64,000 nt of DNA, taken from contig NZ_RBIL01000001.1 in assembly GCF_003633755.1 (NCBI RefSeq), positions 2,465,426 through 2,529,425 of the forward strand. Direction: 5' to 3'. Shown piece after piece: positions 1 through 64,000 of the stretch (positions are counted from its first letter, which is position 1; every line of letters starts with the position of its first letter). A program made the position numbers and the translations under genes. The notes under the pieces are model-generated. The model was not told the DNA's origin, did no database searches, and saw only the letters and a program-made list of their open reading frames with translations. The DNA comes from Solirubrobacter pauli. Its GTDB lineage: Bacteria > Actinomycetota > Thermoleophilia > Solirubrobacterales > Solirubrobacteraceae.

Positions 1-1
1 G

Positions 2-517
2 ACGGCGCTCGACGTGACCGTGCAGGCGCAGATCCTCGAGCTGATCGAACGGCTGCAGAGCGAGTTCGACACCGCGGTCGTCGTCATCACGCACGACCTC
101 GGCGTCGTGGCCGAGATGGCCGACGAGATCGCGGTCATGTACGCCGGCCGGGTCGTCGAGAAGGCCGACACCGACACGATCTTCGCCGCGCCGGAGCACC
201 CGTACACGTGGGGCCTGCTGTCGTCGATCCCGAGGCTGGACGCGCCGCGCGACGAAGAGCTCGTGCCGATCCCCGGCCGGCCGCCGTCGCTGATCACCCT
301 GCCCGGCGGCTGCTCGTTCCACCCCCGCTGCCCGTACGTGCGCGAGGCGCACAAGAAGGTCGACCCGAAGCTGGAGCCCGTGCCCGGGAACCCGTCGCAC
401 CAGAGCGCGTGCCTGCTCGACTCGAGCGTGCGCCGCAAGCTGTGGGGTGAGCTGCGGGCCGGCGTCAAGCCGGAGGCGGCGCGCTCCGACGTCATGGAAG
501 GGGAGACCGCCGCATGA
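2..517 (+). CDS. Peptide ABC transporter ATPase, DppD/OppD type (C-terminal part)
   Basis: The gene enters from outside the window, so only about 171 C-terminal residues are visible and its start cannot be given. What remains is the end of an ABC ATPase: the D-loop ([10 protein letters not shown]), the switch histidine in VITHDLGVV, and the oligopeptide-family C-terminal domain with the CSFHPRCPY signature of DppD/OppD subunits. It would couple ATP hydrolysis to peptide import on the inner face of the membrane together with the DppF-type subunit that follows; the two genes overlap by four bases (ATGA), implying translational coupling. Binding protein and permeases must lie upstream. Substrate specificity cannot be read from this subunit. 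Confidence 0.93.
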
Positions 518-1584
518 GCGTCGCAGCTTCCGAGGTGACCGGGGACAGCCCCGTCGCCGGCGAGAAGATCATGGAGGTCGACGGCCTCTACAAGCACTTC
601 CCGATCCACTCCGGGTTCTTCCGGCGCCAGGTCGGGGCCGTCAAGGCCGTCGACGGGATCTCGTTCGACGTGCTGCGGGGCGAGACGCTCGGCCTCGTCG
701 GCGAGTCCGGCTGCGGCAAGTCGACCACCGCGCGGCTGCTGCTCCGGCTGATGGAGCCCACGGAGGGCTCGATCAAGTTCGAGGGCCGCGAGATCGCCGA
801 CGCCCAGGGTGCCGAGCTCAAGGCGCTGCGTCGCGAGATGCAGATGATCTTCCAGGACCCCTACTCGTCCCTGAACCCGCGCAAGACCGTGGGCTCGATC
901 ATCAGCGACCCGTTCGCGATCCACGGCCTCGAGAAGGACGCCAAGGGCCGCAAGAAGGCCGTCCAGGACCTGATGGACCTCGTCGGCCTCAACCCGGAGC
1001 ACTACAACCGCTACCCGCACGAGTTCTCCGGCGGCCAGCGGCAGCGCATCGGCGTCGCCCGCGCGCTGGCGCTCAAGCCGAAGATCATCGTCGCCGACGA
1101 GCCGGTGTCGGCCTTGGACGTGTCGATCCAGGCGCAGGTGCTGAACCTCCTGCGGGATCTCCAGCGGGAGCTGGGGCTGACGCTGATCTTCATCGCGCAC
1201 GACCTGTCGGTCGTCCGCCACATGTGCGACCGCGTGGCCGTCATGTACCTCGGCCGGATCGTCGAGCTCGCCTCGTCCGACCAGCTCTACTCGCACCCGC
1301 GCATGCCCTACACGGGCGCCCTGATGTCGGCGGTGCCGGTGGCCGACCCGCGGCTGGCCGCCGCCAAGAAGCGCCAGGTGCTGACGGGCGACGTGCCGTC
1401 GCCGACCAACCCGCCCCCGGGCTGCCGCTTCCACACCCGCTGCTGGAAGGCGCAGGAGGTCTGCCGCAACGAGGACCCGGCGCTGGAGGCGAAGGCGGGC
1501 GGGAACCTGGCGGCGTGCCACTTCCCGCTGACGGACGCCGAGGTGCTCGAGCGGGTGCCGACGGCGCGCAACGTCGAGGGCTAG
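514..1584 (+). CDS. Peptide ABC transporter ATPase, DppF/OppF type
   Basis: A 356-residue ABC ATPase of normal length for DppF/OppF. Visible in order: Walker [10 protein letters not shown] (about residue 67), Q-loop [10 protein letters not shown], signature FSGGQRQR, Walker [13 protein letters not shown], switch histidine IAHDLSVV, and the C-terminal oligopeptide domain with [11 protein letters not shown]. It partners the preceding ATPase, with which it overlaps by four bases, to energise a peptide importer whose other genes are outside the window. The gene is followed at once by a strong inverted repeat, so it is the last gene of its operon. A second, complete importer of the same family occurs at 27790-33763, so this cell has at least two. 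Confidence 0.95.
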
Positions 1585-1595
1585 GACGCCGCGTG

Positions 1596-1622
1596 GACGG
1601 CCGGCCCGCGCGGCCGGCCGTC
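1596..1622. terminator. Bidirectional terminator-like hairpin
   Basis: Perfect 11-bp inverted repeat (GACGGCCGGCC / GGCCGGCCGTC) with a five-base CGCGC loop, between the stop of the DppF gene and the stop codon of the convergent Clp-N gene, whose last bases lie in the right arm. There is no T-tract on either side, as is common for GC-rich Actinomycetota. Confidence 0.65.
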
Positions 1623-2295
1623 AGCCCAGGCGCGCGGTGATCGCGTCCGGGTCCGCGCTGAGCGCCGCGAGCGTCCGGCACGCGCCGCCACGCCGGTCGC
1701 GCAGGGCTGCGCGGAGCAGGTCGGCCACGCCGATGACGTGGCCCGGGTCACCCGCGGCCGCCTTCAGCGCCTCGTGGAAGACGAGCCGGGCGTACGCGGT
1801 GATGCCGCCGTTCGGTGGGGCCTCCTCGCCGACCAGCGTCGGCGCGACCGCCAGCCGTGCCGCCTCCAGGGTCACGCCCTCGGCGCGGAGGGCCGCGGCG
1901 GCCACGCCGTCGCCACCGCGGAGGATGCCGAGGAGCAGGTGCTCGGAGCCGAGGCGCACCGCGCCCAGCTCCTTGGCCTCCTCGCCCGCGAGTTGGACGG
2001 CGGCGCGGGCTTCGGGGGAGACGCGGAGCTTCGGGGCGGGCGCCCCGGCGCCTTCGGGCGGCTCGGTCGCGGCGGCGAGCTCGCGGTAGCGGCGGTGGGC
2101 GGCCTGACGCGAGATGCCCAGCGCGCGGGCGACGGCGCCGTAGGAGGAGCCGGAGTCCAGGGCCTTCCAGGCCTGGACGCGCTCGAACGTGTCCAGCTCG
2201 CGGCGGAGCGCGGACAGGGCGTGCAGGGCGACCTCCGGGTCGGAGGCGCGCGTGGCGTGCTCGAGCAGCTCGGTGAGGCGGTCCGGGAGGTCTAT
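1621..2295 (-). CDS. HTH plus Clp N-terminal domain protein, apparent ATA start
   Basis: About 224 residues. The C-terminal half (from about residue 95) resembles the Clp repeat domain of ClpA/ClpC N-termini (LGSEHLLLGILRGGDG), used there for substrate or adaptor binding. The N-terminal half carries a helix-turn-helix (residues ~45-75, GAVARALGISRQAAHRRYRE). No AAA module or protease is present, so it is likely a DNA-binding protein with a Clp-type sensor domain. A GTG at 1959 would remove the whole HTH; the frame stays open and protein-like to an ATA codon at 2293-2295 that overlaps the TAG stop of the SDR gene (ATAG), with GGAG six bases upstream. No ATG, GTG or TTG lies in frame between. 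The start is an inference; the domain reading is what I see. Confidence 0.72.
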   Translation of the reverse strand: MDLPDRLTELLEHATRASDPEVALHALSALRRELDTFERVQAWKALDSGSSYGAVARALGISRQAAHRRYRELAAATEPPEGAGAPAPKLRVSPEARAAVQLAGEEAKELGAVRLGSEHLLLGILRGGDGVAAAALRAEGVTLEAARLAVAPTLVGEEAPPNGGITAYARLVFHEALKAAAGDPGHVIGVADLLRAALRDRRGGACRTLAALSADPDAITARLG

Positions 2296-2984
2296 CGGGC
2301 GCTCCAGCCGAGGTCCATGGTCACGGGGACGCCGGAGAAGGCCGCGCCGCCGGGGCCGGCGAGGAACGCGATCACGTTCGCGACCTCCTCGGGCTCGATC
2401 AGGCGCTTGATGGCGTGGGGCTGCAGGATGACCTCCTCCAGGACGGCATCTTCACTCATCCCGTGCGCGCGTGCCTGGTCGGGGATCTGCTTCTCGACGA
2501 GCGGGGTGCGGACGTAGCCCGGGCAGACCGCGGTGGCCTGGAGCCCTTCCAGCGCGAGCGTCTTGACGAGCCCGAGCACGCCGTGCTTGGCGGCGACGTA
2601 GGCGGCCTTGTTGGGCGAGGCGACCAGCGCGTGGGCGCTCGCGACCGCGATGAAGCGGCCGGCGTCCGACGCGGTCAGCGCGTCCCAGGCGTATTTGGCG
2701 AGCAGGAACGGGCTCGTCAGCAGGATCGCCTGGATCGCGTCCCAGCGGTCCTCGGGGAAGTCGCGCACGGGGGAGACGTGCTGGACGCCGGCGTTGGCGA
2801 CGACGACGTCGAGGCGGCCGAAGCGCTCCAGCGCGGCGTCGACGGCGGCCTGGTTCCCCTCGCGCGTGGACAGGTCGCCGTCCTCGAGGTCGAACCCGAG
2901 GACGTCGAAGCCGTCGGCGCGCAGGCGCTCGGCCGTGGCCTTGCCGATGCCGCTGGCGGCGCCGGTGACGAGAGCGGCGGGCAT
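2292..2984 (-). CDS. Short-chain dehydrogenase, probable 3-hydroxybutyrate dehydrogenase
   Basis: A 230-residue classical SDR. The NAD-binding TGAASGIG motif is at residues 7-14, NAG follows the cofactor domain, and the catalytic set is the serine in VASAHAL and YVAAK. The segment VCPGYVRTPLVEKQI is characteristic of bacterial D-3-hydroxybutyrate dehydrogenases, which oxidise 3-hydroxybutyrate to acetoacetate with NAD in polyhydroxybutyrate or ketone-body use. It follows the ArsR gene with a short gap and its stop overlaps the putative ATA start of the HTH-Clp gene, so it is probably the third gene of a four-gene reverse operon. It is a little shorter than the usual ~255 residues. Another SDR activity is possible, as family resemblance rests on one signature. 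Confidence 0.85.
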   Translation of the reverse strand: MPAALVTGAASGIGKATAERLRADGFDVLGFDLEDGDLSTREGNQAAVDAALERFGRLDVVVANAGVQHVSPVRDFPEDRWDAIQAILLTSPFLLAKYAWDALTASDAGRFIAVASAHALVASPNKAAYVAAKHGVLGLVKTLALEGLQATAVCPGYVRTPLVEKQIPDQARAHGMSEDAVLEEVILQPHAIKRLIEPEEVANVIAFLAGPGGAAFSGVPVTMDLGWSAR

Positions 2985-2994
2985 GCCGCCTCGC

Positions 2995-3306
2995 TTACCC
3001 GCGAGCCCGCTGCACCAGACGTGCCAGGCGCGTATCCCACTGCGCGCCCACCTCGGCCATCCAGTCCATGGCGTCCATCAGGGGCGCTGGGGTGACCGTG
3101 TAGCGCGTCTCGCGGCCCTCGCGGCGCGGCTCGACCAGGCCCGCGTGCTGCAACGCCGCCAGGTGCTTGGCCACGGCCTGGCGGGTGATCGGCAGCTCGC
3201 CGGCGAGGCGGGACGCCGTCAGCTCCGGCCGCTGGGCGACCGAGCGCAGGACCTCCCGCCGCGTCGGGTCGCTCAGCGCCGCGAAGACGTCGTCTACGCC
3301 AGGCAC
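2995..3306 (-). CDS. ArsR-family winged-helix repressor
   Basis: About 103 residues from the GTG I prefer ([20 protein letters not shown]), overlapping the end of the SRPBCC gene by 13 bases. An upstream in-frame start at 3348 would add 14 residues that do not fit the family. The winged helix is plain: [14 protein letters not shown], then the recognition helix [19 protein letters not shown] and the wing [11 protein letters not shown]. There are no metal-ligand cysteines, which fits the metal-independent ArsR regulators that pair with an AHSA1/SRPBCC protein. It probably binds the two GCAAC-N6-GTTGC palindromes at 3656-3671 and 3699-3714 and so controls its own operon and divergent clpP; that link is inferred from layout. 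Confidence 0.9.
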
Positions 3307-3653
3307 AGAGCGGAGGCGGCGCTCAGCGCCAGCAGCTTCGGGCCCCACGTGACGGTGTCACGCGCGTAGCGGTGCTCGGTGACGAGGAAGCGGGTGCCGG
3401 AGACGGCGTCCTCGAGGCGCCACTCGACGCGCGAGTCGCCCCAGCGGAACACGATCCGCTCGCCCTCGGTGACCTCCTCGACGACGCCCTCGCGGGTCTG
3501 GTCGCCGTCGCGCACGCGCAGCGGCGCGTCCTCGGCGGCCTCGAACTCGACCGCCTCGCCGAACCACTCCTCGAGCTCGGCCGGCTCGGTGATCAGCTCC
3601 CACGCGCGCTCGCGGTCGCACGGGAGGACGACATCTCGGTTCACGACTGGCAT
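3294..3653 (-). CDS. SRPBCC (AHSA1-like) protein
   Basis: A 119-residue protein starting at an ATG with AAGGAG six bases upstream. It has the START/Bet v 1-like pattern of the AHSA1 (activator of Hsp90 homologue) group: [25 protein letters not shown] at the start, then [13 protein letters not shown] and a C-terminal helix. Such proteins bind hydrophobic ligands or act as chaperone cofactors, and very often sit beside an ArsR regulator, as here, where the genes overlap by 13 bases. The ligand is unknown. Its ribosome-binding site lies inside one of the two palindromes, so repressor binding to DNA there would overlap the mRNA start region. Confidence 0.85.
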
Positions 3654-3655
3654 GA

Positions 3656-3671
3656 GCAACTCCTTGGTTGC
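3656..3671. promoter_or_regulatory. Candidate ArsR operator, copy 1
   Basis: Inverted repeat GCAAC-N6-GTTGC spanning the ribosome-binding site of the SRPBCC-ArsR operon. An identical-arm copy lies 43 bp away next to clpP. The context CAACTCcttGGTTGCACGA is repeated there with three mismatches in the middle. Confidence 0.6.
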
Positions 3672-3676
3672 ACGAC

Positions 3677-3686
3677 AGGCTACCAT
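3677..3686. promoter_or_regulatory. Overlapping divergent -10 elements (SRPBCC-ArsR / clpP)
   Basis: The string AGGCTACCAT reads TACCAT on the plus strand (toward clpP) and TAGCCT on the minus strand (toward the SRPBCC gene). Both fit TAnnnT -10 hexamers. The pair lies between the two GCAAC-N6-GTTGC palindromes. I see no convincing -35 on either strand. Confidence 0.4.
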
Positions 3687-3698
3687 GGCGACAAACAC

Positions 3699-3714
3699 GC
3701 AACTCGGAGGTTGC
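3699..3714. promoter_or_regulatory. Candidate ArsR operator, copy 2 (clpP leader)
   Basis: Second GCAAC-N6-GTTGC palindrome, with the clpP Shine-Dalgarno GGAGG inside it and the clpP ATG six bases further on. The sharing of arms with copy 1 suggests one repressor controls both transcription directions. Confidence 0.6.
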
Positions 3715-3719
3715 ACGAA

Positions 3720-4328
3720 ATGCCGCTCGTCCCAGTCGTCGTTCAGCAGGACTCCCGCGGGGAGCGTTCCTTCGACATCTACTCGCGCCTCCTGCGCGAG
3801 CGCGTCGTCTTCGTCGGCAGCGCGATCGACGACACCATCGCCAACCTGGTCGTCGCCCAGCTGCTCCACCTCGAGGCGGAGGACCCCGAGAAGGACATCC
3901 AGATGTACATCAACTCGCCCGGCGGCGTGGTCTACGCCGGGCTGGCCATCTACGACACGATGCGCTTCATCCAGCCGGACGTGGCGACGATCTGCTGCGG
4001 GATCGCCATGTCCATGGGGTCGCTCATCCTCGCCGGCGGCGCGGCCGGCAAGCGCAGCGCGCTGCCCAACAGCCGCATCCTCGTCCACCAGCCGTCCGGC
4101 GGCTTCCAGGGCCAGGCGACCGACATCCAGATCCACGCCAAGGAGACGCTCGAGCTGCGCGAGCGGATCGAGGAGATCTACGCCGAGCACACGGGCCAGC
4201 CGCAGGAGCAGATCTCGCTCGACCTGGAGCGAGATCGCTACTTCACGGCCCAGCAGTCGGTCGACTACGGCCTGATCGACCGCGTGTTCGTCGACCGCAA
4301 CGGTGGCAACGGCTACTCGTCCTCGTAA
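3720..4328 (+). CDS. clpP: ATP-dependent Clp protease proteolytic subunit
   Basis: A 202-residue ClpP of normal length. The start is the ATG at 3720, nine bases after GGAGG. The catalytic triad is visible as Ser98 in GIAMSMGS, His123 in ILVHQP and Asp168 in [10 protein letters not shown], together with YINSPGG and the C-terminal GLIDRV. ClpP forms a barrel-shaped serine protease fed by ClpX or ClpC ATPases. No ATPase partner or second clpP is adjacent, so this is a stand-alone copy; Actinomycetota often carry several. Its promoter is divergent from the ArsR operon and contains a copy of the putative ArsR operator, which would make it a regulated rather than constitutive ClpP. Its 3' end overlaps the convergent gene by 16 bases. 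Confidence 0.96.
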
Positions 4329-4900
4329 AGGGACTCGCGCAGCAGCTCGTTCCCGGCGGCGTCCTGCAGGACGACGGACAGGTACTCCCCGCCGTAGTCG
4401 TCGGGAGCGAGCAGCGTGAAGTGGTCGCCCACGAGCGTCGTCTCGTCCACGGCGGTCTCGCCCAGCAGCGCGCTGACCATCCGCCCGCGGCGCTCGAAGG
4501 GCACGCCCCAGATGAGCGTCATCGCGGCCACGTCGCCGTTGTCGCCGCGCCAGGAGCCGATGACCTCCTGCGAGATGTCCATCCGCCACTCGGGATGGTC
4601 GTCGGCGACGTCCGGCGTGTAGTCGGCGAAGGCGTACAGCTCGCTCGGCTCGTCGCCGGGCGCGAAGGACACGTAGCCGAACAGCTCGAGGCCCGTGCTC
4701 GTCCGCGCGGTGGCCGGGACGTACGTCCGGCCGGACCACGTGCGGTCCGGGAACCAGGTGATCTCGCCGGCTTCGCCGAGCTCCGGGTCGTCCGGGTCGG
4801 TCTCGATGCGCAGGCACGCGGCGAGGAACTCGGCCTTGAGGGTCTCGTCCGCGGGCAGCCCGCCCTGCGGCGGCTCCGCGGCAAAGCGGCAGATCGGCAT
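4313..4900 (-). CDS. Conserved-looking protein of unknown function
   Basis: A soluble protein of 195 residues, acidic, with no signal peptide or membrane segment. It contains evenly spaced aromatic strands ([52 protein letters not shown]) suggesting an all-beta fold. I do not recognise the family. It begins ten bases after the dtd stop, so it is the last gene of the thioredoxin-like/galT/dtd operon, and its end overlaps clpP on the other strand. The context gives no clear function. Codon use matches its neighbours, so I regard it as a real gene. Confidence 0.75.
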
Positions 4901-4910
4901 GCCCGCAACC

Positions 4911-5333
4911 CTAGCTAGGAACGTCCAACATCAACGTGACGGGCCCGTCATTGACGAGCTCGACGTCCATGTGCGCGCCGAACACGCCGCGCTGCGCGCC
5001 GGTCCGCTCGCAGAAGCGCTCGTACAGCGGCTCCGCCAGCTCGGGCCGGGCGGCGTCGACGAACGCGGGCCGGTTGCCCTTGCGCGTGTCGCCGTAGAGC
5101 GTGAACTGGGAGACGCACAAAAGCTCGCGGTTGCCGAGCGCCTCGTTCATCTTGCCGTCGGCATCCTCGAAGACCCGTAGTGCGCGCACCTTGTCGGCGA
5201 GCTTGTCGCAGTCGGCCTCGGTGTCGGTGTGGGTGACGCCGAGCAGCACGAGCAGGCCGGGGCCGATCGAGCCGGTGACCGCACCGTCCACGGTCACGCT
5301 GGCCCGGCTGACCCGCTGGACCAGCGCTCTCAA
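4911..5333 (-). CDS. dtd: D-aminoacyl-tRNA deacylase
   Basis: A 140-residue DTD, the usual length. The start is TTG, giving the typical N-terminus [16 protein letters not shown]; this TTG overlaps the galT stop as TTGA, a sign of translational coupling. The signature [15 protein letters not shown] and the C-terminal [18 protein letters not shown] carry the DTD active-site motifs (the SQFTLxG loop and the NxGPxT motif, here NDGPVT). The enzyme removes D-amino acids (and glycine from tRNA-Ala) from mischarged tRNA in the cytoplasm. There is no functional link to galT beyond shared transcription that I can see. Confidence 0.95.
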
Positions 5334-6283
5334 AGCTCTCGCAGCTCCGCCGCGGCCTGCTCGGGCGGGTGGATGCAGACGTTCACGCCCGAGCCGAGCT
5401 CCAGGCCCGCGGGCTGCCCGAGCCGCGGGACGATCTCGATCCGCCAGCAGTAGTGGTCCGCGCCGCTCGGCTGCGTGCGCACCCACAGGTTCAGCGGCGG
5501 GCTCGCGCCCAGGCGCGCCTTCAGGCGCCGGAGCGCGTCGTGCAGCAGCGCGGCGCCGCCCGTGGCGTCCTCGAAGCGCGCCTCCGTGCGCCGGGGCGCG
5601 AGCAGCAGGTGGAACGGCGCGCGCGACGCGAACGGCGTCATCAGCACCGCGTCCTTGTCGATGGCGACGATCCGCTCGCGCCGGCGGACCTCCTCCTGCA
5701 CGAGGTCGCCGAGCAGGTTGCCGCCCATCGTGCGCACGGCGTGCGCGCCGAAGCGCTCGCGCTCACGGGCGATCGCGGCGGGCACGAAGTCCATCGCGTA
5801 CAGCTGCGCGTGCGTGTGCGGGATCGAGGCGCCGGCGGCCGCGCCCTCGTTGACGATCAGGTGCTTGCAGGCCGCGCCGGCGTGCGCGCGCATCCGCTCC
5901 CGCCAGGTGGCGACGGCGAGCTCGAGCTGGTCGACGGAGAGATCGCTGAGCGTCGTGACCGGCTCGGCGGCGTTGACGATCACCTCGTGCGCGCCGGCGG
6001 CGGGCTGGGCGGTGAAGAGGTCCGGGTGGGCGTCGCGCTCCGGCGTGTCCGTCGCCGGGACGAGCGCGGGGTAGAGGTTGTCGAACACCCGCACCCGCCA
6101 GGGGTCGCCGTCCGCGTGCAGCGTCGGCGGCGTCTGGTCCTCGTGGCCGGGCAGGAACGGGTCGCGCGCCGGGTCGACCGGCGGCTCGGCCGTGACCGAG
6201 AAGCCGCTGTTCGGGCGGTCGGCGCGGACGCCGGCGATGATCGTCTTGAGCCCGCTCAGCGGGTCGACGCGGACCTCAGGCAC
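5330..6283 (-). CDS. galT: Galactose-1-phosphate uridylyltransferase-like protein
   Basis: A 317-residue HIT-superfamily nucleotidyltransferase of the GalT branch, starting at GTG and overlapping the preceding gene by eight bases. The nucleophile motif is H156-T-H158-A-Q160 ([10 protein letters not shown]), a variant of the HPHxQ of Escherichia coli GalT; the middle residue is Thr rather than Pro. N-terminal VFDNLYPAL and C-terminal [12 protein letters not shown] fit the family. GalT exchanges UMP between UDP-glucose and galactose-1-phosphate in the Leloir pathway, but no galK or galE is near, so the true acceptor could be another sugar phosphate. It is somewhat shorter than E. coli GalT (348 residues). 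Confidence 0.82.
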
Positions 6284-6854
6284 CGAGGTACTGCTCGATG
6301 TCGTCGAGGAGCGCCTGGTCGGAGCGGTACGGGCCCGAGTGGATGTAGGTGGTCTTGCCGGTGCGGTCGATGAAGACCGTCATCGGGTAGTTCTTGGGCG
6401 CCTTCAGCTGCCGCGAGATGTCCTCCGCCGGGTCCGTGAAGGACGGGAAGGGCAGCCAGGTCTTGTCCAGGTACCGGCGGGCCGCCGGGTCCTTGTCGCC
6501 GCCGTTGACGCCGAGGAACGCGATCTCCTTGCCGCGCTTGGTCCCGATCGACTCGAAGACCGGGAACTCCTCCTTGCACGGCAGGCACCACGAGGCCCAC
6601 TTGTTGACGACGATCGGATGGCCCTTGAGCGCGGCGATCCGCTGGTCGAAGGCGCTGGGGCCGCCGGGGAGCAGCTCGTTCGCCTGGGCGTGCAGCGCCG
6701 CCAGCGGCGCGGGCGCCCCGGTGAGCTCCTCGCGGGCGTCGGCGAGGCTGTCGGGCGGATCCGTCGCGCCGTCGCCTCCGCCGGCGCTGGTCAGGCCGAT
6801 GACCACGACCGCGATGAGGGCCACAGAGGCGAGAAGGACGAGCATCCGGCGCAT
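6276..6854 (-). CDS. TlpA-like membrane-anchored thiol-disulfide oxidoreductase
   Basis: A 192-residue protein with an N-terminal hydrophobic segment (residues 4-22, signal anchor) and a thioredoxin-like domain whose active site is WASWC90LPC93. The cis-proline region is YPMTVFIDRTG. Proteins of this type reduce disulfides outside the membrane, for instance in cytochrome c maturation or oxidative folding. The chosen ATG gives MRRMLVLLASVALIAV; in-frame starts further upstream lack a sensible signal sequence. It is the first gene of the reverse operon leading to galT and dtd. The ccm genes are not nearby (19-22 kb), so a cytochrome role is only possible. Confidence 0.87.
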   Translation of the reverse strand: MRRMLVLLASVALIAVVVIGLTSAGGGDGATDPPDSLADAREELTGAPAPLAALHAQANELLPGGPSAFDQRIAALKGHPIVVNKWASWCLPCKEEFPVFESIGTKRGKEIAFLGVNGGDKDPAARRYLDKTWLPFPSFTDPAEDISRQLKAPKNYPMTVFIDRTGKTTYIHSGPYRSDQALLDDIEQYLGA

Positions 6855-7040
6855 CGATGCAGAAGGGTGGCAGATGGACGGGTTCCGGGAACCGAGTCTG
6901 CTTGAATAGACCCTGACTCGCAGGGAGCACGACCGAGGGGAACGCCAACGGCGCCTGGAGCTTCCTACCGCGGGTCTTGCCTGGAGTGTCCGCCGTGTCG
7001 CGCGGCGTCCGCTTCTCACCGTCACTTCCAGAGCCGGTTC

Positions 7041-10000
7041 ATGGCTGAGACCACTCCGGTGGCCGATCTGGCCGCCACGCTTCCTTCAACCGAAGAGATC
7101 GAACGCGCTTCGGCGTTCAGTCGTGAGCCCTTCCTCACCGAGGGAGAGGACGCCGCGCAGGCGCTGGCTCCCGGCACGCCGCGCCGACGAGCGCTCGACG
7201 CCGCGCTGGTCGAGATCGAGGCCGGCGCGAAGGTGCCGTCGCCGCATTGGCGACGACAGTGGTCGCTGCTGCTCGGCCTCGAGCGCCTGCTCTCCCAGGA
7301 CGAGCCGCACCTCGTGGACGGCACCGTGCTGTCGGCCCATCAGGTCGACGCGCTCTCGGGCACGCTCACCGCGCTCCTGGCCGACCGCCTGAAGACCGGC
7401 GATACCGCCGCGCCCGAGCCGCCGGCCGCGATGCCCGTCCTCGCCCCCGTCGAAGAGCCCGTCGTCCTCGACGACGTGGACGACGACGACGAGGACGAGG
7501 ACGAGGAGGACGAGCCCGAGGAGGACGCCCCGGACTGGGACGAGGCCGCGGGCCAGGAGGACGAGGACGTCTCGGACGCGCCCGAGGACCCGAACGCCGG
7601 CAAGCGCTTCTGGTTCGAGCACGCGACCGGCGCCGGCAAGACCGTCGCGGCCGTCGGCTTCGTCGAGGCCTCGCGCACCGGCGGCGTCCTGATCCTCACC
7701 CATCGCCGCAACCTGGTCGACCAGTTCAACTCGGAGCTGCGCACGCGCGGGTACGCCAAGCGCCTCGCGCCGCCGCTGCTGGGGCACGACGACACGGCCA
7801 ACGGACCGGTGACGGTCGAGACCTACCAGTGGTTCGTCCGCAACGCGGGCAACATCTCGGACGCGTACTCGATCGTCATCTGCGACGAGGCGCACACCGC
7901 GCTGGGCGAGAAGACGTCGGGCGCGATCCGCGCCTGGACCGGCCCCGTGTTCGTCGGCATGACGGCCACGGGCGCGCTGATCGCCCGCCACGTCACGGAC
8001 CTCTTCCCGACGCAGACCTCGCGCTTCGACCTCGCGCAGGCCGCGCGCCGCGGCGTCATCTCGCCGCTGCGCTGCATCCGGATCCCCCCGGGGCCGGGCG
8101 TGCGCACGATCGCCAAGGTGCCGTTGCGCCGCGGCGAGGTCGACACCGAGTTCGACCAGGAGATGCTGGCCCAGCTGCTGGATCAGCTGCCGTTCAACCT
8201 GGCGATCGCCGACCTCTACAAGACGCGCTTCAACGGCGTCCCGGGCGTGGTCTACGCCGCGGGCGTGCGTCACGCCTACAACGTCGCGGCCGCGTTCCGC
8301 GACGTCGGGATCAACGCGCAGGCCGTGTCGGGCGAGACGCCCAAGCGCGAGCTGGCGACGATCCTCGCCAAGTACGAGAAGGGCGACGTCGACGTCCTCG
8401 TCAACGCCCAGCTGCTCGCCGAGGGCTGGAACTCGCCGCGCGCGACGGTCTGCATGCACCTCGCGCCGACCGCCTCCAAGCGCATCTACCAGCAGCGCGT
8501 GGGTCGCGTCACCCGTCGCCAGCAGGGCAAGGAAGCCGGCATCGTCGTCGACTTCGTCCACCCGGCGACCAAGCACGACGACCCCGTCGTGACGCTGCAC
8601 TCGCTGCTCGACCGCGACGTCTACCGCGGCGGCGCGATCGTGGTCGGCCCGGTCCGGCGCGGCCGTGGCCGGCGTCTGCGTGTGGAGCGCCGCGTCCTCC
8701 CGGTCACCGCCGAGGAGAACCGGCGGATCGAGGTCTTCGAGCGCGAGCTGTGGCGGATCGCCGTCGAGCACCTGGACTACGGCGAGCAGGTCCAGTGGGC
8801 CGCTCTGGCCGGTGCCCGGGTCGCGCCGACCGGCTGGCGCCGCGCCCGGGCGATGCTCCACTTCGACCAGGGCGGCGAGCTCAAGCGCACGTTCCTGATC
8901 ACCGCGGTCGACCGCAACAAGAATCCGCAGCTGCGCCTGCGCGCGCTGCAGGAGATCGCTTCCGGGCGTGACGCCGAGGCGTTCGACCGCGCGCTGGACT
9001 TCGTCGAGTCCTGGCCGCGCGACGACAAGCGCGAGGGCGTGAAGGTCGTCCTCCAGGCGCTGGCGGAGAAGAAGATCGGCCGCCGCGACCAGGCCAACAA
9101 CTGGATCTGGCGCTGCGCGAACATGACGCGCGAGGTCCACGAGGAGTACGCCGTCCAGCGCTGGCCGGAGACGAAGCGCCTGCTGGGCCTGCTCGTGAAC
9201 TCGTCCGGTGGCGCGCACGCACGCAACGCCCGGCGCCTGGTCGCCCAGTCGCGCACGCAGGACCGACGGCTGTCCGCCGCGCTCCTCGCCGCCGCGATCC
9301 CGCACACCGCCGAGGCGGGCGAGGTCATCAACGGCGCCCGCACGCGGATGTCCCGCAAGCCCGCGGCGCTCGCCCGCGAGCTGCTGCGCAACTTCCCGAA
9401 GGGCCGCGGCAAGGCCAAGCGCCGCCGTCGCCGCAAGGGCGCCGGGGAGGGCGTCGCGCCGGAGGCCGTCACGGCCGCCGTGACGACGACCGAGGCCCTG
9501 GACGGCACGCTGGACACCGGCGGGACGACCGACACGGAGACGACCGACGCGCAGCCGCCGAGCAGCCGCCGGTCGCGCCGTCGCCGTGCCGTCGACACCG
9601 ACCCCGAGGCCCCGAAGCGCAAGCCGCGCGCGCGCCGCAAGCCGGCCGCGGCGGAGGGCGACGAGCCGGCCGAGGCCGTCGCCGCCACCGAGGACGAGCA
9701 GCCGTCGCGCCGGTCGCGGTCGCGTCGCCGGTCCGCGGGCGAGGCCGCCACGGGCACCGAGGCCGTGCCCGCCGGTGGGGACGAGCAGCCGTCGTCGCGT
9801 CGGTCCCGGTCGCGGCGCAAGCCCGCCGCGGAGCGGGTCGAGGCCGTCACGGGTGAGGCCGAGGTCGAGTCTGCGTCGGGCCGCACGTCCGCCACCGAGC
9901 CGGTCACGGGTGACGCTGGCGCCGAGCCGCCGTCGCGCCGCTCGCGGTCGCGTCGCGCGTCCGCGGCCGAGCCGGTCGAGAACGTCGCCGCCGTCGAGGA

Positions 10001-10849
10001 CGAGCAGCCGTCGCGCCGGTCGCGGTCGCGTCGCAAGCCCGCGGCCGAGCCGGTCGAGGCCCAGGTCGAGTCGCCGCCCCGCCGCACGCCCGCGGCTGTC
10101 GAGGGCGCTGACGCCGCCGTCGAGGCGCCCAAGCGCGCGCCGCGGTCGCGTCGTCGTCCGGCGGACGAAGCCGTCGTGGGCACGGAGGCCGAGGCGCCGA
10201 AGCGTCCCGCGCGGTCGCGTCGCACGCCGGCGGCGGAGCCCGTCGTCGAGGTCGTGGAGGTCGCGGCGGAGGCGCCCAAGCGCAAGCCGCGCGCTCGCAA
10301 GCCCGCCGCCGAGGCGGTCGAGGTCGTCGGAGTGGCGGCCAAGCCGGCCGCCAAGCGCAAGCCGCGGGCGAAGCAGCCCGCTGCGGGGGCCGTCGAGGTC
10401 GTGGAGGTCGCGGCGGAGGCCCCCAAGCGCAAGCCGCGTGCGCGCAAGCCCGCCGCCGAGGCGGTCGAGGTCGTGGTCAAGCCCGCGGCCAAGCGCAAGC
10501 CGCGCGCCAAGGCCCCCGCCGCCGAGCAGGGCGCGCTGTTCGACGCTCCCGCGGAGGCGCCCAAGCCGAAGGCGCGCGCCAAGCGCAAGCCGACCGCGAA
10601 GCCTGCGGTCGAGGTGATCGAGGCCAAGCCGGCCGCGAAGCGCAAGCCGCGTGCCAAGCAGCCCGCGGCGGAGGCGGTCGAGGTCGTCGAGGTCGCGCCC
10701 AAGCCGAAGGCCAAGGCCGCGGCCAAGAAGAAGCCCGCCGCGAAGAAGAAGCCCGCCGCCAAGGCCAAGCCACGCGCGAAGAAGCCGCCCGCCGGCGAGC
10801 TCGACGCCGCGGTCGAGCGCGTTCGGGCGGCGGTGGAGGACGCGGCGTA

Positions 10850-10850
<1 letters not shown>
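7041..10850 (+). CDS. SF2 helicase with long basic repeat tail
   Basis: A 1,269-residue protein. After an N-terminal region of ~140 residues comes an acidic block (residues ~143-185, nearly all Asp/Glu), then a superfamily 2 helicase: Walker A HATGAGKTVAA (~residue 195), motif II CDEAH (~280), TAT motif in VGMTATG, motif V LAEGWNSPRAT and motif VI YQQRVGRVTRR (~485). A helical region follows to ~790. The last ~470 residues are low complexity: first SRRSRSRR-KPAAE blocks separated by acidic EDEQP, then a run of KRKPRARKPAAEAVEVV units ending in Lys/Ala/Pro like histone H1. It probably unwinds nucleic acid, with the tail binding DNA or RNA non-specifically. It stands alone upstream of an SDR whose GTG start shares the G of its TAG stop. 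The nuclease or methylase partners of restriction systems are absent. Confidence 0.88.
9550..10820 (+). repeat. Basic Arg/Lys-Ala-Pro repeats in helicase tail
   Basis: Imperfect repeats in frame within the helicase. From about 9560 to 10200 the unit is SRRSRSRRKPAAE with acidic spacers; from about 10250 to 10820 it is APKRKPRARKPAAEAVEVV and shorter variants. The design is like histone H1/HU-type tails of Actinomycetota DNA-binding proteins. Copy number is likely to vary between strains. Confidence 0.85.
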
Positions 10851-11629
<779 letters not shown>

Positions 11630-11663
11630 ACGCACGAGCCGCAAGCGCAGGCGCCCGTCCGGG

Positions 11664-11669
11664 TACGTT
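11664..11669 (+). promoter_or_regulatory. -10 element of a leaderless transcript
   Basis: TACGTT eight bases before the GTG start of the GAP1-like gene, with no Shine-Dalgarno sequence. The same spacing is seen at several other genes here. Confidence 0.45.
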
Positions 11670-11677
11670 TCCCGTAG

Positions 11678-13114
11678 GTGCAGGGCCACCCGCAGGCGTA
11701 CTTCGAGTTCGACCAGGTGCTCGCGTCCCACGACGCGCTGGATCCGCACGCGCTCGTGGCGATCCTGCCCGCGCGTGACGGGCTGCGCGTCAGCCGCGTC
11801 GACGGCCTCGGCCTGGTCGCGGCCCGCCGGCGGGACGACTTCACGCACGTGGTCGTGGGCGTGTCCGCCGCGGTCGAGCTGTGGGACGCGGACTTCTGGG
11901 CGACCCAGCCGGAGGACCTCGAGATCGACGAGCTGGAGGCCACGCCGGTCGATCTCGACTTCGTCGCCGACGCGCCTCCGGGCGTCGCGACCCGCCTGCT
12001 GGACGCCGCGCTCGCGGGCCCGGTGATCTTCTTCGCGCCCGACGAAGCGCAGCGCACCGCATGGGTCGCCTGGCTCACGTACGCGCTCCCCGACGGTGCA
12101 TCGCTCACGTTCTCGACCGCAGGTGACGAAGGGGTTCGCGTGAGCGCCACCACCGAACCCTCCCCGGACGCGATCGACACGACCGCGCCGTGCGAGCTCG
12201 CCGCGACCTTCTACTCCCGAGTCGCCGCGCACCTGGCCACGCGCGGCGGGCTCCAGGAGGCCGTCGCGCGCCTCCAGGAGCCGGACGGACTGGCCCTCGC
12301 CGTGTACGGCGGCGCGACCGACCTGATCGCGCCGCACCAGCTGCCGCTCGCCCTCCAGCTGATCACCGAGCTGGCGTCCTCGGGTGAGGTCGCGCTGGCC
12401 GCCCGCGCCGCCGCCGCGCTGCCCGGCGCCGGCCCGACGACCGCGCTCGCCCTGCGCGAGCCGCCCGCCCCGGTCGACCTGGCACCGGTCGACGAGCACG
12501 ACGAGATCGTCGACGCCGAGGTGGTCGAGGACGAGCCGCTCGAGCTGCCGGCCCCGGTCGCCGAGGTCGTCGAGGAGCCCGGCCCGTTCGAGGAGCTGCA
12601 CGAGGACGAGGTGATCGAGGTGCCGTTCGAGGCGGCGCCGGCCGAGCCGGAGCCCGAGCCCGAGCCCGGCCCGTTCGAGGCGCTCGACGAGGACGAGGTG
12701 ATCGAGGTCCCGTTCGAAGCGGTGCCCGCCGAACCCGAGCCCGACGAGGACGAGGGCCTGCCCGACGCCGACGCGTGGTCGAACCTGCTGGCCGAGCTGA
12801 AGGCCGAGAGCGTGGAGCCCGACGAGAGCCTGCCGCCGCTCCCGGAGATCGAGCAACGGCGCGTCCGCGACCGGTTCGTGCCCCCGCCCGAACCCGTCCA
12901 GCCGGAGCCCGAGCCGGAGCCCACGGAGCTGTCGGTCGAGCTCGGCCTCTCCCTGGAGGCGTTCGCGCAGTCGCTGAGCCAGGTGCCCGAGCCGGAGGAC
13001 CGGGTTGAGGAAGCGCTGCCTCCTGCCGAGGAAGAAGAGGTGATCTCCGAGCAAGAGATCGGCATGTCCCTGGCGGACCTCGAGGCCGAGCTGAAGAAGG
13101 ACGAGCAGCCGTGA
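11678..13114 (+). CDS. GAP1-like N-terminal protein with acidic Pro/Glu repeats
   Basis: A 478-residue cytoplasmic protein without signal or membrane segment. Residues ~1-160 contain FTHVVVGV...LWDADFW and [33 protein letters not shown], which recall the N-terminal and middle domains of actinobacterial GTPase-associated protein 1 (GAP1). That comparison is from memory. Residues ~270-450 are acidic and Pro-rich, with a tandem repeat ([18 protein letters not shown], twice), and the C-terminus ends in short amphipathic helices. It overlaps the next gene by four bases, and the two may be one protein split in two. No TRAFAC GTPase lies next to it, unlike usual GAP1 loci, so the function remains open. 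Confidence 0.65.
12581..12742 (+). repeat. Tandem acidic repeat, two units
   Basis: In-frame duplication in the GAP1-like gene: unit [18 protein letters not shown] plus an (EP)n spacer, residues about 302-355. Mostly acidic; a flexible linker is likely. Confidence 0.8.
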
Positions 13115-14502
13115 GCGCCACCTGGGAGGACGCGCACCGCGCGTCGCTGGACGCGTGGCTCGAGCTGCATCAGGTCGCCCGGCGGCTGCCGGCCACCGCG
13201 GACTCCGCCCTGCTGGCCGACACCGCGCTCGAGCACGTGGTCCCGCTCGCGCAGGAGCTGCCCGGCGAGCTGCCGTTCGTCGGCGTCCACGCGCCCACCA
13301 AGCCCTCCCCCGCCGCGCTCGCGCCGTGGATCGACCAGCTGGAGCAGGCGGCGGGGACGCCCGAGGCCGGAACGGTGCTCGCCGCGGGCGTCGAGCTCGG
13401 CCTGCTGGGCATCGACTCCGACACCGACGACCGCGCGGCCGCGGTGATCGTCGCGGACTACGAGCACGAGACGGTCCAGGCGGCCGTGCGCGAGATCGGC
13501 AAGCAGGCGCTGCTGGACCCGCTGATCGCGAAGGTCGCCGAGCGTCTCGCGGACGCCGTCACCACCGACCTCGACCGGCGCCCGCTCCTGCGCGAGCTGT
13601 GCAAGAACGACCAGGCGCTGATCGCGCTCAAGCACCGCGCGACGTCGAGCCCGAGCCTCGCGGTGATGTCCGTGTACCTGTGGGCGGTCGTGGACCGCTA
13701 CCCGGAGCGGCGCCCGCAGTCCGCGAAGACGCTGCTGCTGCTCGACCAGCACGCCGTCGGCGACGTCCGCGCGCTGTGGGGCGACGACGGCCCGCAGACC
13801 AAGGAGGACGTCGCCGAGCTGCTGAAGGTCTTCCATGACGCGGAGCGCCGCCCGCCGGAGCTCGACGTCAAGCACGCGTCCGCGCTGCTGATGGAGGCGC
13901 CGCTCGCGGAGGTCGACCCGGCGGACCCGCTCGCGCTCGCGCTGCGCGGCGTCCCGCATCACCTCGAGCTGCCGGCCTACTGCGCGTGGTACGCCGCCGC
14001 CCGCCGGCCCGGCCCGACGCACCGCTTCGACGCGTGGGCCCGGTTCGCCGCCCGGGCGCTCGCGCCGAGCCACGACGTCCCGCCCGCGCGGGCGCACGAG
14101 CTGCTCGAGATCGTCGCGAACGAGCTGATCGAGCCGCAGATCGTCGACGGCTACTTCGACGCCATCGAGCGCATCCGCGCCGCCGCCGGCGAGCCGAGCT
14201 TCGACCAGACGCTCGTCTACGCGCTGACCAACCGCCTCGCCGAGAGCGACGACCCGCACGCGCTGCTGGCGATGACGTTCGCGATCTTCGCCAAGGCCCC
14301 GAACGGGCTCGCCGACACGCTGCACGACCAGATCGTCGCCCCGGCCGCCGTCGCGTACCGTCGCGACGACGACGAGGTCCGTGGGCACCTCGGTCCGCGC
14401 CGGCAGGCGGAGTGGGACGCGTTCACCGAACGCCACCCCCGCCGGCGCCGGCGGTTCCTGCCGCGCCGGCGCGCGAAGGCTAGAGGTGAGCGCCCAGCGT
14501 GA
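13111..14502 (+). CDS. Helical protein of unknown function, partner of the GAP1-like gene
   Basis: A 463-residue soluble, mostly alpha-helical protein, overlapping the preceding gene by four bases (ATGA). I recognise no catalytic motif. Helices such as AAVREIGKQALLDPLIAKVAERL and YFDAIERIRAAAGEPSFDQTL suggest a helical-repeat scaffold, and the last 30 residues are strongly basic (RHPRRRRRFLPRRRAKARG), possibly binding nucleic acid or membrane phospholipid. In GAP1 proteins a helical C-terminal region follows the N-terminal domains, so this gene could encode that half. The 3' end overlaps birA on the opposite strand by 23 bases. Function is inferred only from its coupling to the neighbour. Confidence 0.72.
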   Translation: MSATWEDAHRASLDAWLELHQVARRLPATADSALLADTALEHVVPLAQELPGELPFVGVHAPTKPSPAALAPWIDQLEQAAGTPEAGTVLAAGVELGLLGIDSDTDDRAAAVIVADYEHETVQAAVREIGKQALLDPLIAKVAERLADAVTTDLDRRPLLRELCKNDQALIALKHRATSSPSLAVMSVYLWAVVDRYPERRPQSAKTLLLLDQHAVGDVRALWGDDGPQTKEDVAELLKVFHDAERRPPELDVKHASALLMEAPLAEVDPADPLALALRGVPHHLELPAYCAWYAAARRPGPTHRFDAWARFAARALAPSHDVPPARAHELLEIVANELIEPQIVDGYFDAIERIRAAAGEPSFDQTLVYALTNRLAESDDPHALLAMTFAIFAKAPNGLADTLHDQIVAPAAVAYRRDDDEVRGHLGPRRQAEWDAFTERHPRRRRRFLPRRRAKARGERPA

Positions 14503-15160
14503 CCTCGCCGGCGTTGAGCGTCAGCGTCTTGCCGTTCACGTCCACGAGGAGCGCACCGTCGGCGTCGATGCCGGCGCCCAGGCCCTCGCCGTCCTGCCAG
14601 CGCACGCGGCGGCCGAGCAGCGCGTCACGCTGACGAAGCGCGGTCAGCAGCGACGAGCGGTCCTGCTCGAGCCGCGTCTGCAGCGTCACCAGCAGCTCGT
14701 CCAGCGTCGCCTCGACCTGCTCGGGGGAGAGCCCGAGCGTGCCCGCGACCGCGGCCGCCTCCTCGGGCAGGGCCGCGACGTCGACGGCGACGTTGACGCC
14801 GATCCCGAGCACCGCCCAGCGCGGGTCGGACTTGCTCTCGGCCAGGATGCCGGCGACCTTGCGCCCGTCGACCCAGACGTCGTTGGGCCACTTGACGACC
14901 GCGTCCGGCCCGGCGACGTCGGCCACGGCCAGCCCGGCGCGGAGCGGCAGCAGGTCGTCGAACTCGCGCAGGACGAACGACGCGGCGATCGCGACGCCCG
15001 GCGGCGTCACCCACGACCGGCCCTGGCGGCCCCGTCCCGCGGTCTGCGCGTCCGCCGTGACCAAGGTCCCGTGCGTCGCGCCCTCGTCCGCGAGCTGCCG
15101 GGCCCGCTCGTTCGTCGACCCGATCGTCGCGTGATGCTCACGCGGCTCACCCAGCGTCAT
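14480..15160 (-). CDS. birA: Biotin--[acetyl-CoA-carboxylase] ligase, monofunctional
   Basis: A 226-residue biotin protein ligase lacking the N-terminal HTH of bifunctional BirA, so it is an enzyme only and not a repressor. Visible motifs: GSTNERA at the start, the biotinyl-AMP loop GRGRQGRSW, and KWPNDVWVDGRKVAGIL with the catalytic lysine. It activates biotin with ATP and attaches it to carboxylase carrier domains. It overlaps the upstream SAM hydrolase gene by four bases and is the last gene of the long tetrapyrrole operon. A biotin-dependent carboxylase is not in the window, though methylmalonyl-CoA epimerase (53774) hints at propionyl-CoA carboxylase elsewhere. Confidence 0.95.
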   Translation of the reverse strand: MTLGEPREHHATIGSTNERARQLADEGATHGTLVTADAQTAGRGRQGRSWVTPPGVAIAASFVLREFDDLLPLRAGLAVADVAGPDAVVKWPNDVWVDGRKVAGILAESKSDPRWAVLGIGVNVAVDVAALPEEAAAVAGTLGLSPEQVEATLDELLVTLQTRLEQDRSSLLTALRQRDALLGRRVRWQDGEGLGAGIDADGALLVDVNGKTLTLNAGEVTLGAHL

Positions 15161-15885
15161 GCCAGCTCCAGTTCGTCGCCCGCGCCCACGCCCAGCCGCG
15201 CGGCCGCGCTTCCACCGTTGACGGCGACGGCCACGTCGCCCGCCGAATCCTCGTAGATCACGAGCCCGCCGGGCGCTGCGTCCCCGAACGTGCGTCCGAC
15301 GACCACCTCATGCCCGCCGATGCGCACGCGCTCGCCGGGCGGCAGCGCCGCGTCCGTGATCAGGTTGCCGAACCCGTCGACCTCCACGACGTGGACCTTA
15401 TCCGCGGGCAGCGCCGGGAGCCGTACGAGCGAGGCCCCATCCACGCGTTGACCGGACGGCGTTGCGCCAAGCGCGAGGTGCGCCGCGACCGGCCCGAACA
15501 CGTCGCGCCCGTGGAACGTCGCCGACACCGGCTGCAGCCGCCACGGCGACTCGCTGACGTCCACCACCTCGTCGATCCCGAACACCTCCGCCGCCGGGAC
15601 GAGCAGGCCGTTGTCGGGCCCGACCAGCCAGCGCGCGCCGCAGCGGATCGCCAGCGCGCGCCGCTCCCCGCCGACGCCCGGGTCGACGACCGCGAGGTGC
15701 ACCCCCGCGGGCGTGAACGGCAGGGCCCGCGCCAGCCGCCGCGCGCCGGTGCGCACGTCCTGCGGCGGCACGCCGTGCCCGAGGTGGATCACCCGCACGT
15801 CCGGCGCGATCGTCGCGATCACGCCCTCGACCACGCCGGCGTACTCGTCGCCCGGCCCGTAGTCGGAGAGGAACGTGACGAACAT
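15157..15885 (-). CDS. SAM hydroxide adenosyltransferase (DUF62)
   Basis: A 242-residue protein of the DUF62 family, which hydrolyses S-adenosylmethionine to adenosine and methionine. The catalytic set known from archaeal members is present: Asp68 and Arg75 in VVDPGVGGERRA and His125 in ATFHGRDVF; the C-terminal barrel holds GFGNLITD. The fluorinase/chlorinase loop is not evident, so hydrolysis rather than halogenation is expected. It begins 15 bases after the cobA-hemD stop. Being next to a SAM-dependent methyltransferase (CobA) may be chance; a role in limiting SAM or a side-product is only a suggestion. Confidence 0.93.
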   Translation of the reverse strand: MFVTFLSDYGPGDEYAGVVEGVIATIAPDVRVIHLGHGVPPQDVRTGARRLARALPFTPAGVHLAVVDPGVGGERRALAIRCGARWLVGPDNGLLVPAAEVFGIDEVVDVSESPWRLQPVSATFHGRDVFGPVAAHLALGATPSGQRVDGASLVRLPALPADKVHVVEVDGFGNLITDAALPPGERVRIGGHEVVVGRTFGDAAPGGLVIYEDSAGDVAVAVNGGSAAARLGVGAGDELELA

Positions 15886-15900
15886 AAAGGCCCAGGGGCT

Positions 15901-17322
15901 TTAAGCGTCGGCCAGGAGGGCGGCGATCAGGCCGTCCGGCGTGTGCGGGTCGGCCTCGAGGTCAGGCTCGACGCCGTGCTCGCGCAGCACGTCCGACGTC
16001 GCCGGGCCGATCGACACGAGCTTCGGTCCGGTGAGCGAACCACCCGCCTCCGCGAAGAAGCGCACGGACGAGCCGGAGGTGAACAGCAGGTAGTCGGACT
16101 TCGCCGCCGCCGCGCGCGCCTCGTCGCCCAGGGGCTCGGCGACGGTCTCGTAGAGCGCGACCACGTCGACCACGGCACCACGCTCGCGCAGCGCGTCCGG
16201 CAGCACGTCCCGTCCCTCGCGGGCGCGGGCGATCAGCACGCGGTCGAACGACCGGTCCGCCAGCGCCTCGACGAGGCCCTCGGCGACGGCGCGCTCGGGC
16301 ACGACGTCCGGCTCGACGCCGCGCGCCCGCAGCTCCCGCGCCGTGCCCGGCCCGATCGCCGCCACGGTCACGCCCGCCAGGTCACGCGCGTCGCGCAGGT
16401 GGGTGAACAGGTACTCCGCGCCCGCCGGCGACGTCACGCACAGCAGGTCGTACGACGACACGTCCGGCAGCGACACCTCGAGCGGCTGGGTGCGGATCGC
16501 CGGTGCCTCGACGGTCGTCGCGCCCAGCGCGCGCAGCCGTCCGGCCAGCGCCGACGCCTGTGCCCGCGCCCGGGTGACCGCGACGGTCTTGCCGAACAGC
16601 GGCCGCTCCTCGAGCCACGCGATCTCGGACCGCAGCGCAGCGACCGGTCCGACCAGCGTGATCGCCGGCGCGCGGATGCCCGCGGCGTCCTCGACCACCG
16701 ACGCCAGCGTCGACACGACCGTCTTCTGGCCCGGCAGCGTGCCGCGCTCGACCACCGCGACCGGCTCGCCGGCCGAGCGCCCGCCGGCCTGCAGCCGCTC
16801 CGCGATCCGCGGCAGCGCCTTCACGCCCATGTAGAAGACCAGCGTGCCCGGGAAGCGCGCCAGCGCGTCCCAGTCGATCGAGCCGTCCTCGTGCCCGGTG
16901 ACGAAGGCGACGCCCGACGCGTGCTCGCGGTGCGTGACCGGGATGCCCGCGTAGGCGGGCGCGGCGATGCCGGAGGTCACCGCCGGCACGATCTCGAACG
17001 GGATGCCCGCGGCGCGCAGCACCTGCGCCTCCTCGCCGCCGCGCCCGAACACGAACGGGTCGCCGCCCTTGAGCCGCACGACGGTCCGGTCGCCGGTGCC
17101 GTACTGGACGAGCAGCCGGTCGATCTCCTCCTGCGGCATCTGCGGCCCGCCGCCGATCTTGCCGACGTAGACGAGCTCCGCGTCCTCGCGCGCGTCGTCG
17201 AGCGCGCCGGGCGGGATGAGCCGGTCATAGAGGACGACGTCCGCGGCGGCGATCAGCTCGCGCGCCCGCACCGTCATCAGCCCCGGATCGCCGGGACCCG
17301 CACCCACCAGGAAGACCGTCAC
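15901..17322 (-). CDS. cobA/hemD: Uroporphyrinogen-III C-methyltransferase / uroporphyrinogen-III synthase fusion
   Basis: A 473-residue bifunctional protein. Residues ~1-235 are CobA/SUMT: GAGPGDPGLMTVRA, VVRLKGGDPFVFGRGGEE and the SAM-site GIPVTHR. Residues ~240-473 are HemD, which closes and inverts ring D of hydroxymethylbilane; HemD has little conserved sequence but SSYDLLCVTSPAGAEYLF and LVSIGPATSDVLREHG are typical. The product is precorrin-2 for siroheme, while HemD alone supplies uroporphyrinogen III for heme. The GTG start overlaps the hemC stop as GTGA. The fusion is common in Actinomycetota. Together with the precorrin-2 dehydrogenase at 22136 the operon covers glutamyl-tRNA to sirohydrochlorin except hemB and hemL, which are not here. 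Confidence 0.95.
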   Translation of the reverse strand: MTVFLVGAGPGDPGLMTVRARELIAAADVVLYDRLIPPGALDDAREDAELVYVGKIGGGPQMPQEEIDRLLVQYGTGDRTVVRLKGGDPFVFGRGGEEAQVLRAAGIPFEIVPAVTSGIAAPAYAGIPVTHREHASGVAFVTGHEDGSIDWDALARFPGTLVFYMGVKALPRIAERLQAGGRSAGEPVAVVERGTLPGQKTVVSTLASVVEDAAGIRAPAITLVGPVAALRSEIAWLEERPLFGKTVAVTRARAQASALAGRLRALGATTVEAPAIRTQPLEVSLPDVSSYDLLCVTSPAGAEYLFTHLRDARDLAGVTVAAIGPGTARELRARGVEPDVVPERAVAEGLVEALADRSFDRVLIARAREGRDVLPDALRERGAVVDVVALYETVAEPLGDEARAAAAKSDYLLFTSGSSVRFFAEAGGSLTGPKLVSIGPATSDVLREHGVEPDLEADPHTPDGLIAALLADA

Positions 17323-18131
17323 GCCGACACCGCCCGCAACAGCTCCTCCGCTCCTGCGGCGAGCAGGCGCCGCGTCAGCTCGGACGCGTCGGCGCCCTCT
17401 TCCAAGATCCACTCCGAGCCGTCCGGCATCCCCACGTACCCGCGCATGCGGCCCTCCAGCGACAGGATGCCGATCGGCGTGTGGCAGGACGCGTCCAGCG
17501 CCCGCACGACCTCGCGCTCGGCGTCCAGCGCCGCGTGCGTGGCGGGATGGTCGACGCCCGGCGCGGCAGTACCGATCCGCCCCTGGACGGCGATCACGCC
17601 CTGCCCGGCGGCGGGCACGAACACATCGTCGACGAGCTTGGAGCCGACGTCGCGGCCCAGACGCGCCAGGCCCGCGGCGGCCAGCACCAGCGCGTCCACC
17701 TCGCCCGCCTCGCGCTTGGCGAGCCGCGTGTCCACGTTGCCGCGGATCTCCACGACGTCCAGGTCGGGCCGCCGGGCCAGCAGCTGCGAGCGCCGGCGCA
17801 GCGCGCTCGTACCGACCCGCGCGCCCTCGCGCAGGTCGCCGACGACCACGTCGAACGGGTCCGCACGGCGTGGCGTCGCGACGATCTCCGTGCCCGGCGC
17901 GAGGTCCGACGGCACGTCCTTGGCGGAGTGCACGGCGAGGTCGATCTCGCCCGCGAGCAGCGCCGCCTCGAGCGCGCCGACCCAGCGCGACTTGTCGCCG
18001 CGCGCACGGTCGACGTCACCGGCGGTGGTGATCGTCACCAGCTCGGCGTCCTCGTGCAGCAACGAGGCCACAGCACGAGCCTGGGCCAGCGCCAGCGCGC
18101 TGCCCCGCGTTCCCAGGCGGAGCTTCGTCAC
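17319..18131 (-). CDS. hemC: Hydroxymethylbilane synthase (porphobilinogen deaminase)
   Basis: A 270-residue HemC, slightly shorter than the usual 300-310. It contains TRGSALALAQA near the start, AVHSAKDVP with the catalytic aspartate region, RGNVDTRLAK for dipyrromethane binding, and the cofactor cysteine Cys216 in ALDASCHTPIG. It polymerises four porphobilinogen molecules to hydroxymethylbilane, passed to the HemD half of the next gene. It overlaps hemA upstream and cobA/hemD downstream by four bases each. Confidence 0.97.
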   Translation of the reverse strand: MTKLRLGTRGSALALAQARAVASLLHEDAELVTITTAGDVDRARGDKSRWVGALEAALLAGEIDLAVHSAKDVPSDLAPGTEIVATPRRADPFDVVVGDLREGARVGTSALRRRSQLLARRPDLDVVEIRGNVDTRLAKREAGEVDALVLAAAGLARLGRDVGSKLVDDVFVPAAGQGVIAVQGRIGTAAPGVDHPATHAALDAEREVVRALDASCHTPIGILSLEGRMRGYVGMPDGSEWILEEGADASELTRRLLAAGAEELLRAVSA

Positions 18132-19402
18132 CCGGCCAGCCGGCGGACCTCGGCGGCCTCGCCGGCCTCCGACGTCACGTCTTCTTCGAGGCCGAAGAGC
18201 TCACGCAGCAGCTGCAGCCGCGCGTGGCGATGGTCGCCGTCGAGCGCCTTCACGCGCTCGGTCGGCTCGTGCAGCAGCCGCTTGACGACGGAGCGCGCCA
18301 GCGCTTCCACGCGCGCGGCGTCGCGCTCGCTCAGCGACTCCCAGCGCCCGGCGTTCGCCGCCAGCAGCTCGGACACCACGTCGTCGCCGCGCATGCGCAG
18401 CGCCGCCAGGGTGGGCATCACCTCGAGCCGTCCGAGCCAGCCCGCGAACGTCTGGATCTCCTCCTCGACGATCGCCTCCGCCCGCACGGCCTCGGCGCGG
18501 CGCACGCTCAGGTGCCCGCGCACGGCACGCTGCAGCGCGTCCATGTCCATCAGGGTCACGCCCTCGACGCCGGCGCACGCCGGGTCGATGTCGCGCGGCA
18601 CGGCCAGGTCGATGATCAGCAGCGGCTTGCCACCGCGCACCGCCTCGAGCTCCTCGGGGCCGATGATCGCGTGCGGCGAGGCGGTCGAGGAGACCACGAC
18701 GTCCGCGTGCTCGAGCTCGTCGGGCAGCTGGTCGAACGAGCCGGATGCGCCGCCGAAGCGCTGTGCGAGCGCGATCGCGCGGTCCCGGTGGCGGTTGGCG
18801 ACGAACATCGTCGACACGCCGTGCGCGTGGAACGCCCGCGCGACCTGCTCGGACGTCTCGCCCGCGCCGACGATCACGACGTGCCGCGAGGCCAGCTCGC
18901 CGATCAGCGCCCGCGCGGCGTCGACGGCCACGCTCGCGACGGACGCGTGCCCCTCCGAGATCGCGGTCTCCGTGCGCACGCGCTTGCCGGTCGCCAGCGC
19001 GGCCCGGAACAGCTGGTTCGTCAGTGGCCCCGTGGTGCGTGCCGCGAGCGCCCGCTCGTAGGCGCGCTTGACCTGGCCCTGGATCTCGGCCTCGCCGACG
19101 ACCATCGAGTCCAGGCCGCTGACGACGCGGTACAGGTGGCGCGCGGCGTCGCAGTTGCGTGACGAGTAGAGCTCGACGTCCGCGCGGGCGCGCAGCACGC
19201 GCTCGGCCTGCTCAGGCGCCTCGCCGACGATGTACAGCTCGGTGCGGTTGCACGTGGAGACGGCGACCGCCTCGGTGACGCCGTCCAGCGCCATCAACTC
19301 GTGCAGGAACGGCTCGACCTGGCCGTCCAGCAGCGCCAGCCGCTCGCGCACGGCAAGATCCGCCGTCTTGTGCGAGGCGCCCAGCGCCAGCAGCTCGCTC
19401 AC
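18128..19402 (-). CDS. hemA: Glutamyl-tRNA reductase
   Basis: A 424-residue GluTR of ordinary length. The nucleophile is Cys51 in VSTCNRTELY; GLDSMVVGEAEIQGQVK and the NADPH site VIVGAGETSEQVA follow, with a C-terminal dimerisation helix region. It reduces Glu-tRNA to glutamate-1-semialdehyde, the first committed step of C5-pathway tetrapyrrole synthesis. It overlaps the upstream ccmD-like gene by four bases, so heme synthesis and heme delivery to cytochrome c are transcribed together. Confidence 0.97.
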   Translation of the reverse strand: MSELLALGASHKTADLAVRERLALLDGQVEPFLHELMALDGVTEAVAVSTCNRTELYIVGEAPEQAERVLRARADVELYSSRNCDAARHLYRVVSGLDSMVVGEAEIQGQVKRAYERALAARTTGPLTNQLFRAALATGKRVRTETAISEGHASVASVAVDAARALIGELASRHVVIVGAGETSEQVARAFHAHGVSTMFVANRHRDRAIALAQRFGGASGSFDQLPDELEHADVVVSSTASPHAIIGPEELEAVRGGKPLLIIDLAVPRDIDPACAGVEGVTLMDMDALQRAVRGHLSVRRAEAVRAEAIVEEEIQTFAGWLGRLEVMPTLAALRMRGDDVVSELLAANAGRWESLSERDAARVEALARSVVKRLLHEPTERVKALDGDHRHARLQLLRELFGLEEDVTSEAGEAAEVRRLAG

Positions 19403-19593
19403 CGGGCGACGGTCTCCCGCTCGTCCTCGGCCGCGGCGCGCTGCTCGAGCAGCTCGGCGATCTCGCCCAGGTCCCGCTCCACGCGCGCGAGGCGCCCGGC
19501 CATGATCGCGACGTAGATCAGCACGAGGGCGAGGAAGACGAGGTAGGCGGCGGCGACGTACTTGCCGGCTTCGTCGAGAGGGAGAGCAGGCAT
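19399..19593 (-). CDS. Small membrane protein, CcmD-like
   Basis: A 64-residue protein: short N-terminus, one membrane helix (KYVAAAYLVFLALVLIYVAI), then a charged amphipathic cytoplasmic tail (RLARVERDLGEIAELLEQRA). Size, topology and position immediately after ccmC match CcmD, which stabilises CcmABC and helps release heme-loaded CcmE. The ATG lies one base after the ccmC stop. Sequence identity to known CcmD is not expected to be high, so the call rests on topology and place; a longer reading from 19641 would overlap ccmC and is unlikely. Confidence 0.78.
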   Translation of the reverse strand: MPALPLDEAGKYVAAAYLVFLALVLIYVAIMAGRLARVERDLGEIAELLEQRAAAEDERETVAR

Positions 19594-19594
19594 G

Positions 19595-20335
19595 TCAGAG
19601 CGTGGGCGCCGCCGACCGGCGCGGGTTCGGGGTCCAGGCATCCTCGCCGTCGGCGAGGCGGCGCTTGAGCGCGCGCAGGCGGAAGGTCGCGTGCTTGGAC
19701 GCGAGCTCGTACTTCCACAGGGTGATGAACAGGGCGGCCATGGCGATCAGCGAGACGAGGAACGTCAGGCGCATGTCGCCGGGCATCGAGCCGCCGGTGG
19801 TCGACAGCACGCGCGGGTGCACGAGCGACTCGGCCATCCGCACGGCCATGAAGTTCAACGGCACGAACGCGCCCGCGATGATCGCGAACACCGCCGCGTA
19901 GCGCGCCTGGCGCTCCGGGTCCTCGATCGAGAACCGCAGCGGCTGGTAGCAGGCGTACAGCAGGAAGACGATCAGGAAGCTCACCAGGGTCGGCTCGTCC
20001 CAGGTCCACCACACGCCCCAGCTGCCGCGCGCCCAGATCGAGCCCGTGATCAGCGCGCCGACCGCGAGGATCAGCGACAGGTGGATCGCGACGTAGGACC
20101 GCAGGTCGTGCAGACGGTCACCCGTGCGCAGGTACCGGATCCCGTACACGCCACCGGCCACGAAGCCGAACAACGCGACGATCGCCAGCGGCACGTGCAG
20201 ATAGAAGATCTTCTGGATGAAGCCCTGGTCCGCGTCGTTGGGCGCGTAGAAGGCCACCATGGCGAAGGCCCCCACGAGCAGGGCGACCGTAATGAGCGAG
20301 AGGGTCTTCAGCCCCCGGCCGAACACAGCGTTCAT
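19595..20335 (-). CDS. ccmC: Heme exporter CcmC / cytochrome c assembly membrane protein
   Basis: A 246-residue protein with six predicted membrane helices. The tryptophan-rich heme-handling motif of the family is RGSWGVWWTWDEP, and histidines at KIFYLHVPLA and SLVHPRVLS sit in the positions of the axial ligands. CcmC presents heme to CcmE outside the membrane. It overlaps ccmB by four bases. CcmE, CcmF and CcmH are not in the window, so the remaining maturation genes are elsewhere. Confidence 0.95.
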   Translation of the reverse strand: MNAVFGRGLKTLSLITVALLVGAFAMVAFYAPNDADQGFIQKIFYLHVPLAIVALFGFVAGGVYGIRYLRTGDRLHDLRSYVAIHLSLILAVGALITGSIWARGSWGVWWTWDEPTLVSFLIVFLLYACYQPLRFSIEDPERQARYAAVFAIIAGAFVPLNFMAVRMAESLVHPRVLSTTGGSMPGDMRLTFLVSLIAMAALFITLWKYELASKHATFRLRALKRRLADGEDAWTPNPRRSAAPTL

Positions 20336-21006
20336 TCCTCCAGCAGGAAGTCGAAGATCGCGTAGGCGAGCAGCCCGAACACGAGATCATAGAGGCCCAG
20401 GATCGCCAACCACCGCGCCTCGAGCGCCCCGGCGCCGCCCTCTGTCAGCAACGGCGCACACGCGCGCGCCGCCGCGATCACCAGCGGCACGCTCAGCGGC
20501 AGCGCCAGCAGCGGCACCAGGAGGTCCCGCGCGCGGGTCTGGATCGCAAGCGCGGCGACGAGCGTGCCGATGACCGCGATCCCCGCGTTGGCCAGCGCCA
20601 GGACGACCGCGAGCTCGGGCAGTGGTCCCCACGGTGACGGTCCGAGCAGCAGGATCGCGAACGCGGCGAGCACGAACACCTCGACCACGCTCAGGAACAG
20701 GAACAGCAGGATGGCCTTGGCGACCAGCATCGACGTGCGGTCGACCGGCGCGAGCAGGAAGCCGTCGAAGCCGCCCTCCTCGCGCTCGGACACGAACAGC
20801 CGGTTGATGCCGAGCACGGCGGCGAACAGCAGCGTCACCCACAGGATCCCGGAGGCGAGGTTGCCGGACACCTCGCGCTCGTCCAGCGCGAAGTGGAAGA
20901 GCACGAACGTCCCGATCGAGAACAGCACCATCGCCGGGACCGCCTCCGGCGTACGGCGCTGGAGCAGCAGGTCCTTGCGGATGAGCGCGCCGACCGCGCT
21001 ACGCAT
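20332..21006 (-). CDS. ccmB: Heme exporter protein CcmB
   Basis: A 224-residue membrane protein with about six hydrophobic helices and the CcmB pattern of LIRKDLLLQRRTPEAV at the cytoplasmic start and FVSEREEGGFDGFLLAPVDR between helices 2 and 3. With CcmA it forms the ABC-type unit that uses ATP to release holo-CcmE. It overlaps ccmA by eight bases and ccmC by four. Confidence 0.94.
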   Translation of the reverse strand: MRSAVGALIRKDLLLQRRTPEAVPAMVLFSIGTFVLFHFALDEREVSGNLASGILWVTLLFAAVLGINRLFVSEREEGGFDGFLLAPVDRTSMLVAKAILLFLFLSVVEVFVLAAFAILLLGPSPWGPLPELAVVLALANAGIAVIGTLVAALAIQTRARDLLVPLLALPLSVPLVIAAARACAPLLTEGGAGALEARWLAILGLYDLVFGLLAYAIFDFLLEE

Positions 21007-21652
21007 ACAGCGCCCGCACGTCGTCCGTGGTGACGTCGCGCTCGCAGAAGGCCACGCGCCCGTCGCGCAGCCCCAGCGTCAGGTCGCCGCGGAACGTCGG
21101 GTCGTGCGAGATCACCACGCGGGTGCCACCGCTGATGAGCGGCTCGACGAGCGCGGCCGCGCCGGGATCGAGGCCGGCGAGCGGCTCGTCGAGCAGGAGC
21201 AGCTCCGGCGCGTGGAGCACGGCGCGGGCGACCGCGGTCCGCTGGATCATCCCGCGCGAGAAGGTGTGCACGGGGTCGTCGGCGCGGCGGGCGAGGCCGA
21301 CGGCCTCGAGTAGCTCGTCGATCCGGGTGAACGGCACCTTGTGCAGCCGCGCGTGGAACTCGAGGTTCTCGCGCGCGGTCAGGTCGCGGTAGAGCAGCGG
21401 GTCGTGGCCGAGGAAGCCGATCTTCCCGCGCACCGCCCAGCCCTCCTTCGGGAGGGGGTGGCCGAGGACGCGCGCCTCGCCGCGGTGCGGGCGCAGCAGG
21501 GAGGCCAGGATGCGCAGCAGCGTCGTCTTGCCCGCGCCGTTGGCGCCGAACACCGCCAGCGTCTCGCCCTCTTCGACCGCCAGGGTCACGCCCGCGAGCG
21601 CGACCCGTTCCCCGTAGGCGCGGCCGACGTCAGCCAGCTCGATCGCTCTCAT
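20999..21652 (-). CDS. ccmA: Heme ABC exporter ATP-binding protein CcmA
   Basis: A 217-residue ABC ATPase. Walker A GANGAGKTT, Q-loop LGHDPLLYRDLT, signature TFSRGMIQR (a variant of LSxGQ, as usual for CcmA), Walker B LLLLDEPLAGLD and switch VISHDPTF are all present. It energises the CcmABCD complex. The gene overlaps the end of the mogA-like gene by 23 bases. Confidence 0.95.
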   Translation of the reverse strand: MRAIELADVGRAYGERVALAGVTLAVEEGETLAVFGANGAGKTTLLRILASLLRPHRGEARVLGHPLPKEGWAVRGKIGFLGHDPLLYRDLTARENLEFHARLHKVPFTRIDELLEAVGLARRADDPVHTFSRGMIQRTAVARAVLHAPELLLLDEPLAGLDPGAAALVEPLISGGTRVVISHDPTFRGDLTLGLRDGRVAFCERDVTTDDVRALYA

Positions 21653-22124
21653 GGTGCGACGAATCCCCGCGCAGGGTGCGCACCACGTGCTTGAGCGTCG
21701 GCGCCAGCACCGGGAAGAGCTGCTCGATCGACTTCGGCGAGCCCGGGAAGTTCACGATCAGCGTGCGGCCGGCGATCCCGGACACGCCGCGCGTGAGGAT
21801 CCCGTGCGGCGTGTGCTTGAGGCCCTCGGCGCGCATCGTCTCGGCGAACCCGGGCGCTTCGCGCTGGATCACCGAGCGGGTCGCCTCGGGCGTGATGTCG
21901 TTGGGCGTCAGGCCGGTGCCGCCCGTGGTGAAGATCAGATCGCAGCCGGCCGCGACGAAGTGGTGCAGCCGATCCTCGATCAGCGCGAAGTCGTCGGGCA
22001 CGACCTCCATGCCCACGACCTCGCAGCCCGCCTCCTCGGCGGCGGCGGCGAGCTTGGGCCCGGAGAGGTCCTCGGCCTCACGACGTGAGACCCGCGTGGA
22101 CACGGTAAGGATCGCGGCGCGGAT
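21630..22124 (-). CDS. Molybdenum cofactor biosynthesis protein, MogA/MoaB type
   Basis: A MogA/MoaB-domain protein of about 160 residues. It has IFTTGGTGLTPNDITPEAT (molybdopterin-binding) and NFPGSPKSIEQLFP near the end. MogA adenylylates molybdopterin before molybdenum insertion. The start is odd: alignment to the family expects the protein to begin at RAAILTVSTR, but no ATG, GTG or TTG lies there. The codon in the right place is ATC (22122-22124), 11 bases after the siroheme gene stop; the first standard start, GTG at 22101-22103, removes the first beta strand. I give the longer form. No other molybdenum genes are near. Confidence 0.82.
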   Translation of the reverse strand: MRAAILTVSTRVSRREAEDLSGPKLAAAAEEAGCEVVGMEVVPDDFALIEDRLHHFVAAGCDLIFTTGGTGLTPNDITPEATRSVIQREAPGFAETMRAEGLKHTPHGILTRGVSGIAGRTLIVNFPGSPKSIEQLFPVLAPTLKHVVRTLRGDSSHHESDRAG

Positions 22125-22135
22125 GGTGAGGAACC

Positions 22136-22879
22136 CTACGCGGTGGTGGGCTCGTGCGCGCGCTGGGCGGCGGCGATGATCTCGAGCACGGCGCGCTCGT
22201 CCCCGGCGCGCAGCCGCTCGATCGGGTCGGGATCGCCGTTGACGATGTCCTCGAAGAACGCCTTGCGGTCCTGGTACGTCGGCAGCGTGCCCTTCGCCCA
22301 GCCGCGGACGTCGTTGAGCATGACCGCCAGGCGGGCGTACTCGGGACCGTAGGTCTCGGCGATCTGCGCCTTCATCCGCTTGGCGAGCGCGGGGGACGCG
22401 CCGGCGGTCGAGATCGCGATGGCCAGCGGGCCGGTGCGCACGATCGCGGGCAGGATGAAGTTGCACAGCGGCGGCACGTCGACGACGTTGACGAGCATCG
22501 CGCGCTCCTCGGCGTCGTTGTAGACGCCGATGTTCACGTCGGTGTCGTTCGTGGCGGCGATCGCCATGAACGTCCCTTCGAGGTCCCCGCGCTCGTACCG
22601 GCGGCGGATCCACTCGATCGAGCCTTCCTCCGCGAGCTTCTCGAGGGCGGGCTCCACCTCGGGGGCGATCAGCACGACCCGGCCGTCACAGGCCAGCAGG
22701 CCCTCGACCTTCTCGAGCCCGATCTCCCCACCGCCGACGACGACGCAGCGCCGTCCGGTCAGCTTGAGGCAGGCGATGTAGAACGGCGTGTCGAGCATGT
22801 CCCGCACGCAGGTCTGGTCGCAGATCCCGCGGCGGTACTGGCAGACGCACTCTTTGCCGGCATAGGCCTGAGCTGGCAT
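22136..22879 (-). CDS. Precorrin-2 dehydrogenase / sirohydrochlorin ferrochelatase-like protein, Cys-rich N-terminus
   Basis: About 247 residues, MET8/CysG N-terminal family. The NAD site is [17 protein letters not shown], followed by [10 protein letters not shown] and [16 protein letters not shown], and the SAM-synthase-like [11 protein letters not shown]. It oxidises precorrin-2 to sirohydrochlorin and may insert iron; CobA in the same operon makes its substrate. Unusually, ~28 residues precede the domain and hold four cysteines ([15 protein letters not shown]), which might bind a metal or an Fe-S cluster. Starts are ATG 22879 or GTG 22891; an internal ATG at 22798 would remove the cysteines. 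It is the first gene of the eleven-gene operon. Confidence 0.88.
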
Positions 22880-22889
22880 AGGGGTATTC

Positions 22890-22899
22890 ACCGTACTAA
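22890..22899. promoter_or_regulatory. Overlapping divergent -10 elements (tetrapyrrole operon / MpaB gene)
   Basis: ACCGTACTAA reads TACGGT toward the reverse operon (ten bases before its ATG) and TACTAA toward the MpaB gene (five bases before its ATG). Only 25 bases separate the two start codons, so both mRNAs must be nearly or fully leaderless if these starts are right. Confidence 0.5.
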
Positions 22900-22904
22900 C
22901 TCGT

Positions 22905-23657
22905 ATGCAGCGCTACTTCGATCATCACTCGCTCCTACGGGAGGTGGTGAGCCATCGGCTCACCGCGTTGTCCGGCCCGCGGGCGTTGCTCGTCATGGCG
23001 GCGCACCCGGTCGCGTTCGCGGGCTTCTTCGCCCACACCGGCGCCCTCGACGACCCGTACGGCCGCCTGCGCCGCACCGGCCGCGTGATGGACGCCGTCG
23101 CGTTCGGCACCCGCGCCGAGGCCGAGCGCATGACCGCGCCGGTCCGCCGCGCGCACTCCCGGGTGCGCGGCGTGCTGTCGGCCGACGCCGGGCGCTTCCC
23201 GGCGGGCACGCCCTACCGCGGCGACGATCCCGAGCTGCTGCTGTGGATCCTCGCGGCCCTGGCCGAGTCGGCGATGCTCGTCTTCCCCCGCGCGGTGCGG
23301 ACCTTGTCCCGCGAGGAGCTCAACGAGCTGTGGCTCGACTACCGCGAGGTCGGCCGGATGTTCGCCCTCGCCGGGGACGAGATGCCGCCGGACATCGACG
23401 CCTTCGAGCGCTACATGGCCGACATGTACGCCAGCGGCGACCTGTGCGTGACCGACGCCGCCCGCGAGCTGGCGATCGACATCGTGCTCAAGCCGCCGGT
23501 GCCCGTGAAGTTCCTGGCGGTGCGCGAGCTCGTCAACCAGGTGACGGTGGGGTTGGTGCCCGCCGGCCTGCGGCGGCAGTACGGGTTCAAGTGGGACCCG
23601 GTCCGTGGCGCGGCGCTGGTCGGCGCGGCGCAGGTGCTTCGCCGGTTGCCTGTCTGA
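22905..23657 (+). CDS. MpaB-type oxygenase domain protein (DUF2236)
   Basis: A 250-residue protein of the ER-bound oxygenase mpaB / latex-clearing family. Family features: [16 protein letters not shown] with a likely heme-ligating histidine, [17 protein letters not shown], and the [10 protein letters not shown] helix with the DUF2236 Arg/Glu pattern. Related proteins are b-type heme oxygenases that cleave carbon-carbon bonds (Lcp rubber oxygenase) or act on terpenoid side chains. There is no signal peptide, so it acts inside the cell; the substrate is unknown. It shares a 25-base divergent promoter with the heme/siroheme operon, which fits a hemoprotein, though that is inference. Confidence 0.9.
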
Positions 23658-23744
23658 CGGCAACGGCGACGGCGGATCACCACGACCGTATTACGAGGGA
23701 CCCCCGCGAAGCCAGGTCTGCTCGCCGTTCACCCGGCTCCATGG

Positions 23745-23761
23745 TACGTTGTCCGGACCAA
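23745..23761 (+). promoter_or_regulatory. -10 element with overlapping FadR/GntR-type operator
   Basis: TACGTT (23745-23750) overlaps the imperfect palindrome TTGTCCGGACCAA (23749-23761), which has the TnGT...ACnA half-sites typical of FCD-domain GntR operators, here with a four-base centre. It lies 13 bases before the GTG of the regulator gene, so autoregulation is likely. Confidence 0.5.
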
Positions 23762-23773
23762 TCCGAATCTCAC

Positions 23774-24457
23774 GTGTCCCTAGAACAGACCACATTCCGC
23801 CCGCTCCAACGCTACGAGCAGATCGCCGAGCGCCTCGCGGCCGACATCCGCTCGGGCCTGCTCGCCCCCGGGAGCCGGCTGCCGTCGGAGCGCGAGCTCG
23901 CGCGCACGCTGGAGGTGAGCCGCGCGTCGGTCAGGGAAGCGCTCGCCGCGCTGCAGCTGCAAGGCGTCGTGGAGACGCGCAAGGGCGCCGGGACGTTCGT
24001 CACGGCGCGGCCGCCCGCGCCCGAGGAGCCGGCCCACGACGCGAGCCCGAGCGCCGTGCTCGAGGCGCGGGCGCAGCTGGAGCCGTGCGTCGCGCGGCTG
24101 GCGGCGGCGCGGGGGCAGCGTGACGAGGCCGCGGAGAACCTGCTCGCCGCGATGGAGGCCGAGCCGGTGGACATCGCCACCTGGAACACGTCGGACCGGT
24201 TGTTCCACCGGCAGCTCGCGGCGATGACTCAGAACCCGGTGCTGCTGGCGTTCGCCGACCATGTGGCCGGGCTGATGGACCAGCCGCTGTGGCAGCGGTT
24301 GCGGGACGACTCGATCGCCGTCGCGGGGCGCACGCGCATCCACGTGGCCGAGCACCGGATGATCTACGAGGCCATCGTCGCCGGCGACGCCGAGGCCGCC
24401 GCCTTCTACTCCCTGCAGCACATCAACCGCGTCCGCGCCTATATGGAGCTCAGCTAA
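23774..24457 (+). CDS. FadR-type (GntR family, FCD domain) transcriptional regulator
   Basis: A 227-residue regulator starting at GTG. The winged helix occupies residues ~10-80: YEQIAERLAADIRSGLLAPG, LPSERELARTLEVSRASVREAL and GVVETRKGAGTFV. The C-terminal FCD domain (residues ~90-227) holds the metal-binding histidines in LFHRQLAAM, HVAEHRMIYEAI and LQHINRVRA. Such proteins bind small organic acids. It is three bases upstream of the DapA-family gene and followed by the 4-hydroxyproline epimerase gene, so it probably controls hydroxyproline catabolism, with a pathway intermediate as effector. A candidate operator lies just before its start. Confidence 0.92.
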   Translation: MSLEQTTFRPLQRYEQIAERLAADIRSGLLAPGSRLPSERELARTLEVSRASVREALAALQLQGVVETRKGAGTFVTARPPAPEEPAHDASPSAVLEARAQLEPCVARLAAARGQRDEAAENLLAAMEAEPVDIATWNTSDRLFHRQLAAMTQNPVLLAFADHVAGLMDQPLWQRLRDDSIAVAGRTRIHVAEHRMIYEAIVAGDAEAAAFYSLQHINRVRAYMELS

Positions 24458-24460
24458 GCC

Positions 24461-25348
24461 ATGGCTCGTTTCGAAGGCATCATCCCCGCACTGACCACGC
24501 CGTTCACGGCTGACGACGAGATCGACGTCGCGGCGCTCAAGGAGAACGTGGAGGCGCTGATCGACGCGGGCGTCCACGGGTTCGTGGCCACCGGCACGAT
24601 GGGCGAGGCGGGCAGCCTCACGCGCGAGGAACGGACGCTGGTCGTGCGCAGCGTGGTCGAGGCGGCCGCGGGCCGGGTGCCGGTCACGGTCGGCGTGTCC
24701 TCCGGCAGCGCGCGCCAGTCGCTCGAGTACGCCGCCGACGGCAAGGCGGCGGGCGCGCAGTACGTGATGTCGCTGCCGCCGCTCGGGTACCGCGCGGACG
24801 AGGACGAGGTCGTCGCCTTCTACGCCGAGCTCGCGACCTGCGGGCTGCCGGTGATGGCGTACAACAACCCCGAGGCGTCGGGTGTGGACCTGCCCGCGAG
24901 CACGGTCGCGCGCATCTACGCCGAGGTCGAAGGCGTGGTGGCCGTCAAGGAGTGCTCGGGCGACACGCGGCGGATCCCGGCGCTGCTGCACCTGGAGGGC
25001 GACCTCGAGGTGATCGTCGGCGGCGACGACTGGGCGCTGGAGGGCTTCGCGGCCGGCGCGCCGGCCTGGATCACGGGCGCCGGCGTGCTCGCCCCGCGCG
25101 AGTGCGTGGAGCTCTACGACGCGGTTCGCAACAATGACCTGGCGACGGCGCGCGAGGTGTACCGCCGGCTGCTCCCGGTCGCACGCTTCGACATGACCTC
25201 CAAGCTCGTCCAGTTCTTCAAGGCCGGCCAGGACGCCGTCGGTCTGACCGGCGGCCCGACGCGCGCGCCCCGGCTGCCGCTCAAGCCGCACGAGGTGGAG
25301 GCGCTCGACGCCGCCCTCGCCATCCTGCGCGAGCCGGTGGCGGCGTAG
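24461..25348 (+). CDS. DapA-family lyase, probable 1-pyrroline-4-hydroxy-2-carboxylate deaminase
   Basis: A 295-residue DHDPS/NAL superfamily TIM barrel. The Schiff-base lysine is Lys163 in VAVKECSGD and the proton-relay tyrosine Tyr134 in MAYNNPEASG; the carboxylate-binding loop is ATGTMGEAGSL. True lysine-pathway DapA enzymes carry GTTGE at that loop, so this is a catabolic paralogue. Next to a 4-hydroxyproline epimerase and a heteromeric D-hydroxyproline dehydrogenase, the expected reaction is deamination and dehydration of 1-pyrroline-4-hydroxy-2-carboxylate to 2-oxoglutarate semialdehyde (LhpC-like). The family also includes sugar-acid aldolases and dehydratases, so the assignment depends on context. 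Confidence 0.85.
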   Translation: MARFEGIIPALTTPFTADDEIDVAALKENVEALIDAGVHGFVATGTMGEAGSLTREERTLVVRSVVEAAAGRVPVTVGVSSGSARQSLEYAADGKAAGAQYVMSLPPLGYRADEDEVVAFYAELATCGLPVMAYNNPEASGVDLPASTVARIYAEVEGVVAVKECSGDTRRIPALLHLEGDLEVIVGGDDWALEGFAAGAPAWITGAGVLAPRECVELYDAVRNNDLATAREVYRRLLPVARFDMTSKLVQFFKAGQDAVGLTGGPTRAPRLPLKPHEVEALDAALAILREPVAA

Positions 25349-25351
25349 GCC

Positions 25352-26353
25352 ATGCGCGCCGCTCGCTACTTCGCCGCGGTCGACTCCCACACGGAGGGGA
25401 TGCCGACCCGTGTCATCACGGGCGGCATCGGCCCGATCCCCGGCGCGACGATGCTCGAGCGCAAGCTCCACTTCGAGGCGCACCTGGACGAGCTGCGCCA
25501 GTTGCTGATGCGCGAGCCGCGCGGCCACGGCGCGATGTCCGGCGCGATCCTGCAGCCGCCCGCGCGCCCGGACGCCGACTGGGGCGTGATCTACATCGAG
25601 GTCTCCGGCCTGCTGCCGATGTGCGGCCACGGCACGATCGGGGTCGCGACCGTGCTCGTGGAGACCGGCATGGTGACCGTCACCGAGCCGGAGACGGTGA
25701 TCCGGCTCGACGTCCCCGCCGGCCTCGTCGAGGCGCGCGTCCAGGTGGAGAACGGCCGGGCGAAGGCGGTCACGATCCGCAACGTCGCCTCGTTCCTGCA
25801 CGAGACCGACCGCACCGTCGAGGTGCCCGGCCTCGGCACGGTCACGTACGACATGGCGTACGGCGGCAACTTCTACGCGCTCACGCCCGCGGCCGACGCC
25901 GGCCTCGTCGTCGACCCCGCGCGCAGCCAGGACCTGATCGAAGCCGGCCTCGCCACGATGGCCGCGATCAACGAGCAGGCCCGCCCGGTGCACCCGGAGG
26001 ACCCGCGGATCGGCGGCTGCCGCCACGTCGTCTTCCACGAGCCCGGCCGCGACGGGGCCGACGCGGTCGCCGCCACGAGCATCCACCCCGGCTGGCTGGA
26101 CCGCTCGCCGTGCGGCACCGGCACGAGCGCCCGGCTCGCCCAGCTCCACGCGAAGGGCGAGCTAGCCACGAACGAGCCGTTCGTGAACCAGTCCGTGATC
26201 GGCACGCGCTTCACCGGACGCGTCGTCGAGGAGACGACCGTGGCCGGCAGGCCCGCGATCATCCCCGAGATCACCGGCCGCGCCTGGGTCACGGGCATGG
26301 GGCAGTACCTGCTGGACGCCGAAGACCCGTTCCCCGCCGGGTTCGCCCTCTGA
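25352..26353 (+). CDS. 4-hydroxyproline 2-epimerase (proline racemase family)
   Basis: A 333-residue member of the proline racemase superfamily, three bases after the previous stop. Both acid/base cysteines are present: Cys91 in PMCGHGTIG and Cys254 in DRSPCGTGTSAR, which separates it from the trans-3-hydroxyproline dehydratases that carry Thr in place of one Cys. It would convert trans-4-hydroxy-L-proline to cis-4-hydroxy-D-proline by deprotonation at C2, the first step of bacterial hydroxyproline breakdown. Neighbours fit: a FadR regulator and a DapA-family deaminase upstream, D-amino acid oxidoreductase subunits at 40-45 kb. Proline racemase activity is the main alternative. Confidence 0.9.
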   Translation: MRAARYFAAVDSHTEGMPTRVITGGIGPIPGATMLERKLHFEAHLDELRQLLMREPRGHGAMSGAILQPPARPDADWGVIYIEVSGLLPMCGHGTIGVATVLVETGMVTVTEPETVIRLDVPAGLVEARVQVENGRAKAVTIRNVASFLHETDRTVEVPGLGTVTYDMAYGGNFYALTPAADAGLVVDPARSQDLIEAGLATMAAINEQARPVHPEDPRIGGCRHVVFHEPGRDGADAVAATSIHPGWLDRSPCGTGTSARLAQLHAKGELATNEPFVNQSVIGTRFTGRVVEETTVAGRPAIIPEITGRAWVTGMGQYLLDAEDPFPAGFAL

Positions 26354-26361
26354 AAGTGGCC

Positions 26362-26397
26362 GTTCGGGGAACCCCCGGGCGCGGTACGGTTCCCGGG
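26362..26397 (+). promoter_or_regulatory. Inverted repeats over the pucR-like promoter
   Basis: GTTC-ggg-GAAC (26362-26372) followed by a GGGAACC / GGTTCCC pair (26367-26373 and 26388-26394). A -10-like TACGGT (26385-26390) lies eight bases before the ATG and overlaps the right arm. The layout suits autoregulation of a leaderless transcript. Confidence 0.4.
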
Positions 26398-26398
26398 T

Positions 26399-27655
26399 AT
26401 GTCCGCGCGCGATGACGAGGTCCAAGCCCTCGTCGAGCAGCTGAGCGCGCAGCTCGATCGCTCGGTCCTCGTCGACGACGCCAGCCTCCGCCTGCTGGCC
26501 TACAGCCCGACGCTCGGCAGCGAGGACGAGGTGCGCAAGACCGCGATCCTCACGCGTGAGACCCCGCGCGTGATCCGCGACCTGCACTTCGCCCAGGGCA
26601 TCGCCAACGCGACGCAGCCGGTGCGCACGGCGCCGCGGCCGGACATCGGCCTCGAGTCCCGCGTGTGCGTGCCGATCCGCTGCCAGGGCGCGCTGTTCGG
26701 CTACCTGTGGCTGATCGACGCCGACCAGTCGCTGACCGACGCGGACTGCCAGGCGGCGGAGCTGACCGCGGCGGAGATCGGCACCGCCATGTACCGGCGC
26801 GACGAGCTCGAGCGCCCGCAGCGCGAGCACGAGCTCAAGCTGCTGGAGGCGCTGCTCGGCCCGGACCCGGCCGAGCGTGAGGAGGCCGCGCACGAGCTGT
26901 CGGCCCAGGAGCTGCTGATCGCCGGTGCGCACGTCGCCGTCCTCGCGATGCGTCCGTGGCGCGGCGGCGGGACTGAGCACGAGGCGGAGCTGCCGACCTC
27001 CGAGCGCGCCCGCCTGGGGCTCGCGCTCGACCAGTTCCGGCGCGCGCTCCCGCGGCGCCAGTCGCTCAGCCTGGTGCACGGCGACCACGGCGTGATGCTC
27101 GTCGCGCTCGACGGCCGGCACGGCACGCTCGACGAGCTCGCCGCCCGCGCGCAGGACGCGCTCGACCAGGCGTTCGCCGACCTGCCGGTGCGGATCGCGC
27201 TCGGCTACAGCGGTCAGCACGAGCACTTGCGGGACGCCAACCGTGCGCATGAGCACGCGCGTCTCTCATTAAGGGTCGCGGGCGCCTTGCCCGAGCACGG
27301 CACACCTGCTGGTTGGGATGACCTCGGGGCGTACCGGCTGCTCGCCCGCGCGGCCGAGACGGCGCACGCGCGCGAGCTCATCCACCCGGGGCTGCCGAAG
27401 CTGTTCGCGCTGCAGAGCAAGGAGTCGCTCGTGCAGACGCTCGAGGCGTATCTGGACAACGGCTGCGACACCAAACTCACCGCAGAAGCGCTGTTTTTGC
27501 ACCGCGCGTCGCTGTACTACCGGCTGCAGCGGATCGAGGCGATCACGGGCACCTCGCTCAAGAGCGGGGCGGACCGCCTCGCCCTGCACTCGGGGCTCAA
27601 GCTGGCACGGCTCGTCGGCACGCATCCCGCGTTGAGACGCACCCACGGCGACTAG
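26399..27655 (+). CDS. PucR/CdaR-type transcriptional regulator with GAF-like sensor
   Basis: A 418-residue regulator. Residues ~20-140 look like a GAF-type ligand domain (RSVLVDDASLRLLAYSPT, ESRVCVPIRCQGALFGYLWL). The C-terminal PucR helix-turn-helix is EAYLDNGCDTKLTAEALFLHRASLYYRLQRIEAITG. PucR proteins generally activate amino-acid, purine or sugar-acid catabolic genes in response to the substrate; known relatives include proline dehydrogenase activators. It lies between the hydroxyproline epimerase and the oligopeptide importer, so it may link peptide uptake to hydroxyproline use. There is no Shine-Dalgarno sequence and a -10-like hexamer is eight bases from the ATG. Confidence 0.9.
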   Translation: MSARDDEVQALVEQLSAQLDRSVLVDDASLRLLAYSPTLGSEDEVRKTAILTRETPRVIRDLHFAQGIANATQPVRTAPRPDIGLESRVCVPIRCQGALFGYLWLIDADQSLTDADCQAAELTAAEIGTAMYRRDELERPQREHELKLLEALLGPDPAEREEAAHELSAQELLIAGAHVAVLAMRPWRGGGTEHEAELPTSERARLGLALDQFRRALPRRQSLSLVHGDHGVMLVALDGRHGTLDELAARAQDALDQAFADLPVRIALGYSGQHEHLRDANRAHEHARLSLRVAGALPEHGTPAGWDDLGAYRLLARAAETAHARELIHPGLPKLFALQSKESLVQTLEAYLDNGCDTKLTAEALFLHRASLYYRLQRIEAITGTSLKSGADRLALHSGLKLARLVGTHPALRRTHGD

Positions 27656-27693
27656 CCACGGTTGCGACGTTGGTTTACGCTGCCGCGCTGCGG

Positions 27694-27701
27694 TTTCGAC
27701 A
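27694..27701 (+). promoter_or_regulatory. TTTCGACA motif upstream of the oligopeptide importer
   Basis: TTTCGACA occurs about 90 bases before the binding-protein gene. The same eight bases, inverted, are upstream of the DAO-type gene (45437-45444), and TTCGACA is upstream of the FAD/[2Fe-2S] gene (40013-40019). It is a candidate shared operator. Confidence 0.3.
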
Positions 27702-27789
27702 CATGCACGACGAGCCGCTCCCCGCCCGTCCACTAAGTTGAGGGACGGACGGAGGACGAACCCGTGCCCATTGGAGGGGGGCGGAGACT

Positions 27790-29397
27790 ATGAGCGCATA
27801 TCGATTGGCCGTTTTCGGCTGTACTGCGTTGCTCGCGGTTGGTGCCGCAGCGTGCGGTGACAGCTCGGATGACGACGGCGGCAACACCACCAGCGGGGGC
27901 AGCACCCCCGAGGCTTCGGCGGGCGTTGCCGACACGGTGATCCTCGGCTCGACCGACAAGGTCGTGGCCCTGGACCCGGTCGGTGCGTACGACCTCGGCT
28001 CGCAGCAGCTGATCGGCAACATCTACCAGAACCTGCTCTCGGTTCCGGCGGGCGGCAACAAGCCCGAGCCCGATGCAGCCGAGTCCTGCGAGTTCACGGA
28101 CCCGAAGACGTACGTCTGCAAGCTCAAGCCGGACCTGAAGTTCTCGAGTGGCGACCCGCTCACCTCGGAGGACGTCAAGTTCTCCCTGGACCGCATGGTC
28201 AAGATCGCGGACCCGACCGGTCCGTTCACGCTGCTCGGCTCGCTCGACAGCGTCGAGGCGACCGATCCGATGACCGTGACGATGAAGCTCAAGAAGGCCG
28301 ACGCGACCTTCCCCTTCATCCTCACGCACAACGTCGCGGCGATCGTCCCGAACGAGGTCTACTCGGCTGACGCGAAGCAGCCGGACGACAAGATCGTCGG
28401 CTCGGGCCCGTACAAGCTGGACAAGTACACCCCGAACCAGCAGGCCGTGTTCTCCATCAACCCGGAGTACAACGGCCCGAACAAGGGCAAGACCCCGAAC
28501 TTCATCGTCCAGTACTTCGAGCAGGCCTCGGCCCTCAAGCTGGCGATCGAGCAGGGCGAGGTCGACATCGCGTACCGCAGCCTCTCCCCGACCGACCTCG
28601 AGGCGCTCCGCAACGGCGGCAACGGCGTCAAGGTCGTCGACGGCGCCGGCACCGAGATCCGCTACATCACGTTCAACGTGAAGAAGAAGCCGGTCGACGA
28701 CGTGGCCGTCCGCAAGGCGATCGCCCAGGTCATCGACCGCGAGGCGATCACCACGAACGTCTACAAGGGCACGGCGACCCCGCTGTACTCGACCGTCCCG
28801 TCCGCCTTCCCGGGCGCCAAGCCGGCGTTCCAGGAGGCCTTCGGCGATCCGGACCCGGCGAAGGCGAAGGCCATCCTCGAGGAGGCCGGCGTCTCGACCC
28901 CGGTCACGCTCGACGGCTGGTACACGCCGACCCACTACGGCCCGGTCGAGGCTGACCTGTGGAACGAGCTCAAGCGTCAGCTCGAGGGCTCGGGCCTCTT
29001 CAAGGTCTCCCTGGACTCCACTGAGTGGGACCAGTACAAGTCGGAGGCCTTCGAGAAGGGCACGTACTACTTCTACGGCCTCGGCTGGTTCCCGGACTTC
29101 CCGGACGCCGACAACTACCTGTCGCCGTTCATGCGTGACGGTGGCTTCTTCCAGAACGGCTACTCCAACAAGGAGGTCAACGACCTCCTCGACGAGGAGC
29201 TCGCCACGGACGACGCTGCCAAGCGCGAAGAGGCGTTCGGCAAGATCCAGGACATCGAGGCCAAGGACGTGCCGCTGATCCCGCTGTGGGAGGGCAAGCA
29301 GGTCGCCGCCGTGCGCGAGGGTGTGGAGGGCGTCGAGACGACGTTCGACCCCGCCTTCCAGTTCCGCTTCTGGGTCGTCTCCAAGAAGGCCGACTAG
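27790..29397 (+). CDS. Oligopeptide ABC transporter substrate-binding lipoprotein
   Basis: A 535-residue family 5 solute-binding protein. The lipoprotein signal peptide ends at the lipobox AVGAAAC22, followed by an acidic/Gly-Ser linker. Family motifs include FSSGDPLTSEDVKFSLDRM and the C-terminal DVPLIPLWEGKQVAAV. A GGAGGGG ribosome site precedes the ATG. It captures peptides outside the membrane and delivers them to the permeases encoded directly downstream. The gene heads a five-gene operon. Given the proteases and hydroxyproline genes around it, proline-rich peptides are plausible ligands, but nothing in the pocket can be read to prove it. Confidence 0.95.
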   Translation: MSAYRLAVFGCTALLAVGAAACGDSSDDDGGNTTSGGSTPEASAGVADTVILGSTDKVVALDPVGAYDLGSQQLIGNIYQNLLSVPAGGNKPEPDAAESCEFTDPKTYVCKLKPDLKFSSGDPLTSEDVKFSLDRMVKIADPTGPFTLLGSLDSVEATDPMTVTMKLKKADATFPFILTHNVAAIVPNEVYSADAKQPDDKIVGSGPYKLDKYTPNQQAVFSINPEYNGPNKGKTPNFIVQYFEQASALKLAIEQGEVDIAYRSLSPTDLEALRNGGNGVKVVDGAGTEIRYITFNVKKKPVDDVAVRKAIAQVIDREAITTNVYKGTATPLYSTVPSAFPGAKPAFQEAFGDPDPAKAKAILEEAGVSTPVTLDGWYTPTHYGPVEADLWNELKRQLEGSGLFKVSLDSTEWDQYKSEAFEKGTYYFYGLGWFPDFPDADNYLSPFMRDGGFFQNGYSNKEVNDLLDEELATDDAAKREEAFGKIQDIEAKDVPLIPLWEGKQVAAVREGVEGVETTFDPAFQFRFWVVSKKAD

Positions 29398-29401
29398 CAA
29401 C

Positions 29402-30427
29402 ATGAGCCGTGCCGGATCGCTACGGGGCTACGTCCTCGTCCGGATCGCGCTGATGATCCCCATGGTCTGGGTGCTTCTGACCGTGGTGTTCCTGATGATG
29501 CGCGTGGCCCCGGGCAGTCCGGTGTCGGCCACCCTGGGCGGCAAGCTCTCCCCTGCGGAGATCGCCGAGCGCGAAGCGGCGCTCGGGTTTGACCGCCCGT
29601 TGATCGTGCAGTACCTCGACTACCTGTGGGACGCCGTCCGCTTCCAGTTCGGCACCACGGTCACCGACGGGCAGACGATCGGCTCGCTGATCGTCGAGAA
29701 CGGCGGTGCGACGTTGACGTTGACGGTCGCGGCCCTCCTCGTCGCGATCGTCTTCGGCCTCCCGCTCGGCCTGATCGCCGGGCGCTACCGGGAGACGATC
29801 CCGGACGCCTTCATCCGCGTGTTCGCCATCCTCGGCTACGCGGCGCCGCCGTTCTTCGTCGGCCTGCTCGCGCAGCTGCTGTTCGCGAAGAACCTGGACT
29901 GGCTCCCGGCCTCCAAGATGGCCTCGCCGATCACGCAGGCGACGGCGGAGGTGCATACCCACATCCTCATCATCGACCTGGCGATAGACGGCAACTGGGA
30001 CGGGGTGTGGGACGTGATCCTGCACTTGATACTCCCGGCCACGACGCTCGGCCTGCTGGTCATGGGCGTCTTCATCCGCCTCGTGCGCGTCAACGTCGGG
30101 CAGGCGCTTGGCGGCGACTACGTCGAGGCGGCCCGCGCCCGCGGCGTGGGTGAGCGCCGCGTGGTCTCGCGCCACGCGTTCCGCAACGCGCTCGTCCCGG
30201 TCGTCACCGTCATGGGCCTGCAGGCGGCGCTGCTGCTCGGCGGCGCGGTGCTGACCGAGCAGACCTTCAGCTGGCCCGGGCTCGGCACCCGATTGCTCCA
30301 GTACCTGAACAGCCGCGACTACATCGGCGTCCAGGGCCTGATCACGTTCTTCGCGCTGATCGTCGTGTTCATCTCGCTGATCATCGACATCGTCAACGCG
30401 CTCATCGACCCGCGCGTGAGGTACTAG
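29402..30427 (+). CDS. Oligopeptide ABC transporter permease, OppB/DppB type
   Basis: A 341-residue membrane protein with six helices. The family start (GYVLVRIALMIPMVWVLLTVVFLMM without quoting further) is a long first helix; the EAA loop for ATPase contact is DYVEAARARGVGERRV. It includes a longer than usual loop with VHTHILIIDLAIDGNWDG between helices. The ATG follows the binding-protein gene by four bases. It forms the channel with the OppC-type permease. Confidence 0.94.
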   Translation: MSRAGSLRGYVLVRIALMIPMVWVLLTVVFLMMRVAPGSPVSATLGGKLSPAEIAEREAALGFDRPLIVQYLDYLWDAVRFQFGTTVTDGQTIGSLIVENGGATLTLTVAALLVAIVFGLPLGLIAGRYRETIPDAFIRVFAILGYAAPPFFVGLLAQLLFAKNLDWLPASKMASPITQATAEVHTHILIIDLAIDGNWDGVWDVILHLILPATTLGLLVMGVFIRLVRVNVGQALGGDYVEAARARGVGERRVVSRHAFRNALVPVVTVMGLQAALLLGGAVLTEQTFSWPGLGTRLLQYLNSRDYIGVQGLITFFALIVVFISLIIDIVNALIDPRVRY

Positions 30428-30430
30428 GCG

Positions 30431-31462
30431 ATGACCGCGACCACGACCGTCACCGGCACGCCGGACAAGCCCCCGATCGCCGAGCCGCCCAAGCGGCGCG
30501 GCGGCATCCTCAGCAAGATCTGGGCGCCGTTCAAGCAGTCCCACGGCATCCAGCGCTTCATGCTGGTCACGGGCACCGTCGTGTCCCTGCTGTTCATCTT
30601 CATGGCGATCTTCGCGCCGCTGATCGCCCCCTTCAGCTTCGACACCTACCAGGACAACGGCGTTCGCTTCCCGACGCAGGGCGAGCCGAGCGACGTCAAC
30701 CCGTGGGGCACCACGGTGCAGGGCTTCGACGTGATGTCGCGCACCATCTGGGGCGCGCGCACGGCGCTCGAGGTCGTCCTCCTGGCCGTGATCTTCTCCC
30801 TCGCCATCGGCGTGCCGCTCGGGCTCATCTCGGGCTATGTCGGCGGCTGGGTGGACCGCATCCTCGTCCTGATCATGGACGCGCTCTTCGCGTTCCCGTA
30901 CCTGCTGCTCGCGATCGTCGCGGCGTTCCTGCTGACGAACACGATCGACAGCGGCATCGTCGTGACCGCGATCGCCATCACCGTGGTCTACGTGCCGCAG
31001 TACTTCAGAGTGGTACGAGCATCCACGCTCTCGGCAAGAGAGGCGACCTACATCGAGGCGGCGCGCGCGATGGGCGCGCGGCCGCGGACGATCATCAGCA
31101 AGTACCTGTTCGGCAACGTCATCCAGAGCGTGCCGGTGATCGCGACGCTGAACGCGGCGGACGCGATCCTGACGCTCGCGGGCCTCGGGTTCCTGGGTCT
31201 GGGAATCCAGCCTGACGAGGCGGCCGAGTGGGGGTACGACCTGCAGCGTGCGATCGCCGATGCCGGTGCCGGCATCTGGTGGACGGCGCTGTTCCCTGGG
31301 CTCGGCATCGTGCTCGCCGTGACCGCCCTGACGTTGGTTGGAGAAGGTTTGAACGACGTGCTCAACCCGACGCTGCGCCGCCGCCGCGTCAAGAAGCCGA
31401 TCATCTCGTCGAGCGCCGTGGGCCCCGCCTCCGCGCCCGAGGTCGAGTCGGAGGTGGGCTGA
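30431..31462 (+). CDS. Oligopeptide ABC transporter permease, OppC/DppC type
   Basis: A 343-residue permease with a cytoplasmic N-terminus, a first membrane helix at about residue 45, then the transport domain with five more helices. Its contact loop is TYIEAARAMGARPRTI. The extracytoplasmic segment after helix 1 contains HPWGT-like NPWGTTVQGFDVMSR, characteristic of OppC. It begins three bases after the OppB-type gene. The C-terminal tail is Arg/Lys-rich and then Ser/Ala-rich. Confidence 0.94.
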   Translation: MTATTTVTGTPDKPPIAEPPKRRGGILSKIWAPFKQSHGIQRFMLVTGTVVSLLFIFMAIFAPLIAPFSFDTYQDNGVRFPTQGEPSDVNPWGTTVQGFDVMSRTIWGARTALEVVLLAVIFSLAIGVPLGLISGYVGGWVDRILVLIMDALFAFPYLLLAIVAAFLLTNTIDSGIVVTAIAITVVYVPQYFRVVRASTLSAREATYIEAARAMGARPRTIISKYLFGNVIQSVPVIATLNAADAILTLAGLGFLGLGIQPDEAAEWGYDLQRAIADAGAGIWWTALFPGLGIVLAVTALTLVGEGLNDVLNPTLRRRRVKKPIISSSAVGPASAPEVESEVG

Positions 31463-31463
31463 G

Positions 31464-32486
31464 ATGGCCGATCCCGTCCTGTCCCTGCGTGACCTGCGCA
31501 TCTGGTACGGGGCCGAGCGCGGCGCCGTGCGCGCCGTCGACGGCGTGTCGCTGGACCTGATGCCCGGTGAGACGGTCGGCCTCGTGGGCGAGTCGGGCTG
31601 TGGCAAGTCCACGCTCGGCCGCGGCGTGATCGGCCTGCTCCCGGCGGGCGCGGGCCACGCCGGCGAGGTCTCCTACAAGGGCCGCAACATCCTGGACCTC
31701 AAGCCCAAGCAGCTGCGCTCGATGCGCGGCCCGGACCTGGGGATGATCTTCCAGGAGCCGATGACGCGGCTGAACCCGCTGATGCGGATCTCCGACCACT
31801 TCGAAGAGGTCCTGCGCATCCACGAGCCCAAGCTGGGCAAGAAGGAGACGCGCAACCGCGCGATGGAGGCGCTGCGCGGCATGGGCATCCCGCCCACGCG
31901 CTACAAGCAGTATCCGCACGAGTTCTCGGGCGGCATGCGCCAGCGGATCATGATCGCCCTCGCGCTCGTGCTGCGTCCGGCGGTGGTCGTGGCCGATGAG
32001 CCGACGACCGCGCTGGACGTGCTCGTCGAGGCGCAGATCCTGCGCATCCTCGCCGACCTGCGGCGCAACTTCGACACGGCGCTGCTGCTGATCACCCACA
32101 ACCTGGGGATCGTCGCCGAGGCGTGCGACCGCGTGGCCGTGATGTACGCGGGCCGCGTCGTCGAGCAGGGCCCGGCGTACGACATCACGACCAACCCGTC
32201 GCACCCGTACTCGCGCGAGCTGCTGCGCTCGACGATCTCGCTGTCGACGACGTCGCTGCACTCGATCCCGGGCGCGCCGCCGGACCTCGTGTCCCCGCCG
32301 CCGGCCTGCCGCTTCCACCCGCGCTGCCCGGACGCGATGCAGGTGTGCGCCCAGCAGTGGCCGCCGACCGAGGCGACGAGCCCGGGCCGGCGCTCGGAGT
32401 GCTGGCTGCACGCCAAGGACCGGATCCCCGCGGGGCAGGACGCTCCGCTCGAGCGCGAGGCGCTGGCCGCCGCGGAGGAAGCATGA
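31464..32486 (+). CDS. Oligopeptide ABC transporter ATPase, OppD type
   Basis: A 340-residue ATPase with Walker [11 protein letters not shown]-loop IFQEPMTRLNP, signature FSGGMRQR, Walker B VVVADEPTTALD, switch LLITHNLGIV and the C-terminal CRFHPRCPDAM peptide-transporter domain. It starts one base after the OppC-type stop and overlaps the OppF-type gene by four bases, giving one translation unit. Confidence 0.95.
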   Translation: MADPVLSLRDLRIWYGAERGAVRAVDGVSLDLMPGETVGLVGESGCGKSTLGRGVIGLLPAGAGHAGEVSYKGRNILDLKPKQLRSMRGPDLGMIFQEPMTRLNPLMRISDHFEEVLRIHEPKLGKKETRNRAMEALRGMGIPPTRYKQYPHEFSGGMRQRIMIALALVLRPAVVVADEPTTALDVLVEAQILRILADLRRNFDTALLLITHNLGIVAEACDRVAVMYAGRVVEQGPAYDITTNPSHPYSRELLRSTISLSTTSLHSIPGAPPDLVSPPPACRFHPRCPDAMQVCAQQWPPTEATSPGRRSECWLHAKDRIPAGQDAPLEREALAAAEEA

Positions 32487-33763
32487 GCGCTCCCGTCGCC
32501 ACCAAGAACCTGATCGAGGTCCGTGACCTCGAGGTGCACTTCGGCATCGCCTCGTCGTTCAAGTCGCGGCTGACCGGCCGCGGCGGCGCGACGGTGAAGG
32601 CCGTCGACGGCGTCTCGTTCGACCTGCAGGAGGGCGAGGTCCTCGGCCTGGTCGGCGAGTCCGGCTCCGGCAAGACCACGCTCGGCCGCGCGCTGCTCGG
32701 CCTCGTCCGGCCGACCGCCGGCAGCGTCAAGCTGCGCGGCGAGGAGCTCGTCGGCCTCCCGGAGCGCGAGCTGCGCCCCAAGCGCCGGCACCTGCAGATG
32801 GTCTTCCAGGACCCGCACGCGTCGCTGAACCCCGGCATGCGGCTGCAGACCGCGCTTGCGCATCCGCTGCAGATCCACAAGCTCACCAAGGGCGACGCGG
32901 AGACCGAGGCCCGTGTCCGCGAGACGCTGGAGCTCGTCGGCCTCTCGCCGACCGAGCGCTTCGCGGAGAGCTTCCCGAGCGACCTGTCGGGCGGCCAGAA
33001 GCAGCGCGCCGCCATCGCGCGGGCGATCATCACCAGCCCCGACCTCGTCGTCGCCGACGAGCCGGTCTCGATGCTCGACATGTCGGTCCGGGCGAAGATC
33101 CTCGACCTGATGATCGACCTCAAGCAGCGGATGGGCCTGACGTACGTGTACGTCACCCACGACCTCGCCTCGGCGAAGTTCTTCTGCGACCGCGTGGCGA
33201 TCATGTACCTCGGCCGGATCGTCGAGATCGGGACCGTCGACGAGATCTTCGACGACCCGAAGCACCCGTACACGCAGGCGCTGATCCGCGCGATCCCGGA
33301 GCCCAACCCGGACAAGGCGCTCCCGCGCGACCTGCCGCGCGGCGAGATCCCCGACGCGGCGCGTCCGCCACTCGGCTGCTCGTTCCACCCGCGCTGCCCG
33401 AAGGCGTTCGAGATCTGCGGCTGGGAGTCGCGCGACCTGCGGGCGATCCTCGAGGAGCGCTGGGTGCAGGGCGGCGAGGACCTCTACAACGCCGAGCGCC
33501 CGCTCGTCGGCGACCTCGAGAAGCTCAACGTCGGCGACCACGACGCGTTCGTCCCCGCCGGCTCGGGCAAGGACCCGGGCACGCTGCTCGCGACGCTCGA
33601 GAAGATCCGCGACGAAGAGCCCGACGAGCCGCTGTGGAAGGGCGTCAAGGCGATGAGCGCGGAGGCGCACGGCGTGCGCGTCACGTTCGAGCCGGGCATC
33701 GACCCGCCGCTCTACGAGACGACCGGCTCCCGCGCCGCCTGCCTGCTCTACAAGCCCGATTAG
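32483..33763 (+). CDS. Oligopeptide ABC transporter ATPase, OppF type, extended C-terminus
   Basis: A 426-residue ATPase, about 100 longer than usual OppF. Core motifs: Walker A GESGSGKTT, Q-loop FQDPHASLNPG, signature LSGGQKQR, Walker B VVADEPVSMLD, switch YVTHDLASA and [15 protein letters not shown]. After that domain ~125 further residues continue with normal codon use (RDLRAILEERWVQGGEDLY, VKAMSAEAHGVRVTFEPG), a region I do not recognise. It completes the importer operon. The chosen ATG overlaps the OppD stop; frames open further upstream are inside oppD. Confidence 0.93.
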   Translation: MSAPVATKNLIEVRDLEVHFGIASSFKSRLTGRGGATVKAVDGVSFDLQEGEVLGLVGESGSGKTTLGRALLGLVRPTAGSVKLRGEELVGLPERELRPKRRHLQMVFQDPHASLNPGMRLQTALAHPLQIHKLTKGDAETEARVRETLELVGLSPTERFAESFPSDLSGGQKQRAAIARAIITSPDLVVADEPVSMLDMSVRAKILDLMIDLKQRMGLTYVYVTHDLASAKFFCDRVAIMYLGRIVEIGTVDEIFDDPKHPYTQALIRAIPEPNPDKALPRDLPRGEIPDAARPPLGCSFHPRCPKAFEICGWESRDLRAILEERWVQGGEDLYNAERPLVGDLEKLNVGDHDAFVPAGSGKDPGTLLATLEKIRDEEPDEPLWKGVKAMSAEAHGVRVTFEPGIDPPLYETTGSRAACLLYKPD

Positions 33764-33794
33764 ACACAAGTCGGACCGCTCCGTCCAGGTTTCT

Positions 33795-33804
33795 GGCAGC
33801 TGCC
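33795..33804. promoter_or_regulatory. Palindrome before the M6 protease gene
   Basis: Perfect ten-base palindrome GGCAGCTGCC, about 60 bases before the GTG of the protease gene and 40 bases before its likely -10 (TACGTT, 33843-33848). Could be an operator or part of a weak terminator for the importer operon. Confidence 0.3.
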
Positions 33805-33865
33805 GGACGACAGGACGGGGCGGGTCCGCGAGGCTTCTCCGGTACGTTCACGCAAGGAGGGGTCT

Positions 33866-36508
33866 GTGAGAGGTACTCTCGCCGCCGTCGTGGCGGCCTT
33901 CGCGTTGGTCGCCCCCGCGGCCGCGCACGCGGCGGTGCCTCCGCCGATCGATCCGCAGCAGGTGCAGGACCAGCAGGACATGACGTTCCAGGACTACAAG
34001 CCGGTCCCGGGCGTGGACTGGGCGACCAACGGCGCGGTCCCGAGCGTCCGCAAGGTCACGATCGCGCTCGTCGCGTTCGACTTCGAGGACCAGCCGTTCG
34101 TCATCACCCAGAAGAAGCAGAGCGATCCGTTCGGCAACCCGCAGATCGATCCGGTCAAGCGCGAGGACGTGCCGAAGTTCTACGCCGACTTCTACAACAC
34201 GCCGAGCCCGCTCAACCAGGGGCACACGATCAACGGCTACTGGATGGAGCAGTCCGGTGGCCGCGTCGGCGTCACCGACGTCAAGACCTACGGCCCGTAC
34301 CGGATGCCGAAGCGGCTCTACCAGTACGGGTTGAGCGACATCGGCCAGTCCGGCAAGCCGACCGGCAACGGCTGCCCGGCCGCGACGACCGTGGTCGGCG
34401 CGCACACGGCGACGCAGACGATCGCGGTCGAGGACTCGGCGTTCTTCTACGTCGGTGACGTGATCCAGTTCGGCGCCGTCACGCCGACCGGCAACAAGAC
34501 CGTCACCGCGATCCCGGACGCCACGCACATCACCGTCAGCGTGCCGATCACGGTCGCCGCCGGCACCGCCGTGCAGGACTGCAACTTCTCCAGCAACCAG
34601 TTCAACCAGGACGCGACCGCGCTCTGGAACGCGGACACCGGCTGCGCCGCGACCAACTGCGGTCAGACCGTCCACCTGTACATGTACGCCGGCTACGACG
34701 AGACGTCGGTGTGGCAGGAGTTCGGCGAGATCATGTTCCAGAACAAGGAGGACGTCCCGCACGAGGTCTGGGGCAACCCGAACCCGAAGAAGCCCAACTG
34801 GGTCGCCTCCCGCTACGTCGACTGGACGTCGTGGTTCGCCGGTGAGCAGCAGTGGGGCGAGTCCTCGATCCGCCAGGGCGAGAGCTCGGGCACGATCACG
34901 CACGAGATCAGCCACAACATCTTCTCGGTCGGCGACAACAACAACAACCCGTACGTGACCCCGTACCGCCGTGTCGGCTCGGGCACCTGGGACATGATGG
35001 ACCGCGGGTCCTTCAACGGTCCCGGCGGTCCGCACAACCGCTGGCAGGTGCCGGCCCTGTACGGCGGCTCGATGGGGGCCGAGCACACGCTGCGCTCGAA
35101 GGTGGGCATGGGCTTCGTGCCCAACTCGTCGGTGCTGCGGCTCAACCGCAACGGGCTCGCGCAGACCGGCCTCGCGGTCGCGGACGTGATCGCGCGCGCG
35201 GCCAACGCCGAGCCGCTGCCGACCGGCGTCCGCGCCGGCGTGCAGGTCTTCCTCGACGGCCCCGCGCCGGTCGACAAGACGCCCGCGTGCAACATCAACG
35301 CCGACCCGCTGTGCGACGGCGGCACCTGGACGAACTACTCGCTGGAGACCGTCCAGCGCGTCGGCTACGGATCGTTCGGGGCCGACCAGGGTGTGCTGAT
35401 CGCCAAGAACAAGGCGTGGGCGGCCGGCGCGACGCGCGGCACCGAGGGCAGCTCCTGCGGCTACAACTGCTTCACCTGGGTGCAGGACGCGCACCCGGAG
35501 GACATGAACACCGTCGACTACTACAAGCCGAACGGCACACCGGTGATGCGCACCGTCGCCGACTACCGCCAGCTCAACGACGCGCTGTTCCACGCCGGCA
35601 CGAACTCGGGCTCCTCGTACGAGTTCACCGACGCGGCCAACGACCTGAAGTTCTACGTGGTCGACAAGTACAAGGACGCCCGCGGGCTCGACCACTACAT
35701 CCTCGGCATCCAGAACCCGAAGGGCGCCGGCCCGCAGACGCGCGGCGTGCAGGTCGCGACCGCGTCCGGTGACGCGCTCAGCACGTGCACGTTCAAGGTG
35801 ACGAACACGGGCGCGGCGGCGACGACCGACCCCGCGCTGCACCCGCAGGACGAGACCGCCTCGCTCGACAGCGACATCTACCGCCTGTCGGCCTCCGCCT
35901 CCGGCACGGGCTGGAAGGCGGAGCTGCGCAACGCGCTCGCCACCGCGAAGTTCGGCGAGAGCGTCGACGTCCCCGTCTACATCACCAAGGGCACGGGCGC
36001 GAGCAACACCGTCACGCTGACCGCGACCTCGGTCAGCGATCCGAGCAAGACCGCCACGGCGACGTGCGCGGCGACGCAGACCGACGGCACCGTCGGCGGC
36101 ACCGTGCCGGCGACGCTGTCGCTCACGCTCGGCGCGCCGGCGGACTTCGGCGCCTTCCAGCCCGGCGTGGCGCGGGACTACTTCGCCTCCACCCCGGCGA
36201 AGGTGACCTCGACCGCGGGCGAGGCGCTGCTGAGCGTGGCCGACGCCTCCTCGGTCTCCACCGGCTACCTGGTCAACGGCGCGCACGCGCTCAAGCAGCC
36301 GCTGCAGAGCCGCGCGCGCAACACCGCCAACACGGGCACCGCGTACAACAATGTGGGTTCCGGGCTCAACCTGCTGACCTGGAGCGAACCGGTCGCCAAC
36401 GACGAGGTGTCGCTGGACTTCAAGCAGACGATCGGCCTCAACGACCCGCTGCGCACGGGTGCCTACGCCAAGACGCTCACGTTCACGCTCTCGACGACCA
36501 ACCCGTAG
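33866..36508 (+). CDS. Secreted M6-type (immune inhibitor A-like) metalloprotease
   Basis: An 880-residue secreted protein. The GTG start follows AAGGAGG by five bases; residues 1-22 form a signal peptide (AAHAA cleavage region). The zinc-binding motif H346EISH350 with downstream Asp357 (HNIFSVGD) and the preceding YAGYDETSVWQEFG fit the M6/immune-inhibitor-A family, which degrades extracellular proteins. An insertion of about 70 residues with Cys pairs lies before the catalytic part. The last ~137 residues (from ~744, GGTVPATLSLTLGAPADFG to TLTFTLSTTNP) form a domain shared with the S15 peptidase at 37656. There is no LPXTG or membrane anchor. It follows the peptide importer and probably feeds it. 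Confidence 0.9.
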   Translation: MRGTLAAVVAAFALVAPAAAHAAVPPPIDPQQVQDQQDMTFQDYKPVPGVDWATNGAVPSVRKVTIALVAFDFEDQPFVITQKKQSDPFGNPQIDPVKREDVPKFYADFYNTPSPLNQGHTINGYWMEQSGGRVGVTDVKTYGPYRMPKRLYQYGLSDIGQSGKPTGNGCPAATTVVGAHTATQTIAVEDSAFFYVGDVIQFGAVTPTGNKTVTAIPDATHITVSVPITVAAGTAVQDCNFSSNQFNQDATALWNADTGCAATNCGQTVHLYMYAGYDETSVWQEFGEIMFQNKEDVPHEVWGNPNPKKPNWVASRYVDWTSWFAGEQQWGESSIRQGESSGTITHEISHNIFSVGDNNNNPYVTPYRRVGSGTWDMMDRGSFNGPGGPHNRWQVPALYGGSMGAEHTLRSKVGMGFVPNSSVLRLNRNGLAQTGLAVADVIARAANAEPLPTGVRAGVQVFLDGPAPVDKTPACNINADPLCDGGTWTNYSLETVQRVGYGSFGADQGVLIAKNKAWAAGATRGTEGSSCGYNCFTWVQDAHPEDMNTVDYYKPNGTPVMRTVADYRQLNDALFHAGTNSGSSYEFTDAANDLKFYVVDKYKDARGLDHYILGIQNPKGAGPQTRGVQVATASGDALSTCTFKVTNTGAAATTDPALHPQDETASLDSDIYRLSASASGTGWKAELRNALATAKFGESVDVPVYITKGTGASNTVTLTATSVSDPSKTATATCAATQTDGTVGGTVPATLSLTLGAPADFGAFQPGVARDYFASTPAKVTSTAGEALLSVADASSVSTGYLVNGAHALKQPLQSRARNTANTGTAYNNVGSGLNLLTWSEPVANDEVSLDFKQTIGLNDPLRTGAYAKTLTFTLSTTNP
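36095..36508 (+). other. Shared C-terminal beta domain (copy in M6 protease)
   Basis: About 137 residues beginning GGTVPATLSLTLGAP and ending DPLRTGAYAKTLTFTLSTT-NP at the stop. A closely similar domain ends the S15 peptidase. Unknown function; C-terminal location in two secreted enzymes suggests sorting or surface attachment. Confidence 0.75.
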
Positions 36509-36905
36509 CGGGTCGGTCGTCGTGCTCGCCGCCGCGGCCCTGTTGACGGGGTGCGGCGGCGGGGAGCCGGACGGGCTGGTGCTGCAGGTCGTGGCGCCGG
36601 ACGCCGTCCTGCGGGAACTCGGGGAGGCCTGCTCGGGCGGCGACCCGTTCTCGTACGCGCACGCGACCGCGCCGTACTCGCTCGCCGACGCGTCCGGGAA
36701 GGTCGTCGTGCGCGCCGAGCTGCCCGAGGGCGACGCGAAGGCCGCCTTCAACCACGACCCGGGAGTGGACCGCGTGCCGACGTTCTGCGCGTTCACCGTG
36801 CACGCCGACGTCCCGGCGTCCGGGCGCTACACGCTGCGGCTGGGCGAGAGCCCGCCACGGGAGTTCGGCTTCAAGGACGGGAAGGCGATGGTGGTTCTGA
36901 ATTGA
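36459..36905 (+). CDS. Putative lipoprotein of unknown function
   Basis: About 148 residues from the ATG at 36459, overlapping the protease gene by 50 bases. The N-terminus is Arg/Ser-rich, then a hydrophobic segment ending in the lipobox ALLTGC, so the mature protein is anchored outside the membrane. The Arg-rich start may be an artefact of the overlap; a GTG at 36522 lies in frame but leaves no positive residues before the hydrophobic core. The mature part (~115 residues) contains two cysteines (EACSGGDPF, TFCAFTV) and looks beta-rich. I do not recognise the family. It overlaps the next gene by four bases (TTGA), which encodes a thioredoxin-like lipoprotein, so it might be its substrate or partner. 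Confidence 0.7.
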   Translation: MPTPRRSRSRSRRPTRSGSVVVLAAAALLTGCGGGEPDGLVLQVVAPDAVLRELGEACSGGDPFSYAHATAPYSLADASGKVVVRAELPEGDAKAAFNHDPGVDRVPTFCAFTVHADVPASGRYTLRLGESPPREFGFKDGKAMVVLN

Positions 36906-37444
36906 GGCGGCTGGCGATCCTGGCCGCGACGTTGGCGGTGGCGGGGTGCGGCGGCGCGTCGTACGACGGAGGCCGTGACCGCCTGCCCGGGCCGGTGCCC
37001 GACGACGTCACCTTCGCCCCGGTGGAGAGCACGGCGGTCGCGCCGCCGATCGCGATGAAGCTGCTCGACGGGACGTCCTTGGACGTGGCCACGCTGTGGC
37101 GGGACCGCCCGGTGGTCGTCTTCTTCATGGCTTCCTGGTGCAGCCGCTGCGGGACCCAGCAGGAGGTCTTCGCGCCGATCATCGAGCGCTACGGCGACGC
37201 GGTCGGCTTCGTCGGCGTCGCCGGGCGGGACAAGGCCGAGCCGCTGAAGCGGTGGGTCGCCGACCATCAGGTCGGCTACCCCGTCGGCACCGATCCGGAC
37301 CTGGCGATCTGGCGGCGCTACGCGGTTCGCACGCCGCCGGCGGTCGCGGTCGTCGCGCCCGGCGGCAAGCTGATGCGTGGCTGGCCGGGCGGCGCCACCA
37401 GCGAGGAGCTCGAGTCCGCGCTCGAAGCGGTCGTCAAGGACTAG
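36902..37444 (+). CDS. Thioredoxin-like (TlpA/ResA type) lipoprotein
   Basis: A 180-residue protein starting at TTG that overlaps the previous stop. Residues 1-16 are a lipoprotein signal peptide ending LAVAGC. The thioredoxin-fold domain has the active site MASWCSRCGTQQE and a cis-Pro region TPPAVAVVAPGG. It would act on disulfides of exported proteins; the neighbouring M6 protease contains several Cys pairs, which makes it a possible substrate. The 3' end meets the small convergent gene with stops overlapping. Confidence 0.87.
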   Translation: MRRLAILAATLAVAGCGGASYDGGRDRLPGPVPDDVTFAPVESTAVAPPIAMKLLDGTSLDVATLWRDRPVVVFFMASWCSRCGTQQEVFAPIIERYGDAVGFVGVAGRDKAEPLKRWVADHQVGYPVGTDPDLAIWRRYAVRTPPAVAVVAPGGKLMRGWPGGATSEELESALEAVVKD

Positions 37445-37602
37445 CGGTCGCGGGCGCGGCGGCTGCGGATCAGCGCGCCCGCGGCGATCGCCAGCGTGAT
37501 CACGGCGGGGATCGCGCCCCACGGCATCGGGATCCAGAAGCTCAGCAGCGCGCAGATGAGCGCGATGACGACGAGGATCGTGTCGCGGCGATCGGCGCTC
37601 AT
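37441..37602 (-). CDS. Small two-helix membrane protein (53 residues)
   Basis: An open frame of 53 codons, ATG to TAG, with clear two-helix hairpin topology: charged start MSADRRD, helix TILVVIALICALLSFWI, turn PMPWG, helix AIPAVITLAIAAGALI, and basic end RSRRARDR. The hydrophobic/charged pattern is not what a shadow frame gives. A -10-like TACCGT lies eight bases before the ATG and there is no Shine-Dalgarno sequence, the same arrangement as at other genes here. A 14-bp hairpin separates it from the S15 peptidase gene upstream. Function unknown; its stop overlaps that of the thioredoxin-like gene on the other strand. Confidence 0.7.
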   Translation of the reverse strand: MSADRRDTILVVIALICALLSFWIPMPWGAIPAVITLAIAAGALIRSRRARDR

Positions 37603-37610
37603 GGCCGACA

Positions 37611-37616
37611 ACGGTA
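37611..37616 (-). promoter_or_regulatory. -10 element of a leaderless transcript (small membrane protein)
   Basis: TACCGT on the minus strand, eight bases before the ATG of the 53-residue gene. It abuts the large hairpin that ends the S15 peptidase transcript. Confidence 0.4.
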
Positions 37617-37648
37617 CCCGCGGGGACGCGTGCGGCGTCCCCGCGGGT
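37616..37648 (-). terminator. 14-bp perfect hairpin after the S15 peptidase gene
   Basis: Arms ACCCGCGGGGACGC and GCGTCCCCGCGGGT with a five-base loop, seven bases after the peptidase stop codon. This is the strongest stem in the window. Likely a rho-independent-type terminator without a U-tract. Confidence 0.75.
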
Positions 37649-37655
37649 GGCCTGC

Positions 37656-39905
37656 TTACGGCGTTGTCGTGCTGAGCGTGAAGGTCAGCGTCTTGCTGTA
37701 GCTGCCGGTCCGGAGCGGATCGGTCTTCTTCACGAGCTGCTTGAAGTTGACGTCGACCTTCTCGTTCGACGTCGGGCCGTTCCAGGTGGACTTGCTCAAC
37801 GCGACCTGGAGCGGCTCGGGGAGCGTGAACGCGCCGTTGGCCAGGTGGCCCGGGTCGCTCACGGTCAGGGTCGCGTCACCGGCGGTGGAGATCACCGTCG
37901 CGTCGGTCTTGGCCGTGTACTCCTGATCGACGCCCGGGGTGAAGGCGCCGAACGAGGCCGGGGCGCCGAGCGCGAGGCTCAGCGTGGCCGGGACGGTGCC
38001 GCCGACCGGCGCCTCGACGGCCTCGCCGAACAGGCCCGCCTGGACGGCGGCGCTGTAGCCGCCGACGATCGGCAGCTGCACCTTCGACCGCTTCGTGTCG
38101 ATGGTGACGTCGGTCTGGGTCATGCCGTTGACCGAGCCGTAGCCGCTGTGGTTGGCGCCGATCACGATGCCGACGCGGTGGCCGGCGGCGAACGTGAAGT
38201 CCTCCGGCAGCATCGGCCAGCTGAACGTGTAGGAGCCGCCGATCGTGACGGGCTCGGCGATCCGCAGCGAGTTGCGGTTCGAGGAGTCCATCATGCCCTT
38301 GGTCACGCGCCACTGGGTGACGGTCTGCTGCGGCTTGGTCGTCTCCTTGAAGCAGCCCGTGTCGTCCGGCACCGAGCCGCCCCAGCAGTTGACGACCGCG
38401 TCGGCCGGGGTCGAGACGCCGTCGCCGGAGCGGGTGGTCTGCGTGCTCGGGCCGTAGTCGACGATGAACGCCGTCAGGTTCGACTGCGTCTTGCTCAGCG
38501 ACGCCTGCAGGTCGATGATCGCCGTGCCCGACAGGCGTAGCGGCTTCTTCAGCGGCGGCGACAGGAACATGCGCTTCTGGCCCTGCTGGGTCGCGTTGCT
38601 CGTGAGCGACAGGTAGTTGTTCTCGCTCAGGTTGTTGTCGCGGAACGTCGTGGTGGCGTCGGCGCCGCCCGAGAACGCGCCGAGCGTCTGGCCGGCCGCG
38701 CCGTTGCTCTGCAGGAACACGTCGGTCATCTTCGTGCCCGGGATCGGCCAGTCCGTGTGGCTCTCCCACACGTCCTTGCTGACCTCGATGTCGACCGCCG
38801 GCTCGCTCGTGATCCCGTTCTGGATGCCGTAGAGCTCGTGGTCGAACCAGCGGTGGATCGTGTCCACCCAGACGGCGCGACGGCCGTCGAACGGGTCGAC
38901 GTGGCCCTGACGCAGGATCCACAGCTTGCGCGTGACGCCGCGCTCCTTGAGCCCGTACCACCACTTGGAGAAGTGGTCGGCGCGGACGTTCTCGTCCTGG
39001 ACGCCGTGCGTGATGAACACGCTCGCCTTGACCTTGTCGAGGTCCTTCAGGTAGTCGCGGACCGCCCAGAAGTCGCTGTAGTCGCCGGTCGCGTCGCCGT
39101 CGTTGCGGTCCAGCTCGTCGCGGACCGGCTTGCAGTAGTCGCGCCGGTCCGGGTTCGTGACCGTGCTGGCGAGGCTCTGCAGGTAGTGGTTGCCGCGCTG
39201 CACGACGCCGTTGGTGCGCGTGTAGTCGTAGTACGAGGCGATGGCGGAGATCGGGACGATCGTGGTCAGGCCCTCGACGCCGGACGCCGCGACCGCGTTG
39301 GCCAGCGTGCCGTCGTAGGACTTGCCGATCAGGCCGGTCTTGCCGTTGTGCCAGTCGGCTTTCACCTCGTTGCCGGCCTTGTCGACGCCCTTCGTCCGGC
39401 CGTTGAGCCAGTCGATCACGACCTTGGCGCTCAGGTTGTCGGACTCGTCGTGGACGGTCGGGCAGCCGGTCGAGTTGTTGGTCCCGATCATGTCCATGAG
39501 GATCACGGCGTAGCCGCGCGGGACGAAGTAGTTGTCGTAGAACAGCGGCCACAGGTCGAGCAGGCCGTCGCCGTCGTAGTCGCGCTTGAGCTGCGACTCG
39601 TTGCCGCGCCCGAGCGTCGAGTAGTACGGGCTCGGGTCCATGATCACCGGCGCCTTGAGGCCGGTGGACGTGGCCTTCGGCCGCTTGATGTCGATCGCGA
39701 TGATGTCCTTGACGCCGTTCTTGTCGGAGTCGTAGGGCGATTCGATGAACACGCGCTCGCGGATCGCGTCCGCGTAGCCGAACACGGGCGACGTCTTGCC
39801 GCCCTCGAGTACCGGCGCGGTCTGCGCCATGGCCGACGGTGCACCGACCAGGGTGGCGGCGACCACCGCCGCGGCGAGGCCCACTCGCCGCATATTGCCT
39901 CTCAT
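37656..39905 (-). CDS. Secreted X-Pro dipeptidyl-peptidase (S15 family)
   Basis: A 749-residue exported serine peptidase. The ATG follows AAGGAGGG by eight bases and a signal peptide ends near APSAMAQ. The alpha/beta-hydrolase triad is visible: Ser196 in GKSYDGT (S15 GxSYxG), Asp304 in HGVQDENV and His335 in RQGHVDP. S15 enzymes release X-Pro dipeptides from the N-terminus of proline-rich peptides; related cocaine-esterase/acyl hydrolases share the fold but the order and length here suit X-Pro peptidase. The last ~118 residues repeat the domain found at the end of the M6 protease. Being divergent from the FAD/[2Fe-2S] gene and near the importer, it probably prepares Pro/Hyp peptides for uptake. 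Confidence 0.9.
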   Translation of the reverse strand: MRGNMRRVGLAAAVVAATLVGAPSAMAQTAPVLEGGKTSPVFGYADAIRERVFIESPYDSDKNGVKDIIAIDIKRPKATSTGLKAPVIMDPSPYYSTLGRGNESQLKRDYDGDGLLDLWPLFYDNYFVPRGYAVILMDMIGTNNSTGCPTVHDESDNLSAKVVIDWLNGRTKGVDKAGNEVKADWHNGKTGLIGKSYDGTLANAVAASGVEGLTTIVPISAIASYYDYTRTNGVVQRGNHYLQSLASTVTNPDRRDYCKPVRDELDRNDGDATGDYSDFWAVRDYLKDLDKVKASVFITHGVQDENVRADHFSKWWYGLKERGVTRKLWILRQGHVDPFDGRRAVWVDTIHRWFDHELYGIQNGITSEPAVDIEVSKDVWESHTDWPIPGTKMTDVFLQSNGAAGQTLGAFSGGADATTTFRDNNLSENNYLSLTSNATQQGQKRMFLSPPLKKPLRLSGTAIIDLQASLSKTQSNLTAFIVDYGPSTQTTRSGDGVSTPADAVVNCWGGSVPDDTGCFKETTKPQQTVTQWRVTKGMMDSSNRNSLRIAEPVTIGGSYTFSWPMLPEDFTFAAGHRVGIVIGANHSGYGSVNGMTQTDVTIDTKRSKVQLPIVGGYSAAVQAGLFGEAVEAPVGGTVPATLSLALGAPASFGAFTPGVDQEYTAKTDATVISTAGDATLTVSDPGHLANGAFTLPEPLQVALSKSTWNGPTSNEKVDVNFKQLVKKTDPLRTGSYSKTLTFTLSTTTP
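37659..38013 (-). other. Shared C-terminal beta domain (copy in S15 peptidase)
   Basis: Residues ~631-749 of the peptidase: GGTVPATLSLALGAP at the start and DPLRTGSYSKTLTFTLSTT-TP at the end, matching the M6 protease tail almost residue for residue at both ends. The middle is shorter than in the M6 copy. Confidence 0.75.
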
Positions 39906-40012
39906 AGAGCAACCCTCCTTGGGATCCCGATGAGAGTCCTACTCGCGTGGCGGGGGCCGGTCAATCGCCTGCGCGTAGGTTCCGGCAGATCGTGCAACGG
40001 CGCCCGGGAACG

Positions 40013-40033
40013 TTCGACAACTGCCGGTATATG
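40013..40033 (+). promoter_or_regulatory. TTCGACA motif and TATATG -10 before the FAD/[2Fe-2S] gene
   Basis: TTCGACA (40013-40019) followed eight bases later by TATATG (40028-40033). The heptamer is shared with two other promoters of the putative hydroxyproline locus. Confidence 0.35.
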
Positions 40034-40058
40034 AGGGGCGGAGGCGACCGTACGCTCG

Positions 40059-41423
40059 ATGGCGATGATGGAGGAGTTGCACGTCGACGTGGCCGTCGTC
40101 GGGGGCGGCCCGGCGGGCATGAGCGCCGCGCTGGCCGCGGCGCGGGCGGGCCGCAGCGTCGCGCTGATCGACGAGTACGCCGCGCCCGGCGGGCAGATCT
40201 GGCGCCGTCGCTTCGACGAAGTGGGTGAGGCCGCCCCGCGTTCCTTGCCCGGCGCGGCGCGCGAGCTGTGCGCCGCGCTCGCCGACTCGAGCGTCCGGGT
40301 GCTGTCGGGCACGTCCGTCTGGGCGGCGACGACGCGGCCGGAGGCCTCGGGTCCCGGAGAGGGGTATGCGGCTGAGCTGCTGCTGACCGGCGGCCCGGTC
40401 GAGCGCGTGCGCGCGGGGGCGGTCGTGCTGGCCACCGGCGCGTACGACCGCCCGGTCGCCTTCCCCGGCTGGACGTTGCCCGGCGTGATGACCGCCGGTG
40501 GCGCGCAGGCGCTGGCGAAGGGGCAGGGCGTCGTGCCCGGGCGGCGCGTGCTGCTCGCGGGCGCGGGGCCGTTCCTGCTGCCGGTCGCGGCGCAGCTCGC
40601 GGCGCGCGGCGCGAAGGTCGTGGCGGTCGCCGAGGCGTCGCGCCGGCGCGACTGGGCGCGCGTGAGCCCGCGCATGGCCGGCCATCCCGACAAGCTGCGC
40701 GAGTACCTCGGCTACCGGCGCCGGGTGCGCCGGATCGAGTGGGGCCACGTGCTCGTCCGCGCGGAGGGCTCCTCACGCGTGGAGTCGGCGACGATCGCCG
40801 AGTGCGGTCCCGACTGGGCGCCGACCGGCCGTGAGCGCACGTTCGCGGTGGATGCGGTCTGCACGGCCTACGGGTTCCTGCCGTCGGTCGACCTGGCGCG
40901 CGCGCTCGGCTGCGCCCTGCGCGGCGACGCGGTCGCCCACGACGCCGACATGGCCACCTCGGTCCCGGGCGTGTACGTGGCCGGCGAGGCCTCGGGCATC
41001 GGCGGCGCCGACCTCGCCCAGGCCGAGGGTGAGCTGGCGGGCCGGATGGCCGCTGGGGACGGCCGCGGCACGCCCGGCCTGACGGCCCTGCGTGCACGGC
41101 GCGCGAGGCTCGCCTCGTTCGCGGGCATCCTCGGCGAGCTCTTCGACCCCCGGCCGGGCCTGCGGACGCTCGCCACGCCGGACACGATCCTGTGCCGCTG
41201 CGAGGACGTCACCCAGGGCACGGTCGACGCGGCGGTCGCCGGCGGCGCCACGTCGATGTCGGCGCTGAAGGTCGTCACCCGCTGCGGGCAGGGCCCGTGC
41301 CAGGGGCGCACGTGCGAGCGGCTCGTCGCCGCGCGCCTGCCGGAGGAGCCCGCGCGCTTCAGCTCGCGGGCGCCGATGCGGCCGGTCCAGCTCGACGTGC
41401 TGATCAAGACCGCCGCGGACTGA
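40059..41423 (+). CDS. FAD/NAD(P) oxidoreductase with BFD-like [2Fe-2S] domain (hydroxyproline/opine dehydrogenase subunit)
   Basis: A 454-residue flavoprotein. The FAD site is VAVVGGGPAGMSAALAAARAG at the N-terminus (first glycines at ~15), a second nucleotide site is GRRVLLAGAGPFLLPV, and FLPSVDL / GVYVAGEASGIGGA close the flavin domain. The C-terminus carries Cys379-x-Cys381 and Cys409-x4-Cys414 (CRCEDVTQG, CGQGPCQG), a bacterioferredoxin-like cluster site. This architecture matches HcnB/OoxA and the corresponding subunit of heteromeric D-hydroxyproline dehydrogenase. Its expected partners, a small [2Fe-2S] protein and a DAO-type flavoprotein, are at 43958 and 44194 on the other strand, separated by TerC and two other genes. 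Confidence 0.9.
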   Translation: MAMMEELHVDVAVVGGGPAGMSAALAAARAGRSVALIDEYAAPGGQIWRRRFDEVGEAAPRSLPGAARELCAALADSSVRVLSGTSVWAATTRPEASGPGEGYAAELLLTGGPVERVRAGAVVLATGAYDRPVAFPGWTLPGVMTAGGAQALAKGQGVVPGRRVLLAGAGPFLLPVAAQLAARGAKVVAVAEASRRRDWARVSPRMAGHPDKLREYLGYRRRVRRIEWGHVLVRAEGSSRVESATIAECGPDWAPTGRERTFAVDAVCTAYGFLPSVDLARALGCALRGDAVAHDADMATSVPGVYVAGEASGIGGADLAQAEGELAGRMAAGDGRGTPGLTALRARRARLASFAGILGELFDPRPGLRTLATPDTILCRCEDVTQGTVDAAVAGGATSMSALKVVTRCGQGPCQGRTCERLVAARLPEEPARFSSRAPMRPVQLDVLIKTAAD

Positions 41424-41424
41424 C

Positions 41425-41449
41425 GCCGCACCGCGTCGCCCGGTGCGGC
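41425..41449 (+). terminator. Nine-bp hairpin between oxidoreductase and TerC genes
   Basis: GCCGCACCG / CGGTGCGGC with a seven-base loop, starting two bases after the oxidoreductase stop and ending 13 bases before the TerC GTG. It has no T-tract. It could end the first transcript or act in the TerC leader. Confidence 0.5.
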
Positions 41450-41462
41450 ACCATGCCGAGCC

Positions 41463-42650
41463 GTGGACGCCTCTCCTCTCGCCTGGGCCCTGACCCTGGC
41501 CGGCATCGTCGGCCTGCTCGCGTTCGACTTCGTCTTCCACGTGCGCAAGGCGCACGTGCCGACGTTGCGCGAGGCGGCGAGCTGGTCGGCCCTCTACGTC
41601 GGGATCGCGATCGCGTTCGGCGTCGGCGTGATGGTCATCGGCGGCACGACCATGGGCACGGAGTACTTCGCCGGCTACGTCACCGAGAAGGCGCTCTCGG
41701 TCGACAACCTGTTCGTCTTCCTGATCATCATGACCAGCTTCGCGGTGCCGCGCGCGGACCAGCAGAAGGTCCTGCTGTTCGGCATCGTGTTCTCGCTGAT
41801 CGCCCGCACCGGGTTCATCTTCCTCGGCGCGGCGCTGCTCAACTCGTTCGCCTGGGTCTTCTACGTGTTCGGGCTGATCCTGCTGATCACGGCCGGCAAC
41901 ATGCTGCGCCCGAGCTCCTCGGAGAGCGAGTCGAGCGACAACATCGTCGTCCGCGTTGCCCGTCGCCTGTTCCCGACCACGAGCGAGTACGACGGCGACA
42001 GGCTGTTCACGGTGGTCGACGGCCGGCGCGTGCTGACGCCGATGCTGCTGGTGATGGTCGCGATCGGCGGCACCGACATCCTGTTCGCGCTCGACTCGAT
42101 CCCGGCCATCTTCGGGCTCACCCAGAACACGTTCATCGTGTTCACCGCGACGGCCTTCTCCCTGCTCGGCCTGCGCCAGCTCTACTTCCTCATCGACGGC
42201 CTGCTCGACCGCCTGGTCTACCTCGGCTACGGGCTGGCGGCGATCCTCGGCTTCATCGGCGTCAAGCTCATCCTGCACGCCCTGCACGAGAACAACGTGC
42301 CGTTCATCAACGACGGCGAGCACGTGGAGGTGACCGAGATCAGCACCGGGCTGTCGCTGGTCGTGATCATCGGCGTGCTGGCGGTCACGGTCGCCGCGTC
42401 GCTGCTCAGCCGGTGGGGCCGCGCGCAGAACACGATCGCGGCGGCGCGCCGGCACGCCAAGGAGTACCTGGAGGTCGAGAAGACCGACACGGCGCACCGT
42501 GAGCGGATCTTCGCCGCCTTGTGCGCCGAGGAGGCGCAGCTGAAGCTGCTGCCCGAGAAGTACCGTCGCCGGATCCGCGAGGAAGAGCAGCTGATGGGCC
42601 TGCTGCGGCGCGCGCACGACGCGCACGCCGTCGAGACGGCACGGGCCTAG
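41463..42650 (+). CDS. TerC family membrane protein
   Basis: A 395-residue integral membrane protein with about nine helices and the two acidic TerC motifs: TEKALSVDNLFVFL and GGTDILFALDSIPAIF. The C-terminal 80 residues are a charged, helical cytoplasmic tail. TerC/Alx proteins export manganese or other cations and help metallate exported enzymes; with a secreted metalloprotease nearby this could matter, but zinc rather than manganese is expected there. The GTG start has no clear Shine-Dalgarno sequence. I see no yybP-ykoY-type manganese riboswitch, as only 39 bases lie before it. Confidence 0.94.
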   Translation: MDASPLAWALTLAGIVGLLAFDFVFHVRKAHVPTLREAASWSALYVGIAIAFGVGVMVIGGTTMGTEYFAGYVTEKALSVDNLFVFLIIMTSFAVPRADQQKVLLFGIVFSLIARTGFIFLGAALLNSFAWVFYVFGLILLITAGNMLRPSSSESESSDNIVVRVARRLFPTTSEYDGDRLFTVVDGRRVLTPMLLVMVAIGGTDILFALDSIPAIFGLTQNTFIVFTATAFSLLGLRQLYFLIDGLLDRLVYLGYGLAAILGFIGVKLILHALHENNVPFINDGEHVEVTEISTGLSLVVIIGVLAVTVAASLLSRWGRAQNTIAAARRHAKEYLEVEKTDTAHRERIFAALCAEEAQLKLLPEKYRRRIREEEQLMGLLRRAHDAHAVETARA

Positions 42651-43309
42651 TCGTCGAGCTGCGCGGCCAGCTCGGCGATCCGGGCCGCGTGCGCGGCCTC
42701 GCCGGCCGGCAGCACCCGCGTGACGAACAGCTCCACGAGCGCGGGGTCCAGCTGCGACCCCGCGACGAGGCCGAGCTCGTGCAGGGCGAGGTCCGCCGGC
42801 AGCGCCAGCCGGTAGCCGTCGGGCGCCGTGAGCGTGTCGTAGACCTCCGCGACGGCCAGGATCCGCCCGGACAGCGGGATCCACTCGCCGGCGAGCCCGT
42901 TGGGATAGCCGTCGCCGTCGTAGCGCTCGTGGTGGGACAGCACGGCCTCGGCGACCGCACGCATCCCCGGCAGGCGCAGCATCAACCGGACGCCGTCGAC
43001 GGGATGGCGCTCGACGAGCTCCCGCTCGCCCGGCTCCAGCTCACGGCGCTCGAACAGCAGGTGGTCGCGGAAGGCCAGCGTGCCGAGGTCGTGCAGGAGG
43101 CCGGCGGTGCGCACCACGGTCCGCTCCTCCGCCGTCAGTCCCGCGGCGCGCGCGAGCTCGCCGGCGTAGTGGGAGACCGCGGCCGCGTGCCGCCCCGCGG
43201 CGGGCACGCGCTGGGTGAGCATCGCGAGCAGCACCCCGGCCACCGGGTCCAGCTGCGGCAGCGGCTCCCGGGTGGTCTTGTCCCGTTTGAGCGTCCAGAT
43301 CGTCGGCAT
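42647..43309 (-). CDS. Stand-alone HD-GYP domain protein
   Basis: A 220-residue cytoplasmic protein consisting mostly of an HD-GYP domain: LLHDLG (HD), HPVDG, SHHERYDGDGYPNGLAG (the HHExxDGxGYP signature) and VAEVYDTLT. Such domains hydrolyse cyclic di-GMP or cGAMP with a di- or tri-iron centre. There is no receiver or PAS sensor, and the ~40 N-terminal residues are unassigned. The 3' end overlaps TerC by four bases. A degenerate GGDEF protein occurs 13 kb away, but no intact cyclase is in the window. Confidence 0.9.
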   Translation of the reverse strand: MPTIWTLKRDKTTREPLPQLDPVAGVLLAMLTQRVPAAGRHAAAVSHYAGELARAAGLTAEERTVVRTAGLLHDLGTLAFRDHLLFERRELEPGERELVERHPVDGVRLMLRLPGMRAVAEAVLSHHERYDGDGYPNGLAGEWIPLSGRILAVAEVYDTLTAPDGYRLALPADLALHELGLVAGSQLDPALVELFVTRVLPAGEAAHAARIAELAAQLDD

Positions 43310-43362
43310 TCACCTGGAAGAGTCCGGCGCGAGCGTCGCTGATACCTGAATATGGTGAAGCC

Positions 43363-44004
43363 GTGCACGCGGTCCGCGCACTCCTCATCGTCGTGTGCGC
43401 GTTCGTGGTCGGCAGCGGCATCGCCGCGATCCCGTACTGGGAGAACGACCCGTGCAGCGGCTTCTACGTGGAGGTCGGGCCCGGGGTCACCTGGGTCACG
43501 CAGCTCGTCCCGTACGGCACCCGTTGCGAGCGCGAGGCCGCCGGCGGCTGGGAGACCGTGAATGGTCTCGTGCCGAGCACGGGCGAGTGGGCCGCATGGT
43601 TGGCGGTCACGACGGTGGTGCTCGCGGCGGCGTGGCGGTGGCGGCGCTTCGCGTCCGCGCGCGGCGCGGCCCTCGCTACGGCGGTTCTCGGCGTGTTCGG
43701 CCTCGTCGCGCACCAGGCCGAAGGCGTCGTCGCGCTGATGGGCGCGGTCGTCCTCGGCGCACCGGTCGTGCTGGCGGGCGACCGCCTGCTGCGGCCGGCG
43801 GCGGGCTGGCCGGTCTCGCTCGTCCTGGGCGCGAGCCTGCCGCTCGTCGTGATGGCCGTGTGGTTCACCCCGGGCCTGATGGGCTACGAGGAGGTGGCCG
43901 CCGTGCTCGTCCTGCTCGCGGGCGCCGGGACGGCCGCCGCCGCGGAGTGGCTCGTGCCTAGGTTCGTCCGGTCGTCACGGTCATCCCCGCCGCGACCGGG
44001 GTGA
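43363..44004 (+). CDS. Predicted membrane protein of unknown function
   Basis: A 213-residue protein with a signal-like first helix (LLIVVCAFVVGSGIAAI), an extracytoplasmic loop with two cysteines (NDPCSGFY, GTRCERE) that may form a disulfide, then four to five more helices and a basic C-terminus. I do not recognise the family. The GTG start and weak upstream GGTGA are the best available. It is divergent from the HD-GYP gene and its end overlaps the convergent [2Fe-2S] gene by 47 bases, an unusually long convergent overlap; its last ~15 residues may therefore be unreliable. Confidence 0.7.
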   Translation: MHAVRALLIVVCAFVVGSGIAAIPYWENDPCSGFYVEVGPGVTWVTQLVPYGTRCEREAAGGWETVNGLVPSTGEWAAWLAVTTVVLAAAWRWRRFASARGAALATAVLGVFGLVAHQAEGVVALMGAVVLGAPVVLAGDRLLRPAAGWPVSLVLGASLPLVVMAVWFTPGLMGYEEVAAVLVLLAGAGTAAAAEWLVPRFVRSSRSSPPRPG

Positions 44005-44197
44005 CGCACGCGCGGGCGACCGCGCCGTCGACGACGACGCGGCACTCCTGGCAGACGCCGATGCCGCAGAAGAGGCCGCGGGGCGTGCCGGAAGGGGAGT
44101 TGCGCAGGGCCACGCGGCCCGCGGTCAGCAGCACCGCGGCCAGGGACTGACCGGCCGGCGCCTGCAGCGCCGTGCCGTCCACGGTGAGCTCGATCAC
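43958..44197 (-). CDS. Small [2Fe-2S] protein, D-hydroxyproline/opine dehydrogenase gamma subunit
   Basis: A 79-residue ferredoxin-fold protein with the four ligands Cys44, Cys49, Cys52 and Cys64 (FCGIGVCQECRV then ARACVTP), the HcnA/OoxX-type pattern. It starts in a four-base overlap with the DAO-type gene, so the two are made together. In heteromeric D-hydroxyproline dehydrogenases (LhpB/E/F type) and opine oxidases such a small subunit passes electrons between the flavoproteins. The third partner is at 40059. Confidence 0.9.
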   Translation of the reverse strand: MIELTVDGTALQAPAGQSLAAVLLTAGRVALRNSPSGTPRGLFCGIGVCQECRVVVDGAVARACVTPVAAGMTVTTGRT

Positions 44198-45360
44198 GTC
44201 GCCGCCAGCTCCACCGGGGCGAAGCGGTCCGGCGAGTACCAGGACAGCGGGACCTGGGTGCCGGAGCCGGTGTACCAGTCGGCGACGAGCTCGCCGGTCG
44301 CGGGCGCGAGGCCGATGCCGGCGCCCTCGTGGCCGGTCGCCACGCAGATGTTGCTCGCTTCGGCGAAGGGGCCGATGATCGGGATGTGGTCCGGCGTCAG
44401 CGGGCGCAGGCCGGCGTACACGCGCAGCGCGCGCGCCTCACGCAGGATCGGGAAGAAGCGGGCCGCGCGAGCGGCGATCGCGCCGGCGACGGAGATGTCG
44501 ACCTCGCGGTCGAAGCCGACCTGCTGGCGGGAGGAGCCGAGCAGCGCGGTGCCCGAGCCCGTCGACTCGACGACCATGGCGATCGCCAGCGCGGCGTCGT
44601 TGCCACCCTCGACGGCGGCGACGTAGCCGGCCTCGCTGAGCTTGCGGCGGAACACGACGGGCGAGCGCTCGAGCACGACGATCTGGCCCTTGCGCGGCTC
44701 CACCGGGACGTGCAGGCCGCAGTCCTGCAGCAGCTGGCGCGTCCAGACGCCGGCGGCGATCACCACCGCGCCGGCGGGGACGAAGCCGTTGGCGGTCTCG
44801 ACGCCGGTCGCGCGACCGGACGGGTCGCGGACGATCCGGCGGATCTCGGTGTCCAGCTGCAGCTCGGCGCCGAGCGCGACGGCCGCGCGGACGAGCGCGG
44901 CGGTGGCGAGCCGGGGCTCGAGCTGGGCGTCGCCGGTGTAGAGGACGCCGCCCGGGAGGTCGTGGGCGGAGTGCGGCTCCTCGCGGCGCAGCCCGTCCGC
45001 GTCGAGCACCTCGCCGTGCACGCCGAGGCCGGCGAGCACCTGGGCGCGCTCGGCCGAGGCGATCATCTCCGCCTCGGTCTCGGCGACGACGACGCTGCCC
45101 TTGCGGTCGTACTCGAAGTCGTCCGGTAGGCGCTCGGCCAGCGACTGCCACAGCTCCGCGGAGCGCAGCGCCAGCGGCAGCTCGCGCTCGAGCTCCTTGT
45201 CCCAGGCGAGGACGTTGCCCTCGCACGCGCCGGAGCTCCCGGACGCGACGTACGCGCGGTCCAGGATGCGCACGCGGACGCCGGCGGCGGCCAGGTGGTA
45301 GGCGCAGGCCGCGCCGACGACCCCCGCGCCCACCACGACGACGTCGGGGCTGCTGGACAT
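44194..45360 (-). CDS. DAO-family FAD oxidoreductase, probable cis-4-hydroxy-D-proline dehydrogenase catalytic subunit
   Basis: A 388-residue flavoprotein. The FAD motif is VVVGAGVVGAACAYHLAAAG near the start, followed by SGSSGACEGNVLAWDKE (flavin loop), and ends with GLRPLTPDHIPIIGP and GHEGAGIGLAPATGEL, typical of DadA/sarcosine oxidase beta-type enzymes. It oxidises a D- or N-alkyl amino acid at the C-N bond. Its four-base overlap with a small [2Fe-2S] gene, and the epimerase and deaminase in the same region, favour cis-4-hydroxy-D-proline as substrate; D-amino acids, sarcosine or opines are alternatives. A -10-like TAGGCT lies six bases before the ATG. Confidence 0.88.
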   Translation of the reverse strand: MSSSPDVVVVGAGVVGAACAYHLAAAGVRVRILDRAYVASGSSGACEGNVLAWDKELERELPLALRSAELWQSLAERLPDDFEYDRKGSVVVAETEAEMIASAERAQVLAGLGVHGEVLDADGLRREEPHSAHDLPGGVLYTGDAQLEPRLATAALVRAAVALGAELQLDTEIRRIVRDPSGRATGVETANGFVPAGAVVIAAGVWTRQLLQDCGLHVPVEPRKGQIVVLERSPVVFRRKLSEAGYVAAVEGGNDAALAIAMVVESTGSGTALLGSSRQQVGFDREVDISVAGAIAARAARFFPILREARALRVYAGLRPLTPDHIPIIGPFAEASNICVATGHEGAGIGLAPATGELVADWYTGSGTQVPLSWYSPDRFAPVELAAT

Positions 45361-45366
45361 GACGCG

Positions 45367-45372
45367 AGCCTA
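45367..45372 (-). promoter_or_regulatory. -10 element of the DAO-type operon
   Basis: TAGGCT on the minus strand, six bases before the ATG at 45360; no Shine-Dalgarno sequence. The transcript is probably leaderless. Confidence 0.45.
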
Positions 45373-45436
45373 GGGGGAAGGTGGGGTCACAGCCACCATC
45401 CCAACGTCCAAGAATGCGGCGAACGCCTGCGAGGAA

Positions 45437-45444
45437 TGTCGAAA
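45437..45444 (-). promoter_or_regulatory. TTTCGACA motif upstream of the DAO-type operon
   Basis: TTTCGACA on the minus strand, 76 bases before the ATG. Identical to the motif before the oligopeptide importer; a further TTCGACA is at 45490-45496 on the plus strand. The rest of this 247-base gap holds no gene I would support. Confidence 0.3.
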
Positions 45445-45581
45445 CGGAGCCGGTGTCTTAGACATTCGCCTGAAAGCCGCCCGAACGAGTTCGACAGATC
45501 GTCGTTGTGCACGGTCGCGGCGCCGGACGAGAATGCGCGCAAGGGACCTAGGGTCCGTGAGGGGTGTGTGCAAAGCGGTGG

Positions 45582-45606
45582 GGCCGGTTGCGGAGGGGCA
45601 CCGGCC
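45582..45606 (-). terminator. Hairpin after the aldehyde-dehydrogenase-like gene
   Basis: Seven-bp arms GGCCGGT / ACCGGCC around an 11-base loop, one base after the TGA stop at 45608-45610 on the minus strand. Confidence 0.5.
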
Positions 45607-45607
45607 T

Positions 45608-46861
45608 TCACCGTTCCTTCTTGCGTGCCGCGCGTGCCAACGCGCTCGCCGTCGCCTTCAGCGCCGGCCACCGATGCGCTTCCCGCCCGTGGCGGACCTC
45701 GGCCAACGTCCGCTGCGCCGCCAGCAGGTCCTGATCCGCGGGCAGCCGCGGCGTGCCGGGCGCCCACGCCGCGCGCCACTCCAGCTGCCGCGGCACGACA
45801 TGACGCGCGATCCGCGTGGGCACCGCGGTCGTGGCGATCCCGTGCCGCCCGACCCACGTCGCGGGCGACGGCAGCCGCCGCGAGATCCGCTCGCCCTTGG
45901 CCAGGTCCTGCGCCCACACGGACACGGGCGCGTCCCGCGCGTGGGCGACGGCGAGCTCGATCGCCTCCTCGCTGCCTGCCGCCTCGACGACGACCAGCGT
46001 CGGCGCGTCGGGCGGGGAGAGGAACCGCTCGTCGTCCGCGTCGACGACGAGGACCGTGGGGCACGGCGGGTCCGCGGCGCTCTCGCCGCCGGCGGGCGGC
46101 GTCCACGCGATGTCCGTCTCCGCGGCGCGCGGGTCGCCCACGCGCAGCGCGCTCGCGGCCTCCTCCAGCGCGGGCACCAGGCCGGGCACGGCGTCGCGGA
46201 CCATCACGAGCCGGCCGGCGGCGGCCGGGTGGCGCCCGAAGCCCGCCCACACCGCGGCCTCCACCACGCGCTCGCGCGGCGCGCCCGCGAGCACGAGCAG
46301 CATGCCGCGGCGGCCCGGGCGGGGCAGGTCCACGACCCGGTGGCAGACCGCATCGAGGTCGGCGTCCTCGGGCGCGACCGTCAGCAGCTCGCCGGGGATG
46401 CCCGCGCGCAGGAAGATCGCCCGCAGCCGCGGCACGACCGCCGCGAGCACGACGGCGTTGCCGGCCAGCAGCGCGGCGGCGGCCTCGAGCGCCGGCTCGG
46501 CGAACGGCGACGCGGACGGTCCGCGCACGCCCACCAGGCCGACCGGCGCCTGCAGGACCCGGGTCGAGCGGCCGAGCAGCAGCGTGCTGCGTGGGGTCAG
46601 CCGGGTGTCGGCCAAGGCGCGCGGACCGTCGTCGGCCAGCGCCCGCAGGCCGCGCGCGGCCGGCAGCAGGTCGGAGACGAGCAGCTGGGAGCGCGGCCAG
46701 CCGGTCTCCTCGGCCAGCCGGGGCGCGAGCTCGTCCAGCTCGTCGAGCAGCGCGACCGACGCGCGCCGGATGTACCGGGCCCGGGCGGCCACGGGCAGCA
46801 GCGCCCACAGCGGATGCGCCCGCCGCGCCGCCTCGATCTCCGCGCTAAGCGTCGCGGCCAC
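45608..46861 (-). CDS. Aldehyde-dehydrogenase-fold protein lacking catalytic residues
   Basis: A 417-residue protein, shorter than ordinary ALDH (about 480-500). The order of secondary elements and signatures such as QAPVGLVGVRGPSASPF, EAAVWAGFGRHP and LRVGDPRAAETDIAW match the family. The two key motifs have decayed: the LELGGK glutamate site reads LLVLAGA and the GQxC cysteine site reads AAAGRLV, so neither the catalytic Glu nor the Cys is present. It overlaps rarA by 17 bases. It cannot be the 2-oxoglutarate semialdehyde dehydrogenase of the hydroxyproline route; a structural, NAD-binding or acyl-reductase-like role is possible. Confidence 0.8.
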   Translation of the reverse strand: MAATLSAEIEAARRAHPLWALLPVAARARYIRRASVALLDELDELAPRLAEETGWPRSQLLVSDLLPAARGLRALADDGPRALADTRLTPRSTLLLGRSTRVLQAPVGLVGVRGPSASPFAEPALEAAAALLAGNAVVLAAVVPRLRAIFLRAGIPGELLTVAPEDADLDAVCHRVVDLPRPGRRGMLLVLAGAPRERVVEAAVWAGFGRHPAAAGRLVMVRDAVPGLVPALEEAASALRVGDPRAAETDIAWTPPAGGESAADPPCPTVLVVDADDERFLSPPDAPTLVVVEAAGSEEAIELAVAHARDAPVSVWAQDLAKGERISRRLPSPATWVGRHGIATTAVPTRIARHVVPRQLEWRAAWAPGTPRLPADQDLLAAQRTLAEVRHGREAHRWPALKATASALARAARKKER

Positions 46862-48161
46862 GGGCGTTCCGGATCCGCTTCAGGCGCTCGGCCAGCTCGG
46901 GCTCGGCGTCGCCCGGGTCGAAGAAGCGCACGTGCTCACGGCCCTCGGGCAGGTGCTCCTGGTCGTTGACGTGGCCCGGGTGGTCGTGCGGGTAGTCGTA
47001 GCCGATGCCGCGGCCGAGCTTCTTCGCGGCCGGGTATGCGGCGGTCCGCAGCGCGGTCGGCGGGATCTTCGCCCCGTGCTCTTTGATCTCCGCCCGCGCG
47101 CGTCCGAAGGCCGTGCCGGCGACGTTGGACTTGGGCGCCATCGCCAGGTAGATCGTCGCCTGCGAGAGCGCGTAGGTGCACTCCGGCAGCCCGACGTGCT
47201 CGACCGCCTGCGCGGCGGCGACCGCGACGCTCAGCGCCTGCGGGTCCGCGTTGCCGACGTCCTCCGACGCCAGCACGATGATCCGCCGCGCGATGTAGCG
47301 CGGGTCCTCGCCGCCCTCGATCATCGCCGCCAGGTAGTAGAGCCCGGCGTCGGGGTCGGACCCGCGCACGGACTTGATGAACGCGCTGATGTAGTCGTAG
47401 TGCTGGTCGCCGGCCTTGTCGTAGCGCAGGGCCTTGCGCTGCATCGCGTCCTCGGCGTCGGCGAGCGTCACGGGCTCGCCGGTCCGCGCGGCGGTGTCCA
47501 GCGCCAGCTCTAGCGCGTTCAGCGAGGACCGCGCGTCCCCCGCCGAGCGCGAAGAGATGAACTCGATCACCTCGGTGGACACGCTGGCCCCCACCTCGTC
47601 GAGCGCGCGCCGCAGCAGGCCCGCGATGTCGTCGGGCGTCAGCTCCTGCAGCTCGTAGATCTGGGCGCGCGAGATGAGCGCGGAGTTGACCTCGAAGTAC
47701 GGGTTCTCGGTCGTCGCGCCGACCAGCACGACCAGCCCTTCCTCCACCGCCGGCAGCAGCGCGTCCTGCTGGGCCTTGTTGAAGCGGTGGATCTCGTCGA
47801 GGAAGAAGATCGTGTGCCGGCCCGAGCGCCGCCGCTCGCGCGCCCGCTCCATCACCTCGCGCACCTGCGCGCGCCCCGCCTCGACCGCCGACAGCTCCTC
47901 GAACGCCGCGTCGGCGTACTCGGCGAGCATCCGCGCGAGCGTCGTCTTGCCGGTGCCGGGCGGCCCGTAGAGGATCATCGAGTGCGGCTCGCCCGACTGG
48001 ATCGCGGTGCGCAGCGCGCTCGACGGGCCGAGCAGATGCGTCTGCCCCACGAACTGCTCGAGCGTCCGCGGCCGCATGCGCGCCGCCAGCGGCTGGTCGG
48101 CCGCCGCCTGTGAAGGACTCGTTGCCGGCGGCTCCTCGGGCAGGTCGAAGAGACTTCCCAT
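46845..48161 (-). CDS. rarA: Replication-associated recombination protein A
   Basis: A 438-residue AAA+ ATPase of the RarA/MgsA/WRNIP1 family. The short N-terminal MGSLFDLP resembles the clamp- or SSB-binding end of RarA; then Walker [16 protein letters not shown], Walker [19 protein letters not shown], sensor 1 GATTENPYF and the C-terminal tetramerisation region [19 protein letters not shown]. It acts at stalled replication forks. The start is 19 bases from the divergent chromate transporter gene. Confidence 0.96.
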
Positions 48162-48165
48162 GCGC

Positions 48166-48173
48166 TAAGTATG
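48166..48173. promoter_or_regulatory. Overlapping divergent -10 elements (rarA / chromate transporter)
   Basis: TAAGTATG reads TAAGTA toward the transporter (nine bases before its GTG) and CATACT toward rarA (six bases before its ATG). The core AAGTATG recurs between the exonuclease and MaoC genes at 63423-63429. Confidence 0.5.
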
Positions 48174-48180
48174 CGGGCCG

Positions 48181-49221
48181 GTGGCCTCCGTCCCCCTCAC
48201 CACGGTGCTGCGCGAGTGGGGCCGCATCGGCGCCCTCGGCTTCGGCGGCCCGCCCGCCCACGTCGCGCTCTTGCGCGACCTCACGGTCGAGCGGCGCCAG
48301 TGGATCGACCAGCGCGAGTTCGAGGACGCGTTCGCCGCCTGCAACCTGCTGCCCGGCCCGGCCAGCACGCAGATGTCGATCTACTGCGCCCAGCGCGTCG
48401 CCGGGCGCACGGGCGCGCTGGTCGGCGGCCTCGCCTTCATCCTGCCGGGGCTCATCGTCTGCCTCGTGATCGCCGCCGTCGCCCTGCAGGGCACGCCGCC
48501 CGCCGCGGTCGACGCGTTCGGGATGGGCGCGGCGGCGGCGGTCGTCGCGGTCGTCGCGCAGGCCGGCCTGAAGCTGATCGACCCGCGCCGCGGACTCCCG
48601 TACGTGATCGCCGGCGTGCTTGGTGCCGCGCTGACCGGGCCGTACGTCGTCGCGATCCTGCTCGCCGCCGGCCTGTGCGAGCTCGGCCGCCACAAGTTGC
48701 TGAGCGTCGCCTGGCCGGCGCTGATCTGGCTCGCGGCGAAGGTCGGCGCGCTGTCGTACGGCGGCGGCTACGTGATCATCCCGCTGATGTACGGCGACGC
48801 CGTCGAGGCGCACGGCTGGCTCACCGAGCAGGCCTTCGCCAACGCGGTCGCGTACGGGCAGATCACGCCCGGCCCGGTCACGCACACGGTCGCGCTCGTC
48901 GGCTACGGCGCCGGCGGCCTCGCTCCGGCGCTCGTCGCCACCGCGGTGGCCTTCGCGCCCAGCTTCGCCTTCATCATGCTCGGCGCGCGCCACTTCGGCC
49001 GCCTGCGCACGAGCCCGAACGCGCGCGCGTTCCTCGACGGTGCCGGGCCGGCCGCCGCCGGAGCGATCCTCGGCGCGGCCGTGCCGCTCCTCACCGCGAT
49101 CGACGTGACGTGGCAGTGGTTCGTGCTCGCGGCCGCCGCCGTGGCGCTGTTGCTGCGCGTCCCGCCGCTCGCCGTGCTGGTCGGCGGCGCGTTGGCGGGC
49201 GTCGCCACTACGCTCTTCTAG
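48181..49221 (+). CDS. Chromate transporter (CHR family, two-domain)
   Basis: A 346-residue membrane protein with ten or so helices, formed by two homologous halves. Each half has the family motif: LGFGGPPAHVALLRD and NLLPGPASTQM in the first, ALSYGGGYVIIPLM and GQITPGPVTHTVALVGY in the second. CHR proteins export chromate or move sulfate. Starts at GTG without a Shine-Dalgarno sequence. The following M20 gene begins immediately after its stop, so the two are co-transcribed, although no functional link is clear. Confidence 0.94.
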   Translation: MASVPLTTVLREWGRIGALGFGGPPAHVALLRDLTVERRQWIDQREFEDAFAACNLLPGPASTQMSIYCAQRVAGRTGALVGGLAFILPGLIVCLVIAAVALQGTPPAAVDAFGMGAAAAVVAVVAQAGLKLIDPRRGLPYVIAGVLGAALTGPYVVAILLAAGLCELGRHKLLSVAWPALIWLAAKVGALSYGGGYVIIPLMYGDAVEAHGWLTEQAFANAVAYGQITPGPVTHTVALVGYGAGGLAPALVATAVAFAPSFAFIMLGARHFGRLRTSPNARAFLDGAGPAAAGAILGAAVPLLTAIDVTWQWFVLAAAAVALLLRVPPLAVLVGGALAGVATTLF

Positions 49222-50529
49222 ATGGGGCTCGCCGAGGAGTTGCAGGACGAGACCGCTGAGGTCCTGTCCCGCCTGATCCGCTTCCAGACCGTCAACCCGC
49301 CGGGCAACGAGCGCGAGTGCATCGAGTGGCTCGCGGGCTATCTGGAGGACGCCGGGCTGCGGGTGGAGATCGCCGGCGCGGAGCCCGAGCGCCCGTGCCT
49401 GGTGGCCACGCTCCAACGCGGTGAGGGTCCGACGCTCGGTTACCTGAGCCACGTCGACACCGTGCTCGCCGACCCGCAGGACTGGACGGCCGACCCGTGG
49501 GGCGCCGAGATCCGGGACGGCTTCCTGTACGGCCGCGGCACGATCGACATGAAGAACCAGACGGCCGCCGAAGCCGTCGCGGCCGCGCACCTCGCCCACA
49601 GCGGCGCGCGCTTCGCCGGCACGCTGAAGGTCATCGCCGTGCCCGACGAGGAGACCGGCGGCGAGCTCGGCGCGCAGTGGATCACCGAGCAGCGCCCGGA
49701 CCTCTCGCGCGTGGACTACCTGCTCAACGAGGGCGGCGGCGCGGTGATGCCGTTCGGTGACCGCCGCCTATACGGCGTCTGCGTGGCCGAGAAGGGCACG
49801 TTCCGCTTCAACGTGCGCACGTCCGGCACCGCCGCGCACGCCTCCGTGCCCGGTCTCGTCCAGAACGCCCTGCTCGAGCTCGCCCCGCTGATCACCAAGC
49901 TCGGCAGCGGCCGGCCCGGCTTCGACCTCACGGAGGCCACGCACGCGCTGCTGGACGCGCTCGGCGAGTCCCCCGACGACCCGGCCGGCGCCGTCGAGCG
50001 GGTCCGGCAGGTCGCGCCGAAGCTCGCGCCGCTGCTCGACGCGGCGATGAGCGTCACGTTCGCGCCGACGATCGTGTCCGCGGGCGAGAAGATCAACGTG
50101 ATCCCGGCCCGCGCCCAGGTCCGTGTGGACTCGCGCGTCCCGCCCGGGATGGGCCAGGACGTCGCGCTCAAGCGGGCGCGCGAGGTGCTCGGCGCCGACG
50201 GCTACGAGCTCGAGTTCACCGAGGCCGTCGTCGGCAACCGCTCGCCGGTCAAGTCGCGCCTGATGGACGCCATCGCCGACTGGGTGGGCGACCACGACCC
50301 GGGCGCCGAGGCCGTCCCGACCGTCCTGCCCGCCTTCACCGACAGCCGCTGGTTCCGGGCCGCGTTCCCGGACTGCGTCGCCTACGGCTTCTTCCCCCAG
50401 CGCCACCAGACGCTCTACGAGACCTGGCCGCTGATGCACTCGCACGACGAGCGGATCGACGTGCGCGACCTCGGCTTCGCCGCCGCGTTCTTCCACGACC
50501 TCCCCGGGAGGCTCCTTGCCGGTTCCTGA
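49222..50529 (+). CDS. M20 family metallopeptidase (ArgE/DapE-like)
   Basis: A 435-residue di-zinc hydrolase. Metal ligands lie in YLSHVDTV, YGRGTIDMKNQ and PDEETGGELGA; the dimerisation domain follows (TAHASVP motif in SGTAAHASVPG), and the C-terminal ligand is in LMHSHDERIDV. Enzymes of this group cleave N-acyl amino acids or dipeptides in the cytoplasm. The substrate cannot be told; the peptide importers would supply dipeptides. Begins directly after the transporter stop, and its end overlaps the DUF1385 gene by 14 bases. Confidence 0.93.
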   Translation: MGLAEELQDETAEVLSRLIRFQTVNPPGNERECIEWLAGYLEDAGLRVEIAGAEPERPCLVATLQRGEGPTLGYLSHVDTVLADPQDWTADPWGAEIRDGFLYGRGTIDMKNQTAAEAVAAAHLAHSGARFAGTLKVIAVPDEETGGELGAQWITEQRPDLSRVDYLLNEGGGAVMPFGDRRLYGVCVAEKGTFRFNVRTSGTAAHASVPGLVQNALLELAPLITKLGSGRPGFDLTEATHALLDALGESPDDPAGAVERVRQVAPKLAPLLDAAMSVTFAPTIVSAGEKINVIPARAQVRVDSRVPPGMGQDVALKRAREVLGADGYELEFTEAVVGNRSPVKSRLMDAIADWVGDHDPGAEAVPTVLPAFTDSRWFRAAFPDCVAYGFFPQRHQTLYETWPLMHSHDERIDVRDLGFAAAFFHDLPGRLLAGS

Positions 50530-51313
50530 AGACAAGCTGCGCCTGGGCGGGATGGCCCTGCGCAACGGACTGCTCGTGCACGGCCCGTCCAAGTGGGCGG
50601 TCGCGATCCGCTCGAGCGACGGCACGGTCAAGGTCGCGTCAGGGCACAAGCCGCGGGTGACCGAGCTCGACGGCATCCCGGGGGTGCGCGGGCTCGTGCG
50701 GCTCGCGGAGTCGTTCGCGGTGATCCCGCTCGTCAAGAAGGGCCTGCCCGAGGCCAAGCTCGCGTTCGAGAACCCGGCCGTGATCGGCGTCGCGGCGGCC
50801 GCGTCGTTGACGGGCACCCAGATCAAGCGCCGCCTGGGCGGGACCAAGGGCGAGCTGGCGAGCGCGCTCGTCGGCCTCGCGCCGGCCGTCTTCGCGCTGC
50901 GCGGGGGTGAGCTCGCCGCCTACCACGGCGTCGAGCACAAGGCCATCGCCGCCTACGAGGCCGACGACGAGGACGCGCGCGACGCGACCAAGGAGCACGA
51001 GCGCTGCGGCTCGCACCTGATGGCGCCGATGATCGCGGCCAACGTCGTCGGCACGCTGCTGCTCAAGAAGGCGATGGAGAAGCCGACGCCGCTCGCCGGC
51101 GGCGCGATGTCCCTCGCGGCCACCGCCGCGGCGGTCGAGGTCTTCGCCTGGAGCGAGCGCCACATCGACTCGCCGGTCTCCAAGGCGCTCAAGAAGCCGG
51201 GCTACGAGCTGCAGCGCGCCTTCGGCACCCGCGAGCCGGACGAGCGCCAGCTGGAAGTGGGCCGCGCGGCGCTCGCCGAGATCTTGAGGGCCGAGGGCGC
51301 AGACTCGAACTAG
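50516..51313 (+). CDS. DUF1385 family membrane protein
   Basis: A 265-residue protein. The TTG start follows GGGAGG by a few bases, inside the end of the M20 gene. The DUF1385 core is visible: GGMALRNGLLVHGPSKWAV, IPGVRGLVRLAESF, the YHGVEHKAIAAYE motif and KEHERCGS. Several weak hydrophobic helices follow. The family has no established function; histidines, glutamates and a cysteine in the core hint at a metal site. Members are often next to prfA or rpmE, which is not the case here. Confidence 0.9.
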   Translation: MPVPEDKLRLGGMALRNGLLVHGPSKWAVAIRSSDGTVKVASGHKPRVTELDGIPGVRGLVRLAESFAVIPLVKKGLPEAKLAFENPAVIGVAAAASLTGTQIKRRLGGTKGELASALVGLAPAVFALRGGELAAYHGVEHKAIAAYEADDEDARDATKEHERCGSHLMAPMIAANVVGTLLLKKAMEKPTPLAGGAMSLAATAAAVEVFAWSERHIDSPVSKALKKPGYELQRAFGTREPDERQLEVGRAALAEILRAEGADSN

Positions 51314-51363
51314 GGTCCAGACCCCCTACTCATCCCGGCTGATCCGAGCCACACTCGGTGGTC

Positions 51364-52851
<1,488 letters not shown>

Positions 52852-52866
<15 letters not shown>

Positions 52867-53682
52867 CCGGAACGCGTTCGCGGTGGCGGTCACGTAGTCG
52901 AGGCCGCCATCGACGAACTCGCCGTCGCAGTTGAGCTCGGAGCCGGGCGGCAGCTCGACCTCGACGACCTTGCCCTCGAAGTGGGCGACCCGCCGCTGGC
53001 GCTCGATCGTCTTCGTCCGCAGGCCCCAGGCGCGGCGGGCAAGGCCGATCCGCGTGCCCGCGGGGACGATCACCACGTCGAGGTCGCCGTCGGTGGCGTC
53101 GGCGGCGCCGATGCCGCTGCCGCCGCCGAACGCGCCCGTGCAGGCGACCATCACCTGCCAGGCGCCCCCGGCGAACACCTCGTCGTGGTCGACCACGACG
53201 CGGATCGTGAGCGGCGTGCCCGTCGCGGCGGCGCGCACGGCGCCGATCCCGTAGGCGAGCGGGCCGTAGCGCGACTTCAGCGGCTGCGCGCGGCGTCCGG
53301 CGACGCTCGCCAGCCCGGCGGAGGCGACGTTGACGAACGGGCGGCCGGTCGAGAGCCGCCCGAGCTCGAGCGGGCGCAGGTCGGTGCCGTCGCGTGCGAG
53401 CGCGAGCGCGGCCTGCAGGTCGAGCGGGATGCCGTTGGCGCGGGCGAAGTCGTTGGCGGTGCCGGTCGGCAGCACGGCGAGCGGCACGTCGAGCCGCCCG
53501 GCGAGCGCGGCGACCGACCCGATCGTCCCGTCCCCGCCCGCGACGACGATCCGCTCGGGCGCGAACGCCGCGACGGCGTCCTCGTCGTCCGGGCCGAAGA
53601 TCTCGGCGTCGAGCGCCGCGTTGAGCGACGCGGGATCGGTACCGCTCCCGGAGGCGCGATTGGCCACCAAGGCGGTCTTCAC
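52852..53682 (-). CDS. Diacylglycerol/lipid kinase family protein
   Basis: A 276-residue DAGK catalytic-domain protein. The nucleotide-binding motif VVAGGDGTIGSVA and the PTGTANDFARAN motif are at residues ~50-90, and the beta-sandwich domain follows with VNVASAGLAS and ELNCDGEF at the end. Such enzymes phosphorylate diacylglycerol, ceramide or other lipids at the membrane. The GTG start has TACCCT eight bases upstream and no Shine-Dalgarno sequence. It is divergent from the epimerase gene. Confidence 0.92.
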
Positions 53683-53690
53683 GACGCCCA

Positions 53691-53696
53691 AGGGTA
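53691..53696 (-). promoter_or_regulatory. -10 element of a leaderless transcript (lipid kinase)
   Basis: TACCCT on the minus strand exactly eight bases before the GTG start. Confidence 0.45.
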
Positions 53697-53759
53697 GGTG
53701 GTCGGCTCCCCACGTCCGCGCACCGCCTGGACGGCACGCGGACGCGCGGAACCAACCAC

Positions 53760-53765
53760 TAGACT
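53760..53765 (+). promoter_or_regulatory. -10 element of a leaderless transcript (epimerase)
   Basis: TAGACT eight bases before the GTG of the methylmalonyl-CoA epimerase gene; no Shine-Dalgarno sequence. Confidence 0.5.
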
Positions 53766-53773
53766 CGCTCCGC

Positions 53774-54175
53774 GTGTTCGGCCGCATCGACCACATCGGG
53801 CTCGCGGTCGCCGACCTCGAGTCCGCGATCGAGCTCCACACCCAGGCGTACGGCATGCCGCTCGTGCACCGCGAGACGATCGCGGAGCAGGGCGTCGAGG
53901 CCGTGCTGCTGGACGTCGGCGAGAGCCACGTGGAGCTGCTCCGGCCGCTTGCGGACGACACGCCGGTGGGGAAGTTCCTCGCCACCCGTGGCCCTGGACT
54001 GCACCACGTGGCCTACGGGGTCGCGGACGTGGACGCCGCGCTGGAAGCGGCGCGCGGGGCGGGGCTGCGGCTGATCGACGAGACGCCACGAGCGGGCATC
54101 CGGGGCACGCGGGTTGCGTTCCTGCACCCCAAGACCGCCGGTGGCGTCCTGACCGAGCTAGTGGAGGCACATTGA
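53774..54175 (+). CDS. mce: Methylmalonyl-CoA epimerase
   Basis: A 133-residue vicinal-oxygen-chelate protein starting at GTG. FGRIDHIGLAVADLESAIE gives the first metal histidine; VELLRPL, GPGLHHVAYGVADVDAAL and the final ELVEAH complete the four-ligand cobalt/zinc site. It interconverts (S)- and (R)-methylmalonyl-CoA in propionyl-CoA metabolism. The mutase and carboxylase are not in the window. It overlaps the next small gene as TTGA. Confidence 0.93.
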   Translation: MFGRIDHIGLAVADLESAIELHTQAYGMPLVHRETIAEQGVEAVLLDVGESHVELLRPLADDTPVGKFLATRGPGLHHVAYGVADVDAALEAARGAGLRLIDETPRAGIRGTRVAFLHPKTAGGVLTELVEAH

Positions 54176-54393
54176 GTTCCAACGCCGTACGTCGCACCGC
54201 GCTCGGGTTCCAGGGCGGCCAGGTGCTGTCCCTGCGCCTGCCCGAGGAAGTCCTGACCAACCTGCGCACCACCCTGCGAGAGGGCAAGGACCGCTGGGTC
54301 GAGGTCGAAGCCGCCGATGGCGCTGTCCTGGTCGATGTCGGCCAGGTCGTCTACCTCCGCGTTGAGTCGGACGAGCACCGCATCGGCTTCTAG
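54172..54393 (+). CDS. Small beta-rich protein of unknown function
   Basis: A 73-residue soluble protein starting at a TTG that overlaps the epimerase stop. Sequence: N-terminal LGFQGGQVLSLRLPEEVL, a short helix NLRTTLREGKDRWVEVEA, and C-terminal strands GAVLVDVGQVVYLRVESDE. No cysteine, signal or membrane segment. I do not recognise it. Strict coupling to the epimerase gene and good codon use make it real. The shape is that of a small ligand- or nucleic-acid-binding barrel, but that is only impression. Confidence 0.75.
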   Translation: MSSNAVRRTALGFQGGQVLSLRLPEEVLTNLRTTLREGKDRWVEVEAADGAVLVDVGQVVYLRVESDEHRIGF

Positions 54394-54958
54394 GCGAGAG
54401 CTGCGAACCCTGGCCGAGGCACCGAGCAGCGTTCGCTTTGAGCATCGCTTCGCGGATGCTCGGGTCCGGGTCCGGTTCAACGCGGTCGACCTCGCGCTCT
54501 ACCGGCGCGCGCGGTCGATGGCGCACGGACCGGACGCCGTCGCGTTGGTGCGGCGGTACTCGAAGCTCGGCGAGCACGGCGCCGTCTGGCTCGCCGTCGG
54601 AGCGGGCGGCGCGCTGCTCGACCGGCGCCGCCGGCGCCACTGGATGCGCTCGACCGCCACGGTCGGCGCCGCCTATCTCACGTCCACCTCGATCAAGATG
54701 GCGATCGGTCGCAAGCGACCGGCCGTCGAGGATTTGCCGCACCTGATGGCCACACCCACCGGTCTTTCCTTCCCGTCGTCGCACTCGACGTCGTCGTTCG
54801 CCGCCGCCCGCGCGTACGGCTCGCTGATCCCGGGCGCGCCGCTGCAGGTCGCGGCCGCCGCGATGGCGTTCAGCCGGCTGTACCTCGGCGTCCACTACCC
54901 GTCCGACATCGCCGCGGGCGCGGCGCTCGGCACGCTGATCGGAGGACTCGGGCGATGA
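54362..54958 (+). CDS. PAP2-family phosphatase
   Basis: A membrane phosphatase of up to 198 residues. The three PAP2 motifs are present: KMAIGRKRP, FPSSHSTSSFAAA and SRLYLGVHYPSDIAAGA, with the nucleophilic histidine in the last. It dephosphorylates lipid phosphates such as phosphatidate or undecaprenyl diphosphate at the outer membrane face. The start is uncertain: a TTG at 54362 inside the previous gene keeps the family-like segment FNAVDLALYRRARSM, while the first ATG at 54517 would lose it. The end overlaps ychF by four bases. Confidence 0.85.
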   Translation: MSRTSTASASRRELRTLAEAPSSVRFEHRFADARVRVRFNAVDLALYRRARSMAHGPDAVALVRRYSKLGEHGAVWLAVGAGGALLDRRRRRHWMRSTATVGAAYLTSTSIKMAIGRKRPAVEDLPHLMATPTGLSFPSSHSTSSFAAARAYGSLIPGAPLQVAAAAMAFSRLYLGVHYPSDIAAGAALGTLIGGLGR

Positions 54959-56040
54959 TGAAGGTCGGCCTCGTGGGGATGCCCAACGCGGGCAAGTCCT
55001 CGCTGTTCAACGCGCTCTCCCAGGCGGGCGCGGAAGCGGCGAACTACCCCTTCACCACGATCGAGCCCAACGTGGCGACCGTCCCGGTCAAGGACCCGCG
55101 GATGGAGCAGGTGGCCGAGACCGTCGGCGCCTCCAACATCGTCTGGGACACGATCGAGTTCCACGACATCGCGGGCCTGGTGGCCGGCGCGTCCAAGGGC
55201 GAGGGCCTCGGCAACAAGTTCCTGGCGAACATCCGCGAGTGCGACGCGATCCTGCACGTCGTCCGCTGCCACACCGACGAGAACGTGATCCACCCGGAGG
55301 GCAAGGTCGACCCGGCGTCGGACATCTCGACGATCGAGACCGAGCTGCTCTACGCCGACCTGGACTCGGCCGAGCGCCGCCACTCCCGCGTGGTCCGCGA
55401 CGCCCGCTCGGGCGACAAGGTCGCGATCGCCGAGGAAAAGTGGCTGCGCGACGTGATCGAGGCGCTCCAGGCGGGCCAGCCCGTGCGCACCGTCCCGGTG
55501 CCGGACGCCGCGCCCGACGCGGGCCGCAACCTGTCGGCGCTGACGGCCAAGCCGGTGTTGTTCGTGGCCAACGTCAACGAGGGTGAGGACGCGGTGCCGT
55601 CGGTCGTCGCCGACCACGCGGCCGCCACCGGCGCCGGCGCGGTCGCGATCTCGTCCCGCATCGAGGCCGACCTGGCCGACATGGGCGACGACGAGGAAGC
55701 CGACGCGATGCGCGAGGAGCTCGGGATCGGCGAGTCCGGCCTGCACCGCGTGGTCAACGGCGCCTTCGGGCTCCTGCACCTGCTCGCGTTCTTCACCGCC
55801 GGCGAGGACAAGCCCGCGCAGACCTGGCATCTGCGCGAGGGCCTGACGGTCTGGCACGCGGCCGGGCAGATCCACACGGACATCCAGAAGGGGTTCGTGC
55901 GGGCCGAGGTGATCGGCTGGGACGCGCTCGTCGACGCCGGCGGCTACGCCGCCGCGCGTGACCGGGGCACGCTGCGCATCGAGGGTCGCGACTACCTGAT
56001 GAAGGACGGCGACGTGATCACGATCAAGCACACCGGATGA
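54955..56040 (+). CDS. ychF: Redox-regulated ATPase YchF
   Basis: A 361-residue Obg-family protein of standard length. G1 GMPNAGKSSLFNAL, G3 DIAGLVAGASKGEGLGN; G4 reads NVNE in place of NKxD, the change that makes YchF prefer ATP. The C-terminal TGS domain includes VWHAAGQIHTDIQKGFVRAEVI. It binds the ribosome and affects stress and translation responses. Co-transcribed with the cupin gene downstream through an ATGA overlap. Confidence 0.97.
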   Translation: MMKVGLVGMPNAGKSSLFNALSQAGAEAANYPFTTIEPNVATVPVKDPRMEQVAETVGASNIVWDTIEFHDIAGLVAGASKGEGLGNKFLANIRECDAILHVVRCHTDENVIHPEGKVDPASDISTIETELLYADLDSAERRHSRVVRDARSGDKVAIAEEKWLRDVIEALQAGQPVRTVPVPDAAPDAGRNLSALTAKPVLFVANVNEGEDAVPSVVADHAAATGAGAVAISSRIEADLADMGDDEEADAMREELGIGESGLHRVVNGAFGLLHLLAFFTAGEDKPAQTWHLREGLTVWHAAGQIHTDIQKGFVRAEVIGWDALVDAGGYAAARDRGTLRIEGRDYLMKDGDVITIKHTG

Positions 56041-56441
56041 GCGACTACACGGTCCTGCGCGCGGCTGACGCGCCCGACTTCACCGGCGACGCGCCCGGCG
56101 CGTTCCTCGGCTACGGCCGGCCGATGGGCGCCCAGCAGGTCGCGTTCAACGTCCGCGTGCTCGAGCCTGGGACGGCCAACGTCCCGCCGGGGTACGACCC
56201 CTCGCTCGGCCACAGCCACACCGAGGTCGAGGAGATCTACTTCGTCATCGACGGCGAGATCGTGGTCAAGGCCGGCGAGGACGTGCTGACCCTCGGCCCG
56301 CGCGACGCGATCCTGCTGCCCGCGGGAACGCCCCGGGCGGTGCGCAACGAGTCAGACGCGGAGGCCGCGTTCGCGATGGTGTCGGTCAAGATGGCCGACC
56401 CGGTCGCGGGCTCCGCCTTCCACGAGGGCTTCTGGCCCTGA
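56037..56441 (+). CDS. Cupin domain protein
   Basis: A 134-residue single-domain cupin. The metal ligands are in GHSHTEVEEIYFVIDGE (cupin motif 1, G(X)5HXH-like) and PAGTPRAVRNES (motif 2). Small cupins of this type bind a metal and often a small acid, or act as isomerases or oxygenases; no substrate can be inferred. It starts in a four-base overlap with ychF and ends that operon. Confidence 0.9.
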   Translation: MSDYTVLRAADAPDFTGDAPGAFLGYGRPMGAQQVAFNVRVLEPGTANVPPGYDPSLGHSHTEVEEIYFVIDGEIVVKAGEDVLTLGPRDAILLPAGTPRAVRNESDAEAAFAMVSVKMADPVAGSAFHEGFWP

Positions 56442-56488
56442 CCTCGGATTAGGTCGAAACAAATCCACCGCGCAGGCTGAACCGCGGG

Positions 56489-56494
56489 TAGTGT
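56489..56494 (+). promoter_or_regulatory. -10 element of a leaderless transcript (GGDEF-like gene)
   Basis: TAGTGT six bases before the GTG start; no Shine-Dalgarno sequence. Confidence 0.4.
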
Positions 56495-56500
56495 CGCGGC

Positions 56501-56857
56501 GTGAACCGGCGCTTCGTGCTGCCCGGCCCCGACGTGGGGCGCCTGTTGCTGGACCGGCTGATCGCCGAGGGCGTGCGCTACGGGCGGGACTTCGCGCTCG
56601 TGCGGATCAGCGTGCCGCTGGGAACGGCTGACGCGATCGCGCCGCTGCTCTCCGCCTGCTTGCGGGACGCGGACGTGATCGTCCGCTGGGAGGCCGACGA
56701 GCTGCTGGCCCTGCTTCCCGCGACCGACCGGCCGGGCGCCGAACGCGCCGCGGAGCGGCTCCGCGAGTGCGTGGACGTGAAGATCGCGGTCGGTGCCGCG
56801 CATTGGGTCGGCGACACCGCGTACGACCTGCTCGCGCGCGCCGAGCCGAAGCACTGA
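56501..56857 (+). CDS. Degenerate stand-alone GGDEF-like domain protein
   Basis: A 118-residue cytoplasmic protein. Its layout follows the second half of a diguanylate cyclase domain: FALVRISVP strand, LRDADVIVRWEADELLALLP where the A-site hairpin should be, the helix AERAAERLREC, then VKIAVGAAHW and AYDLLARAE. The GGDEF motif is replaced by EADEL (residues 64-68), and the upstream nucleotide-binding half is shorter than normal, so synthesis of cyclic di-GMP is not expected. It may bind nucleotide or act as a scaffold. It is not in an operon. Identification is from pattern, not search. Confidence 0.68.
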   Translation: MNRRFVLPGPDVGRLLLDRLIAEGVRYGRDFALVRISVPLGTADAIAPLLSACLRDADVIVRWEADELLALLPATDRPGAERAAERLRECVDVKIAVGAAHWVGDTAYDLLARAEPKH

Positions 56858-56915
56858 GGAATTGATGTTCATGTGAAGCGAGTGAGGGGTACAGCCGCCT
56901 CCGGAACCCGGAGTG

Positions 56916-59900
56916 ATGGCCCCTCGCTCAGTCCTCTCCGCCGGTCTCGCCGCCTTGATCGTGGCGCTCTTCGCCGTGCCGGCGCACGCCCAGAGCCTGC
57001 GGGCCACGGCCATCCGCCCGGTCGCCGAGAGCGTCGCCTACGGTGAAGTCGCCGCGGCGCCGTCGGGCAGCGGGTTCATCGCGGCCTGGGGCGTGGAGAG
57101 CGGCACCGCCGTGCAGCTGCGCACGCTGGACGCTGCGGGCGCGCCGGCCGGTCCGGTCCGCACGGTCGTGCTCGGCAGCCAGTATGTGAGCGCCACCGCG
57201 GTCCTCGTCGTCTCGGACGCGCTCGTGACGGTCGAGTACGACCGCAACACCGGCTACCGCGCGACCAAGGTCCGGCGGCTCGATGGGACCGGCGCGGTGG
57301 TCGGCAGCCCGATCACCGTCGCGGCCTCCGGCGTCACCGACGTGGTGCGCCAGCCGGACGGCGGGCTGCTCGTCGCGTCGCTCGGCGGCGGCACGCCGCG
57401 GTCGGTCCAGGTGCAGCGGGTCGCGCCCGGCGGCACGGTCGGCACGGCGGTGCAGGTGGCCACGGCCGCGCCGACGCCGTACGACAGCGTGTCGCCGAGC
57501 CCGGAGCTCGCCGACGACGGAGCCGGCGGCGCGGTCGTCACCTTCCACGACGGCCTGAAGGTCAAGGTCGTGCGGGTCTCGGCGGCGGGCACGGCGGTGG
57601 GCGCGCCGATCGAGCTCCTCGGGGAGACCGGACGCCGGCCCGAGATCGCCTCCTCTCCCGCGCGCGGCGAGTTCCTCGTGGCCTGGGAGCAGCCGAACGA
57701 GACCCTGATCCCCGGCGCGATCCGCGCGCAGCGGTTGGACAGCACCGGCACGCCGATCGGCGCGGCCTTCGACGTCTCCTCCCGCGGGATCATGGGTGAC
57801 GAGTCGTACGGCCCGGCGGTCGCGGCGGACGTCGCGGGCTGGGTCGTCGCGCGGCGCGAGGCCGGCACCCCCTACACCACGGACGGTGCCGAGCACATGG
57901 TCGGCCGGCTGCTGCCGTACGCGGCGCTGGCGAACGGCGGGCCCGAAGTGGCGCTCGACGACGGCCGGTCGGACCGCTGGGGCGTGCCGTCGCTGGCCGC
58001 GGGGCCGCAGGGCACGCTGGTGGCCTGGCGGCCGGTCGGTGGGCCGGCGCCGCCGTCGGTCCGGCTCGCGAGCGCGGGCGCCGATCCGGGCGTCGCCGTG
58101 CTCGACGCGGCGCCGAGCGGCGTGCCGGCGACGCGCACGGTCGAGCTGCGCTTCCACTCCACGCGCGCCGACGCGCGCTTTGACTGCGTCGTCGACGAGG
58201 GTGACTGGGAGCCGTGCAGCTCGCCGCTCGTGCTGAGCGGGCTCCAGGACCGCGTGCACAGCGCCGCGGTGCGCTCCGTCGCGCCGGGCGGCTGGGTGGA
58301 GCTCGCTCCGGCCGCGGCCACGCGCTGGCGCACCGAGGCCGCGCCGCCCGAGACGCGCATCACCGCGCCGCCCGAGCCGGCCGAGGCGCAGCCGGGGATC
58401 CGCTTCGAGGCCGACGAGGCGGCGCTGTTCGACTGCAAGCTGGACGCCGGCGCCTGGGGCCCGTGCTCGGACTCCACCCAGCCGCTGCCCGCGCTCACCG
58501 GGGGCTTCTCGCTGCGCGGGGTCCCGGACGGGCCGCACGTGTTCGAGGTGCGCGCGATCGACGAGTCCGGGCGTGTGGAGCCCGAACCCGCCCGCTGGAC
58601 GTTCACGCTCGACCGGCGCGAGCCGGAGACCCGCATCCAGGCCGGGCCGCTCACGCCGCAGGACTGGGAGAGCAATCCGGCGTTCGAGCTCTCGAGCGAC
58701 GAGCCCGGCGTGCGCTACGAGTGCCGGCGCGGCGACGGCACCTACGACGAGTGGCGGCCGTGCGCCTCGAACCAGCGCGTGAGCGGGCTCTTCCGCAGCG
58801 TGGAGATCCGCGCCGTCGACGCGGTCGGCAACGTCGACGGCACGCCCGCGGAGTGGGGCAACGGCACCCACAGCGTCGACACCAACGTGGCCACGGCCGA
58901 GGGCTCGGACCGGGCCGTCGTCTACATCGCGCCGGTGGACGAGAGCGTCACCGAGTGCAGCATCGACGGCGAGCCGTTCTGGCGCTGCCCGGCGAACTTC
59001 GTGCGCTGGGACCTCGCGCAGGGCGATCACGTCCTCCGCCTGCGCAGCGTCCGCTTCGACGGCGTGGTCAGCGACGGAGGCGGCCGCCCGTTCACGATCA
59101 AGTCGTCGATCTTCCCGATCCCGACGATCGTCGGCGCACCGCCGGCGAAGACGACGTCACGCAGCGCGCGCATCGCGTGGACCCGCTCGCTGCCGTCGGG
59201 CTCGTTCGTGTGCTCGGTCGACGGCGCGCCCGCGCAGACCTGCTCGAGCCCGCTCACGCTGTCCGGGCTGGCCGTCGGCGACCACACGGTGCGGATCGCG
59301 GGCCGCGGACCCGCGGGCGAGGTCGACGTCTATCCCGAGTACTACCACGCGTCCGTCAGCTGGCGCGTGATGACGCCCGGCAGCACCGAGGCGCCCGCCC
59401 CGAAGACGCGTGCGGTCGTCCCCGACGCGGCCGGCCGGTCGGTCGCGCTCGCGCCGCCGCGGACGACGATCACCTCGCTCCCACGGCCCTGGATCAACAC
59501 GCGTGACGTCGAGCTGCCGTTCACCGCCGACCAGGCGGGCGCGACGTTCGAGTGCCTCGTCGACCGTGGCGCCTGGGCGCCGTGCACGAGCCCGCTGCGG
59601 CTGACCGGGTTGAGCGAGGCGACGCACGAGGTGCAGGTGCGCGCGACGGCCGCGGGCGTGACCGGACAGCCCGACACCGAGGTCATCTACATCGACGTGA
59701 CCGCGCCCGACACGCGGATCAGCAGCCCGATGCTGGTCGACGGCATGCGCACCAGCCTGCCGTTCGCGCGCTTCGTGATCGAGCACCGCCAGGTCGGCAC
59801 CGACGAGGCGCACGCCTGGCTGAACCGGCCGCTGTGGGTGCGCTGCGTGCTCGATGGCGTGCTGCTCGGATCCTGCCCGGAGCGCGGGGAGACCGTGTTC

Positions 59901-62012
59901 TTCGACGGGCTCGCCGACGGCACGCATGTGCTGCAGGCCTACGCCACCGACAGCGCCGGCAACGCCGACCCGACGCCGGCCGTGTTCACCTGGGTGGTGG
60001 GCGCGCCGGACGTGGACACGCGGATCGACGCCGGCCCGCCGGCCACGAGCGGCTCGCGGACGGCGACGTTCACCCTGGTGTCCACGGGCGCCGACGGCCT
60101 GCAGTGCCGCCTCGACGGCGGCGCGTGGGAGGCGTGCCGCTCGACCGTGACCTACGAGGGCCTCGCGGACGGCAGCCATCGCTTCGAGGCGCGCGGGCAC
60201 GCGTACAACCGCGGTGACGCCACCCCGGCGGTGTGGGACTGGGTGGTCGACGGGGCGCCGCGCGTGACGATCGCCGACGGCCCGACGCCCCGCAGCGGCG
60301 ACGCCGCGCCCGCCTTCACCGTGCTCGTGGACGATCCGGCCGCTCGCCGCGAGTGCCGGCTCGACGGTGGCGCTTGGGGCTCCTGCGCGGCGACCGTGTC
60401 CACGGCCAACGGCGCGCACGTGCTCGAGGCGCGCGCGACCGACGCGGGCGGCAGGATCGGTGAGGCCGAGCCGTGGCGTTGGACGACCGACCTGTCAGCG
60501 CCGAACACGACCGTCACGAACGCGCCTCCGGCCCGCAACGCGCTGTGGAAGGTCGTCCTGGGCGTCAGCGGCACGGCGACCGCCTCGCGCTTCGAGTGCA
60601 AGATCGACGCGAGCGAGTGGCTGGACTGCAGCCGCGGCAGCTGGCTCATCCAGGAGCTCCTGGAAGGCGAGCACGTGGCGACCGTGCGGGCCGTCAACGC
60701 CTCCGGCACGGCCGACCCGACGCCGGTCGTGCTCCGGTGGACCACCGACGGCACCAAGCCTGACCTCGACCTCGTGCGCCGGTCGCCGGAGTCGACGAAG
60801 CGCCCGACCGCCCGCGTCGACATCAGCGTCGACGACCCGACGGCCACGATCGAGTGTCGCCTCGACAACCGCGGCAGCTGGGTCCCGTGCCGCGGCGGCT
60901 ACACGCCGACCGGGCTGGGCCTCGGGTACCACACGCTGACCGTCCGCGCGACCGACCCGGCCGGCAACCAGACCTGGGACGCCGTCGGCTGGCGCCAGGT
61001 CGAGGACACCCCCGAAGAGACCGAGATCATCTCCGGCCCCCACGTGAGCTGGGGCACCGACGTCCGGTTCGTCGTCGGCGCCACGAGCAGCACGATCAGC
61101 TGCCGCCTCGACGCCGGCGAGTGGGGCGACTGCTCGAGCGGCATGGTCTGGTGCTGCTCCACGATGCCCGGCGGCACCCACACCGTCGAGTTCGCCTCGA
61201 CCGGCCCGGACGGCGACCGCGACGCGACCCCGGCGACCTACACCTGGACCGTCGAGGGCCCGACGCCGACGCCGACGCCGACCGCGACGCCCACCGTCCC
61301 GCCGACGCCCACGCCGACCGCGACGCCGACGCCCACGTCCACACCCACGGCCACGCCGACCGCGACGCCCACGTCGACGCCGTCCGCGACCCCGACGGCC
61401 ACGCCGTCCGCGACCCCGACGGCCACGCCGTCCGCGACCCCGACGGCCACGGCGACGCCCACGCCCACGCCGACCGCGACGCCCACGTCCACGCCGACCG
61501 CGACGCCCACGTCCACGCCGTCCACGACCCCGACGGCCACGCCCACCGCGACGGCCACGTCCACGCCGACGCCGACGGCCACGCCGACCGCGACGCCCAC
61601 CCCCACCCCGACGCCCACGCTCACGCCGTCCCCCACCTCGACCGCCACGCCCGGGCCCTTCGCGACCGCTTCACCCACCCCCGCCCCCGGCCCGTTCTCG
61701 GGCGGCCCGAACGCCTTCCCCACCGAGACCTCGCCGGTCGGCCCGTGGGCGGCCCGGGCGGCAACGGTCGTGCGCAAGACGAAGGCCGGTCATGTGGCCA
61801 AGGTGCGGGTCGCGGCGCCCGCCGCCGGCCGGCTCGAGCTGCGGGTGCTCGACCGGCGCGGCCGCACGCTCGCCCGCGGCGCCGCGACGTTCAAGCGGGC
61901 CGGCCGCCGGACCCTCACGCTCAAGCCGGTGCGCAAGGGCGCCCGCGCGAAGGTCAGCGTGCGCTGGACGCCCAGCTCGGGGCGTACCGAGACGCAGCAG
62001 CGGTCAATCTAG
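56916..62012 (+). CDS. Giant secreted Cys-module protein with Pro-Thr stalk
   Basis: About 1,698 residues. A signal peptide ([17 protein letters not shown]) is followed by a ~380-residue N-terminal part of repeating beta segments, likely a propeller ([17 protein letters not shown] and similar). Residues ~418-1448 hold twelve modules of the form FxCxxDxGxWxxC...LxGLxxGxHxxxVRAxDxxG, each with one Cys pair. Then ~135 residues of PTPTATPT repeats, and a C-terminal ~85-residue basic domain ([21 protein letters not shown]). No LPXTG or membrane anchor. It is probably a cell-surface adhesion or matrix protein displayed on a stalk. ATG and an in-frame GTG three bases earlier are both possible starts. 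Confidence 0.88.
58170..61255 (+). repeat. Twelve Cys-pair modules
   Basis: Twelve diverged units, each about 75-95 residues, with a conserved core: aromatic-x-Cys, Asp/Gly, Trp or aliphatic, Cys, then SPLxLxGLxDGxHxxxVRAxDxAG and PAxxxW. The spacing between the two Cys is 8-11 residues. The last unit has an extra CC pair. No two copies are identical, so the repeat is old. Confidence 0.85.
61258..61658 (+). repeat. Pro-Thr low-complexity stalk
   Basis: About 400 bases of CCG/ACG/ACC-rich tandem repeats translating to [15 protein letters not shown]. Multiple short identical blocks (for example PSATPTAT three times) suggest recent expansion by slippage. Confidence 0.92.
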
Positions 62013-62016
62013 ATCC

Positions 62017-62400
62017 ATGCTCGACGACGACGTCCGCGCGCTGCTGCGCGCGCCCAACATCGCGCACCTGGCCACGCTGCTCAAGGACGGGGCGCCGCAC
62101 TCGATCGCCCTGTGGATCGGCGTCGAGGGCGAGCAGATCGCGCTGTTCACGGCGCCGAACGCGCTGAAGGCGCGCAACATGGACCGGGATGCGCGGGTCG
62201 CGATCTCGGTCCACCAGCACGATCGCCCGCTGACGAGCGCGACCATCCGTGGCCGCGTGGTGGACCGCCTCGACGGGGAGCGGGGCTGGGCGATCGTCGA
62301 CCGGATCTCGCAGGACTACCAGGGCGAGCCGTACCCGCGCGACCCCGAGATGGTCGCCTACCTGATCGAACCCGAGCGCGTGAAGTACGAGGCGTACTAG
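62017..62400 (+). CDS. PPOX-class flavin/F420-dependent enzyme
   Basis: A 127-residue split-barrel protein. Family features: LLRAPNIAHLATLLKDGAPHSIALWI at the start, ALKARNMDRDARVAISV, and DPEMVAYLIEPERVKYEAY at the end. Such proteins bind FMN or cofactor F420 and reduce or oxidise small molecules or heme precursors. The frame is open further upstream into the end of the giant gene; the ATG at 62017 fits the family. Nothing in the 160 bases after it looks like a gene. Confidence 0.9.
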   Translation: MLDDDVRALLRAPNIAHLATLLKDGAPHSIALWIGVEGEQIALFTAPNALKARNMDRDARVAISVHQHDRPLTSATIRGRVVDRLDGERGWAIVDRISQDYQGEPYPRDPEMVAYLIEPERVKYEAY

Positions 62401-62561
62401 GGAGCTCGCCGCAGAACACCGGCACACCTCCTGCGGCACATCCGCGGCGCCTCGCGCCACCCGCGATGCTCAACAGGCTGGCGCCCGCCTCCGCTCGTGT
62501 GCGGCCCGAGGCACTGGCGCCTGCACCACATGAGGTGCACCGCACGTTCTCCAGCGAACTC

Positions 62562-63416
62562 CTAGGACTCGCCGCGCAGCCGCCGGGCGAGCCGGTTCAT
62601 CCCGAGCGCCTCGGCGGCCGCCGCGCCCGCTTCGCCGTCGGTCCCACGATCCGCGGGCCGCTCCAGCGGCACGGAGCGCAGCGTCGCGATGTCCCGGAAC
62701 ATCCGCAGCTCGGCGGCCTGCTCGATCAGCGACTTGCGTACCGCCGGCTTCTCGCGGATCGCCCCGAGGATCGCGTGCTCGAGGTCGCCCTTGCGCTGGA
62801 GGATGTCGGCGGCGGTCTTCGCGCCGATGCCCTTCGCGCCCGGCAGGCCGTCCGACGGGTCGCCGCGCAGCGCGATGAAGTCGGGCACCTGCGAGGGGTC
62901 GATGCCGTAGATCTCGCGCACCTGCTCCGGGCCGACCTCGTCCGGCCCCTGCTGGCGCGCCTTCTGCAGCAGGATCGTGACGCTGTCGTTCGCGCACTGG
63001 AACATGTCGCGGTCCGCGGTGAGGATCAGCGACCGCCCGCCGTGCTCGGTCTCCAGCGCGGCGAACGAGCCCATCAGGTCGTCGGCCTCGAGGTCGTCGT
63101 GGCCGAGCACCGTCCAGCCCAGCGCCTCGTAGAGCGCGGGCGCGCGCTCCCACTGCCAGGCGAGGTCCTCGGGCATCTCGGGCCGCGCGGCGTGGTAGTC
63201 CGGGTACGCCTCGACCCGGTAGGACGCCGACTCCTGGCCGAAGCACATCACCACCGCGCGCGGCTGGTACTTCTCGATGCACCACAGGGTCATGTTCACC
63301 GACCCCACGAGCGCGTTGACGGGACGGCCTTCCGCCCCCTTGATCGAGTCGGGCAGGGCGAAGAAGCCGCGGTACAGGAGACCGGGGGTATCGCACAACA
63401 GGAGCGGGGCGGACAC
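62562..63416 (-). CDS. Stand-alone 5'-3' exonuclease (PolI N-terminal domain type)
   Basis: A 284-residue flap nuclease. Metal-binding acids are in LLCDTPGLLYR, DDLEADDLMGS and LTADRDMFQ; the helix-hairpin-helix DNA-binding motif is LPGAKGIGAKTAADIL. It resembles the 5'-nuclease domain of DNA polymerase I but no polymerase follows, so it is an ExoIX/separate-exo type used in primer removal or repair. GTG start without a Shine-Dalgarno sequence, 23 bases from the divergent MaoC gene. Confidence 0.93.
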   Translation of the reverse strand: MSAPLLLCDTPGLLYRGFFALPDSIKGAEGRPVNALVGSVNMTLWCIEKYQPRAVVMCFGQESASYRVEAYPDYHAARPEMPEDLAWQWERAPALYEALGWTVLGHDDLEADDLMGSFAALETEHGGRSLILTADRDMFQCANDSVTILLQKARQQGPDEVGPEQVREIYGIDPSQVPDFIALRGDPSDGLPGAKGIGAKTAADILQRKGDLEHAILGAIREKPAVRKSLIEQAAELRMFRDIATLRSVPLERPADRGTDGEAGAAAAEALGMNRLARRLRGES

Positions 63417-63423
63417 GGCGGGA

Positions 63424-63431
63424 AGTATGGT
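63424..63431. promoter_or_regulatory. Overlapping divergent -10 elements (exonuclease / MaoC gene)
   Basis: AGTATGGT reads TATGGT toward the MaoC gene (eight bases before its ATG) and CATACT toward the exonuclease gene (seven bases before its GTG). Both genes lack a Shine-Dalgarno sequence. Confidence 0.5.
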
Positions 63432-63439
63432 GCCCGGCC

Positions 63440-63895
63440 ATGCGGACGATCACCGGACTCGACGAGCTCAAGGCCGCGGAGGGCGAGGTCCTCGGCACCT
63501 CCGACTGGCACGAGGTGACGCAGAAGGACGTGGACACGTTCGCCGACGTGACCGGCGACCACCAGTGGATCCACGTCGACCCGGATCGCGCGAAGGACAC
63601 GCCGTTCGGCGGCACGATCGCGCACGGCTACCTCACGCTCAGCCTCGGCCCCGCGCTCAACAACCAGGTCTTCGCGCTCGAGGGCTTCGCCTTCGCGCTC
63701 AACTACGGCCTCAACAAGGTGCGCTTCCCGGCGCCCGTGCCGGTGCCGTCGAAGGTCCGCGCCAGCCCGAAGCTCAAGGAGATCACCGACGTCCCCGGCG
63801 GTGCGCAGTGCGTCTTCGAGGTGACCTTCGAGCGCGAAGGCGGTGACAAGCCGGTCTGCGTCGCCGAGACCGTCGTCCGCGTCTACACCGGTTAG
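63440..63895 (+). CDS. MaoC family (R)-specific enoyl-CoA hydratase
   Basis: A 151-residue single hot-dog-fold hydratase. The catalytic Asp/His pair lies in DVTGDHQWIHVDPDRAK, followed by FGGTIAHGYLTLSL, the MaoC signature. It hydrates trans-2-enoyl-CoA to (R)-3-hydroxyacyl-CoA in fatty-acid or polyhydroxyalkanoate metabolism. It starts at ATG on a probable leaderless mRNA. Its stop overlaps that of the convergent partial gene. Confidence 0.93.
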   Translation: MRTITGLDELKAAEGEVLGTSDWHEVTQKDVDTFADVTGDHQWIHVDPDRAKDTPFGGTIAHGYLTLSLGPALNNQVFALEGFAFALNYGLNKVRFPAPVPVPSKVRASPKLKEITDVPGGAQCVFEVTFEREGGDKPVCVAETVVRVYTG

Positions 63896-64000
63896 CCGAT
63901 GCGCACGGCGGGGCCGTACGCCCCGCCGACGACCGCACGGTACGTGCCCGGCGTGGCCGTCGGCCAGCGGTAGGCGCCGCGCCGCGTCTTCGTCGTGCCG
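63892..64000 (-). CDS. C-terminal end of an unidentified, probably exported protein
   Basis: The last 35 codons of a gene that continues beyond the window, read as GTTKTRRGAYRWPTATPG, then TYRAVVGGAYGPAVRIG and stop. The Thr/Gly/Tyr-rich composition resembles Ig-like or carboxypeptidase-regulatory-like surface domains ending in a strand TYRAVV. Too short for a family assignment. Confidence 0.6.
   Translation of the reverse strand, partial: GTTKTRRGAYRWPTATPGTYRAVVGGAYGPAVRIG
63907..63927 (+). terminator. Hairpin after the MaoC gene
   Basis: Eight-bp arms GGCGGGGC / GCCCCGCC with a five-base loop, 12 bases past the MaoC stop. It lies within the coding end of the convergent gene, so it may simply be coding; no T-tract. 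Confidence 0.35.

Follow-up and report, generated by a model that had tools for sequence, protein, structure and literature searches.

A C-terminal domain on exported enzymes of Solirubrobacter with likeness to WxL and pilin domains

Chaperone-usher pilin domains lack one strand, which is supplied by the chaperone or by the next subunit. The T9SS C-terminal domains, PEP-CTERM and LPXTG each place one C-terminal module on many unrelated exported proteins within one lineage. WxL domains (PF13731), which measure 160-190 residues, are C-terminal beta-sandwiches of exported proteins, and their published distal motif reads YXXX(L/I/V)TWXLXXXP (PMC5817068). They bind peptidoglycan of the cell wall non-covalently and have WxLIP (DUF916/DUF3324, PF06030) as their partner. 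According to prediction, a hairpin strand of WxLIP occupies a gap in the WxL sandwich (PMC10599100).

The two window peptidases and their neighbourhood

The 64-kb stretch of the Solirubrobacter pauli genome analysed here (the window) encodes two peptidases, P0001 and P0002, that carry a common C-terminal domain (CTD). The features of this neighbourhood are as follows.

27790..33760, + strand, peptide importer of the ABC type, made up of SBP_bac_5, two permeases and two oligo_HPY ATPases, immediately upstream of P0001
33866..36508, + strand, P0001, M6-like secreted metalloprotease with CTD, 880 aa (TIGR03296 at 78.6 bits, E 6.9e-22, under the model's cut-off)
36095..36505, + strand, C-terminal CTD copy of P0001, residues 744-880, 137 aa, long class; stop codon at 36506-36508
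36509-37655, interval between both CTD copies, with two small genes for probable lipoproteins, one of them thioredoxin-like
37656..39905, - strand, P0002, S15 / PepX X-Pro dipeptidyl-peptidase with CTD, 749 aa (PF02129 and PF08530 above cut-off)
37659..38003, - strand, C-terminal CTD copy of P0002, 115 aa, short class; stop codon at 37656-37658

A preliminary description of this DNA had reported that both peptidases end in the same domain exactly at the stop, and the two translations bear this out, each domain reaching its stop codon with a tail of the form ...TLTFTLSTTxP. The extent given there was correct for the copy of P0001 (137 aa), while the copy of P0002 is shorter at 115 aa and starts at 38003 rather than 38013. 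The catalytic parts had been described as unrelated; P0002 contains S15 plus PepX_C (Pfam), and no Pfam or NCBIfam family is common to the two proteins. A tblastn search with the 115 aa domain detected no third copy within the 64-kb window. The importer is complete and of the Opp/Dpp type, and together with the CTD-bearing M6-like protease it forms a possible peptide-scavenging locus. Surface-tethered peptidases beside a peptide importer would fit digestion on the surface that feeds local uptake.

Both window copies are kept at a syntenic locus of S. phytolaccae (L113), with CTD identities of 87% and 81%, dN/dS of about 0.4 and 0.7, and host identities of 90% and 94%. Judged by this comparison, the CTD is under constraint, yet no more than its hosts.

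Copies, hosts and taxonomic range

Searching the own genome (7.1 Mb) by tblastn with the 115 aa copy of P0002 gave 135 segments without an internal stop (best 5e-71), which were mapped to open frames from the fetched regions, one region being left out as a weak match (E 0.002). These segments corresponded to 107 open frames bearing the CTD, so that the sharing first noted for two peptidases was real and its scale badly understated. The domain was single and reached the stop codon in all 107 frames, with no internal copies among them, and the complete copies at other Solirubrobacter loci were also C-terminal (98 of 98). All 107 domains ended in proline with a tyrosine at -14, compared with 65 proline-ended frames among 519 controls. 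Among 6,274 other frames from these loci, none had the terminal motif, and a backward reading of the exact C-terminal DNA pattern gave 0 matches. Given the 107 C-terminal frames and these two null counts, the shared domain is not due to chance.

Two length classes were observed, one of about 115 aa and one of about 120-144 aa with a mid-domain insert, and a single copy (C1:42162-44132) was without its middle part. Constrained residues were distributed along the whole domain (Y29, L46, G57, Q89, G100, Y102, P115). We found no significant match to Pfam, NCBIfam or PDB sequences, and no description of the domain in the open-access literature. The CTD is a real and large family, uncatalogued in the libraries searched. 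The two outcomes named beforehand as refuting the earlier proposal, membership in a characterised family and equally frequent internal copies, did not occur. Two contigs of the own genome end inside similar CTD genes (C2:2576602-2577219 and C3:2-622; L106 and L107), which suggests repeated CTD paralogues as points where the assembly breaks.

With the T9SS C-terminal domains, PEP-CTERM and LPXTG the CTD shares its occurrence as one C-terminal module across many unrelated exported proteins in a lineage. It could be read as a signal by which a dedicated machine for export or attachment, an enzyme or transporter, recognises its substrates through the invariant tail, comparable to T9SS C-terminal domains; the CTD would then be cut or covalently linked. 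The strict C-terminal placement of one domain on about 100 unrelated exported proteins, the near-invariant terminal motif and the invariant last proline all suit this explanation. We nonetheless consider it unlikely, as no such machine was identified, the tail has neither LPXTG nor a membrane helix with a basic tail, and each genome had only a single detected sortase gene, except for one genome with two. Solirubrobacter is taken as Gram-positive, hence without an outer membrane to cross. The constraint also spans the whole CTD and not the tail alone, and in contrast to the three named systems the CTD is a folded 115-aa domain with no dedicated processing enzyme identified. Of the earlier proposal of a sorting, secretion or surface-retention signal, retention by binding is likelier for a folded domain than a processed sorting signal.

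We also considered sortase anchoring of the CTD proteins and rejected it, since all 107 tails were of the TLTFTLSTTxP type, without LPXTG, helix or basic tail; the absence of LPXTG and of a membrane helix had already been noted for the two window copies. The sole sortase gene detected in the own genome lies about 12 kb before the window (C1:2453453-2453818).

The host parts (104, Pfam) included peptidases of the M14, S15, M1, M64, S8 and M12B-like types, together with GH10/43/67, ThuA/GSDH giants, amidases, GDPD, alkaline phosphatase, metallophosphatases and esterases. Many of these hosts contained CBM6 or PKD modules, and most were large multidomain enzymes with variable linkers preceding the CTD. 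A signal-peptide-like start, called with our own heuristic, was observed in 93 of 104 hosts and in 73 of 404 control frames. From their sequences, the hosts appear to be mostly exported hydrolases. They fell into 46 unrelated sequence clusters, 33 of them with a single member, in agreement with the earlier view that the C-terminal domain is re-used on different exported enzymes. In 28 of 70 cases the nearest CTD belonged to a host of the same cluster, against a mean of 8 after shuffling, which indicates that CTDs spread by duplication with their host as well as by exchange between hosts.

Domain-only copies were rare, with one observed in the own genome (L090:7329-7823, + strand; C2:842319-842822) and two elsewhere (L196, L197). 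The first of these, a 164-aa protein made up only of a signal peptide and a divergent CTD, adjoins a CTD-bearing peptidase and is a possible counterpart of a 'small WxL'.

That many hosts act on polymers and bear CBM6 or PKD would be in keeping with the CTD being a substrate- or carbohydrate-binding accessory module. Such modules are normally internal, N-terminal and C-terminal, and also occur in tandem, whereas all 107 CTDs were single and terminal. The peptidases, phosphatases, amidases and GDPD among the hosts have no common substrate, and we regard a binding accessory module as very improbable.

Among named genomes, a scan found 389 relatives, and the best 79 loci were all from Solirubrobacter. 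The window genome groups with these, since a protein of a S. taibaiensis locus has a 100% identical counterpart in G152, a genome of the same genus as the window. The exact DNA pattern for TFTLSTTxP plus stop was matched 73, 77, 77, 107, 53, 118 and 105 times in seven genomes of the genus, so that roughly 50 to 120 secreted proteins per Solirubrobacter genome end with the CTD. Among 151 genomes of the order, nine contained a match, three of them Solirubrobacter and six others from the same family. The six non-genus genomes had 1-3 copies each, C-terminal as well, including L196 and L197, short proteins with little besides the CTD. A wider profile search across 396 genomes of the phylum, Actinomycetota, found the CTD confined to the same family. 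With only 1-3 copies outside the genus, and these within the same family, the CTD was amplified within one genus, and its suggested lineage specificity is upheld across the phylum as sampled.

In other genera of the family (L193, L194) the sole CTD was located on HtaA-like proteins (PF04213, above cut-off in L194 and below it in L193), a hint that an HtaA-like protein may have been the original host. No CTD relatives were detected in viral contigs and no P0002 relatives in phages, and spread by viruses or phages was rejected on these grounds.

Predicted fold and likeness to WxL domains

The AlphaFold model of the P0002 copy, built from a 59-sequence alignment, was all-beta with a pLDDT of 95.4 and a pTM of 0.83, and DSSP assigned six strands arranged as a sandwich. 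Foldseek returned nothing below 0.001 against the PDB, with CfaB and Csu pilins as the top rows. VIA-align, run on the candidates from Foldseek, placed Csu first (7zl4_B, Z 8.4, rmsd 3.1 A over 108 of 115 residues), followed by the PapG pilin domain (3me0_B, Z 7.8) and then CFA/I, Fim and Pap; a Z near 8 is within the range that VIA-align deems common for such arrangements and may reflect a common arrangement. Pilin domains of the chaperone-usher type (Csu, PapG, Fim, CFA/I) were thus the best structural matches over nearly the whole CTD, and as with the PapG pilin domain the CTD is C-terminal, behind a functional domain. It differs from these pilins in having no sequence family match to them, in its monoderm lineage and in its enzyme hosts. 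According to the model, the CTD is a folded domain of pilin-like or WxL-like architecture, not a short signal, and by analogy with pilin domains its sandwich may be incomplete.

The pilin-like predicted fold also bears on whether the CTD is an assembly domain, by which the enzymes would be interlinked through strand exchange, as in pilins and TasA, into an extracellular enzyme-loaded matrix. The PapG-like order, with the functional part first and the pilin-like domain last, points the same way, and donor-strand exchange does occur in TasA, a Gram-positive biofilm scaffold (PMC9674648). Yet the hosts are mostly large multidomain enzymes with variable linkers ahead of the CTD, each protein has one CTD and domain-only copies are rare, all of which makes an assembly domain distinctly improbable in our view.

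Like WxL domains, the CTD is C-terminal only, lies on exported proteins, occurs on both domain-only and large multidomain hosts and is predicted to be a beta-sandwich. It also ends at the stop with a comparable motif, Y-x3-[LIV]-T-[W/F]-x-L-x(3-4)-P. The WxL distal motif, with F for W and one extra residue before P, was present in 78 of 107 CTDs, and this relaxed form was found in 0 of 6,274 other frames. The tryptophan of the distal motif was found in 0 of 107 CTDs, so that none has the strict form, which was also absent from all 21 PF13731 members in the order. The first Trp-x-Leu motif is likewise without Trp, the aligned CTD position reading GDATLSV.

In addition to having no Trp in either motif, the CTD is undetected by PF13731, which matched none of 11 diverse copies and nothing in the own genome; in the order, 12 genomes had matches above the cut-off of this profile, and Solirubrobacter was not among them. 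Further differences from WxL domains are its shorter length (115-140 aa compared with 160-190) and its roughly 100 copies per genome, carried on enzymes. When the CTD profile was compared with a profile of 21 WxL proteins from the order, the score was 24.0, against at most 14.4 for 60 column shuffles, with the likeness confined to the C-terminal strand in the last ~29 columns. Profile similarity over the full length was rejected, as the terminal strand alone aligns. Judged by the sequence features that define WxL domains, the CTD does not belong among them, and it is likened to one in its putative working mode; homology over the full length is possible.

True WxL and WxLIP gene pairs were observed in Actinomycetota of this order (L230-L237, L241). 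The WxL proteins of these pairs all end in SGP at the stop, many with F or L at the position of the distal Trp, and one genome (G119) contained 8 WxL matches.

A WxLIP-like neighbour and the proposed mode of surface retention

A PF06030 search located a WxLIP-like gene beside one CTD gene of the own genome and in related genomes.

C1, L038:1578-2459, - strand, WxLIP-like membrane protein, 293 aa, starting 4 bp after a CTD-bearing metallophosphoesterase
L224, L225 and L156:4350-5198, WxLIP-like homologues after the CTD-bearing metallophosphoesterase

The own copy scored 18.2 bits, under the PF06030 cut-off of 27.3, while the homologue L224 scored above it at 30.3 bits. A signal peptide and a hydrophobic segment at the C-terminus are visible in the 293-aa sequence, together with a WxLIP-like region; the fold predicted from single sequence input was poor (pLDDT 54). 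A profile built from three WxLIP-like proteins (A4) detected 6 genes in the two genera that have the CTD, each immediately downstream of a CTD gene. Elsewhere in the order it detected 12 more, and 9 of these lie immediately downstream of a WxL gene. Since WxLIP-like genes follow CTD genes here and mostly WxL genes elsewhere, the CTD occupies the WxL slot, a further likeness seen in the WxLIP-like gene directly downstream of one CTD member.

The pair of metallophosphoesterase and WxLIP-like gene was kept in 5 Solirubrobacter genomes and in G138, from another genus. Within the own genome the WxLIP-like gene adjoins 1 of the 107 CTD genes and none of the other copies. Both members of the pair are missing from G117 and G154, apparently genomes of a single species with 77 CTD tails apiece, and a single general receptor role for the WxLIP-like protein was rejected for this reason. 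Unlike the WxL/WxLIP arrangement, then, the WxLIP-like gene accompanies one CTD client and is missing in one species; its absence from two CTD-rich genomes implies that the other CTDs would have to bind elsewhere. The WxLIP-like protein is probably a dedicated partner of that client, the metallophosphoesterase, and the remaining CTDs would most simply bind the wall itself.

By analogy with these systems, we find it reasonably probable that the CTD acts as a WxL-like or pilin-like non-covalent surface-retention domain for exported enzymes, amplified in Solirubrobacter. Under this retention model the CTD would fold independently as a beta-sandwich and, after Sec export of the host, would fold last as an incomplete sandwich, with the final strand YxKTLTFTLSTTxP-COOH bordering an open groove. 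The domain would then be retained through binding to peptidoglycan or to another envelope partner, and this partner may donate a strand, in keeping with what is predicted for WxL/WxLIP and established for pilin domains. The more specific proposal, in which about a hundred secreted proteins per genome would dock through a CTD completed by a strand from a wall or membrane partner, a Gram-positive form of donor-strand complementation for enzyme display, we advance tentatively, as a possibility on the doubtful side.

The CTD represents a domain family without annotation, carried by about a hundred exported proteins per Solirubrobacter genome. The comparison suggests a principle shared with WxL and pilin domains, namely a sandwich at the C-terminus, perhaps incomplete, whose amplification allows degradative enzymes to be displayed. 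With one 115-aa fusion it becomes possible to test how monoderm bacteria keep hold of enzymes in the absence of sortase motifs, and the CTD provides a one-step marker for the set of enzymes that a little-studied soil lineage exports and probably holds on its surface.
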